From: Clostridia bacterium
GTDB taxonomy: Bacteria; Bacillota; Clostridia; Christensenellales; Aristaeellaceae
Length of the DNA: 37,893 nt
Reading direction: 5' to 3'
NCBI GenBank assembly: GCA_017476605.1
Contig: JAFUZM010000408.1
Coordinates: forward strand, 1 to 37,893
Made by a program: the position numbers and the translations under genes. Below the pieces are notes generated by a model. That model was not told the DNA's origin. It saw nothing but the letters and a program-made list of their open reading frames with translations, and did no database searches. Each line of letters opens with the position of its first letter. Position 1 is the stretch's first letter. Shown here in pieces: positions 1 through 37,893 of this stretch.

Positions 1-277
1 GCGCAGGGAGAGAAACGGCGGAATTCGAAATGTTTCAGGGGTTGAACGAGGGCGGATGCAAAATGTAGCTTATATTAAACGGTGTGTTATTCACAGTTAC
101 TTAGAAAACGCAACACTAGGTACACAGAGCATCTTGCACCGCTCATCCCCCATCTCTATCGAACAGCTTTCAATCCATTGAATTTCAACACTTTTCCGGG
201 AGAAAACCTTTCAGAAAAGTGTTGCTCGTTTCGTTATATAATTTAGGTATGCTTTAGGTGGTTCGGAGGTTCACGAA
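1..277. other. Left-edge non-coding stretch with tail of an unknown frame
   Basis: No gene can be supported here. A plus-strand frame enters from outside the window and stops at a TAG at 66-68; its last residues resemble no family I recognise, so it may or may not be the tail of a real gene. The rest holds the inverted repeat at 186-224 and a TATAAT box at 237-242 ahead of the transposase-like remnant. No convincing -35 box was found at the right distance. Confidence 0.4.
186..224. repeat. Perfect 11-bp inverted repeat (hairpin)
   Basis: CAACACTTTTC at 186-196 is mirrored exactly by GAAAAGTGTTG at 214-224 around a 17-base loop. No T-run follows on either strand, so it is not a typical intrinsic terminator. 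It lies just before the TATAAT box of the transposase-like remnant and could be part of a mobile-element end or an operator. Confidence 0.6.
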
Positions 278-585
278 ATGAGCAAATATTCAGTACCGGA
301 ATCTATTCGTCAGATGAAACCAAAGGGTACCATGGTCAAGTGTATTTCCGGTCATTACTACGTCTATGAATACTCCACTGTGACCGGTGCAGATGGCAAA
401 CGCCATACCGAAATGAGAAAGGCAAAGCCTCAAAGGAAATTGATGGAAAAAGCCTGGATGACTGTCTGCTGGATGCCCGCATGGTGAAAGGCCACAAACG
501 GCACAGAACCTGGAAACTCTGCAACTGCCTGAAAAAGCAGGTAACACTATTTAAGCAGTTGAATACGGAGCTGAAAGTGATTTGA
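278..585 (+). pseudogene. Transposase-like N-terminal remnant, frameshifted
   Basis: An ATG at 278 follows a good ribosome binding site (GGAGG, 8 bases upstream). The first 45 or so residues contain PKGTMVKCISGHYYVYEY and DGKRHTE, which I associate with the amino end of IS1634/IS4-like transposases of Clostridia. This family call is from memory and is not certain. The frame runs to 487, but from about 410 the more protein-like reading is the neighbouring frame, which stays open to a TGA at 583-585 and is rich in Lys, His and Leu. A frameshift near 410-420 is therefore likely. The intact transposase would be several hundred residues long, so this is a fragment. No second end or target duplication was identified. 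Confidence 0.45.
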
Positions 586-619
586 TCCGGTGACTACCTA
601 AAAATTTGAGTTGTTGTGA

Positions 620-1405
620 TTAAATAGATAACAAAAGTCGGCGATAGATTTCCAAATCCAAATCTTTATATACATTGAATACCGTTTTGATCGGACTTTC
701 GGTTTCCTGATAATATTTCTTTACTGTTTCCACTGCGATTTCCGCCGCCCGCTGATTGGGAAACATGAAAACGCCCGTGGAGATACAGCAGAATGCAATG
801 GATTGCAGATGATACTGATCGGCCAATTCCAGGCAGCTTCGGTAGCAGGAAGCCAGCAGGCGTTCATGCTCTTTCGTCAGCCTTCCCTCCACGATAGGGC
901 CCACAGTATGCAGGATATATTTGCAGGGCAGATTATAGCCCGGCGTAATCTTGGCCTGGCCAGTGGGCTCCTCGTGGCCCTGGGCGCACATGATGTCATT
1001 GCAGCGCAGTCGCAAGCGGATTCCTGCCTTTGAGCCGATGATATTGTCTGCGCAGGAATGCAGAGGCTGGAAACAGCCCAGCATAGCGCTGTTGGCAGGA
1101 TTTGTGATAGCATCCACCTTCAGGGCGGTCATATCGCCCTGCCAAAGATAGATGCGCTCATCAGAGGGGATGGGCGCCAGATCGGCAATGTCCGTGATGC
1201 CTGCCAGACGGTTTTCTTCTGAAAGATATTCGTCCTGTACCTGGAGGATTTCCTCGCTGATCGGATCAGGAAGCCGCACATTCATCAGCGCCCGGAGCAG
1301 GTTCTTTTGCTGCTGTTTTTCTGTCGGGATCTCAAACGTTTGATATTCAGGCTTTTCCTTCAGTAATTGCTGAATCAGCCATATCCGTTTCTCGTCATGC
1401 GTCAT
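620..1405 (-). CDS. Zinc-dependent macrodomain protein-ADP-ribose hydrolase
   Basis: The 261-residue protein has a helical N-terminal part (about 1-80) and a macrodomain (about 85-255). The ADP-ribose-binding GDMTALKVDAITNPANSAM stretch is followed by GCFQPLHSC, which supplies the Cys111, His116 and Cys118 zinc ligands typical of the SauMacro/SpyMacro class. A CISTGVFMFP phosphate loop lies near the C-terminus. Family members remove ADP-ribose from proteins, often in partnership with a SirTM sirtuin, GcvH-like and lipoate ligase proteins; none of those is in this window. A TTG at 1414 is also possible, but the ATG at 1405 is better spaced from AAAGGA. Its first 11 bases overlap the end of the upstream HTH gene, so the two are probably translationally coupled. 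It pairs with the truncated relative at 2576-2995. Confidence 0.88.
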   Translation of the reverse strand: MTHDEKRIWLIQQLLKEKPEYQTFEIPTEKQQQKNLLRALMNVRLPDPISEEILQVQDEYLSEENRLAGITDIADLAPIPSDERIYLWQGDMTALKVDAITNPANSAMLGCFQPLHSCADNIIGSKAGIRLRLRCNDIMCAQGHEEPTGQAKITPGYNLPCKYILHTVGPIVEGRLTKEHERLLASCYRSCLELADQYHLQSIAFCCISTGVFMFPNQRAAEIAVETVKKYYQETESPIKTVFNVYKDLDLEIYRRLLLSI

Positions 1406-2504
1406 GAATGTCAATTCCTTTCTCTAATGCCAGGGCTTTGATAATTTCAAAATGCTTTCTGGAAGGAAACCGCTTTTTCTGTGGATTTTCCCAACTATGA
1501 TAACATGTCCGGCTGACGCCGATCAAGGAGCAAAATTGTTCCTGGGACATTTGATAAGCGCTTCGAATCTTTTTCAGAATCTCGACGGTATCGGAATTCA
1601 AAAACTCGGTGAAATCATCCCGATATAAATCAGGGTTTTCATGCCAGGCATCCAGGTCAACATCTTTTTGAAGCGCCAGTCGTTCAATTCCAGCAAAGCT
1701 TTGGCGGGTGGGAAAATAATTTCCTGCCTCCCATTCAGAAACGCTGTTTCCCCGGCAGCCGATCATGGCGGCAAATTCTTCCTGATGAACCCCATAAAGC
1801 AGACGAAGATATCGTACCTTTCTCCCGCAGTCCTGCTCTATGAATTTGAAGTAAGTATCCTTATAAAATTCTGGGTCCTCGTTCAACAGATCAATGCTCA
1901 GTCCCTTCTGCTCAACCAGTTTCTTGATGCCGATATAGTTTTTCCGCAGAGGCTTTGTTATGCCGTGTTCCCATAAAGACACCGCAGATGATCCATCCTG
2001 ACACCCGGCCAGACGTCCAAATTCCTCCTGCTTAACGCCATAGAGGGCACGAAGGTATTTGATCTTTTTGGCACAGTCGTGATCTACAAAGGCGGCGTAT
2101 TCATCGACATATTGATCAGGATCAGCTATCAGCTTGTTTATGTCAATGCCGATGTTTTCAGCAAGCGCCTTTATTGCATAATACATGCTGCGCTGAGGAT
2201 GAATGCTTCTGAATTCAGCCTCCCAAATCGCTTCATTTGACCTTTCACAGCCTATCATTTCAGAAAAAGTCTGCTGAGATACGCCGTACATATCTCTGAT
2301 TTTACGAATTCTATTGCCGTAACCAGGCATACAAAATAACGTGTATTCATCCATGAAAGTATTCGGTTCTGTGCCAAGGGCTTTAGCAAACTGCACAGAT
2401 TGCTCATAATAAATATCAATAAATCCTCTTTCGTAATCAACGACTCCAGACTTGCTGATTCCAACAATCCTTCCCAGCTTCTCCGGCGACAAATCTTTCA
2501 GCAT
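1395..2504 (-). CDS. Tandem-HTH (about five XRE-like units) protein, probably 5'-truncated
   Basis: The reading frame encodes about five consecutive Cro/C1-like HTH units with a period near 81 residues (first unit to residue 62, then 63-143, 144-225, 226-305 and 306-369). Each unit repeats a pattern of basic IKYLRALYGVKQEEF-type helices, an IGC/AGC turn, a SLWE-type motif and an acidic DPEFYKDTY-like linker. A single XRE repressor normally has one such domain. The first ATG lies inside unit 1. The frame remains open upstream to about 2630, reading PGEKLRYYR just before that ATG, but contains no ATG, GTG or TTG, so the natural start seems to have been lost at the junction with the truncated macrodomain gene. 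It overlaps the downstream macrodomain hydrolase by 11 bases. A DNA-binding role is inferred; the target is unknown. Confidence 0.7.
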   Translation of the reverse strand: MLKDLSPEKLGRIVGISKSGVVDYERGFIDIYYEQSVQFAKALGTEPNTFMDEYTLFCMPGYGNRIRKIRDMYGVSQQTFSEMIGCERSNEAIWEAEFRSIHPQRSMYYAIKALAENIGIDINKLIADPDQYVDEYAAFVDHDCAKKIKYLRALYGVKQEEFGRLAGCQDGSSAVSLWEHGITKPLRKNYIGIKKLVEQKGLSIDLLNEDPEFYKDTYFKFIEQDCGRKVRYLRLLYGVHQEEFAAMIGCRGNSVSEWEAGNYFPTRQSFAGIERLALQKDVDLDAWHENPDLYRDDFTEFLNSDTVEILKKIRSAYQMSQEQFCSLIGVSRTCYHSWENPQKKRFPSRKHFEIIKALALEKGIDIHDA

Positions 2505-2575
2505 TCGATAATAACGCAGCTTTTCGCCAGGTGAAGCATAACTGCTTATCTTCGGTAAACACCAAATCAGCTGAA

Positions 2576-2995
2576 TTAAGAGTTTGCCATGATATAGAAG
2601 TGGTTTTGTGTGATTGTGTGTAGTGTCGCATTATCAATGCAGGTATGCATCGGGACAAAGCATCCAAGCATCTGAGAATTGGCAGCGTTTACGATGGCAT
2701 CTACGGCGAGCCTTGTAATGTCTCCCTGCCAGATAGAGAGCCCATCACGGATGACGGGGATATCAGCAAGCCGGACAATTCCTTTTTCTTTCGATCTGTC
2801 TTTCAGATAGTCATTCTGGACAGAAAGCACATCCTCTGAAAGCGGCTTTGGCATGCGGATGTTCATAAGGGAACGAAGAATCTGCTTTTTTCCCTCGGAA
2901 TCTGCTGGCACCTGCAGATTGCGATATCTGCCGGAATCTGCCTTGAACGCCTCAACAAGATAATCAAGCTGCTGCTCCTGAGTCTTTTCTTTCAT
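2576..2995 (-). pseudogene. Truncated zinc-macrodomain protein
   Basis: This 139-residue frame matches the N-terminal half of the macrodomain hydrolase at 620-1405. It has a similar helical lead and a [19 protein letters not shown] nucleotide-binding strand. It also has [13 protein letters not shown] carrying the Cys112, His117 and Cys119 zinc ligands. After residue 123 the homology stops abruptly and 16 unrelated residues lead to a TAA. The remaining half of the macrodomain, including the STGVF phosphate loop, is absent. The start is good (AGAAGG before ATG at 2995) and lies five bases after the stop of the flavin/ferredoxin gene, so it was once the third gene of that operon. A deletion appears to have joined it to the 5' part of the HTH gene. 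Confidence 0.75.
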
Positions 2996-2999
2996 GAAA

Positions 3000-3620
3000 T
3001 TACCTTCTTTCTACCGCACCTGCAGGACAGATGCTCAGACAGTTTCCACAATGCAGGCAGTGTTCCTGCTCAATCACATATGGAACGCTTCCTGTAAGAA
3101 TGCAGTTTTGCGGGCACGCGGTGGTGCAGCATCCACCGCCGATGCAGGCATCTGTAATGGCGTATCCTTCCGACTTCGTCTGTGCGCCACCGAAAGCAAA
3201 ATTGTCTCTCTGGATCGGCTTTTTTGAAAGGTCAAACCACTCACCACTGCCCTCGTAAATTTCAAAAGCCGTTAAGGCTTTCATTGCATCATCTGTGGGA
3301 TAGATCTCATGCATATAGGGATTCTTTTCAAACAGCTCAGGGATTTTATCATATCCAAGTTCTCTGACTTTGCCACGAACGGATACAGCAACGCTTGACA
3401 TGGTATCCGCACCCTTGATCGCTGTAAACGCAAGGAACTGTCGCTTGACCAGCCGGTCATAAAAGCCTTTTCCCTTTGCGGTCAAGAAGGTGAGGCTGTT
3501 CCCATCAGTATCCATCATGTCAATGGCGGCTGTGACAGGAAGCCCCTCGTCGTCAACGGTAGCGACGATTGTGGTATGGATTTCCCTGACGATGTAGTTC
3601 AGGTAGTCTTTTGCGGTCAA
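3000..3620 (-). CDS. FMN split-barrel (PNPOx-like) protein with C-terminal ferredoxin domain
   Basis: Residues 1-130 resemble the pyridoxamine 5'-phosphate oxidase-like split barrel, with [21 protein letters not shown] at the start and a central [15 protein letters not shown] segment. Residues 155-206 form a ferredoxin domain with Cys 159, 164/165, 169 and 173, followed by a classic CxxCxxCxxxCP set at 188, 191, 194 and 198. It probably moves electrons between FMN and iron-sulphur centres; the substrate is unknown. The start is TTG at 3618-3620, preceded by GGGAGG about 10 bases upstream. No ATG fits better. It sits 54 bases after the Rrf2 gene and directly before the truncated macrodomain gene, suggesting Rrf2 control and a link to redox state. 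Confidence 0.8.
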
Positions 3621-3674
3621 GATAAACGCGCCTCCCTTTGTTCATGTAGATCAAATCCGTCTCCTGGGCATTGA

Positions 3675-4115
3675 TCATGCTTCTTTTGTCAATATGTTCT
3701 GCATTTCGGCATGCAAATCCGCAATTGTGTATTTCTTCATTTCGGTTTCCATTGCCGCTTGGATACTTTTCAGTTTCTCGTCCAAAAGATCGTGGATGTT
3801 TCTTCCTACAGGACACTGTGGACTCGGATTTTCATGAAATCGAAACAGGTCTCCGTCCTCTACGGGCTCGATTGCCTCGTATACGTCATAGAAAGAGATG
3901 CCGGACAGCTCGCGAGTTGGCACGATTCCACCGGTTCCTCTTGCAACTGAGATAAGCCCAGCGCTTTGCAGCTGTGTGAGTATTTTCCGAATGATTACCG
4001 GATTGGTACCGATGCTTCCTGCGAGAAAATCACTTGTCACCTTAACATCATCCTTAAATGTGTCCACGCAGGTGAGAATATGCAGTGCCACGGTAAATCT
4101 GCTGGATATCTGCAA
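3675..4115 (-). CDS. Rrf2-family transcriptional regulator
   Basis: The protein begins LQISSRFTVALHIL, the standard Rrf2 opening. It continues with the winged-helix region (TSDFLAGSIGTNPVIIRKIL then GLISVARGTGG). An ATG-initiated frame could start at 4160, but the TTG at 4113-4115 has AAGGAG nine bases upstream (4125-4130) and gives the family's usual N-terminus, so I chose it (146 residues). Iron-sulphur Rrf2 proteins such as IscR carry three clustered cysteines. Here only one cysteine is in that region (PSPQCPVG), so a cluster is unlikely and sensing may be different, perhaps by a single thiol. It probably controls its own operon with the flavin/ferredoxin gene. Confidence 0.85.
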   Translation of the reverse strand: MQISSRFTVALHILTCVDTFKDDVKVTSDFLAGSIGTNPVIIRKILTQLQSAGLISVARGTGGIVPTRELSGISFYDVYEAIEPVEDGDLFRFHENPSPQCPVGRNIHDLLDEKLKSIQAAMETEMKKYTIADLHAEMQNILTKEA

Positions 4116-4376
4116 ATCGATCATCTCCTTTGTAAATTTTTCATGATAACGAATGGACATTCAGCGACTGGTATTGGATTCGTCATCCCGAAGCTGGATG
4201 CCTGCGGTGCGCTCAGGCCAGGGGATAGATGCCTTCTGGTATCAAAGAGAGCGCATCAAAAAAGAATGTCGCTTGTACTGGTGAGCGTGTAAATGGTTTC
4301 CAGGAACCTCTTGCTTTCATCTGAATCGGGCGAAGACTGGTTGCTGATCCAAAACGTTGGACGTAGATGTAACCAC
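4116..4376 (-). other. Long 5' leader of the Rrf2 operon
   Basis: About 280 bases separate the predicted transcription start from the TTG start codon. On the minus strand a frame stays open for about 190 bases and ends near 4216 with no ribosome binding site, so it may be a remnant. I see no riboswitch or strong hairpin. Confidence 0.35.
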
Positions 4377-4392
4377 GACAGTTTCAACTGTC
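4377..4392. promoter_or_regulatory. Perfect palindrome, candidate Rrf2 operator
   Basis: GACAGTT and AACTGTC flank a two-base centre. The site lies just downstream of the -10 box of the Rrf2 promoter, where an autoregulator would block transcription. A second palindrome, AGTATACT, overlaps the -10 box at 4394-4401. Confidence 0.5.
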
Positions 4393-4398
4393 GAGTAT

Positions 4399-4427
4399 AC
4401 TGTACTGCAACATTGATGTAATGTCAA
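4399..4427 (-). promoter_or_regulatory. Promoter of the Rrf2 operon
   Basis: On the minus strand TTGACA (4422-4427, perfect) is followed after 17 bases by TACAGT (4399-4404). Confidence 0.6.
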
Positions 4428-4457
4428 TAGTTACAACTAAAAAATTTCAAAAAATAT

Positions 4458-4479
4458 CGGCAGTGAACGGTCACTGCCG
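4458..4479 (-). terminator. Intrinsic terminator of the transporter/hydrolase operon
   Basis: CGGCAGTGA and TCACTGCCG form a perfect 9-bp stem with a four-base loop. On the minus strand it is followed by ATATTTTTTGAAATTTTTT, a good termination tract. It separates this operon from the Rrf2 promoter. Confidence 0.75.
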
Positions 4480-4517
4480 AAAAAACACCTGAAAACAGAG
4501 TGATGATAAAGGAATCA

Positions 4518-4553
4518 GGTAGGTGTTCCCATCTCCAAATGGGGCCACCTACC
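4518..4553 (-). terminator. Hairpin directly after the hydrolase stop
   Basis: GGTAGGTG (4518-4525) pairs with CACCTACC (4546-4553), enclosing a second CCCAT/ATGGG stem. There is no T-run, so it may stabilise the mRNA 3' end ahead of the true terminator at 4458-4479. Confidence 0.5.
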
Positions 4554-4562
4554 CGATTGTTT

Positions 4563-5459
4563 TCATAGGGAAGCAGCCTGAATAGCTGCAATCGCGTCGT
4601 TCTGGGAAGCCAGCCAGCTCTCCCCGATCATACGGATGGTGAATCCATGAACGTCCTGTAGGTAGGAATGGAAGGTAACCTTGATGCCCTGGTTCACCAT
4701 GCGCATGCCCAGCTGATTGTTTATTTCGTAGAAGGGGCACTTTTTCGGGGCAATGAAGATGGTTTCGGGCATCTCATGCAGCTGTTCGTCGGTGGCGAAT
4801 ACAGGCGAGAGCATGGGATCCTTGAGTTTCTCTACGTCTCCATCTGCATACAGGCGGGAAAACGCCGCGCTGCGGGCCTGCTCGGGATCGGAGATGGCCT
4901 GATAGAGGTCATTGGCTGCGTATTCCTGCACCAGCAGGCAGATCTTAAGGGCTTTCTCAGCCTGATTGCGCAGGGCAACCGTGAAAGCCAGATTGCCGCC
5001 GGCGCTGGAACCGCCGATGGAGAAGCGGTTTTCGTCGCAGCCCCATTCCCTGCAATGCGCAAAGGCCCATTTGGCTGCCTCCCAGCTCTGATCCACGGCC
5101 ATGGGATATATGGCATCGGGGCAAACGGCATAATCTACGTCGACCACCACACCGCCAATGCCGGCGGAAAGGTGCGCACAGTACATGTCATCATCCTCGT
5201 TCTGTGGGAAGATGAAGCCGCCACCATGATAGTTGACATGCAGTGGCATGCCGGGCTTTTTCTCCCTGGGCATGGTCACAATGACCCGCAGGGGCTTAAG
5301 ACCCGGGAAGCACAGCGTATGCTCCTCCTGTGTGCATTGATCCTGGTAGGCTTTATAATCATCGGGGATGATCCGTGAATTGATGTTCGCTTCCCGATGA
5401 CCTCCGGTGCGGGCAATCACGGCCATCAGGTCGTCCTTTTGCTGTTGAGTAAGTGCCAT
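4563..5459 (-). CDS. Alpha/beta-hydrolase, hormone-sensitive-lipase-like carboxylesterase
   Basis: This 298-residue protein carries the HGGG oxyanion-hole motif (VNYHGGGFIF), the nucleophile elbow GGSSAGG and a C-terminal VHGF histidine, all hallmarks of family IV esterases. The usual catalytic aspartate lies in a DPL-type motif after a hydrophobic strand. Here the matching place reads IAPKKCPFYE with no aspartate, so the catalytic acid may be changed (inference from motif position only). ATG 5457-5459 follows AAAGGAG at good spacing. The frame is open further upstream, but that part is antisense-like and overlaps the preceding gene. It begins one base after the second hydrolase ends and is the last gene of the transporter operon. 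There is no signal peptide, so it should act in the cytoplasm. Confidence 0.82.
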   Translation of the reverse strand: MALTQQQKDDLMAVIARTGGHREANINSRIIPDDYKAYQDQCTQEEHTLCFPGLKPLRVIVTMPREKKPGMPLHVNYHGGGFIFPQNEDDDMYCAHLSAGIGGVVVDVDYAVCPDAIYPMAVDQSWEAAKWAFAHCREWGCDENRFSIGGSSAGGNLAFTVALRNQAEKALKICLLVQEYAANDLYQAISDPEQARSAAFSRLYADGDVEKLKDPMLSPVFATDEQLHEMPETIFIAPKKCPFYEINNQLGMRMVNQGIKVTFHSYLQDVHGFTIRMIGESWLASQNDAIAAIQAASL

Positions 5460-5460
5460 G

Positions 5461-6390
5461 TTACACTCCTTTCCGCAGTCGCCGGTCGAAGAATTCGGTG
5501 ATAATTTCGCGTACAGAATTCTGGAAGAATTCGCGGGTGCCATGGCCGCCGTTCTTGAGAACATAGAATTCGGTGCGATCCTCCAGCCCTGCGTCACAGA
5601 GCTTCTGATAGAAGTGTTCACTGATGCTCAGGGGTACCAGAGGATCCTGGTCACCATGGAGGATCATCAGGGGGGACATGCTGCTGTTGATAAAGTAATC
5701 AGGGCTGGCGGCCTTGGAACGCTCCACCATGGTGTCCATGTCGCCACCCATCAGCTTGCCGCCATGTCCCTCTGCAATGTTCTTCCAGCGATAGTTGGGG
5801 ACGGTATCAATCACATGCTGATCATGTGCAAAGGCCATGGGCAGATCCACGGGGCCGAACATGTCCACCGCAGCGGAAACCTGGCTCGAAAACCCGACCC
5901 ATTCCTTGCTGTCAAAGCCCTCGGTGTTCATCGCCATCCAGGATGCCAGGTGTCCTCCCGCAGAGCGGCCGATTACGCCTACGCGCCTGGCATCCAGCCC
6001 GTACTGATCGGCATGGGCACGGAGATAGCGAACAGCGGTTTTGCAGTCGATGAGCTGAGCAGGCCAGCCTGCCAGCTCAGTACCGCGATAGTGAATGAAA
6101 GCGACAGCAAATCCGGCTTCGGCCAGATACTGCATTTCGGCGCTCATCATGTTTTTGGGAACGTCGTGCCAGCCTGCGCCGTTGATCCAGACGATCAGGG
6201 GCTGAAGGCCTGTGCTTACCTCATCGTCACGCCCTGCTGCCAGACGCATTTCGCTGTTGCCGTTCTGGACCATCAGGGCCAGTTCCAGATCAACGGGATT
6301 TCCATCACGATCCTCGACATGGGAATAGACGATGTGGTCAATAAAGTTGATGCTGCGGCGCTCTTTGCCGGGGTCAATAAACTTTTTCAT
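5461..6390 (-). CDS. Alpha/beta-hydrolase (BD-FAE-like esterase)
   Basis: The 309-residue protein has an oxyanion-hole segment VWINGAGW, a nucleophile elbow GRSAGGH, an aspartate in ILHGDQDPLVP and a histidine in NGGHG. A full Ser-Asp-His triad is therefore visible. This set resembles bifunctional feruloyl/acetyl esterase-type hydrolases that cleave short acyl or aromatic esters. ATG 6388-6390 follows GAGGAGG. The gene is fourth in the tctC-tctB-tctA-hydrolase-hydrolase series and lacks a secretion signal. A simple reading is that the transporter brings in an esterified carboxylate and the two hydrolases release the acid inside the cell. The substrate cannot be read from sequence. Confidence 0.83.
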   Translation of the reverse strand: MKKFIDPGKERRSINFIDHIVYSHVEDRDGNPVDLELALMVQNGNSEMRLAAGRDDEVSTGLQPLIVWINGAGWHDVPKNMMSAEMQYLAEAGFAVAFIHYRGTELAGWPAQLIDCKTAVRYLRAHADQYGLDARRVGVIGRSAGGHLASWMAMNTEGFDSKEWVGFSSQVSAAVDMFGPVDLPMAFAHDQHVIDTVPNYRWKNIAEGHGGKLMGGDMDTMVERSKAASPDYFINSSMSPLMILHGDQDPLVPLSISEHFYQKLCDAGLEDRTEFYVLKNGGHGTREFFQNSVREIITEFFDRRLRKGV

Positions 6391-6434
6391 GGTGCCTCCT
6401 CTGACGAGCAACGTGGTCTTTCGGCGTAGTGACT

Positions 6435-6530
6435 TTTGTCAGTGCTCGTCACCTGACAAACTCCTCTGCAGGTACATTTGGTAATATTGATTTACCAAGC
6501 CAATTTGCCAGGTACCTGCTTCCTGACAAA
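6435..6530. repeat. Nested inverted repeats between tctA-like gene and hydrolases
   Basis: TTTGTCAG (6435-6442) pairs with CTGACAAA (6453-6460), and CTGACAAA recurs at 6523-6530. Between them GCAGGTAC (6468-6475) pairs with GTACCTGC (6512-6519), enclosing TTGGTAA (6478-6484) and TTACCAA (6492-6498). The block fills the 170-base gap inside the operon. It could attenuate or process the transcript, or be a protein binding site. Confidence 0.6.
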
Positions 6531-6561
6531 ACCAATGCTTTCGCGATGAGCATGTCCCTTG

Positions 6562-8058
6562 TTACGCCGTTTTGCGGGCTTTGGCCTTTTCAATGCCCTT
6601 TTTGATGAGGGGAGAGAAGAGACTGTACAGGCCGATGAGAAGGAAGATGCAGGAAATCGGTCGGGTGAAGAAGGAGAAATAGTTGCCCTCGGCGTAGGAG
6701 CAGCCCAGGCGGAAATAATACTCGAGCTTCTGACCCAGAATGTAGGAGAGCATGAGCGGGCTCATGGGGATATCCAGGACCATCATCAGGATGCCGAACA
6801 CGCAGAACACAAGCGCCTGATAGACACCGAACATAGTGTTGCCCGAGGCGAAAGCACCCATGAAGCAGATCATGACAATCGCGCCATACAGGTAATGATA
6901 GGGAGCATGCAAAAGCTTGGGAAACCAGCGCTTGGTGAGCAGCTCAACGACGAATACCAGAACGGCGGAGAGCAGCAAGGCAGCAAAGATCATATTGGCC
7001 AGATCAGGATGAGTGCCGATGAACAGCGGGCCCGCCTGCAGGCCGTGAATAGTGAGTGCGGAAAGCAGCATTACGGTGGTACCGTCTCCGGGGATGCCCA
7101 GGGCCAGCATGGGAATGATGGCGCCGCCGATGGAGGCGTTATTGGAAACCTCGCTGATCCATACGCCACCCTCGTGGCCCTTGCCCCATTCGTCGGGGTT
7201 CTTGCTGCTCTTTTTGGCCTGGCTGTAGGCGATCATGTTGGCGACGCCACCACCAAGTCCCGGAAGGAAGCCGATACCAAGGCCAATCAGGAAGCCACGG
7301 ATGATGGTGCCAAGATTCTCTTTAAAGTCCCTGGCGGTCAGCCCGAAGCCACCCAGCTGGGAGCCATCTACCTTGGGCATTTCCTTGTTGCCCTGGCCAT
7401 GGCTCATGGCCACCTGCTGCAGGGCGAAGGTGCCCATCAGCAGAGCGATGACGCTGATGCCACCGATCAGGTTGTAGTTACGGAATGTGAAACGCATCTG
7501 GTTCGATACCTGGTCGGTGCCGATGGTCGCCAGGAACAGGCCCATAAAGGCGGCGATCAGGCTCTTGTAAATGGAGCGGCCACCAAGACCGATAACCAGA
7601 GAGACGGCCATGAAGCAGAGACTGAAGTATTCCCAGGGGCCAAGCTTCATCGCAATGTTTGCCAGGAACTTGGAGGCAAACACGGCCACCAGAACGGAGA
7701 AGAAGGTACCGATGAAGGAACCTGTGATGCCGATGGAAAGCGCCTTGGCAGCTTTGCCTTGCTTGGTCATTGGATAACCGTCATAGCAGGTGGCAATGGC
7801 AGAGGCAGAACCTGGAATACCTACCAGTACGGCAGCAATGAACGCGCCGGAGACGCCGCCGACATACATACCCAGCAGCATGGCGAAGCTGAGTTCGGTG
7901 GTCATGGCGAAGGTCAGAGGCAGGATCAGGGTGATGCCCATGCCGCCGGAGAGGCCGGGGATGGCGCCAAGGATAGCGCCGATAACAGAGCAGGCAAACA
8001 GGGCCAGCAGATTGAGCGGCTGGAGAACCACCAGCAGCGAAGAGAAGAACGATGCCAT
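6562..8058 (-). CDS. Tripartite tricarboxylate transporter, large permease (TctA family)
   Basis: The 498-residue, strongly hydrophobic protein has about a dozen membrane segments and family hallmarks: IGAILGAIPGLSGGMGITLILPL near the N-terminus and VLVGIPGSASAIATCYDGYP at 75-100. A second glycine-rich loop, GLGIGFLPGLGGGVANMIAY, lies mid-protein. TctA forms the conducting subunit of a secondary carboxylate transporter that works with a small subunit (TctB) and a periplasmic-type binding protein (TctC), both encoded just upstream. The start has AAAGGGGG about 9 bases upstream. In Gram-positive cells the binding protein would be tethered or held near the membrane. The substrate class is probably a di- or tricarboxylate or a related acid. 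Confidence 0.93.
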   Translation of the reverse strand: MASFFSSLLVVLQPLNLLALFACSVIGAILGAIPGLSGGMGITLILPLTFAMTTELSFAMLLGMYVGGVSGAFIAAVLVGIPGSASAIATCYDGYPMTKQGKAAKALSIGITGSFIGTFFSVLVAVFASKFLANIAMKLGPWEYFSLCFMAVSLVIGLGGRSIYKSLIAAFMGLFLATIGTDQVSNQMRFTFRNYNLIGGISVIALLMGTFALQQVAMSHGQGNKEMPKVDGSQLGGFGLTARDFKENLGTIIRGFLIGLGIGFLPGLGGGVANMIAYSQAKKSSKNPDEWGKGHEGGVWISEVSNNASIGGAIIPMLALGIPGDGTTVMLLSALTIHGLQAGPLFIGTHPDLANMIFAALLLSAVLVFVVELLTKRWFPKLLHAPYHYLYGAIVMICFMGAFASGNTMFGVYQALVFCVFGILMMVLDIPMSPLMLSYILGQKLEYYFRLGCSYAEGNYFSFFTRPISCIFLLIGLYSLFSPLIKKGIEKAKARKTA

Positions 8059-8077
8059 TGTATGATCCCCCTTTCAG

Positions 8078-8584
8078 TTAAGGCATTGTAATGCCAAGGG
8101 TTTTCCACAGAGTTCCCTTGGGCATGGGAATATTAAAGAGCCGGGTCATGCCGAAATAGCACAGGGAGCCCAGAACCACGGCAAGCAGTATTGCCACCCA
8201 GGGGTTGATCTTCTTTTCGCCTTTGAGGGTGTAGAAGAAGATCAGCATGCCCACGATGGAGGTGATCCAGAAGCCGATGTAGTTCATGCCAAGAGCAAAC
8301 AGCAGATATTCTCCCAGAAGCAGACCGACCTTGAGCCATCCGCCCTTGGGCATCAGGGGACGCTTTTGCTCTTCCTGATTTTCCCTGGTTTCCTTAGGAC
8401 CGTCAAAGATCATGGAGAGGATGGCAAAAACGCCCATCCCGATGGCGGAAATATAGGGGAACAGCTTGGGACCGGGTTCGTTGGTAACGAAGCGGGTGGG
8501 TAATTGGGAGGTCTGCCAGCCGATCCAGGCGGCCAGCGCCAAAACCACCACGCCCATCACATAGGTGCGGTTGATTTTCTTCAT
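8078..8584 (-). CDS. Tripartite tricarboxylate transporter, small subunit (TctB family)
   Basis: A 168-residue membrane protein with four predicted transmembrane segments, near residues 10-25, 45-62, 88-125 (two closely spaced) and 130-150. It has the family's NEPGPKLFPYISAIGMG motif after the first helix. It begins with AAAGGG eight bases before ATG and ends 19 bases before the large permease. Length, topology and order (C-B-A) all match the TctB partner of a TTT system. Confidence 0.88.
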   Translation of the reverse strand: MKKINRTYVMGVVVLALAAWIGWQTSQLPTRFVTNEPGPKLFPYISAIGMGVFAILSMIFDGPKETRENQEEQKRPLMPKGGWLKVGLLLGEYLLFALGMNYIGFWITSIVGMLIFFYTLKGEKKINPWVAILLAVVLGSLCYFGMTRLFNIPMPKGTLWKTLGITMP

Positions 8585-8648
8585 TCAGAAACACCCTTTC
8601 TTAAAATCCCGGCCGACAGCCGCCAGCCGGGATTCGATCCATATTTGA

Positions 8649-9665
8649 TTACTTGCTGATCACGTTCATGCCCATGTTGTTGACCATGTCGAGGGCTTCC
8701 GCGGCTTCCTTGTCATAGGCAGCCTGGGAGTCAGCGACGTTCAGCACGCCGGCGAACTGGCCCATGGTCTTCATGCCGTTTTCAAAGGTTTCATTGCCGT
8801 TCAGCTCCATCAGCTTGGCATTGATGGCTTCAATGATGGCAGGATCAGTGCCGAAGGGAACGACCAGGTAGTTACCTGCGTTGAGCGCATAAGGAATGCC
8901 CTGCTCCGGCATGGTCTTGAATTCCTCACCAAGGGTTGAACCTACCAGCTCGGAGATTGTCTCAAGATTGGCAACATCGGGGCCGACGCAGCCGATGACC
9001 TTGAGGTTGCCGGCTTCCTGATAAGAGATGGCGCTGTTCATGGAGCAGTTGGCCAGGTTGATGGATCCGGAGGCGATGTTGGTCAGCTTGTCGGCCTCGC
9101 CGCCGGACTGCACATAGTTGACCATGTTATTCAGCTCGGGATCAATGGCATTGAAAGTGTTCAGCCAGGCAAAATGAGAGATGGCACCCAGGGATACGCC
9201 GATGTTCAGCTTCTTGTCGCTGGTGCGGATGTATTCTACCAGTTCGTTCATGTTGTTAAAGGGCAGGTTGGGCGTGGCCACATAAGCCTGGGGGCCGCCG
9301 CTGGTGATCTGTGCCACGATGGCATAAGACTCAGCAGGATTGAAGCCGGAAACGCCGGTGTAGTAGTTGGTCACACCACCGCTGGTCTGCACAGTCAGGG
9401 TGAGACCGTCACGATCAGCGTAAGCAGCATGGGCAAGGCCCACTTCGGATACATCGTAGTTGTTGACCACGAAGTTGACACCGGGGTTCAGCTCAGTCAG
9501 AGCCTGGGTGATATAGCGGATGATGAGGTCAGTTCCGCCGCCAGCGCGTGCAGGCACATCGATGAACACGGTTTTGCCGGACGTCCAAACGTCGTCGGCC
9601 AGGGAGACAGCGCACAGGCTGAGAGCGAGGAGGGCGGTGAGCAGGAGAGCAACGATCTTCTTCAT
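8649..9665 (-). CDS. Tripartite tricarboxylate transporter substrate-binding protein (TctC/Bug family)
   Basis: The 338-residue protein begins with a signal peptide (MKK, then a Leu/Ala core, then VSLADD), probably cleaved after SLA. There is a cysteine in LSLC, but the preceding residue is Leu, so it is not a clear lipobox. The mature part shows family features: VFIDVPARAGGGTDLIIRYI, then NIASGSINLANCS and VVPFGTDPAIIEAI. It binds the carboxylate outside the membrane and delivers it to TctAB. The frame is open 45 bases upstream, but the ATG at 9663-9665 has GGAAGG at the right distance and starts the signal peptide. It is the first gene of the operon. Confidence 0.9.
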   Translation of the reverse strand: MKKIVALLLTALLALSLCAVSLADDVWTSGKTVFIDVPARAGGGTDLIIRYITQALTELNPGVNFVVNNYDVSEVGLAHAAYADRDGLTLTVQTSGGVTNYYTGVSGFNPAESYAIVAQITSGGPQAYVATPNLPFNNMNELVEYIRTSDKKLNIGVSLGAISHFAWLNTFNAIDPELNNMVNYVQSGGEADKLTNIASGSINLANCSMNSAISYQEAGNLKVIGCVGPDVANLETISELVGSTLGEEFKTMPEQGIPYALNAGNYLVVPFGTDPAIIEAINAKLMELNGNETFENGMKTMGQFAGVLNVADSQAAYDKEAAEALDMVNNMGMNVISK

Positions 9666-9707
9666 GGGAATCCTTCCTTTCAGTTCGTTTATGAAAAACA
9701 ATGTGAG

Positions 9708-9744
9708 CATGTTGCAATTTGGTTATCTTTTGTGCCGCAACATG
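9708..9744. promoter_or_regulatory. Inverted repeat in the tctC leader
   Basis: CATGTTGC (9708-9715) is mirrored by GCAACATG (9737-9744), extendable to 11 bp with one mismatch. It lies inside the transcribed leader of the transporter operon, so it may form an mRNA hairpin or be an operator. Confidence 0.5.
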
Positions 9745-9758
9745 TTCTTTATGGTTGT

Positions 9759-9787
9759 ATTATAGGGGGCTCCATATGGGTTGACAA
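9759..9787 (-). promoter_or_regulatory. Promoter of the transporter/hydrolase operon
   Basis: On the minus strand TTGTCA (9782-9787) and TATAAT (9759-9764, perfect) are separated by 17 bases. The -35 box overlaps that of the divergent lysR promoter. Confidence 0.7.
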
Positions 9788-9809
9788 TGCCCAAAAGATT
9801 GTATATCAT
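9781..9809 (+). promoter_or_regulatory. Promoter of the lysR pair
   Basis: TTGACA (9781-9786, perfect) and TATCAT (9804-9809) are separated by 17 bases, about 30 bases before the first LysR start codon. It shares its -35 bases with the divergent transporter promoter. Confidence 0.7.
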
Positions 9810-9839
9810 GTAACAAAAAGTTGTGATTTGGAGTGCTTT

Positions 9840-10826
9840 ATGAATATAGATCAGCTTCCCTATCTTCTGGCTATCGTCTCCGAGGGCAATCCCTCTGCCG
9901 CGGCGCGACAGTTAGGCGTTTCCCAACAGGCACTCAGCAAATATCTGAATGAGCTGGAGCGAGAACTCGGTCTGGAGCTCTTTTTCCGCAACAAACGGCA
10001 GTATCTGCCTACGCCTGCTGGACAGATTTATCTTCAAACTGCCAGGGAGATTCTGGAACTGAAGCGCCACACGTTTGAAGCCTTGGAGCGTATGGAAAAG
10101 GGTGAACCTGCGCGACTGCGGCTGGGCGTTTCTCCCAACCGGGGTATTGAGGCCATGGCAAAGCTGTATCCGCATTTTGAACGCCGATATCCCCATGTTA
10201 CCCTGGATATTTCCGAGGGATACGCGAATCAGCTGCGGGAAATGCTGATCAATGGCCAGCTGGATGCAGTACTGTCTACCTATGTGGGCGAAAAACCCAC
10301 GGATTGCCTGGCGCTGCCCATCCACAGCGAGGAACTGGTGCTGGCTGTGCACTCTTTTCATCCGCTTGTCCATCATGAGTCTGCACCTTTTGAAGAGCTG
10401 CCTTTCGCCGAATTAAAGGATTTCCGGGACGCGGTCTTTATCATGCCCCGATCTGCCTCTACGCTGCATGATCTGGTGCGTGGACTGTTTGAACGGGAGC
10501 AGTTTCAGCCACAGGTAGCTCTGTCTGTTCCCAATATTCAGATGCAGCTGGCGATGATCCGCGGTGGAACCCGAGTGGGTATCCTGCCTGCCTACTATGT
10601 ACGCCCGCAGCCGGAGGTATCCTTTTTCCGCCTGTATAATTCTCCGCACCTGACCATGGTGTATCTTGCTCCCAAAGAGCATGTCTATTCAGAAGCCGAA
10701 CGTTACCTGATCTGGCTGTTGCTGCGCATGAAATATCAGGAGTCTGCCATTGGTATTGAGTGGAGCGAACCGCTGCAGGACACCATTCGGGAATTTGGCC
10801 CGCTTGAGGGAGGGACATCCGTGTGA
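9840..10826 (+). CDS. LysR-family transcriptional regulator (first of two)
   Basis: The 328-residue protein opens with a LysR winged-helix domain: MNIDQLPYLLAIVSEGNPSA, then ARQLGVSQQALSKYLNELE and LELFFRNKRQYLPTPAG. A co-inducer-binding domain (about 90-300) follows. The frame is open far upstream, but the ATG at 9840 is preceded by GGAG and gives the standard LysR start. It is divergent from the transporter operon across a shared promoter region, the usual arrangement for a LysR activator that responds to the transported compound or its product. Its stop overlaps the start of a second LysR gene. The C-terminal tail is slightly longer than usual. Confidence 0.9.
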   Translation: MNIDQLPYLLAIVSEGNPSAAARQLGVSQQALSKYLNELERELGLELFFRNKRQYLPTPAGQIYLQTAREILELKRHTFEALERMEKGEPARLRLGVSPNRGIEAMAKLYPHFERRYPHVTLDISEGYANQLREMLINGQLDAVLSTYVGEKPTDCLALPIHSEELVLAVHSFHPLVHHESAPFEELPFAELKDFRDAVFIMPRSASTLHDLVRGLFEREQFQPQVALSVPNIQMQLAMIRGGTRVGILPAYYVRPQPEVSFFRLYNSPHLTMVYLAPKEHVYSEAERYLIWLLLRMKYQESAIGIEWSEPLQDTIREFGPLEGGTSV

Positions 10827-11704
10827 ATACGAAGATACTGGAGTACATCGTTGCCATTGCCGAGGAGCGCTCTGTTACCCGGGCAGCGGAGCGGTTCTAT
10901 CTGTCCCATCCCGCACTATCCCGTCATCTGCGGGCCGTTGAGGATGAAATTGGCAAACCGCTTTTCCACCGTACCCCGGGCGGCATGGAGCTTACTCCCG
11001 CCGGACTTTACTTTATCAGCGATGCCAGGGCAATATTACACCTGGAGCAGCAGATGAACCTCAAACTTGAAGCCATGCGTCAGGAAAGGCATCATTCCAT
11101 CCGTATCATCATGGACACCGTCTTTTACAATCGCTTTGTTCAGCGCGTCGTTCCGGCTTTTGCCAAGCTCCATCCTGAATATACTCTGGATATTACAAAG
11201 GGCAATGCCGCGGAAGCCCGGGATGCGTTACGCCGTGGGGATGCTGTTCTGGCTGCATTCATCTCCGGTGAGCAGCAGGTCTCCGATCTCACCTATCTTC
11301 CCTTTCTGCCTTCTCGTCTGATGCTGGTCTTTCCCCGGGATTATTCCGGCAAAACAGACATAGATGGTCTGCGACAGGCTCTGGAAGATGGCATGTTTCT
11401 CAGTCAATATCCCTCTGGTTCAACGGTGCATACGCTGATTGAGCAGCGGCTTTCCGCTTATCAGATCTATCCAAAGCGGGTGATGGAGGGCGAAACGAGA
11501 ACGATCATGGAGCATATGTCCCGTGGGAACACCTGCTGTATGCTTCCCGAATTCTTCCTGCAGCTGGCCAGACAGGCAGGGCTTGTCATTGGCAGTGAGT
11601 TTTGTCCCATGAACCACGTGCTGGCCTATTCCTCACAATCCATTCTTTCTCCTGTTGTCAAGGATCTGATGCAGGAGATCATAAAGGCGTTTTCCTCGTT
11701 TTGA
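10823..11704 (+). CDS. LysR-family transcriptional regulator (second of two)
   Basis: This 293-residue protein has a complete LysR HTH (EYIVAIAEERSVTRAAERFY, then LSHPALSRHLRAVEDEIG and LFHRTPGGMELTPAG) and an effector-binding domain. It starts with GTG at 10823, with GAGGGAGG about 7 bases upstream. GTGA overlaps the stop of the first LysR gene, so the two are translationally coupled. The two proteins are clearly different in sequence, so this is not a recent duplication. They may bind as separate or mixed oligomers at the shared promoter. A 15-bp hairpin follows the gene. Confidence 0.9.
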   Translation: MNTKILEYIVAIAEERSVTRAAERFYLSHPALSRHLRAVEDEIGKPLFHRTPGGMELTPAGLYFISDARAILHLEQQMNLKLEAMRQERHHSIRIIMDTVFYNRFVQRVVPAFAKLHPEYTLDITKGNAAEARDALRRGDAVLAAFISGEQQVSDLTYLPFLPSRLMLVFPRDYSGKTDIDGLRQALEDGMFLSQYPSGSTVHTLIEQRLSAYQIYPKRVMEGETRTIMEHMSRGNTCCMLPEFFLQLARQAGLVIGSEFCPMNHVLAYSSQSILSPVVKDLMQEIIKAFSSF

Positions 11705-11712
11705 GCGCACAA

Positions 11713-11755
11713 AAAGCGTTGCAGCCGACAAATCATTTGCCGGCTGCAACGCTTT
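11713..11755. terminator. Terminator between converging lysR and GNAT genes
   Basis: AAAGCGTTGCAGCCG (11713-11727) pairs perfectly with 11741-11755 around a 13-base loop. On the minus strand it is followed by TTTTTGTG, so it best ends the GNAT transcript. On the plus strand the T-tract is weak (GCTTTGG), but the stem probably also stops the lysR transcript. Confidence 0.75.
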
Positions 11756-11853
11756 GGCCTGTTTAATATGTTGAGCGAAAAACGGGTGTGAGGCGAAAAA
11801 TCAAGGCACAAGGGAACGCTCCAGCAGAGAATGGATGAAGGACAAAGCCCGTA

Positions 11854-12369
11854 TCATTCTGCGTCATCTGCAGTGATGAAAAGCTCCATGTCTGTACATA
11901 CCCAGGTTCCGATTGGCAGTTCGCACTCTCTTGCGCCATACGCCCTGAATCCGACGGATTCATAACAGCGCTTTGCAGGCGCATTGTTTTCAAATACTCC
12001 CAGCTCGATTCTCACGGCAGAAAGATGATCATTTGCAAACGCGACAGCGAGCCGGAGCATTTCTTTCCCGTAGCCTTTTCCACGAAAGGCAGGATTCACG
12101 ATCACAAATCCAAATCGAACGCTGCGATCATCGTCCTCGTGGGGATAGCGGATGATCAGATGCCCCACAAGCCTCTTCTGGTCATCCTGGGCCACAAGGG
12201 GATGAAACCGTCCGGATTCAAGCTGAGGTTCATAATTTCTATGGATGTCATCCCCGGAGAGGGGGAAGCGGTTAATCCGGTCAGCGGACCATTTGTGCAT
12301 CTCTTCCGGGGAGTGAAGCCATCCGGCAATGACGTTTGCATCTTCTTTTCTGTAGTCTCTCAGTATCAT
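11854..12369 (-). CDS. GNAT-family N-acetyltransferase
   Basis: The 171-residue protein opens MILRDYRKEDANVIAGW and has the GNAT acetyl-CoA-binding loop NPAFRGKGYGKEML near residue 100. The terminal IELGVFENNAPAKRCYESVGF strand-helix completes the fold. These are typical of RimJ/RimL-like acetyltransferases acting on a small molecule or protein N-terminus. The frame is open 51 bases further upstream, but the ATG at 12367-12369 follows GGGAGG and gives the normal start. The acceptor substrate cannot be deduced, and the neighbours give no strong clue. Confidence 0.88.
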   Translation of the reverse strand: MILRDYRKEDANVIAGWLHSPEEMHKWSADRINRFPLSGDDIHRNYEPQLESGRFHPLVAQDDQKRLVGHLIIRYPHEDDDRSVRFGFVIVNPAFRGKGYGKEMLRLAVAFANDHLSAVRIELGVFENNAPAKRCYESVGFRAYGARECELPIGTWVCTDMELFITADDAE

Positions 12370-12432
12370 TTGATGAGTCCTCCCGGCAATATTGCGTCTG
12401 CTGAATTGTTTGCAGACCACAAAATGTTAAAA

Positions 12433-12463
12433 TGCTCTCTGAAACCTCTGAATTCAGAGAGCA
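12433..12463 (-). terminator. Terminator of the GGDEF gene
   Basis: TGCTCTCTGAA (12433-12443) pairs with TTCAGAGAGCA (12453-12463) around nine bases. On the minus strand TTTTAACATTTT follows. Confidence 0.7.
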
Positions 12464-12466
12464 GGA

Positions 12467-13852
12467 TTATACGCTTTCCTGAATGGCACCGCCGGATGAT
12501 GGATAGAAACCACAGCCGTTGCGCCCGTTTTCCTTGACGGAATAAAGGGCTTTGTCCGCATTCTTGAAGAGATTCTCGCCCTCTTTCAGCTGGTCCGAGA
12601 AGGCAACACCGACACTGAGTGTAACCGGGGGAATTTCATTTTTGGGCGTTTTCAGAATCTCAGCAGCGGAGGCGATTTTTCTGCGGATGACCTCGGTAAT
12701 CTCTGAGGTGACATCCATCATGATGATACAGAATTCATCTCCTCCGATACGGCACACCTTATCTGCATCACGGAATGAGTCGCTGAGAACGCGGGCAACG
12801 CGGATGAGAACCTCATCACCAATGGTGTGCCCATAGGTGTCATTCACATCCTTAAAGAAGTCAATGTCGACAACGAGCAGGGCGATGTTCCTGTCCTTGC
12901 TTTGCTCACGGAGTTCCTCATAGGAGCTGCGGTTATACAGTCCGGTCAGAGAATCATGTGCGGCCTCATAGCTTAAGCGGGAATTGGTTCGCTCCATGTT
13001 GTCCATCATATGATTATAGGTTTCGGTGAGGAAGCGAATCTCCGAGGAACCGCGGGTTTTGATCAGTGAATTGTTTCGAATATCAGAAATCAGACGATAC
13101 AGTGGATTGACAACAAGAGCCAGAACAAAAATCATCACCAGGAAGAGTGCTACGGTCAGAATGACCAGAAAATAGCGCTGGTTGCTGAGCAACTCCTTAA
13201 GTCGGCTTGAGCTTACACTGTGTTGTGCATTCATGGCGGCAACGAGTTGGTTTTTGCACAGGTCGATGCGAACATCCACCTGTTCCTTCATGACAAGGTA
13301 GTTCTTGGAAAATAGAAGGGAGCGGGCGGTATCAAGCTGGTCGTCTTTTGTCAGCGCCAGCTCATCGGGTGTCAGTTCAACTGTACGCAGCGCGGGAGGC
13401 AGTTTATTGATGTCAAGATTATATGCTTCAACAGCAAGGCGCATGGCATGGAGCTGTGTGTCCATCATCCGTTCGCTGAGCTCAATGGCGGCATTGAGAT
13501 GCTTGAGGGTCTGATCATCCCCCAGGTAGCGCTTCACATTCTCAAGACCCAGATCCCGGTTACGCTGGACCTGGATCTCATTGAAATAGAGAATGATTTC
13601 CTGTGTATTTCCGCTGTAAACAAAGTTTTCCGTGCGGTTATGAAGGAGGAGAATGGCGTCGCGGACTTTGTAAACATCATTCTGACAGGTAAGGAAATCG
13701 GAGGTTGCCTGCTCGACATCATCATACTGGTCTATGGCCTTATGCATGGTCACGATCAGCATGCCGGTAATCGCAATATCAATCAGAAACATGATGATGA
13801 CAACGGCACGAAGCGAAAGACCATAGCGGCGCTTATTCTCTTTGTGTGTCAC
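12467..13852 (-). CDS. Membrane-bound GGDEF diguanylate cyclase
   Basis: The 461-residue protein has a transmembrane helix at about 16-36, an extracytoplasmic helical sensor region (40-225) and a second helix (228-248). A HAMP-like segment (250-298) and a GGDEF domain (300-450) follow. The active motif GGDEF is intact at 370-374, so c-di-GMP synthesis is likely. An inhibitory I-site RDAD lies exactly five residues before it (361-364), implying product feedback. The sensor region has no recognisable Cache or PAS motif. The start is GTG at 13850-13852, with AAAGGAGG seven bases upstream; an ATG further upstream lacks a ribosome binding site. It stands alone between the GNAT gene and the divergent leu operon. 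Confidence 0.9.
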   Translation of the reverse strand: MTHKENKRRYGLSLRAVVIIMFLIDIAITGMLIVTMHKAIDQYDDVEQATSDFLTCQNDVYKVRDAILLLHNRTENFVYSGNTQEIILYFNEIQVQRNRDLGLENVKRYLGDDQTLKHLNAAIELSERMMDTQLHAMRLAVEAYNLDINKLPPALRTVELTPDELALTKDDQLDTARSLLFSKNYLVMKEQVDVRIDLCKNQLVAAMNAQHSVSSSRLKELLSNQRYFLVILTVALFLVMIFVLALVVNPLYRLISDIRNNSLIKTRGSSEIRFLTETYNHMMDNMERTNSRLSYEAAHDSLTGLYNRSSYEELREQSKDRNIALLVVDIDFFKDVNDTYGHTIGDEVLIRVARVLSDSFRDADKVCRIGGDEFCIIMMDVTSEITEVIRRKIASAAEILKTPKNEIPPVTLSVGVAFSDQLKEGENLFKNADKALYSVKENGRNGCGFYPSSGGAIQESV

Positions 13853-14213
13853 GAGCAAACCTCCTTTCGGTACTGTATAATGTGAGGACTCAATATGCCG
13901 ATGTGGTGATAGAATATCACAAATGGACATGCTTTGTTAAGCTCTTTCTCCAAAATTTCACTGAAAATGCTGCGAAAAGCCAGCGGCTCCTTTATCCCGG
14001 TTCAACGCTTTCACAGAGCCCTTCATGAAGAGGCTCATTCATGCGTCACGCTGAATCCTTCAATCTCGGTTCTGCGGCCAAAGGAATGGAAAAGAAGTGA
14101 AAAGAGAAGAGATAGTGGAATCCCTTCATCGGAACAGGTGGGCAGCAATACAGTGTTTAGGAACTGGGCTGCAGGGAGCAACGCAGGAGTTTTGAAAAAC
14201 AGCAAATTGGACC
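13853..14213. other. Intergenic region between GGDEF gene and leu T-box
   Basis: About 360 bases with no supported gene. It holds a small perfect inverted repeat, GTGATA-GAA-TATCAC at 13906-13920, upstream of the GGDEF gene. A minus-strand TATACA near 13873-13878 could serve as the GGDEF -10 box, but I found no good -35 partner. Nothing else is recognised. Confidence 0.4.
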
Positions 14214-14242
14214 TTGACAAGGCGGGAAAAAGTTATTACAAT
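14214..14242 (+). promoter_or_regulatory. Promoter of the leuCDB-asnA operon
   Basis: TTGACA (14214-14219, perfect) and TACAAT (14237-14242) are separated by 17 bases. Transcription would begin near 14249, at the start of the T-box leader. Confidence 0.8.
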
Positions 14243-14248
14243 GACGGA

Positions 14249-14480
14249 AATTCGAAACGCGATGAACGGGAAAAAGGCATGGAACGTCTTAAGAGAGCTG
14301 CCGGAGGGTGCAAGACAGCGACAGAACATGTGATAGCTCGCCCCGGAGCGGTTTGTGTGAAAGCATGAAACGTAATCCTGCGTTAAGGGAAAGAGATCAT
14401 TCTGCATGGCAGAGTGAAATCAGGGTGGTACCGTGTGGTCAATTACCTCACCCCTGCTTCGCAGGGGTGAGTTTTTTTAA
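14249..14480 (+). ncRNA. T-box riboswitch leader (apparent specifier AAC, asparagine)
   Basis: The leader has the order of T-box elements: AGAGAG with a GCTG/CAGC apical stem (14292-14319) and a CTC-GAG element (14337-14348). A stem III follows (CATTCTGC/GCAGAGTG, about 14398-14416). The T-box core AGGGTGGTACCGTG is at 14422-14435. A strong terminator, CTCACCCCTGC/GCAGGGGTGAG then seven Ts, spans 14447-14478. Uncharged tRNA should stabilise the antiterminator and allow readthrough into leuC. By alignment with the usual specifier-AGTA layout, the codon before GTAATCC is AAC (14369-14371), which is asparagine. The CTC at 14337-14339 belongs to the conserved CTC-GAG element and is an unlikely specifier. 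I aligned this by eye and did not fold stem I fully. Confidence 0.88.
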
Positions 14481-14495
14481 AGGGAGGAAACGCAT

Positions 14496-15758
14496 ATGGG
14501 AATGACAATGACCCAGAAAATTCTTGCTAAAGCTGCCGGCGTTGAGTCATGTCGGGCAGGGGAACTGCTGATGTGCAAACTGAATATGGTGCTGGGCAAC
14601 GACATCACTGCGCCAGTGGCCATCAACGAGTTTGAAAAGATGGGGGCGACCAAGGTGTTTGATCCGGCCAAGATTGCTCTGATACCGGATCACTTTGTTC
14701 CCAACAAGGACATCAAGTCAGCGACCATGGCAAAGCAGATGCGTGATTTTGCCAGAGCTCAGAAGATTGTCAATTATTATGAGGTTGGCAAAGTCGGTAT
14801 TGAGCATGCGCTTCTTCCTGAACTGGGTCTGGTGGCACCGGGAGAGGTCATTATCGGTGCAGACAGCCATACCTGTACCTACGGTGCTGTCGGTGCATTT
14901 TCAACAGGCGTTGGCTCAACGGACATGGCCGTTGGCATGGCAACGGGTGAATGCTGGTTTAAGGTGCCGGAGGCGATTCGTGTCAATCTGGTCGGGAAAA
15001 TGAAGCCCTGGGTATCCGGAAAAGATGTCATTCTTCACCTGATTGGCGAAATTGGCGTTGACGGGGCTTTGTATCAGTCTCTCGAATTCTGCGGAGAGGG
15101 CGTTGCGGAAATCAGCATGGACGGACGCCTGACGATCGCCAACATGGCCATTGAAGCAGGCGCCAAGAACGGCATTTTCCCGGTGGATGATATCTGCCGC
15201 GCTTATCTTGCAGAACGTGTGGATCGCGAATGGACGGCCTTTGAGCCGGATGCAGATGCTGAGTATGCACGCACCGTTACCATTGACTTAAGCACGCTCG
15301 ACCTCACGGTTTCTTTGCCGCATCTGCCTGAGAATACAAAGCTGGCACGGGAGTGCACGGACCTTGTGATTGATCAGGTGGTCATTGGCAGCTGCACAAA
15401 TGGCCGGATTGAGGATATGCGCATGGCGGCAAAGATTCTGAAGGATCGCAAAGTCGCAGATCGTGTCCGCTGCATCGTCATTCCCGGAACACAGCAGGTG
15501 GTCAAGGCCTGCCTGAGGGAAGGCCTGGTCGACATCTTTATTGATGCCGGTGCGATTTTTACCATGCCGACCTGCGGGCCGTGCCTGGGTGGACACTGCG
15601 GCGTTCTGGCAGAGGGTGAGCGCGCTGTATCGACGACAAACCGGAACTTTGTCGGTCGGATGGGACACAAGAACAGCGAGGTTATCTTAGCGAGCCCGGC
15701 GGTTGCGGCCGCATCTGCCGTCTTTGGCCGCGTGGCAACACCGGACGAGCTGGCCTAA
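14496..15758 (+). CDS. leuC: 3-isopropylmalate dehydratase, large subunit
   Basis: This 420-residue aconitase-family protein isomerises 2- to 3-isopropylmalate in leucine biosynthesis, together with LeuD. The [4Fe-4S] ligands are visible in IGSCTNG and in [32 protein letters not shown] is the family signature. The length matches the compact bacterial/archaeal LeuC class. ATG 14496 has GGGAGG eight bases upstream, immediately after the T-box terminator. It is the first gene of leuC-leuD-leuB-asnA; leuA is not in the window. Confidence 0.95.
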
Positions 15759-15805
15759 ACAGGACCAATCTGTTTCCGTGAAGCAGCAAATAGGAGGTTA
15801 CACTT

Positions 15806-16309
15806 ATGAAAGTTACATCCACAGTGATTAAATACGGCGATCATGTTGACACAGATGTCATCATCCCCGCCCGCTATCTCAATACCGCCGATCCAGCAGA
15901 GCTGGCAAGCCACTGTATGGAGGATCTTGACTCGGACTTTAAGGCAAAAAGTCGGACCTCTAAGATCGTCGTTGCAGGCCGCAACTTTGGTTGCGGATCC
16001 TCCCGTGAGCACGCCCCGATTGCCATTAAGGCAAGCGGCATTGAACTGGTGATCGCGGACAGCTTCGCACGCATCTTTTATCGGAATGCCATCGACATCG
16101 GCCTGCCGATTGTGGAATGCCCGGAGGCTGCGCTGGCGATTCAAAACGGTGACTGTGTTGAGGCAGACCTGGATCAGGGAATCATCACGGACAAGACGAC
16201 GGGCCAGACCTTTACTGCAGCGCCGTTCCCGCCGTTTATCCAGGAGATCATTGCCAGTGGCGGAATCGCCGGATTCGTACGTGCCAAAGTAAGTGGAAAG
16301 AAGGACTAA
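15806..16309 (+). CDS. leuD: 3-isopropylmalate dehydratase, small subunit
   Basis: The 167-residue swivel-domain subunit has YGDHVDTDVIIPARYL at the start, the AGRNFGCGSSREHAP motif and the SFARIFYRNAIDIGLP motif, all diagnostic of LeuD. The ribosome binding site AGGAGG precedes the ATG. It begins 47 bases after leuC and ends three bases before leuB, consistent with equal expression of the LeuCD heterodimer. Confidence 0.95.
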   Translation: MKVTSTVIKYGDHVDTDVIIPARYLNTADPAELASHCMEDLDSDFKAKSRTSKIVVAGRNFGCGSSREHAPIAIKASGIELVIADSFARIFYRNAIDIGLPIVECPEAALAIQNGDCVEADLDQGIITDKTTGQTFTAAPFPPFIQEIIASGGIAGFVRAKVSGKKD

Positions 16310-16312
16310 ACG

Positions 16313-17377
16313 ATGCAAGCGAACATTGTAACTCTTCCCGGTGATTATATCGGACCTGAAATCATTGCTGAGGCAGTCAAGGTGCTGGCGCGTGTCGCCG
16401 AAAAATACGGCCATACCTTCACCTTTGATGAGCGGAAACTTGGCGGAGCGTCCATAGATGCATATGGCGTGCCACTGACAGAGGAGACCCTTGCTGCCTG
16501 CAATGCGGCAGATGCGGTGCTCATGGGCAGTGTCGGTGGCCCAAAGTGGGACAAGGTGCCTGCAGACAAGCGCCCGGAAAAAGGACTGCTGGCTCTGCGC
16601 AAGGGCATGCAGGTATATGCCAATCTTCGTCCCTGCACCATTCATCCGCAGCTGGCCGGAGCATGTCCACTGCGCCCGGACATCATCTCAACGCCGATTG
16701 ACATCATGATTTTGCGCGAGCTGACAGGGGATATCTATTTTGGCAAGCGGACACGTTCTGAGGATCGCAGCGCCGCAACGGATGAAATGGCCTATTCCGT
16801 TCCTGAGGTAGAACGTCTTGCACGCATTGGCTTTGAAATGGCAAAGAAACGCCGGGGTAAGCTTTGCTCGGTCGACAAGGCGAACGTCCTTGAATGCTCG
16901 AGACTCTGGCGCGAAACCGTTCAGCGGCTGAGCGAGGAGTATCCCGAGGTTGAGGTCAGCTACATGTATGTGGACAATGCAGCCATGCAGCTGATTCTGC
17001 GGCCCTCTCAGTTTGATGTCATGATTACAGGAAACCTGTTTGGTGACATTCTTTCGGATGAAAGCGCAGCCATTGCCGGAAGCCTTGGCATGATGCCCTC
17101 TGCAAGTCTTGGAGATGGTTCCAAAGGTTTATACGAACCGATTCACGGTTCGGCACCGGATATTGCCGGCAAAGACATTGCCAATCCGCTTGGCACCATT
17201 CTCTCAGGCGCACTGCTGCTGCGTCACAGTCTTGGCCTTGAAACGGAGGCAAAGGCAATTGAGGATGCGGTTGCCAAGGTCCTTGACGAGGGCTATCGGA
17301 CTCCGGATATTTACAGCGATGGATGCACAAAAGTCGGATGTATTAAAATGGGCGACCTGGTCGCGGAAAGGGTGTAA
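16313..17377 (+). CDS. leuB: 3-isopropylmalate dehydrogenase
   Basis: This 354-residue enzyme oxidises and decarboxylates 3-isopropylmalate with NAD. It opens with IVTLPGDYIGPEI. Substrate-binding arginines lie in the LLALRKGMQVYANLRPC segment, and the catalytic SVDKANVLECSRLWR region follows. The metal and NAD sites lie in TGNLFGDILSDESA and in EPIHGSAPDIAG. The start has GAAGG upstream and follows leuD by only three bases. The length is normal for LeuB. Confidence 0.95.
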   Translation: MQANIVTLPGDYIGPEIIAEAVKVLARVAEKYGHTFTFDERKLGGASIDAYGVPLTEETLAACNAADAVLMGSVGGPKWDKVPADKRPEKGLLALRKGMQVYANLRPCTIHPQLAGACPLRPDIISTPIDIMILRELTGDIYFGKRTRSEDRSAATDEMAYSVPEVERLARIGFEMAKKRRGKLCSVDKANVLECSRLWRETVQRLSEEYPEVEVSYMYVDNAAMQLILRPSQFDVMITGNLFGDILSDESAAIAGSLGMMPSASLGDGSKGLYEPIHGSAPDIAGKDIANPLGTILSGALLLRHSLGLETEAKAIEDAVAKVLDEGYRTPDIYSDGCTKVGCIKMGDLVAERV

Positions 17378-17379
17378 CA

Positions 17380-18390
17380 ATGTCATCATATATTCCAAAG
17401 GGATATGAACCGCACCTGACCCTGTATCAGACACAGGCGGCTATTTCTCTGATCAAGCGTATTTTCCAGGAATCACTTTCTACAGAGCTTAATCTGAAGC
17501 GGGTTTCTGCTCCTTTGTTCGTCGATCCCCGCTCCGGCCTCAACGACAACCTGAACGGAGTTGAACGCCCCGTGGGCTTCGACATTCCGGCAGCGAAATC
17601 CGAGGGTGAGGTTGTACATTCCCTGGCCAAATGGAAGCGCATGGCGCTGTATCGCTATGACATCCATCCGGGCAAGGGCATCTATACAGACATGAATGCC
17701 ATTCGTCGGGATGAAGAGCTTGACAATCTGCATTCGATCTACGTGGACCAGTGGGACTGGGAAAAGGTCATTACCGAGGAAACGCGCAATGAGCATCTGC
17801 TGCATCAGACGGTACGCAGCATTGTGAGCAGCATCTGTGATACACAGCTTACGGTTCGCGGCAAGTATCCTCAGCTGATGAGTGTGCCTCTTTACAACCG
17901 CGATGTGGCGTTTATTACCGCTCAGGAGCTTGAGGACCGCTGGCCGGATCTGACGCCTAAGCAGAGGGAGAACCGCTTTGCAAAAGAAAACGGAACCATC
18001 TTTATCCAGGGCATCGGCAGAAAACTCCGCTCCGGAAAGCCACACGATGGACGTGCACCGGACTATGACGACTGGGATCTCAACGGAGATATCCTGTTCT
18101 GGTACCCGGTTCTTGACTGTGCACTTGAAATCTCTTCCATGGGCATTCGCGTGAGCCCCGAATCCCTGGACCGTCAGTTGACGCTGGCAGGCTGCGATGA
18201 TCGTCGCGAACTGCCGTTCCACAAGATGTTGCTTGCCGGGAAACTGCCGCTGACCATGGGTGGCGGCATCGGCCAGTCCAGGCTCTGCATGCTCCTGATG
18301 GGCAAAGCGCACATCGGTGAGGTTCAGTCCTCCATCTGGGACGAAGCAACGATCCGGGCGTTTGAAGAGGCGGACATCACCCTTCTCTAA
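17380..18390 (+). CDS. asnA: Aspartate-ammonia ligase (asparagine synthetase A)
   Basis: The 336-residue protein matches AsnA throughout, including SAPLFVDPRSGLNDNLNGVERPVGFD, the KWKRMALYRYD ATP-site region and LTMGGGIGQSRLCM near the C-terminus. It makes asparagine from aspartate, ATP and free ammonia. It begins two bases after leuB with AAAGGG upstream, so it belongs to the leu operon, which is an unusual partner. Its presence may explain the asparagine-like specifier of the T-box leader. The nearby nitrogen-assimilation island uses the same ammonia. Confidence 0.95.
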   Translation: MSSYIPKGYEPHLTLYQTQAAISLIKRIFQESLSTELNLKRVSAPLFVDPRSGLNDNLNGVERPVGFDIPAAKSEGEVVHSLAKWKRMALYRYDIHPGKGIYTDMNAIRRDEELDNLHSIYVDQWDWEKVITEETRNEHLLHQTVRSIVSSICDTQLTVRGKYPQLMSVPLYNRDVAFITAQELEDRWPDLTPKQRENRFAKENGTIFIQGIGRKLRSGKPHDGRAPDYDDWDLNGDILFWYPVLDCALEISSMGIRVSPESLDRQLTLAGCDDRRELPFHKMLLAGKLPLTMGGGIGQSRLCMLLMGKAHIGEVQSSIWDEATIRAFEEADITLL

Positions 18391-18458
18391 TTGTGTAGCG
18401 TTGCAATGTCTGCGTCATAGCTATAGAGTGGATATGCTCCCGAACTAACGAAATGAAT

Positions 18459-18494
18459 AAAGCAGCACCTCCGGGATTCCGAAGGTGCTGCTTT
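18459..18494. terminator. Terminator after asnA, probably bidirectional
   Basis: AAAGCAGCACCT (18459-18470) pairs with AGGTGCTGCTTT (18483-18494), with a further CGG/CCG pair inside. A T-tract ends the plus strand and CTTTATTC ends the minus strand, so it can also end the converging surface-protein transcript. Confidence 0.8.
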
Positions 18495-18587
18495 TATGAT
18501 CTGCTTCACTCCAAAAGCTTGGTCTTGTTTGCTTCAGAAGATGAAAAAATCGGGTGGACTATGAATACATGGACAACCATCGCTATT

Positions 18588-21404
18588 TTACTCTAAAATC
18601 ATGACGACGAATGTGTTGCCGGCGAGTATTTTAGCAATATTGGTAGTGACTGGAATCTCCAGTTTATTGTTTGTCATGCCCGTTCCTTCAAGCACGAGAT
18701 AGGTGTAGTTCCCATTTTTATCAGGCAGGGCAATCATCACCAATGCTTTTTCTCCAACCTTGAATCGACGAGTGGATTTCAGGTTAAATACGATATAGCC
18801 CATGTCCTTCTTGTATTTATCGAGACTCACTGTGCTCATATCAGTGACCTTTGTGATGCCGGCAGGGAGTGTGATCTTGATTGCCTGAGGCAGGAAACGG
18901 AATGGATCGCCCGCCTGCTTGGCCTGATTGATCTGATCTTTAAGCGCAGAAGTGTCTTTTGTATCTTTTGCGTCTTTCAGATTAACATGTTTGTTTCCTG
19001 AATCTTTTGAAGAGGGTGTAGGTTCGGAATCATCCGAGTTGTCGGTATTGGTTTCTGTCGGTACAGTAACAGTCTCGTCGGTTTCTTCAGTCGGCTCGAC
19101 ATCGAAGTACTCTTCTGTTTTGACGGTCAGTGAAACCCCGCCACCCTTTGGGACAATCAGGTAATAGTTACCCTCGCTGTCCTGCAAGGTCAGTGCAGTC
19201 CCATTGTTATAGACCGCTGCAATCCGATAGCCGGACTGCAACAGTGGGGTCACCGTAACGGTATCGCCTTCTTTTGCCACATCCTTATCATGGCTTTGGC
19301 TTACACCGGAAAGACCGACTTCTCCGCCTTCCTTCGGTTGCTCCAAGCGGATGATGTAAAGAATATTCTTCTCAACAGTATCCAGTTTTTCCTGGCTGAC
19401 AACAGAGTTTTCACCGGCAGCAACAATGGAATCTCTGCCATCAAGCTCTATTTTCCATACTGTCAGTTGAAGCTTGGAATCTACATCTTTTCTGCCATCT
19501 ATGGTAATCAGGTCACCGGAGGAAGAAAGAGTGTTTTCAATGTAGACATCTTTATCAGCAGGCTTATCGGTAGAATAAATATCAACAATTCCACCTGTTA
19601 CATCTCCGCCGACATTAACAGAGGTCAGAGCTGTTCCGGAATCGTAATTACTACCGCTGAGAAGCAAAGTACCTTCTATGTTGTTGTCGACAGAGATTTG
19701 TAGATCACTTTCTCCATCTACTCCAGCAGATAAAGCAAGTCCATCATGATCATCGTTTGTAACAGCACTGCCTTCAATATGTAATTCAAGCGTAGGGCCA
19801 AGACTTGAATTAATATTAGGGCCTCCACCAATAAGTATGGATGCGTCTTTTCCGACATTAATAGTCATGTGTGATCCTTCGCCCATTGCAAACAGATTCA
19901 AATAGTCAGCGTTTCCACTGATATTGAGTTCTGTCTGCCCGCCTTGATGAACAGAAATTTGGGCACCGCCTAAAACATCTCCGTCTGCATTTATGATTGT
20001 TTTTGTTTGTGTACTCGAATCTACCCGCGTATCACCCCAGGTATCACCATTAATTGCCATATAACCTTCTGCTACGATATTACCTGTGTCTATAATCAAC
20101 TGATGACCGGCTTGAGCGAAGTATTCAATGCCAGTCACATTTGCATTTGAACCAGTCACAGTAACATCTCCAACAGAAGCTGCTATATCGCCAAACGCGG
20201 CCTGTAGATTTAGACCTGTTGCTTGTCCAAACAGCGGATTATCTGCATTTTGAGTGAAAATAGTATTATCAACAATCACATCTCCAGTTATCTCGATAGA
20301 AATTGGGGAGAATGAAGAGTAAACACACCTATGGGATTTGTTCCCGTAACGCTTAGGTCACCTTCTATTTTTATGTCTACTGATCCGGGAGAAGGTTCAA
20401 CATAGTCGCGTCGTATTTCAATACCTGTTGCATTTGCCTTGTCGGCGGTGACTACTAAAGACCCATCTACTTCTACAGAAGAGTTACCGCCGGAAACAAA
20501 TATTCCTCGATCTCCAGTGACGTTTAGATCGCCCTCAATCGTTACATTTCCAGTATCGACTTCGATTGGAACAAGAGGCGAAGAGTCGGTTGCAGGGTCA
20601 CCAGAAGAATCATACGGAGTATAGGTATAGTTTCCTTCAACAGTTAGAGAAGCATCTCCTTTTACTGTTATCTGATTGGATGTGTTCACATCTCCAGAGA
20701 TGGTGGTATTGGCGGTAACTGGTGTTTCTATGTCGTTGTTTGTAGTTGATCCGAGAGGAGTGTCTTCATCCTGCTGCCCTTGGACGGTGGCTTGCGGAAT
20801 TGCAGCTTGAAGAGATACAGGACCTGAAGAAGTAAGCTGTCTTGAGCTGGTTTGTTGTGATGAAGCCGTAGTGATTGTAGCCTGCGGAATGGCAGCTTGT
20901 TGAGGAGCGTCTTGCTGAGATGGTGTCTCTTGAACGCTGCCTTTCTGAGAAGTATCTTGCTCAGATGTAACTTCTTTGGCTATCTCTTGCTGAGGAGTAT
21001 CCTGCTCCAATGCAGTTTCTTGGATATTGTCTTGCGGAAGAGTGTCTTGCTGAGGTGCAGACTCTTGGATTGAGCCTTGTTGAGGAGCATCCTGCTGAGA
21101 TGAAGCTTCTTGAGCGGGAGATTGTGGAGGTACATCTTGTTGTGATGGAGTTTCTTGAATTGCAGCTTGCGGAGGTGGATCCTGACAAGAAGAAGGTTCT
21201 TGAACTAGACTCTCTTGTGAGACATCTGGGTCAGGTGTGATTGCATCATCAATTTCTTCCGTAGGAGTTTCTTCATTTAATGGGGTTGAATTTACCCCCC
21301 ATAGTTGCGTTTTCCGGGGTGTCGATGGAAGTTGCAAAGCCGACAGATGTTAACATTGAAAAGATTACTGATAGGGTCAGAAATAAACGAATGTACTGCT
21401 TCAT
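18588..21404 (-). pseudogene. Large secreted repeat/beta-helix surface protein split by two frameshifts
   Basis: Three frames join into one gene. The signal-peptide frame (ATG 21402-21404, MKQYIRLFLTLSVIF then SVGFATS) ends near 21273. A middle frame spans about 21294-20288 and a C-terminal frame about 20304-18588. Removing one base from the six-G run (minus strand; plus C6 at 21295-21300) and adding one to the four-C run (plus G4 at 20305-20308) restores about 938 residues. Domains run in order: signal peptide, seven 15-residue Gln/Pro/Ser-rich repeats, then a long region rich in GDVTVTG- and GNVTIEGDL-like strands suggesting a right-handed beta-helix. An acidic Thr/Pro linker and a C-terminal domain of about 110 residues follow. 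No LPXTG anchor is present. It may be an adhesin or glycan-binding protein. It could be a pseudogene, phase-variable, or affected by sequencing errors in homopolymers. Confidence 0.65.
20891..21205 (-). repeat. Seven tandem 45-bp repeats (15-residue Gln/Pro-rich units)
   Basis: Each unit follows a QE-xxx-QQD-xPQQ pattern, for example IQETPSQQDVPPQSP and VQETPSQQDAPQQAA. Seven units of 15 residues fill the 315 bases exactly. The units differ at several positions, so the array is not freshly amplified. It probably forms an extended stalk between the signal peptide and the folded domains. Confidence 0.85.
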
Positions 21405-21566
21405 TAATGGATCCTCACTTTCAAAATGATCATTCATTAAGAGATTTTGCTGCAATTGTGTCTTAATTCAGTTTTATGGATTTGCCACAACATTTTATTT
21501 TTGGTTTTTAAATGGAGATTCTGGAATATTTCATCTCCGTGTGTTCCTTGGTATAGTGAGTGGAAG
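21405..21566. other. Intergenic region upstream of the surface protein
   Basis: It separates the end of the PtuB-like gene from the surface-protein start. GAGG precedes the start codon at 21404. I see no clear promoter pair or terminator. Confidence 0.3.
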
Positions 21567-22313
21567 TCAGTGTACAGTGGTTATGGAGAGCGACCCGAGC
21601 TGGTCGCGCAGCCACCATATTACGATTCCAATATAGGGAGTTTTCGGATCGGTTTCGCTTTCCCAGATCTCAAGTTGTTCCGTGCATGCCTCGAGAAAAT
21701 CGTTACCTTGCTCGACTTGCTCAAAGATTTCTGACTGTACGGCATCCAATACAGCCTTCCTATTCTGAGGGAGTAAAACTGCATCTGAGTCACAGTTCAG
21801 ATTAAGTGTTTTGGTAATATCCTCTTCGATTGCCTTGTCATCTGATTTGATGATACCTTGCGCTGTATAGTAAATACTGTTGATGGATTCAACATCTAGA
21901 GGATTCACTTTAAGCGGTCTGCTTCCCCGCTTTTTGTCACAGGTGAAATAACGTTTTTTCCGTCTTCCACTTGCTTCCGGTGCTTTTTCGTTTCCTGAGC
22001 AAACGGCAAGCATATTCTGATAATCAAGGCCTTTATTATCAGATGTTGTATTGGTTTTGCTTCTTGCCTGCCAGTGTTCTATGTATGTTCCGCTTAAGTC
22101 TTCGTCTTCCTCTGAAATGCGTATGTCCGGAATTCTGCGCATGCAGTAAGCACACAAATGACCTTGCTCGGCCATCAGTGCATCACGCACGATTGTTTTA
22201 AGAGGGTTACGAAGCAAATCGTAGCCTTCTTGATCAGTTAATCCATTTTTCTCAGCTGCCTCTTTTAGATCATCTAAACCGGGAGGTGCAGATCGTTTAT
22301 TGATCAGGATCAT
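21567..22313 (-). CDS. HNH endonuclease, PtuB-like (Septu effector)
   Basis: The 248-residue protein has an HNH/zinc-finger nuclease core: CAYC (Cys54, Cys57), IEHW with the catalytic His80, YQNMLAVC (Asn100, Cys105) and FTCDKKRG (Cys125). This order matches the retron/Septu-associated HNH family (TIGR02646 type, named from memory). Established work shows that PtuA ATPase and PtuB nuclease together form the Septu anti-phage system. The ATG overlaps the stop of the upstream ATPase by four bases (ATGA), so the two are translationally coupled. No reverse transcriptase is nearby, so a retron version is not supported. Confidence 0.83.
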   Translation of the reverse strand: MILINKRSAPPGLDDLKEAAEKNGLTDQEGYDLLRNPLKTIVRDALMAEQGHLCAYCMRRIPDIRISEEDEDLSGTYIEHWQARSKTNTTSDNKGLDYQNMLAVCSGNEKAPEASGRRKKRYFTCDKKRGSRPLKVNPLDVESINSIYYTAQGIIKSDDKAIEEDITKTLNLNCDSDAVLLPQNRKAVLDAVQSEIFEQVEQGNDFLEACTEQLEIWESETDPKTPYIGIVIWWLRDQLGSLSITTVH

Positions 22314-23617
22314 TTTACCCTCCGTGCATTGAGAAGCTTAAGTTTTATGATACAGCTGCTGATTTCGGGATCATTATCGCCAATCAGATGTCTAAGTGTT
22401 TCAAGCACCTCACTGGCTCCACCTGCATCATGAGCATCCAAACGATCATAGAAGCTGTTGAACATGTCTTTGATTTTTGCTGGACGCTCCGGCGTATTCA
22501 TCACGCTACTGACAATTGAGTTGATGTCCTTGCCATACACTTCATCCGAAGGCATAAATACTTCGTTCTGATCCAAGAGAACTATATTATTGTGTTTTAC
22601 TGTGCTTAGAACAGCTGGAGCGTGGGTTGTCACAATAAACTGTACCTTCGGAAAGATCTCAGTCAAGTCTCCGAGAATGCGCTGCTGCCATGTGGGGTGA
22701 AGATGTAAGTCAACTTCATCAATCAAAATGATACCATCTGTTTCTTTACAAATACGGTCAGAAAGCTGCGGATTGAGCACAGCCATACGATATGCAATGT
22801 CAGCAACGAGGCTGATGGTACTCTTGTAACCATCGCTTAACTGATTGATCGGAAGTTGCATGAATGTGCCGTTTTTTTCGCGATAGGCGACTTCAAGCTC
22901 TCTGGTGCCTAAGTTATATTGCATTTTTACCTCGTCGCAACCAGTGATTCGCCGATAGCAGCTTTCCATAGCTGCAAAAACTGTCTCTAGCTCTGGAATA
23001 TTGCCAAGTCCAAGTTCCTGATTCTGATATTTCTGCACTGTCATTTTCAAAAACCAGTTCATCATCAGTTTTAGATTGGCTGTGCCATCCACACAATCAA
23101 TGTAACCATTTAAGCGATTATTGGTTTCAAATATATCATTTTGCTTCTCACGATGATAATCCCAGAGACGTCCTGTACCGTAGTAGGCGATGATCGGAAG
23201 GGTTAGATTGGTTTTTCCTTTCCTCAGATCGGCCTGAAGCTGAGTACCGAGCTCAGTGATCTCTTTCGCATCCACAATGGTTGTTTTACCGTCAGGCTTA
23301 TTCAAGCTCCGTGCCCATTGTAGTGTTCTATTGTTGATGTTTGCTGTTGCAGTAATGGTCACAGGATATTGGGGTTGGATATATTTGGTGCCACCAATAG
23401 AAAATGATCGAATATGTGCTTGCGTTTTGTCGAGACCTCTTGCTGTCAGACCGTCCATTTTGACAAACATTGAGCTAATCGCAACAGCGGCACCTTCAAG
23501 TATGGTTGATTTTCCGGCACCATTCATTCCGACAATAACCGTCAAATGTGGATCAAAATCAATATTGATGTGCTCAAAGCCCTTATAGTTTTCAAGTGAT
23601 AATTTCACAAGCTGCAT
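22310..23617 (-). CDS. AAA/ABC-type ATPase, PtuA-like (Septu sensor)
   Basis: The 435-residue protein is an SMC/OLD-like ATPase. Its Walker A is GMNGAGKST (30-38), the ABC-like signature is LSDGYKS (260-266), and Walker B is ILIDEVDLHLHP (about 297-308). The switch histidine is in TTHAP (331). It is encoded directly before the PtuB-like HNH nuclease with a four-base overlap, the canonical Septu order. PtuA forms the core that recruits and restrains PtuB until infection. The ATG at 23615-23617 follows GAGG; the ATG 12 bases further upstream overlaps that site. The C-terminal part after residue 340 is less conserved and may sense the trigger. Confidence 0.83.
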   Translation of the reverse strand: MQLVKLSLENYKGFEHINIDFDPHLTVIVGMNGAGKSTILEGAAVAISSMFVKMDGLTARGLDKTQAHIRSFSIGGTKYIQPQYPVTITATANINNRTLQWARSLNKPDGKTTIVDAKEITELGTQLQADLRKGKTNLTLPIIAYYGTGRLWDYHREKQNDIFETNNRLNGYIDCVDGTANLKLMMNWFLKMTVQKYQNQELGLGNIPELETVFAAMESCYRRITGCDEVKMQYNLGTRELEVAYREKNGTFMQLPINQLSDGYKSTISLVADIAYRMAVLNPQLSDRICKETDGIILIDEVDLHLHPTWQQRILGDLTEIFPKVQFIVTTHAPAVLSTVKHNNIVLLDQNEVFMPSDEVYGKDINSIVSSVMNTPERPAKIKDMFNSFYDRLDAHDAGGASEVLETLRHLIGDNDPEISSCIIKLKLLNARRVK

Positions 23618-24109
23618 GGGGCACCTCATTTTCTAGGCTTCAAATACAATATACGTAAATTGAAAATTATAGTAGAATGCTGATTTTCAGTCTATTGAAT
23701 TGCCTTGCTCCGTATATTAAACGAAAAAACCATGGATTTATATGACCAAAAAAATCAACTCTAACTGTTATTCAATTGGATTCTACCATACTTTGCGGAA
23801 TAAGCCAATTGCTGTTTGTGAATTGAACAGCATTTCTACAAAGATGGGAGAGCTAAAAACAGCCCTGCTTGCTCACAGTATCAAAGACATCGTGAACAGG
23901 TCTCCGACATCCTTAATACGGTGAGCCAGCAGGGGCGATTGATAGTAAACAAAAAGGTTTCGCAGCCACTGTCAAATACAGATGAACAAATAATCCAATA
24001 CAAATTGCTGGAAGAATGTTCGGCTGCATTTTTCACACGGCTTGGAGTTGGAAACTTGATTTTCCTGGTTTCAGATGTTTGACACCATGTCTACAGGTAC
24101 AACGCGGAG
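23618..24109. other. Intergenic region with a decayed plus-strand frame
   Basis: About 490 bases without a supported gene. On the plus strand one short frame (23742-23924) shifts near 23875 into another that stays open to a TGA at 24080-24082 and looks protein-like (rich in Gln, Glu and Lys). I recognise no family. It may be a gene remnant. The minus-strand side carries the ptuA promoter. Confidence 0.35.
23666..23694 (-). promoter_or_regulatory. Promoter of the ptuAB-like pair
   Basis: On the minus strand TAGACT (23689-23694) and TATAAT (23666-23671, perfect) are separated by 17 bases, about 50 bases before the PtuA start. Confidence 0.5.
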
Positions 24110-25072
24110 TTATTTCTCTGGTGCTTCCTCTGTGAGCTGTTTAATTGCACCCTCGTGGCCTGATTCCTCGGGAACACCCTCGATTGTTCCGTTTATAATC
24201 AGAACGTCCTCTGCACCGAGATTCCACTTTTCGCGTAGCGCACGCAGTTCTTCCACTGTGTAGGAGAAATAGGGCGTTCCGTCTAAATGGCGAACGATCA
24301 CATCGGTGATCCCGGAATCTTCAAGCGTCTTCAGTACTGATTCTGCATAACGGAGATCGACATCGTCTTCTTCTTCGGTAAGTGTCATAAGGAGGATTTT
24401 ACCGGTTTTATCCTCGTTCCAGACGACTCTTGATTTGTGATAGACCATCTTGCCATCTTTGCCACGAATCCACATTGGCCTGGAGCCATAGTTCAAAAAG
24501 AGCTGAGAGCAGGCAACCGGTGAAGCAGTTATATTCTCGCAAGCTTCCGCCTGACGCTGCATTTCATATTCATGAGCGTGAATTTCGTATTTGGTTGGTT
24601 TGCCGACATTGGCCGGATGGACTTCTCCAATCAAATGGAACGGGAGGAATTTACCATCCTCAATCATAAAGGCATAGTATGCATAATTGCCATCTGAGAT
24701 TTCGTAAACGGTACTTGTATCATAGCTGAAACCTTCTAACTTCGTATAAGAACCTGTATCAAAGGCAATGCCTGTTACCGGCGTAAAAGAACCTGAATCA
24801 GGTGTATACGTCCATACTGGTGTTAATCCTCCGGAAGAGGAGGACGATTCTCCAGAGGAGGAAGACGATTCTCCGGAGGAGGAAGATCCAGTTTCGATGG
24901 GAGTGAGTTTTATCCACTTGCCCTCTTTAACAGTGAATGAAATAATACTGGGTTTGTAGATCGGGGAATAGTCAGGGAGTTAGTGAGTAAGAGCGAATGC
25001 GGAATTCAAGATGATGATGGAAAAGAGAAACGACATACCCAAAACAAGAAGAAGACGTGTCTTTGCTTTCAT
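24110..25072 (-). pseudogene. Secreted protein with Ser-rich linker, interrupted by an in-frame TAA
   Basis: An ATG at 25070-25072 with AGGAAA upstream starts a clear signal peptide (MKAKTRLLLVLGMSFLF, then NSAFALTH). Codon 31 is TAA (24980-24982). The same frame then continues uninterrupted for 289 codons to 24110. It has an immature region (about 32-60), a linker of repeated SSSSGE units (about 60-80), Thr/Tyr-rich YDTS and FDTGS repeats, and a C-terminal domain of about 180 residues. I do not recognise that domain. The frame is fully preserved on both sides, so the stop is probably a single recent change (or a sequencing error) rather than long decay. Both ends look like one gene encoding a 320-residue secreted protein. 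Confidence 0.65.
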
Positions 25073-25313
25073 GCGAATTTCCTATCCTTTCTTTTGCAGG
25101 ATTTCAGTTTTAGATTTAAAAATCCAATGTGAGGCAGTTGCTGGAGAGGCGATATCGTTGGTCATAAGGTGTGTACCGGCCAGTACAAAACATTTAATTT
25201 TGGCCGATAAAAAAGTGATTTTCACCGAATTACAGGAGTGCAGTACAATGGTATCCATTCCCTTCAGATATGATGATATTGCTTTCAAAACAGATTGGCA
25301 ATTCCATATGTCC

Positions 25314-25342
25314 ATTGTAATGATGGATATGCATTCCGTCAA
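25314..25342 (-). promoter_or_regulatory. Promoter of the interrupted secreted gene
   Basis: On the minus strand TTGACG (25337-25342) and TACAAT (25314-25319) are separated by 17 bases. Confidence 0.5.
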
Positions 25343-25432
25343 GCATTTTTGCCGGGTTTTCTCAAAATAATACTCAAAACTTTGTTATCTTGGAATGAAG
25401 CCGACGATAAGTGATAAAAAATAAGGAAGACT

Positions 25433-25450
25433 GTGACAACATGGCGTCAC
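25433..25450 (-). terminator. Weak terminator after the ANTAR gene
   Basis: GTGAC (25433-25437) pairs with GTCAC (25446-25450). On the minus strand TTCCTTATTTTTTATC follows. The stem is only 5 bp. Confidence 0.35.
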
Positions 25451-25489
25451 TTGTCTCCCCAAACGACGGATAACTGCATGGCATCTGTA

Positions 25490-26074
25490 TCAGGAATAGG
25501 TCTGGATGATTTCGGTGGCAATCTCTTTTCGGGAAATGCAGCGATCCATCGCCTGCTTTTCAATATAGCGATGTGCCTGAGATTCTTCCATTTCCTTCTT
25601 TGAAATGAGGAGCCATTTGGCGCGGTTCACGAGGCGAATCTCCTCCATTTTTTCCTCAATGGACAGGGTTTTCTTTTCGGACTTTTTCTGGCGTTCCCTT
25701 GCGCTGGCCATCCAGTCAAAGCCAAGGGAAAGAAAAATGCGGTTCAGTGGACGAGCCATAACAAAGACGCCGTGTTCAATAACCTTCTCGCGGGTATCCT
25801 CCAATTGCTCTGCGCGAATCAAAAGCAAGACGGAGGCCCCGGAACCGGCAGCGATGTCGATGGCAAATCGGCTTCCGTCTCCATCCGGAAGCGGGGAGTT
25901 GATGATGACAAAATCAAAGCTTCGCTCGCTCCAGAGTCGCTTTGCGGCAGAAATGTCAGAGACAATCTGAACGGGACTGTACCGGGATTGCGGAAGCATG
26001 GACAGAAGAGCGGCATTCAGCTTTTCGTTAGATGATACCAAAAGGACGCTGTACATGCGTTCTTTTAAACTCAT
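25490..26074 (-). CDS. ANTAR-domain regulator with a degenerate receiver domain
   Basis: The 194-residue protein has a receiver-like N-terminal domain (1-115) and a C-terminal ANTAR RNA-binding domain (about 125-185). The latter includes EEIRLVNRAKWLLISKKEM and the HRYIEKQAMDRCISRKEIA helices. The receiver lacks the phosphorylation residues: the acidic pair is SSN (VLLVSSN), the acceptor site reads INSPLPDGDG with Asn in place of Asp, and the Lys is replaced by Arg (MARPL). It therefore probably does not work by Asp phosphorylation. ANTAR proteins stop transcription terminators in target leaders. Its gene is last in the split-glutamate-synthase operon, 33 bases after glutamine synthetase. The ATG at 26072-26074 has GAGG upstream; a GTG at 26095 has no ribosome binding site. 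Confidence 0.85.
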   Translation of the reverse strand: MSLKERMYSVLLVSSNEKLNAALLSMLPQSRYSPVQIVSDISAAKRLWSERSFDFVIINSPLPDGDGSRFAIDIAAGSGASVLLLIRAEQLEDTREKVIEHGVFVMARPLNRIFLSLGFDWMASARERQKKSEKKTLSIEEKMEEIRLVNRAKWLLISKKEMEESQAHRYIEKQAMDRCISRKEIATEIIQTYS

Positions 26075-26106
26075 AGGGGCCTCTTTCTCCTCCACTCATA
26101 ATGGCA

Positions 26107-27345
26107 TTATCTGTGAAGGTAGGCGGACAGAATTTCTTTGGGAAGGACTGCATTTATAAACGCGCTTGAAGCTGCAACATCACAGGCTTCTGCATAGGAT
26201 GCAGGGAGAGCCTCACATTGTCTCAGGAGCGCATCTGAAACGGAGGGGAGAGCATCTGCTGCCTCGGGCAGCATGAGCTTCTTCTCGACCCCATCTATCC
26301 CTGCATAGATCAATAGGGCGAGTGCAAGATATGGATTTGCAAGAGGGTCAGGGGAGCGAAGCTCTGCGCACATTGTATTACCGGGAACAGTGGGAATTCG
26401 AATAAGATGTGACCGTCTGTCTTTTGACCAGGAAAGAGTTCGCGGAGCTTTGTGATTTCCAAGGCGCAGATAAGATTCCCTGGATGGATTCAATAAGAGC
26501 GTCATTGCCCGAATGTTTGCAAGGATTCCAGCTGCCATGCTTAAGAAGGTGTGAGACTCAGTGGGTGAGGTAGAAGGAGTCAGTGAAAGCCCGACGGGAT
26601 TCAGGGATAGATGAATGCGAAAGCCGTTTCCTGGCATATTCTCAAGGGGTTTGGGCGAGAAACTGGCACTGAGACCGTTTCTGGCTGCGACGGTTTTTAC
26701 GACACGCTTAAAGACCTGGGCATGATCCGCAGCAAACAATGGATCGGCAAAGCGGAAATCAACCACATTCTGTCCGGGACCTTCCTCGTGATGAGAGCTT
26801 ACCGGCCGGATTCCCATTTGCTCAAGAGTCAGACAGATTTCGCGGCGGACGTTTTCGCCGCGATCCTCCGGCGCGATATCCATATAGCCAGCCTCATCGC
26901 AGGGGATGGAGGTGGGTTTTCCGGTCTCGTCCAGTTTGAAAAGGTAAAACTCCATTTCCTGCCCGATGGTAAAGGTATAGCCTTTTTCAGCAGCAAACGA
27001 GATGGCTTTCCTTAAATAGCTGCGTGTATCCGAGACAAAGGGGGCTCCATCCGGAGAGGTGATGGTGGACATCATCTGGACCACACGACCATGCTCCGGA
27101 CGCCATGGGAGCGGCATCAGGGTATCCGGTTCGGGATGGAGAAAAAGATCCCCATCAGAGATCTCGGAAAAGCCGGGGATGGCGGCGGCATCAAAAGGAA
27201 TGCCATATTCAAAGGCATGGGGCAGTTCATCCGGCATGATCGCAATATTCTTTTGATTTCCGAAAACATCTGAGAAGGCAAGACGAATAAACTTTACGTC
27301 CTCCTCCTGCATGTACTGAATGACCTCATCCTTTGAGTATTTCAT
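26107..27345 (-). CDS. Divergent, short glutamine synthetase (type I-like)
   Basis: This 412-residue protein has the glutamine synthetase fold: GQEMEFYLF with the catalytic glutamates, HHEEGPGQNVVDF, and the C-terminal CAELRSPDPLANPYLALA motif with the key Glu and Arg. Three signature positions differ. The usual FDGSSI loop reads FDAAAI, the metal-site MHIH-type segment reads FRIHLSL with Arg in place of the first His, and the glutamate-binding segment reads PSRESYLRLG. It may be a poor catalyst, a glutamine sensor, or specific for another amine. ATG 27343-27345 follows AAGGAGAGG. It lies between the GXGXG subunit gene and the ANTAR regulator. Confidence 0.87.
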   Translation of the reverse strand: MKYSKDEVIQYMQEEDVKFIRLAFSDVFGNQKNIAIMPDELPHAFEYGIPFDAAAIPGFSEISDGDLFLHPEPDTLMPLPWRPEHGRVVQMMSTITSPDGAPFVSDTRSYLRKAISFAAEKGYTFTIGQEMEFYLFKLDETGKPTSIPCDEAGYMDIAPEDRGENVRREICLTLEQMGIRPVSSHHEEGPGQNVVDFRFADPLFAADHAQVFKRVVKTVAARNGLSASFSPKPLENMPGNGFRIHLSLNPVGLSLTPSTSPTESHTFLSMAAGILANIRAMTLLLNPSRESYLRLGNHKAPRTLSWSKDRRSHLIRIPTVPGNTMCAELRSPDPLANPYLALALLIYAGIDGVEKKLMLPEAADALPSVSDALLRQCEALPASYAEACDVAASSAFINAVLPKEILSAYLHR

Positions 27346-27432
27346 AAAGACCTCTCCTTCGGGTACATTTGGATTCATTGATATGTCTGGCACCAGCTTC
27401 CAAGTGAAGTGATGCCATGGTTCCTGCAGGCA

Positions 27433-28152
27433 CTAATTGGCAACGTACATTTGGCGGTATGGGTTCGCTGTATCCGGGACAACAACGGTGAATGGAGCAG
27501 ACAGGACGGCCTCAATATCGAGAGCGAACAGGTCACAGTATTCGGTAAGATAGGAGCGAAGCTCCTCAAGATCGCCAGCGGTGGCGCGGCGAGATGTGAC
27601 CTGGGGTGGAAAAACAACATCGTCACAGGCTGAACGGAGGAACATTTTGCCGCCGTGCATACCGGTGCAGGGGAAGTATCCGACACATTTCTTTGCGGGA
27701 GCCAGCAGGTTGAGCACGATAATAATCCCACCTGCCTGATATTCGCCAAGGAAGCTGCCGGCTCTGCCCCCGATGATCATCAGCGGGACCTTTTCCTTGT
27801 AGGCTTTCATGTGAATGCCTGCACGGTATCCGGCGTTGCCTTTTACATAGATTTTTCCGCCACGCATGGCATAGCCTGCAGCATCCCCGATGCTTCCGTG
27901 AACCACGATGGTCCCCGCATTCATGGTATCCCCGACGGCATCCTGGACATTGGCATGCACCGTGATCCGTCCGCCGTTGAGATATGCCCCGAGTGCATTG
28001 CCGGGGACGCCATGAATTTCGATGTCCCGATCCGCCATGCCGGCTGCAATAAAGCGCTGGCCACAGCAGCCTTCAATGGTACAGGGCTCAGGGGAGCATC
28101 GAATCTGCTCATTTAACGTCCTGTGGTCAAGACCGTCTGCTTGTATGATCAT
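27433..28152 (-). CDS. Glutamate synthase GXGXG-domain subunit (GltB C-terminal part)
   Basis: The 239-residue protein is a right-handed beta-helix domain with repeated GG- and GN-turns (AYLNGGRITV, NAGTIVVHGSIGDAAGYAMRGG, YRAGIHMKAYK). This is the structural C-terminal domain of the large glutamate synthase subunit, here a stand-alone protein. The domain gives the enzyme rigidity and channelling. ATG 28150-28152 follows GGAGG by 11 bases. It directly follows the FAD oxidoreductase in the operon. Confidence 0.88.
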   Translation of the reverse strand: MIIQADGLDHRTLNEQIRCSPEPCTIEGCCGQRFIAAGMADRDIEIHGVPGNALGAYLNGGRITVHANVQDAVGDTMNAGTIVVHGSIGDAAGYAMRGGKIYVKGNAGYRAGIHMKAYKEKVPLMIIGGRAGSFLGEYQAGGIIIVLNLLAPAKKCVGYFPCTGMHGGKMFLRSACDDVVFPPQVTSRRATAGDLEELRSYLTEYCDLFALDIEAVLSAPFTVVVPDTANPYRQMYVAN

Positions 28153-28153
28153 A

Positions 28154-29383
28154 TTATACGACACCTCCGAACTTTTTTCTACGCTGGTCGGTGGAAAATG
28201 CAGCGGTTGTTGCACCCTGCATCATGAGAGGAAAATCAATGGAGGAAAGCGGGGTCTGCTCTCGGATCAAAGCGGTATAAATCCCGGCACGCTCATCACA
28301 GCCGATTAAGATAAAGCCCATGAGCCGGTCATCCTTTGTATAAAGGCGCTTCAGCGAATGATCCGTCCGGTTCTCATGCAGCTCGCCATCATACGAGCCG
28401 GCAGTCATGGCGTGGAGACCGAAAAAGCCTATGGCATTCATGGGAATACCCTTCTCAAAGGAAGCAGTGCCACCGGCCATATTGACGCCTGCGACGTATC
28501 CTTGCATGGAGGCGTTTGGTAATATGGCAAGGACCTTTCGCTGCCCGGAGGAGAGATCCATGCCCTCCGTACAGTCACCTGCGGCATAGATGTGCGCAAG
28601 AGAGGTTTGCATTTTATTGTCGACAAGGATTCCACGGTGAACGTCGCCGCCGATTTCACTTAGGAGTGCAGTGTTTGCCCGGACGCCGACAGCAAGGACG
28701 AGAATGTCAAAGTCCACCAGCTGCCCGCTGGTCATTACGGTACGATTGCCTGTAAACTCGGCAACGCTGTCACCAAGCAGGAAGGAAATTCCGTGCTGCT
28801 CCAGATGACGCTGCATGTACCCGGCACAGGTGCTATCCAGAATGCTGGACAGCACCCGATCTGCAAGGTCTGCGATCGTGATGGAGGAAACGCGACTTAA
28901 GAGCCCTTCTGCACATTTGAGCCCGATGAGTCCTGCCCCGATGATCAGGACGCGGGAATCCGGACGAATGGCCTTTTCAAGAGCGAGTGCATCATCCAGG
29001 GTCATGAAGGAAAACGGATGCTCTACGGTTTCAAGGCCTTTGAAGGCGGGAACGAAAGGGGAGGAGCCGGTTGCAAGGCAGAGCTCATCATAGGGAAGCA
29101 GGGCACCATCGCTTGTCTCTACGAGTCGCTCATCCTTTCGTATGTGGATTGCTTTGCCAAATACGACATGGCAGCCCATCCAGTCATAAAAGTCCGCATC
29201 GCGGTACTGCATACGCGCAAGGTCTGTTTTCCCCTCAAGATAATAGGAAATGAGGGGACGGCAATAAACAGGATGGGGCTCTTCTGAGATCACGGTAATC
29301 CTGCCTTCGGAATCCGTGCTGCGGATTCCCTCAATGCACCGGGCAGCGGCAACGCCGTTGCCGACAATGAGATACTGCTTCAT
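28154..29383 (-). CDS. NAD(P)/FAD-dependent oxidoreductase (glutamate synthase electron partner)
   Basis: The 409-residue protein has an N-terminal FAD-binding YLIVGNGVAAARC, a second NAD-binding RVLIIGAGLIGLKCAEGL, LCLATGSSP, and an IYAAGDCTE motif. This is the pattern of nitrite-reductase or rubredoxin-reductase-like oxidoreductases. In this cluster it probably feeds electrons from NAD(P)H to the FMN subunit through the 4Fe-4S protein. It starts at 29383 with a four-base overlap (ATGA) with the ferredoxin gene and ends two bases before the GXGXG gene. Confidence 0.88.
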   Translation of the reverse strand: MKQYLIVGNGVAAARCIEGIRSTDSEGRITVISEEPHPVYCRPLISYYLEGKTDLARMQYRDADFYDWMGCHVVFGKAIHIRKDERLVETSDGALLPYDELCLATGSSPFVPAFKGLETVEHPFSFMTLDDALALEKAIRPDSRVLIIGAGLIGLKCAEGLLSRVSSITIADLADRVLSSILDSTCAGYMQRHLEQHGISFLLGDSVAEFTGNRTVMTSGQLVDFDILVLAVGVRANTALLSEIGGDVHRGILVDNKMQTSLAHIYAAGDCTEGMDLSSGQRKVLAILPNASMQGYVAGVNMAGGTASFEKGIPMNAIGFFGLHAMTAGSYDGELHENRTDHSLKRLYTKDDRLMGFILIGCDERAGIYTALIREQTPLSSIDFPLMMQGATTAAFSTDQRRKKFGGVV

Positions 29384-29820
29384 ACGGCTTTCCCCCTTTC
29401 CTCATAGACAATGGCCCGGTTTGGACAGCCTTTGACACAGGCAGGCTCTTTGCATGTGTTCTTCAGGCAGAGCTCGCATTTCTGCATCACGCCGTTTTCG
29501 TTTGGTGCAAGCGCGCCATAGGGACAGACGAGAACGCAGGTCAGGCAGCCGACGCATTTGCTTTGGTCAACACAGATGACACCCTCTTTCATGGATAAGG
29601 CACCCGCGATGCAACTGACTGTACAGATCGGGTCCTGGCAATGCCGACAGGAAACGGCATAGGAGATCCGGTCATGGCTCTCGACATGAATGCGGGGATA
29701 GATGGGCTTTCCCTTCAGTGCCAGTACCATGTCGGTGAGTCCTGAGTTGGCAAAGGCACAATTGTATTCACACAGATGGCATCCAAGACACCATTCCTCA
29801 TTCACATACACACGTTTCAT
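29380..29820 (-). CDS. Four-cluster 4Fe-4S ferredoxin-type electron carrier
   Basis: The 146-residue protein has cysteine sets CLGCHLCEYNC, CRHCQDPICTVSC, CVGCLTCVLVCP and CELCLKNTCKEPACVKGCP, enough for four clusters as in HycB/DmsB-like subunits. It links the FAD oxidoreductase to the FMN subunit of glutamate synthase. ATG 29818-29820 has GGGGG upstream; the frame is open 39 bases further but without a better site. It starts four bases after the FMN subunit gene ends. Confidence 0.87.
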   Translation of the reverse strand: MKRVYVNEEWCLGCHLCEYNCAFANSGLTDMVLALKGKPIYPRIHVESHDRISYAVSCRHCQDPICTVSCIAGALSMKEGVICVDQSKCVGCLTCVLVCPYGALAPNENGVMQKCELCLKNTCKEPACVKGCPNRAIVYEERGKAV

Positions 29821-29824
29821 ATGC

Positions 29825-31327
29825 TTATTCCCCCGCATGTGAGATCCCGAGGATCTCAAGCTCTTTTTCGGTTAACCCGACACCCCGAAGCATCAGGCGG
29901 TTTCCGCGCAGCGATTCAATGGAGTTTATGCCCATGCCACCCATCAGCTCCATGATCTCATGCCGCCAGGCGGTCATGAGATGAATGAGACGGGTACTTC
30001 CGATTTCGGGATTGAGCCGCTTTACGAGATCCGGTCGCTGCGTGGCAATGCCCCAGTTGCACTTGCCTGTATGGCAGGTGCGGCAGAGATGACAGCCAAG
30101 GGCAAGGAGGGCAGCGGTTGCGATGTAGCAGGCATCTGCGCCGAGAGCAATGGCCTTCACGACGTCGGAGGCGCTGCGGATGGAACCGCCGACGACAAGG
30201 GATACGCTGTTGCGGATGCCCTCATCGCGCAGACGCTGATCCACGGCGGCCAGAGCCAGCTCAATGGGAATGCCCACGTTGTCGCGAATGCGGGTTGGCG
30301 CTGCGCCAGTGCCTCCGCGGAATCCGTCAATGGCGATGATGTCCGCCCCGCTTCTGGCGATGCCACTGGCAATGGCGGCAATGTTGTGGACAGCGGCCAC
30401 TTTTACAATGACCGGCTTACGATACTGTGTTGCCTCTTTGAGAGAAAAGACGAGCTGCCTCAGGTCCTCGATGGAATAGATATCATGATGAGGCGCTGGC
30501 GATATGGCGTCTGAGCCCTCCGGAATCATCCGGGTACGAGAGACGTCTCCCACGATTTTTGTTCCCGGAAGGTGTCCGCCGATGCCGGGCTTGGCGCCCT
30601 GGCCGATCTTGATTTCTATTGCAGCGCCGGCCTCAAGATAGTCCTCGTGAACGCCAAATCGCCCGCTGGCGACTTGGACGATGGTGTTGGGACCATAGGG
30701 ATAAAAGTCCTCATGGAGACCACCCTCACCGGTATTGTAAAGGATGCCCAGCTCGGTGGCGGCCCGTGCCAGTGAGGCATGGGCGTTATAGCTGATGGAT
30801 CCATAACTCATGGCGGAGAACATGACTGGCATGGAAAGGCTGAGCTGCGGTGGCAGATCACAAAGGAGCTGGCCGTGTTCCCGCAGGATCCGATCCGGCT
30901 TCTTCCCCAGGAATACCCGGGTTTCCATGGGCTCACGGAGCGGGTCAATGGAGGGGTTTGTCACCTGGGAAGCGTTGATCAGGATTTTATCCCAGTAGAC
31001 CGGGAGCGGCTTTGGGTTTCCCATGGAGGAGAGGAGCACGCCGCCACTGCCCGCCTGCTCATAGATTTCCCGGATGGTCTCCGTCTGCCAGTTTGCATTT
31101 TCCCGCAGGGTACAGTCGCTTTTTACGATCTTGAGCGCCCGCGTCGGGCACAGGGAGACGCAGCGCTGACAATTGACACATTTCGTTTCGTCGCTGATCA
31201 TCAATCCGCGTTCGGGGCTGTAGGCATGTACCTCATTGGCACATTGTCGCTCACAGACGCGACAGGCAATGCAGCGGTTTTCATTTCGAACCACTTCAAA
31301 TTCCGGATAAATGAAATCCACACCCAT
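29825..31327 (-). CDS. Glutamate synthase FMN-binding subunit with N-terminal ferredoxin domains
   Basis: This 500-residue protein has two ferredoxin motifs near its N-terminus (CIACRVCERQC and CVNCQRCVSLCP). A glutamate-synthase FMN barrel follows, with PVMFSAMSYGSISYNAH, GAKPGIGGHLPG, the GFRGGTGAAP loop and SLVVGGSIRSASDV. CHLCRTCHTGKCNWG supplies the [3Fe-4S] cluster. It is the central domain of GltB as a separate chain, as in archaeal and many clostridial enzymes. It reduces 2-oxoglutarate plus ammonia to glutamate. The ATG at 31325-31327 overlaps the stop of the amidotransferase gene (TGATG), so the two are coupled. Confidence 0.9.
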   Translation of the reverse strand: MGVDFIYPEFEVVRNENRCIACRVCERQCANEVHAYSPERGLMISDETKCVNCQRCVSLCPTRALKIVKSDCTLRENANWQTETIREIYEQAGSGGVLLSSMGNPKPLPVYWDKILINASQVTNPSIDPLREPMETRVFLGKKPDRILREHGQLLCDLPPQLSLSMPVMFSAMSYGSISYNAHASLARAATELGILYNTGEGGLHEDFYPYGPNTIVQVASGRFGVHEDYLEAGAAIEIKIGQGAKPGIGGHLPGTKIVGDVSRTRMIPEGSDAISPAPHHDIYSIEDLRQLVFSLKEATQYRKPVIVKVAAVHNIAAIASGIARSGADIIAIDGFRGGTGAAPTRIRDNVGIPIELALAAVDQRLRDEGIRNSVSLVVGGSIRSASDVVKAIALGADACYIATAALLALGCHLCRTCHTGKCNWGIATQRPDLVKRLNPEIGSTRLIHLMTAWRHEIMELMGGMGINSIESLRGNRLMLRGVGLTEKELEILGISHAGE

Positions 31328-32421
31328 CAATAAGCACCTTCTTTCACCTGGACGATGACGGGTTCTCCGCCGGATGGAGCCCAGATGTTTTCTACATTTG
31401 GCTCCATTGTGCGAATGGCTGCTTCCTCACTGGCAATATAGACGAGGTCACCCTTTTCGCCAACGACCATTGACCTCAGCTTGAGCCTGTCATTGAGGGC
31501 CATGAGTCCACCAGTAAACCCCAGGACAATGGAAAACGGGCCTGTAATCAGGAGGCTGGGGAACATCGTTCTGAGATAAACATGTTTCCGTTGTTCGTAT
31601 GGATCCCGCTCGCGTTCAATCGTGCTCCAAAACGGTGCGGCAACAACGTTAGCGGCCTCCGAAAGTGTCAGCCCCTGGATTCTGATCAGATAGTCCATAA
31701 TATAGGTAATGACTTCCGTATCGGTCTTGAGTGTGCACTTGTAGCCAAACATCTCAATAAACCGGCGGTTGGCATCATAGGAGGAGATTTCCCCATTATG
31801 GACAATGGAATAATCAAGCAGAGTAAAGGGATGCGCGCCACCCCACCATCCCGGAGTATTGGTCGGATAGCGGCCATGTGCTGTCCAGGAATACCCTTCA
31901 TATTCCTCAAGCCTGTAAAAGAGGCCAACATCCTCCGGGAACCCGACGGCCTTGAAGGTTCCCATATTCTTTCCACAGGAGAAGACATAGGCCCCTGCAA
32001 GTTCTGTATTGATTTTCATCACGGTGCGGACGACGAATTCCTTTTCGTCCAGCTGAAGGCTTCGAAGCACGGATGGAAGAGGTGTAATAAAATAACGCCA
32101 GATAATGGGCTCATCCGTGATCGTAGGCAGCTTTCTTGTGGGTATCTTTTCGGAGTGAACAATCTCGAAATGCTCCTTCAGAAATAACTCGCACTGCTTT
32201 CTTGTTTCCAGATTGTCAAAGAACAAATGGAAGGCGTAAAAGTCTTTATAGTCCGGATAAATGCCATATCCGGCAAATCCTCCGCCAAGACCGTTGGAGC
32301 GATCATGCATCGGCTTCATGGCCTCTATAATCCCTTCGCCGGTCATCCTGTTTCCGTCTTTTGAAATGACAGCCGCAATCGCGCATCCCGCTGGAATGCG
32401 AACCTGACCTTCTCTAACCAT
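31327..32421 (-). CDS. Glutamate synthase amidotransferase subunit (class II)
   Basis: The 364-residue protein is a class II glutamine amidotransferase. The N-terminal Cys13 (in IPAGCAIAAVISKDG) becomes the nucleophile if a 12-residue propeptide is cut. The segment GRYPTNTPGWWGGAHPFTLLDYSIVHNGEISSYD, quoted here only by its first residues GRYPTNTPGWWGG and NGEISSYD, is typical of GltB. It releases ammonia from glutamine for the FMN subunit. ATG 32419-32421 follows AAAGGAAGG. It is the first gene of the minus-strand nitrogen operon, under the attenuator at 32446-32490. Confidence 0.88.
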   Translation of the reverse strand: MVREGQVRIPAGCAIAAVISKDGNRMTGEGIIEAMKPMHDRSNGLGGGFAGYGIYPDYKDFYAFHLFFDNLETRKQCELFLKEHFEIVHSEKIPTRKLPTITDEPIIWRYFITPLPSVLRSLQLDEKEFVVRTVMKINTELAGAYVFSCGKNMGTFKAVGFPEDVGLFYRLEEYEGYSWTAHGRYPTNTPGWWGGAHPFTLLDYSIVHNGEISSYDANRRFIEMFGYKCTLKTDTEVITYIMDYLIRIQGLTLSEAANVVAAPFWSTIERERDPYEQRKHVYLRTMFPSLLITGPFSIVLGFTGGLMALNDRLKLRSMVVGEKGDLVYIASEEAAIRTMEPNVENIWAPSGGEPVIVQVKEGAY

Positions 32422-32445
32422 AGGGTTCCTTCCTTTCAAAAAAAT

Positions 32446-32490
32446 AAAGACGCCCATGGCCGCACGTGGGTGCGGTCAATGAACGCCTTT
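32446..32490 (-). terminator. Attenuator-like hairpin in the gltB-operon leader
   Basis: On the minus strand AAAGGCG pairs with CGTCTTT (one G-T wobble) around a perfect CCGCAC/GTGCGG inner stem (32460-32475). It is followed by ATTTTTTT. This strong intrinsic terminator lies inside the leader, between the promoter and the first start codon, so it must be read through when the operon is on. Confidence 0.7.
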
Positions 32491-32504
32491 GCTCATTTGC
32501 AAGC

Positions 32505-32533
32505 ATTATAGATATTTCGGTCTAATTCGTCAA
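32505..32533 (-). promoter_or_regulatory. Promoter of the split glutamate synthase operon
   Basis: On the minus strand TTGACG (32528-32533) and TATAAT (32505-32510, perfect) are separated by 17 bases. Confidence 0.75.
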
Positions 32534-32592
32534 TATATTCCTGAAAATTTTTGAAAATTTGCAAGATTTTTAAAAATTTCTTGCAAAATCTA

Positions 32593-32621
32593 TTGACAGC
32601 CATTTTTGTGGGCGCTATAAT
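32593..32621 (+). promoter_or_regulatory. Promoter of glnN-amtB
   Basis: TTGACA (32593-32598) and TATAAT (32616-32621), both perfect, are separated by 17 bases. Transcription would start near 32628, leaving a leader of about 160 bases. Confidence 0.8.
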
Positions 32622-32636
32622 TTGGGCCACAAAGGC

Positions 32637-32673
32637 AAGGGCGTCTTTGAGTGATTCACTCCGAGACGCTCTT
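32637..32673 (+). promoter_or_regulatory. First leader hairpin of glnN
   Basis: AAGGGCGTCT pairs with AGACGCTCTT and encloses a GAGTG-ATT-CACTC stem. A second small stem, TTCTCC/GGAGAA around ATTTTTTT, follows at 32673-32692. Its 5' arm GGGCGTCTTT is also found in the gltB-operon leader. Confidence 0.55.
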
Positions 32674-32708
32674 TCTCCATTTTTTTGGAGAAGAGAAAAA
32701 CGAATACA

Positions 32709-32758
32709 AAAAGGCAAAGGCGTCTTTTGTGAGTACACGAAAGAAGTCTTTGCCTTTT
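32709..32758 (+). terminator. Attenuator-like hairpin before glnN
   Basis: AAAAGGCAAAG (32709-32719) pairs with CTTTGCCTTTT (32748-32758). A CTTTTGTG/CACGAAAG stem lies inside, and a T-rich CTCATTCTTATTC follows. It ends about 30 bases before the start codon, after the GGAG site begins to form, so it may act as a terminator or a translation block. The words GGCAAAGGCGTCTTT repeat the first hairpin. Confidence 0.55.
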
Positions 32759-32786
32759 CTCATTCTTATTCAAAGGAGACAGAAAC

Positions 32787-34883
32787 ATGAGTACGGTATC
32801 GGATTATTTCGGAAGTTTGGTTTTTGATGACCGCGTGATGCGTTCTACGCTCTCTGCCGACGTGTATGCGTCCCTCAGGAAAACCATTGACGAGGGAAAA
32901 GAACTGGATATCGGCGTGGCCAACGCCGTCGCTGAGGCGATGAAAACCTGGGCGGTGTCAAAGGGTGCAACCCACTTCACGCATTGGTTCCAGCCGCTCA
33001 CCGGGATTACGGCAGAAAAACACGACAGCTTCATTTCACCGGCTCCGGATGGAAGCGTCATCATGGAGTTCTCCGGGAAAGAGCTGATCAAGGGTGAGCC
33101 GGATGCCTCCTCTTTCCCTTCCGGCGGCCTGCGTGCAACATTTGAAGCCAGAGGCTATACGGCCTGGGACCCAACTTCCTACGCCTTTATCAAAGGAAAG
33201 ACGCTCTGTATCCCCACCGCCTTCTGTTCCTATGGCGGGCATGCACTGGACAAGAAGACGCCGCTGCTGCGGTCCATGGAATCTCTCAGCAAGCAGGCGC
33301 TCCGTATCCTTCGTCTGTTTGGAAATGATACGGCAAAGCGCGTCGTCTCCTCTGTTGGACCGGAGCAGGAGTATTTCCTCATTACAAAGGAAATGTATGA
33401 TGCCAGACCGGATCTGCGCTTTACCGGACGGACCCTGTTCGGAGCAAAGCCGCCGAAGGGACAGGAGCTGGATGATCACTATTTCGGTGTCATAAAGCCA
33501 GGGGTTACGGCCTTTATGGAAGATCTCAATGATGAGCTCTGGAAGCTGGGAATCCTTGCCAAGACGGAGCATAACGAGGTTGCACCGGCGCAGCATGAGC
33601 TGGCTCCGATTTATACCACAACCAACGTCGCCACGGATCACAACCAGCTGACCATGGAGATCATGCAGAAAGTGGCGGCAAAGCATGGCCTTGTCTGTCT
33701 GCTCCATGAAAAGCCCTTTGCAGGCGTGAACGGCAGCGGAAAGCACTACAACTGGTCAATTGCCACCGATGGCGGACAGAACCTGCTTTCCCCGGGCGAT
33801 ACGCCACATGAGAATGCCCAGTTCCTGCTGTTCCTCTGCGCTGTCATCAAGGCAGTGGATGATTATCAGGATCTTCTGCGGATTTCCGTTGCCACAGCGG
33901 GCAACGATCATCGTCTCGGTGCAAACGAGGCACCGCCGGCCGTGATCTCCATCGTCCTCGGGGATGAACTGAATGCCGTCCTTGAAGCGATTGAAACGGA
34001 TACGCCGTATGCGGGCACCCGGCGGATGCAGATGAAGCTGGGTGTCGATGTCCTGCCAAAGTTTAACCGGGACACCACGGATCGCAACAGGACCTCTCCC
34101 TTTGCCTTTACCGGCAATAAATTCGAATTCCGCATGCTTGGGTCCTCCAACTCCATTGCCTGCGCAAACATCATGCTCAATGCCGCAGTCGCAGAGAGCC
34201 TGCGTATTTATGCGGACCGCCTTGAAAAGGCAGAGGATTTTGAAACCGCGCTGCATGAGATGATCAAGAAGACGATCAAGGATCATAAGCGGATCATCTT
34301 CAACGGAAACGGCTATGATGATGCGTGGATCAGGGAAGCAACGGAGGAACGCGGACTGCTCAATTACCGCACGACTGCAGACTGTATGCCGCATCTTCTG
34401 GATGAAAAGAACGTTAAGATGCTCACCTCTCTTGGCGTATTTACGGTGGACGAACTCAAATCCCGTCGCGACATCATGCTGGAGAACTACTGCAAGAGTG
34501 TCCTGATTGAGGCCAACACCATGATCAGCATGGTAAAGAGGAACATCGCGCCGGCGATTACCAGGTTCACGGCCGATCTGGCCAGGCAGGCTGCGGAAAA
34601 GAAGGCCATATTGCCGGGTCTTGCCTGCGGCTATGAGACAGGCCTTATCGAAACGCTCTCTGCACTGACGGACAGCATCGCAGCGAAAACGGAGGAACTT
34701 GAGACTGCGGTTACAGCCCTTGGCGATGAGGCGGATATCGTTGAGGAGGCGGCCAGGATTCGGGATACGATTCTGCCAAAGATGAGCGAACTGCGGATTC
34801 CCTGTGATGCGGCAGAGACGCTGACGGAAAAGAGCTACTGGCCGTTCCCGACCTACGGTGATCTTCTTTTCAGCGTGAAATAA
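32787..34883 (+). CDS. glnN: Type III glutamine synthetase (GlnN family)
   Basis: The 698-residue protein has the length and layout of GSIII, much longer than type I enzymes. It starts [14 protein letters not shown] and has the [10 protein letters not shown] metal-binding glutamates. It then has [35 protein letters not shown] with intact histidine, and [16 protein letters not shown]. The C-terminal extension (about 560-698) is helical and typical of the family. It forms glutamine from glutamate, ammonia and ATP. ATG 32787 follows AAAGGAG. The gene is divergent from the glutamate synthase operon, and its leader carries attenuator-like hairpins. It is followed by the ammonium channel. Confidence 0.94.
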
Positions 34884-34978
34884 AAGTCTTCCGGGGACGA
34901 TCTGGTCAGAAGCAGGTATCTGACTGAATCGCCGTCACTACTATCCAACATCCAAGTACCTGCAAAGGAGGAATCTCT

Positions 34979-36697
34979 ATGTCTGTTGAGTTTTGGTTTT
35001 TAATCGGTGCGGCGCTGGTCTTCTGGATGCAGGCCGGATTTGCGATGGTTGAAACGGGGTTTACTCGTGCGAAAAATGCCGGCAACATCATCATGAAAAA
35101 CCTGATGGATTTCTGCATCGGAACCGTTGTGTTTTCATTGCTTGGCTATACCCTGATGATGGGCGAGGATGCGCTTCTCGGGCTCATCGGCAAACCGAAT
35201 CTCAATCTGTTTCTGCATTTTAAGGAGTTTATTGCCTCTCCGGCAGAGGGCTTTACGGACGCCAGCTATTTCGTGTTCAACCTTGTGTTCTGCGCGACGA
35301 CGGCGACCATCGTCTCCGGTGCCATGGCAGAGCGGACAAAGTTTTCAGCCTACTGTGTCTATTCTGCAGTGATCAGCCTTGTCATCTATCCGATCGAGGC
35401 GCACTGGATCTGGGGCGGTGTCTGGCTTTCCCGCCTTGGTTTTCATGATTATGCCGGCTCCTGCGCCATTCACATGGTGGGCGGCATTGCGGCCTTAATC
35501 GGCGCAGCCGTTCTGGGTCCCCGCATCGGGAAATATGTAAGGGATAAGAGCGGCAAGGTCACAAAAGTCAATGCGATCCCCGGGCATTCGATTCCTCTTG
35601 GTGCCCTTGGTGTCTTCATTCTCTGGCTTGGCTGGTATGGCTTCAACGGAGCGGCAGCCACCACGGTTTCGGAGCTTTCCTCGATCTTTCTGACCACAAC
35701 GATTGCGCCCTCTGTTGCAACCTGCACCACAATGATCTATACCTGGATCAAGAACGGGAAGCCGGATGTTTCGATGTGTCTCAACGCCTCTCTGGCAGGT
35801 CTTGTTGCGGTCACTGCAGGCTGTGATGCATTTGATGCGATCGGTGCCTGCATCGTCGGCATTGTTGCAGGAATTCTCGTCGTGATCGTCGTTGAAGTGC
35901 TGGATCTGAGGCTCCACATTGACGATCCGGTGGGCGCGGTTGGCGTGCACTGTGCCAATGGCGTCTGGGGCACGATTGCGGTTGGCCTTCTGGCCAATCC
36001 GGATGCTCCGGCAGGTCTTCGTGGCCTTTTCTACACGGGCAGCTTTACACAGCTCGGAATTCAGCTCCTTGGCTTTATCTCAGTTGCTGCCTGGGCAACC
36101 CTCACGATGCTGGCATTCTTTGAAATTCTCAAAAAGATCGACTTCCTGAGGGCGGATCCTGTGGATGAACTGGCAGGACTTGACATCAGCGAACATGGCC
36201 TGCCCAGTGCCTATGCAGACTTCATGCTCACCGTTGACAACTATGCGGAATTTGGCACGGGTGAGCCAGCCGTCGCGGTTACCGGAACGACACCGGTGGC
36301 AGAGGCAGTCCCTGTCAGGAGAGAGCCTTCCTTTGACGGACACAAATTCACGAAGGTTGAAATCGTTTTCAAGGAAGAACGTCTGTTTGCTCTCAAGGAA
36401 GCCATGAACAAACTTGGCATTACGGGCATGACCGTTTCACACGTAATGGGCTATGGCATGCAGAAAGGACATACGGAATTTTATCGTGGCGTTGCCGTAG
36501 AAACGGATCTGCGGCCAAAGGTTCAGGTGGATATCGTTGTATCTGCCATCCCTGTACGTGATGTCATTGAGACGGCGAAAAAGGTGCTTTATACCGGTCA
36601 TATCGGTGATGGAAAGATCTTTGTCTATGATGTGGAGAACGTCGTGAAGGTCCGCACCGGTGAGGAAGGATACGATGCACTGCAGGATGTAGAGTGA
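34979..36697 (+). CDS. Ammonium channel AmtB fused to a C-terminal PII domain
   Basis: Residues 1-405 form an Amt channel with about 11 membrane helices and the twin-His motifs SCAIHMVGGIAAL and GVHCANGVWGT. It also has FWMQAGFAMVETGFTRAKN, typical of the N-terminal helix. A linker of about 50 residues leads to a PII domain (about 456-572): KVEIVFKEERLFALKEAM, then a T-loop with GHTEFYRG (Tyr502) and VYDVENVVKVRTGEEG. PII normally blocks AmtB as a separate protein; here it is tethered one-to-one. It starts with AAGGAGG and follows glnN by about 95 bases. A strong terminator follows. Confidence 0.93.
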   Translation: MSVEFWFLIGAALVFWMQAGFAMVETGFTRAKNAGNIIMKNLMDFCIGTVVFSLLGYTLMMGEDALLGLIGKPNLNLFLHFKEFIASPAEGFTDASYFVFNLVFCATTATIVSGAMAERTKFSAYCVYSAVISLVIYPIEAHWIWGGVWLSRLGFHDYAGSCAIHMVGGIAALIGAAVLGPRIGKYVRDKSGKVTKVNAIPGHSIPLGALGVFILWLGWYGFNGAAATTVSELSSIFLTTTIAPSVATCTTMIYTWIKNGKPDVSMCLNASLAGLVAVTAGCDAFDAIGACIVGIVAGILVVIVVEVLDLRLHIDDPVGAVGVHCANGVWGTIAVGLLANPDAPAGLRGLFYTGSFTQLGIQLLGFISVAAWATLTMLAFFEILKKIDFLRADPVDELAGLDISEHGLPSAYADFMLTVDNYAEFGTGEPAVAVTGTTPVAEAVPVRREPSFDGHKFTKVEIVFKEERLFALKEAMNKLGITGMTVSHVMGYGMQKGHTEFYRGVAVETDLRPKVQVDIVVSAIPVRDVIETAKKVLYTGHIGDGKIFVYDVENVVKVRTGEEGYDALQDVE

Positions 36698-36741
36698 AGC
36701 GGTCCATTAGTCTGGATCCTTTCGAGTAACCAAAAACAGAT

Positions 36742-36787
36742 AAAAGGCTCACCCAGTTTTCAGCAAAGAAGATTGGGTGAGCCTTTT
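36742..36787 (+). terminator. Terminator after amtB-PII
   Basis: AAAAGGCTCACCCA (36742-36755) pairs perfectly with TGGGTGAGCCTTTT (36774-36787). Confidence 0.8.
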
Positions 36788-36837
36788 CTGCGTGTAGGGC
36801 ACACATTCCTTTGGCGGGAGGATTCTCCTTAATCATT

Positions 36838-37062
36838 CGGATCCAACGTATCGTGGATTCAGCCTTAAGAGCTTTTCAGCCAGGTGAAAACGTTGTATAA
36901 TCATGATATCGACTTGATTGAACGTGAGTGGCGATCTCAGCTTGAAAAAGGTGAAATGGAATGAAGGTCTGGTTAGAAGAGGAAAAGGAATACTCCACGG
37001 AATTGCAGCGGGAAGGCTATGAGAAGATCATGTGCTACGGGATATCTTTCTTCCAGAAATGA
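36838..37062 (+). pseudogene. Degraded C-terminal nuclease-like remnant
   Basis: A short frame (36961-37062) reads KVWLEEEKEYSTELQREGY then IMCYGISFFQK and a stop. It resembles the C-terminus of AAA-ATPase-like/PD-(D/E)XK proteins (DUF1703 type), which end with a similar Tyr-Gly-Ile-x-Phe motif. Two more fragments just upstream, in different frames, give DIDLIEREWRSQLEKGEME and IQRIVDSALRAFQPGENVV, with stops between. It therefore looks like a gene broken by frameshifts. The family call is from memory and the fragments may not all belong together. Confidence 0.4.
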
Positions 37063-37216
37063 TGCCGGGTAGTAAAGGGAGAAACCTTCACGCTTTCAGC
37101 CAGTTTCTGATTCGCTCGCGGGCCTTGAAATCTGGCAGAGAGTTTTGATGAATGAACCGGATCCGTAGCGGAAGATGGCTGGGCGTGATGACGATTGTGG
37201 ATGGAGGAAAGCGACT
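37063..37216. other. Short intergenic stretch before the glycosyltransferase
   Basis: No gene or clear promoter was recognised. It ends with the ribosome binding site GGAGG at 37204-37208. Confidence 0.35.
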
Positions 37217-37893
37217 GTGACAATCCCTCTGGTTTTTGCCACCGACAACAATTATATGTTTCCTTTGTTTGTTGCTATGCAATCTGCCATTCAATCAGCA
37301 GGCAGGGAGACAAGATACGAATTTCATTTACTGCTGTCCGATGATATCAGCGGGGATAACCTTAAAAAACTGGAGTGCATGCGAAAACTCCATAGGCACC
37401 ATGATTTCATCATCCATAGTCTGAGGGATACGTACAAAGGAATCGTAATGAGAATTGAGCATGTTACAAGCGTGACCTATTATCGCTTACAGATTCCGTC
37501 GCTTCTTGTCGGCATGGAGAAATGTATCTATCTGGATTGTGATGTTTGCATCTGTCAGGATTTAACGGAGTTATTCCGACGCGACATTACAGGGAAATAC
37601 ATGGCCGGTGTGCGTGCGCCAAGACACTGTCGCACAGAGAAAGTGATCCGGGAGAATCTGTCAAGGCTGGATATCCCATCCATTGATCAATACATCAATG
37701 CCGGTGTCATGCTGATGAATCTGGACAGAATAAGGAAGGATGCCGTAGAGGAACGATTTCACAGGCTGGTGAAAAATGATTATCCCACACAGGATGAGGA
37801 TATCATCAATAAGGTGTGTTATGGGATGATTGATATTTTGCCACCGCGCTATAATGTCATGCCGTATGGGTTGCTTTCCGACATGGCAATGGA
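37217..37893 (+). CDS. Family 8 glycosyltransferase, partial at window end
   Basis: A GTG at 37217 with GGAGG eight bases upstream opens a frame of at least 225 residues that runs off the window. It shows the GT8 pattern: IPLVFATDNNYMFPLFVAMQS at the start, the metal-binding DxD in CIYLDCDV, YINAGVMLMNLD, and QDEDIIN. Such enzymes transfer galactose or glucose from a nucleotide sugar to lipopolysaccharide, teichoic acid, capsule or glycogenin-like acceptors. The acceptor is unknown. Because no stop is reached, the gene is 3'-partial. Confidence 0.9.
   Translation, partial: MTIPLVFATDNNYMFPLFVAMQSAIQSAGRETRYEFHLLLSDDISGDNLKKLECMRKLHRHHDFIIHSLRDTYKGIVMRIEHVTSVTYYRLQIPSLLVGMEKCIYLDCDVCICQDLTELFRRDITGKYMAGVRAPRHCRTEKVIRENLSRLDIPSIDQYINAGVMLMNLDRIRKDAVEERFHRLVKNDYPTQDEDIINKVCYGMIDILPPRYNVMPYGLLSDMAM

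Follow-up and report, generated by a model that had tools for sequence, protein, structure and literature searches.

Two operons of nitrogen genes diverge from a 367-nt intergenic region in the stretch of DNA analyzed here (37,893 nucleotides, hereafter the window). A previous sequence-only reading suggested that both are governed by a single antiterminator, the ANTAR protein encoded last in the minus-strand operon. This raises the question of which RNA elements such a protein could act on, and what signal it might convey. The minus-strand operon begins with the amidotransferase subunit of glutamate synthase (GltS-N, 31327..32421, from sequence and domain searches). According to the domain searches, it continues with an FMN/ferredoxin-domain subunit (29825..31330), a 4Fe-4S ferredoxin-like subunit (29380..29859), the pyridine-nucleotide-disulphide oxidoreductase of the split glutamate synthase (28154..29383) and a GXGXG-domain protein (27433..28215). 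A glutamine-synthetase-like (GS-like) protein (26107..27393) and the ANTAR protein (25490..26095) follow. The plus-strand operon encodes a type III glutamine synthetase (GSIII, 32787..34883; GSIII_N 8.5e-80) and an ammonium transporter with a C-terminal P-II domain (Amt, 34979..36697, domain search).

Hexaloop hairpins and terminators in the divergent leaders

The promoters are close to consensus, as had been noted before. The GltS operon has TTGACG-17-TATAAT at 32505..32533 on the minus strand (11/12 matching positions), and the GSIII-Amt operon has TTGACA-17-TATAAT at 32593..32621 on the plus strand (12/12). Hairpins had been predicted in both leaders, and folding bears this out: compared with 200 dinucleotide shuffles each, the plus leader (32628-32770) has a z-score of -9.0 and the minus leader one of -4.2 (32430-32506) or -3.6 (32424-32500). 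The minimum free energy (MFE) folds of both leaders are long, interrupted stems, and because of these interruptions a simple terminator pattern scan returned no match. The start codon of GltS-N was moved; it is probably the ATG at 32421, which follows GAAAGGAAGG, and the ATG at 32457 sits in the terminator described below.

Within the 367-nt region, three hairpins carry a hexaloop with A at position 1 and G at position 4, closed by a C-G pair on a 7-bp stem. The earlier reading had not recognized such loops, and they are in fact canonical at these two positions. In 2000 shuffles of the region the mean number of such hexaloops was 0.01 and the maximum 1. The minus-strand hairpin, AATGAGC[AAAGGC]GTTCATT (32478..32497, loop 32485-32490), lies where the transcript is inferred to start. 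Its loop and right arm are also part of a competing intrinsic terminator, AAAGGCGTTCAT ... ATGGGCGTCTTT (32438..32490, minus strand), with a U tract at 32438-32445. The MFE of this leader is -25.6 kcal/mol, against -16.2 kcal/mol with the antiterminator enforced. On the plus strand, the hexaloop scan gave CAAAGGC[AAGGGC]GTCTTTG at 32630..32649 (loop 32637-32642) and AAAAGGC[AAAGGC]GTCTTTT at 32709..32728 (loop 32716-32721). By folding, the first is opposed by a terminator-form hairpin at 32638..32672 with a moderately U-rich tract behind it (-31.4 against -22.4 kcal/mol for the antiterminator). The second is opposed by one at 32710..32757, which ends in CTTTGCCTTTT with a U-rich tail (-31.1 against -11.5 kcal/mol). 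From sequence and folding, each of the three hexaloop hairpins is mutually exclusive with its own terminator, the arrangement of an attenuator in front of a gene. These hairpins are not paired in the sense of EutV; there is one per terminator.

The two words reported to be common to both leaders were confirmed. GCAAAGGCGT occurs twice in the window (32483-32492, minus; 32714-32723, plus; 0.06 copies expected), and so does GGGCGTCTTT (32446-32455, minus; 32639-32648, plus; 0.07 expected). The former consists of the loop AAAGGC and the two pairs that close it. Elsewhere in the window, four more hairpins fit the same loose definition as the three leader hexaloops, with unlike loops and stems. The 5.04-Mb genome contains 14 core matches, and a stem of at least 6 pairs is found only in the three leader hexaloops. 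A relaxed motif with up to two mismatches matched this genome 33 times, compared with 32 times for the reversed control; therefore only the two exact sites of the island are informative. A model trained without the window (R1) recovered the minus-strand terminator with E = 6.8e-8 in a search of the window and 9.1e-6 in one of the genome, and was weak on the plus-leader sites (E = 0.52 for the first, 0.024 for the second). Two weak genome-wide matches of this model (C397, C10) were set aside, since they resemble common terminators at the ends of genes.

Rfam was searched as well. At gathering scores no family was found in the leaders, and a permissive scan of 32300-32900 (E up to 10) gave matches that were all far below them. 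A riboswitch or T-box identity of the leaders was rejected on this basis, no plausible riboswitch being among the matches. In the whole window, Rfam gave a single match, a T-box at 14253-14458.

Conservation, covariation and distribution of the sites

The sites were then compared across related loci. A site was counted when a leader had the loop AANGRN, the closing C-G and the first four pairs. With the window and three repeated loci excluded, it was present in 36/37 GltS leaders, 44/49 GSIII leaders and 12/39 leaders of GS-like genes; 5 GSIII and 27 GS-like leaders had none. The repeated loci are three of 40 further regions (L158, L160 and L164, duplicating L023, L025 and L049), and certain other loci are near relatives of one another. 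When only arms and pairing were scored and the loop was left free, A1 and G4 occurred together in 32/36 and 46/49 matches. A hexaloop with A1, G4 and a conserved closing pair, as defines an ANTAR target, is present three times in the leaders and kept in relatives. In 28 of the 32 site-bearing GltS leaders (window counted), the 7-bp stem begins 7 nt past the -10 element. Counting the window, the terminator form was the MFE fold at 32/32 GltS sites, all with a U-rich tail and with a mean z-score of -7.6, and at 43/46 GSIII sites, 34 of these 43 being U-rich-tailed.

Covariation was evaluated in an alignment of 36 of the 37 GltS leaders. L056 was left out and one row is a duplicate, which gives 35 distinct leaders, all from loci other than the window. 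Terminator pairs were formed in 96.5% of cells, compared with at most 62% after sliding, and the arms showed 9 two-sided changes, where shuffles gave 1.8. Positions 3 and 6 of the loop covary with the terminator arm, and A1, A2, G4 and G5 are invariant. As the rows were chosen for the loop AANGRN, a condition that 36/37 leaders satisfy, the constancy of A1, A2 and G4 is in part a selection effect. For antiterminator pairs, the proportion formed was 97.5% of cells, and no more than 49% after sliding. Within the GltS leaders this stem showed no two-sided changes, and the case for its pairing there therefore rests on conservation. Across 167 distinct sites, two-sided changes in antiterminator pairs numbered 142; shuffles gave 60.9 on average and 82 at most. 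An antisense-leader control (86/167 versus 110/192 with five pairs) was of no use because divergent leaders lie on each other's antisense strand; slid and shuffled controls were used instead.

Further sites were found in relatives before gdhA, purC, purA, guaA, pyrG, nadE and asnB. Among 291 genomes of the class, the exact motif was present in 12/16 genomes with an ANTAR protein at least 49% identical and in 7/275 others. Six of these seven have some ANTAR protein and one (G043) has none. Certain exact matches look like chance: one lies at an unrelated-looking gene (L124), two have no reading frame of 60 amino acids starting within 400 nt (L113, L125), and the reversed pattern matches occasionally too.

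The ANTAR protein and its glutamine-synthetase-like neighbor

The last gene of the minus-strand operon does encode an ANTAR protein (PF03861, E = 2e-14; 53.5 bits against a curated cut-off of 27.3), and this was the single ANTAR match in a search of the genome. The protein, proposed here to act as an antiterminator, consists of a pseudo-receiver with Asn66 at the phospho-Asp position and the ANTAR domain. It thereby lacks the phospho-accepting Asp of an EutV-type regulator. Asn is found at this position in 79/80 relatives as well, with Cys in one, and in 36 of the 38 further regions scored, with Asp in L178 and Gly in L197 (33/35 Asn without the three repeats). The position of EutV Tyr164, located by its spacing to a conserved Met and a 1s8n alignment, is His175 in the window and His in 79/80 relatives. 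Contacts with the loop may therefore differ.

The GS-like gene lies directly upstream of the ANTAR gene in 73/81 copies and in 37/37 further regions, and we propose its product as the sensor partner. Its catalytic residues appear lost by residue comparison. Lys replaces the flap Glu in the window protein and 71/72 relatives, and Arg does so in one; in the NGSGMH motif, all 73 GS-like proteins have Pro in place of Asn. In the window protein, two metal-site ligands, a Glu and the His, have given way to Val and Arg; nearly all relatives retain both, and most of the family retains the metal ligands. One of the GS-like comparisons comprised 24 proteins. The window protein scored 303 with the GlnA equivalog model, against a cut-off of 429. 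Having neither the flap Glu nor the full metal ligands, it does not correspond to a GSI enzyme. It is the sole GSI-type gene found in the genome, beside two GSIII genes. Among the further partners, the flap Glu is kept in 11/37, and L195 and L196 look like full glutamine synthetases.

Proposed mechanism, alternatives and known systems

Taken together, each leader is very probably a transcription attenuator on which the operon's own ANTAR protein acts. Control of both operons by one regulator is supported by the comparison: hexaloops occur in both leaders, they exclude terminators, they are conserved beside the ANTAR operon in relatives, and one ANTAR match was found in this genome. RNA polymerase would start at or just before the 20-nt hairpin with its hexaloop A-A-N-G-(G/A)-N. 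By default, the hexaloop and right arm would pair downstream, form the intrinsic terminator and stop transcription before the gene. An active ANTAR dimer would bind the hexaloop and hold the antiterminator, so that read-through follows. On the minus strand, this would reach the glutamate synthase, GS-like and ANTAR genes; on the plus strand, GSIII and Amt/P-II would be reached past two switches in series. If NitR of Clostridium saccharobutylicum, whose gene adjoins glnA, is a guide, limiting nitrogen would bring about read-through. One hexaloop per terminator, starting at about +1, would have to suffice; the textbook form uses two.

A canonical dual-hexaloop target, the second loop being missed owing to a weak stem or a loop unlike A1/G4, is improbable in our view. 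The attenuating targets described in PMC3369931 and PMC8934654 do have two hairpins, EutV requires both with a short linker, and the plus leader holds two hexaloops, albeit 79 nt apart. Against this, the leaders show no two hexaloops joined by a linker of about 5-12 nt. A scan of some 40 nt on the 3' side of the first hairpin detected a further A1/G4 hexaloop closed by C at 0/39 GltS, 1/64 GSIII and 0/7 GS-like sites (window and one repeated locus included). The same scan showed no enrichment of the A/G loop class over other classes when any closing pair was allowed. The GltS hairpin starts at about +1, so there is no room upstream for a second hexaloop. We consider it still less probable that the hairpins are terminators governed by a riboswitch ligand, a tRNA or another RNA-binding protein beside an incidental ANTAR gene. 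Motif-bearing genomes without a close ANTAR protein speak for this, but the leaders lack an Rfam family at gathering score, and the A1/G4 hexaloop, published as the hallmark of ANTAR targets, follows the distribution of this ANTAR family.

The sensor step is less sure. The catalytically defective GS-like protein may sense glutamine and hold or release the pseudo-receiver ANTAR protein, as AmiC does AmiR. An alternative for this step deserves serious weight, even if we would not favor it: the GS-like protein could be a working ligase for ammonia or another amine, with GSIII or the P-II domain of the Amt fusion reporting nitrogen status to the ANTAR protein. The metal ligands kept in most members, the flap Glu and enzyme-like proteins among the further partners, and the Amt-P-II fusion within the same island agree with it. 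The replaced flap Glu, the Pro in NGSGMH, the metal ligands lost in the window protein and its place as the only GSI-type gene found besides two GSIII genes argue against it. If the GS-like protein is the sensor, a wider picture can tentatively be drawn. Across Clostridia, a dead glutamine synthetase might hold a phosphorylation-independent ANTAR protein when glutamine is plentiful. The freed ANTAR protein might act on single-hexaloop attenuators at +1 and coordinate assimilation (GltS, GSIII, GDH, Amt) with nitrogen consumption (PurC, PurA, GuaA, PyrG, AsnB, NadE). The pairing of an ANTAR family with GS relatives, seemingly from full enzymes to degenerate ones, suggests a route from enzyme to sensor for an RNA-binding regulator, and also a link of glutamine supply to nucleotide synthesis.

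That ANTAR proteins control nitrogen genes has been published before. For single-hexaloop attenuators and a GS-like ANTAR partner, we found no earlier report in the open-licence PMC literature. Ramesh et al. (2012) predicted ANTAR targets before glutamate synthase genes, for instance in Desulfotomaculum, and their matches include P-II, ammonium transporter and glutamine synthase genes; their search model was dual-hairpin, and the available part of the text does not name gdhA, purC, purA, pyrG, guaA, nadE or asnB (PMC3369931). NitR antiterminates GS/GOGAT genes at nitrogen limitation according to a review (PMC6316151), a likeness at the level of the protein. With EutV of the Enterococcus faecalis eut system, the present case shares the ANTAR output domain, the A1 and G4 hexaloops and a hairpin exclusive with the terminator (PMC3369931 and PMC8934654). 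It differs in having a single hexaloop for each terminator, located where the transcript is inferred to begin and without a partner hairpin across a 5-12 nt linker, a receiver without phospho-Asp, and a GS-like protein as neighbor instead of a histidine kinase. The paper on the EutV structure makes the case that the smallest ANTAR target is one hexaloop but that EutV, to attenuate, requires a second, recruiting hairpin at a fixed short distance upstream, and states that work on the role of single hexaloops is needed (PMC8934654). Natural attenuators with seemingly one hexaloop at the 5' end make that question directly testable. A partner protein holds the pseudo-receiver ANTAR protein AmiR in AmiC-AmiR (PMC8934654), and nitrate releases RNA-binding NasT from NasS (PMC3795266); unlike in these pairs, the partner proposed here is a degenerate glutamine synthetase. 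Glutamine synthetase as a nitrogen sensor that holds a regulator is known from Bacillus subtilis and TnrA (PMC6316151). There, the regulator binds DNA and the enzyme is active, whereas here an RNA-binding antiterminator would be held by a catalytically defective relative.

Hexaloop hairpins in the divergent leaders

The intergenic region 32422..32787 divides a minus-strand operon, composed of a split glutamate synthase, a glutamine-synthetase-like (GS-like) gene (26107..27393) and an ANTAR gene (25490..26095), from two plus-strand genes, one for type III glutamine synthetase (GSIII, 32787..34883) and one for an ammonium transporter carrying a P-II domain. The latter domain is fused to the transporter (34979-36697, plus strand) and is a possible extra nitrogen-sensing input. 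The promoters, hairpins and shared words described in the sequence-only reading were located where it had placed them. That reading saw no A1/G4 hexanucleotide loops; in fact three are present in the two leaders, and they become visible when the word GCAAAGGCGT is taken as loop plus closing pairs. The minus-strand leader carries AATGAGC[AAAGGC]GTTCATT, and the plus-strand leader carries CAAAGGC[AAGGGC]GTCTTTG followed by AAAAGGC[AAAGGC]GTCTTTT, each with 7 pairs. As a control, the intergenic region was shuffled 2000 times, giving a mean of 0.01 and a maximum of 1 C-closed A1/G4 hexaloops with 7 pairs. The rest of the window held four, with sequences unlike the leader sites.

The genome assembly (5.04 Mb, 409 contigs, completeness 92.9%, contamination 7.6%) was searched as well and contained one ANTAR match. 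The core RGCAANGGCGTYY occurs 14 times, with a stem of at least 6 pairs in 3 of the 14, the three leader sites. Searches with the core, a relaxed motif and a covariance model found no switch sites outside the island. A match to a second GSIII gene (697-aa frame) lies on contig C196 at 2318-2722, and no hexaloop sites were listed near it. The window also has a T-box leader at 14253-14458 (plus strand; 97.4 bits, above the Rfam gathering score), unrelated to the nitrogen leaders.

Conservation and exclusive folds in relatives

A protein search with the window ANTAR yielded 80 loci, mostly from Clostridia and mostly metagenome-assembled. In loci whose flanks extend far enough, gene order is broadly conserved, with GSIII (often with the ammonium transporter) divergent from glutamate synthase, GS-like and ANTAR genes; glutamate synthase is absent from some loci. 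The element AAATGAGC[AARGGN]GTTCATTT is nearly invariant in leaders of glutamate synthase (GltS). Scoring that used the sequence and pairing of the arms, left the loop unconstrained and included the window matched 32/34 GltS, 35/40 GSIII and 3/20 GS-like leaders. A fixed rule requiring loop class, closing pair and the first four pairs was applied with 37 extra regions added and the window excluded. Sites were found in 36/37 GltS, 44/49 GSIII and 12/39 GS-like leaders, and 22 of the 49 GSIII leaders had at least two. Counting the window and three repeats, the values were 38/39, 46/51 and 12/40, with at least two sites in 24/51 GSIII leaders. The stem starts 7 nt past the -10 hexamer in 28 of 32 site-bearing GltS leaders, from which we infer that the GltS antiterminator hairpin would lie at about +1, going by predicted start sites. 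In GSIII leaders this gap is mostly longer and more variable. In two relatives (L061:7569-7606 and L043:3425-3464) opposite-strand sites face each other at a distance of about 40 nt, apparently a result of the repeat being present in each arm of one terminator.

In every one of the 32 GltS sites examined, the minimum free energy (MFE) fold pairs the right arm of the hairpin with downstream sequence, and a stretch with five or more U in ten follows. This fold had a mean energy of -34.3 kcal/mol and a mean z of -7.6; enforcing the antiterminator gave a mean of -17.2 kcal/mol. GSIII sites gave a terminator-form MFE fold in 43/46 cases, 34 of the 43 with a U-rich tail. With the window left out, 35 distinct GltS leaders formed terminator pairs in 96.5% of cells and showed 9 two-sided changes compared to 1.8 in shuffles (0/500 reached 9). 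Loop positions 3 and 6 covary with their terminator partners and A1, A2, G4 and G5 are invariant, in rows that were picked with loop AANGRN, a pattern present in 36/37 GltS leaders. These frozen bases point to a second constraint on the loop, which we read as protein recognition. Antiterminator pairs formed in 97.5% of cells of the same set, with one-sided changes only. A wider set, in which 167 distinct sites across all leaders were selected on loop and closing pair irrespective of the remaining stem, gave 142 two-sided changes against a shuffled mean of 60.9 (maximum 82), a count inflated by relatedness and by two site types. With a covariance model trained without the window, the minus leader was the best match genome-wide (E 9.1e-6); the plus-leader sites were weak (E 0.024 and 0.52, window search).

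Linkage to the ANTAR family and further candidate targets

Among 291 class genomes, 19 contain the exact motif AAAGGCAANGRNGTCTTT. ANTAR relatives with 49% identity or more, a threshold set once the scores had been seen, occur in 16 of the 291 (one split across two contigs). Of these, 12/16 carry the motif, compared to 7/275 others. In one of the 12 (G276) the exact match lies beside an unrelated-looking gene, and its GSIII leader has a variant site. Six of the seven motif genomes without a close ANTAR have some ANTAR protein. Whole-genome search of ten relatives gave 35 short-motif matches versus 2 for the reversed control. In each genome they fall on one contig, with one exception among the 35; from their spacing this is taken to be the island contig. 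Genes preceded by sites were named by NCBIfam as glutamate dehydrogenase, PurC, PurA, GuaA, PyrG, NadE, asparagine synthase B and type I GlnA; a GatD-like amidotransferase behind a site scored below the NCBIfam cut-off.

ANTAR control of nitrogen genes is already published (PMC3369931, PMC6316151), so that antitermination of both operons by one regulator is not new in kind. Our search of open-licence papers did not find the single-hexaloop form, the +1 placement, nucleotide-synthesis targets or a degenerate GS partner.

Single hexaloops, the proposed GS-like partner and known systems

According to PMC3369931 and PMC8934654, the ANTAR target is two hairpins joined by a 5-12 nt linker; EutV requires both hairpins, and alteration of the linker causes failure. 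In contrast, each terminator here seems to have a single hexaloop. Within about 40 nt, another C-closed A1/G4 hexaloop was found for 0/39 GltS, 1/64 GSIII and 0/7 GS-like sites. A distance of 79 nt separates the two hexaloops of the window GSIII leader, and each has a terminator form of its own. By the defining feature tested, the leaders are outside the dual-hairpin motif. They very likely function as ANTAR attenuators.

The GS-like gene lies immediately upstream of ANTAR in 73/81 copies; seven of the eight exceptions start at most 170 nt from the locus end, and one is the second copy in L013. This locus has two close genes of the window ANTAR family (47-634 and 3168-3449), the second a partial match. 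The same adjacency was seen in 37/37 extra non-repeated regions (ANTAR identities 27 to 59% where scored; L195 and L196 placed by a separate ANTAR search). At the flap glutamate, which we take to be E327 in Salmonella numbering, the first set has Lys in the window and 71/72 relatives, with Arg in the other, and Pro replaces the Asn of NGSGMH throughout. The extra regions have Lys in 19, Glu in 11 and others in 7, and retain the Asn only in L195 and L196. At the metal sites, the window protein is the only one with Val for a Glu and Arg for the His, the Glu and His being conserved in 69/72 and 71/72 relatives. Its genome has two GSIII genes and no other GSI-type match. L195 (G150) and L196 (G194) have a type I glutamine synthetase gene, which looks like that of a full enzyme, followed by the ANTAR gene. 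Their glnA leader forms an 11-bp hexaloop hairpin (core GAAAGGC[AATGGG]GTCTTTC). No U-rich terminator was seen with it, which may reflect an ancestral arrangement or control of translation.

The ANTAR receiver lacks the phospho-Asp, with Asn in the window and 79/80 relatives. Residue 175 is His in the window and 79/80 relatives, and Met183 is invariant. Spacing and a 1s8n alignment suggest that residue 175 matches EutV Tyr164, which stacks on G4. Based on the residue losses, the missing phospho-Asp and the gene adjacency, we propose that the GS-like protein may sense glutamine and control ANTAR through contact. It would then take the role of the partner that holds ANTAR in AmiC-AmiR, as described in PMC8934654, and the contact would resemble the control of TnrA by glutamine synthetase (PMC6316151).
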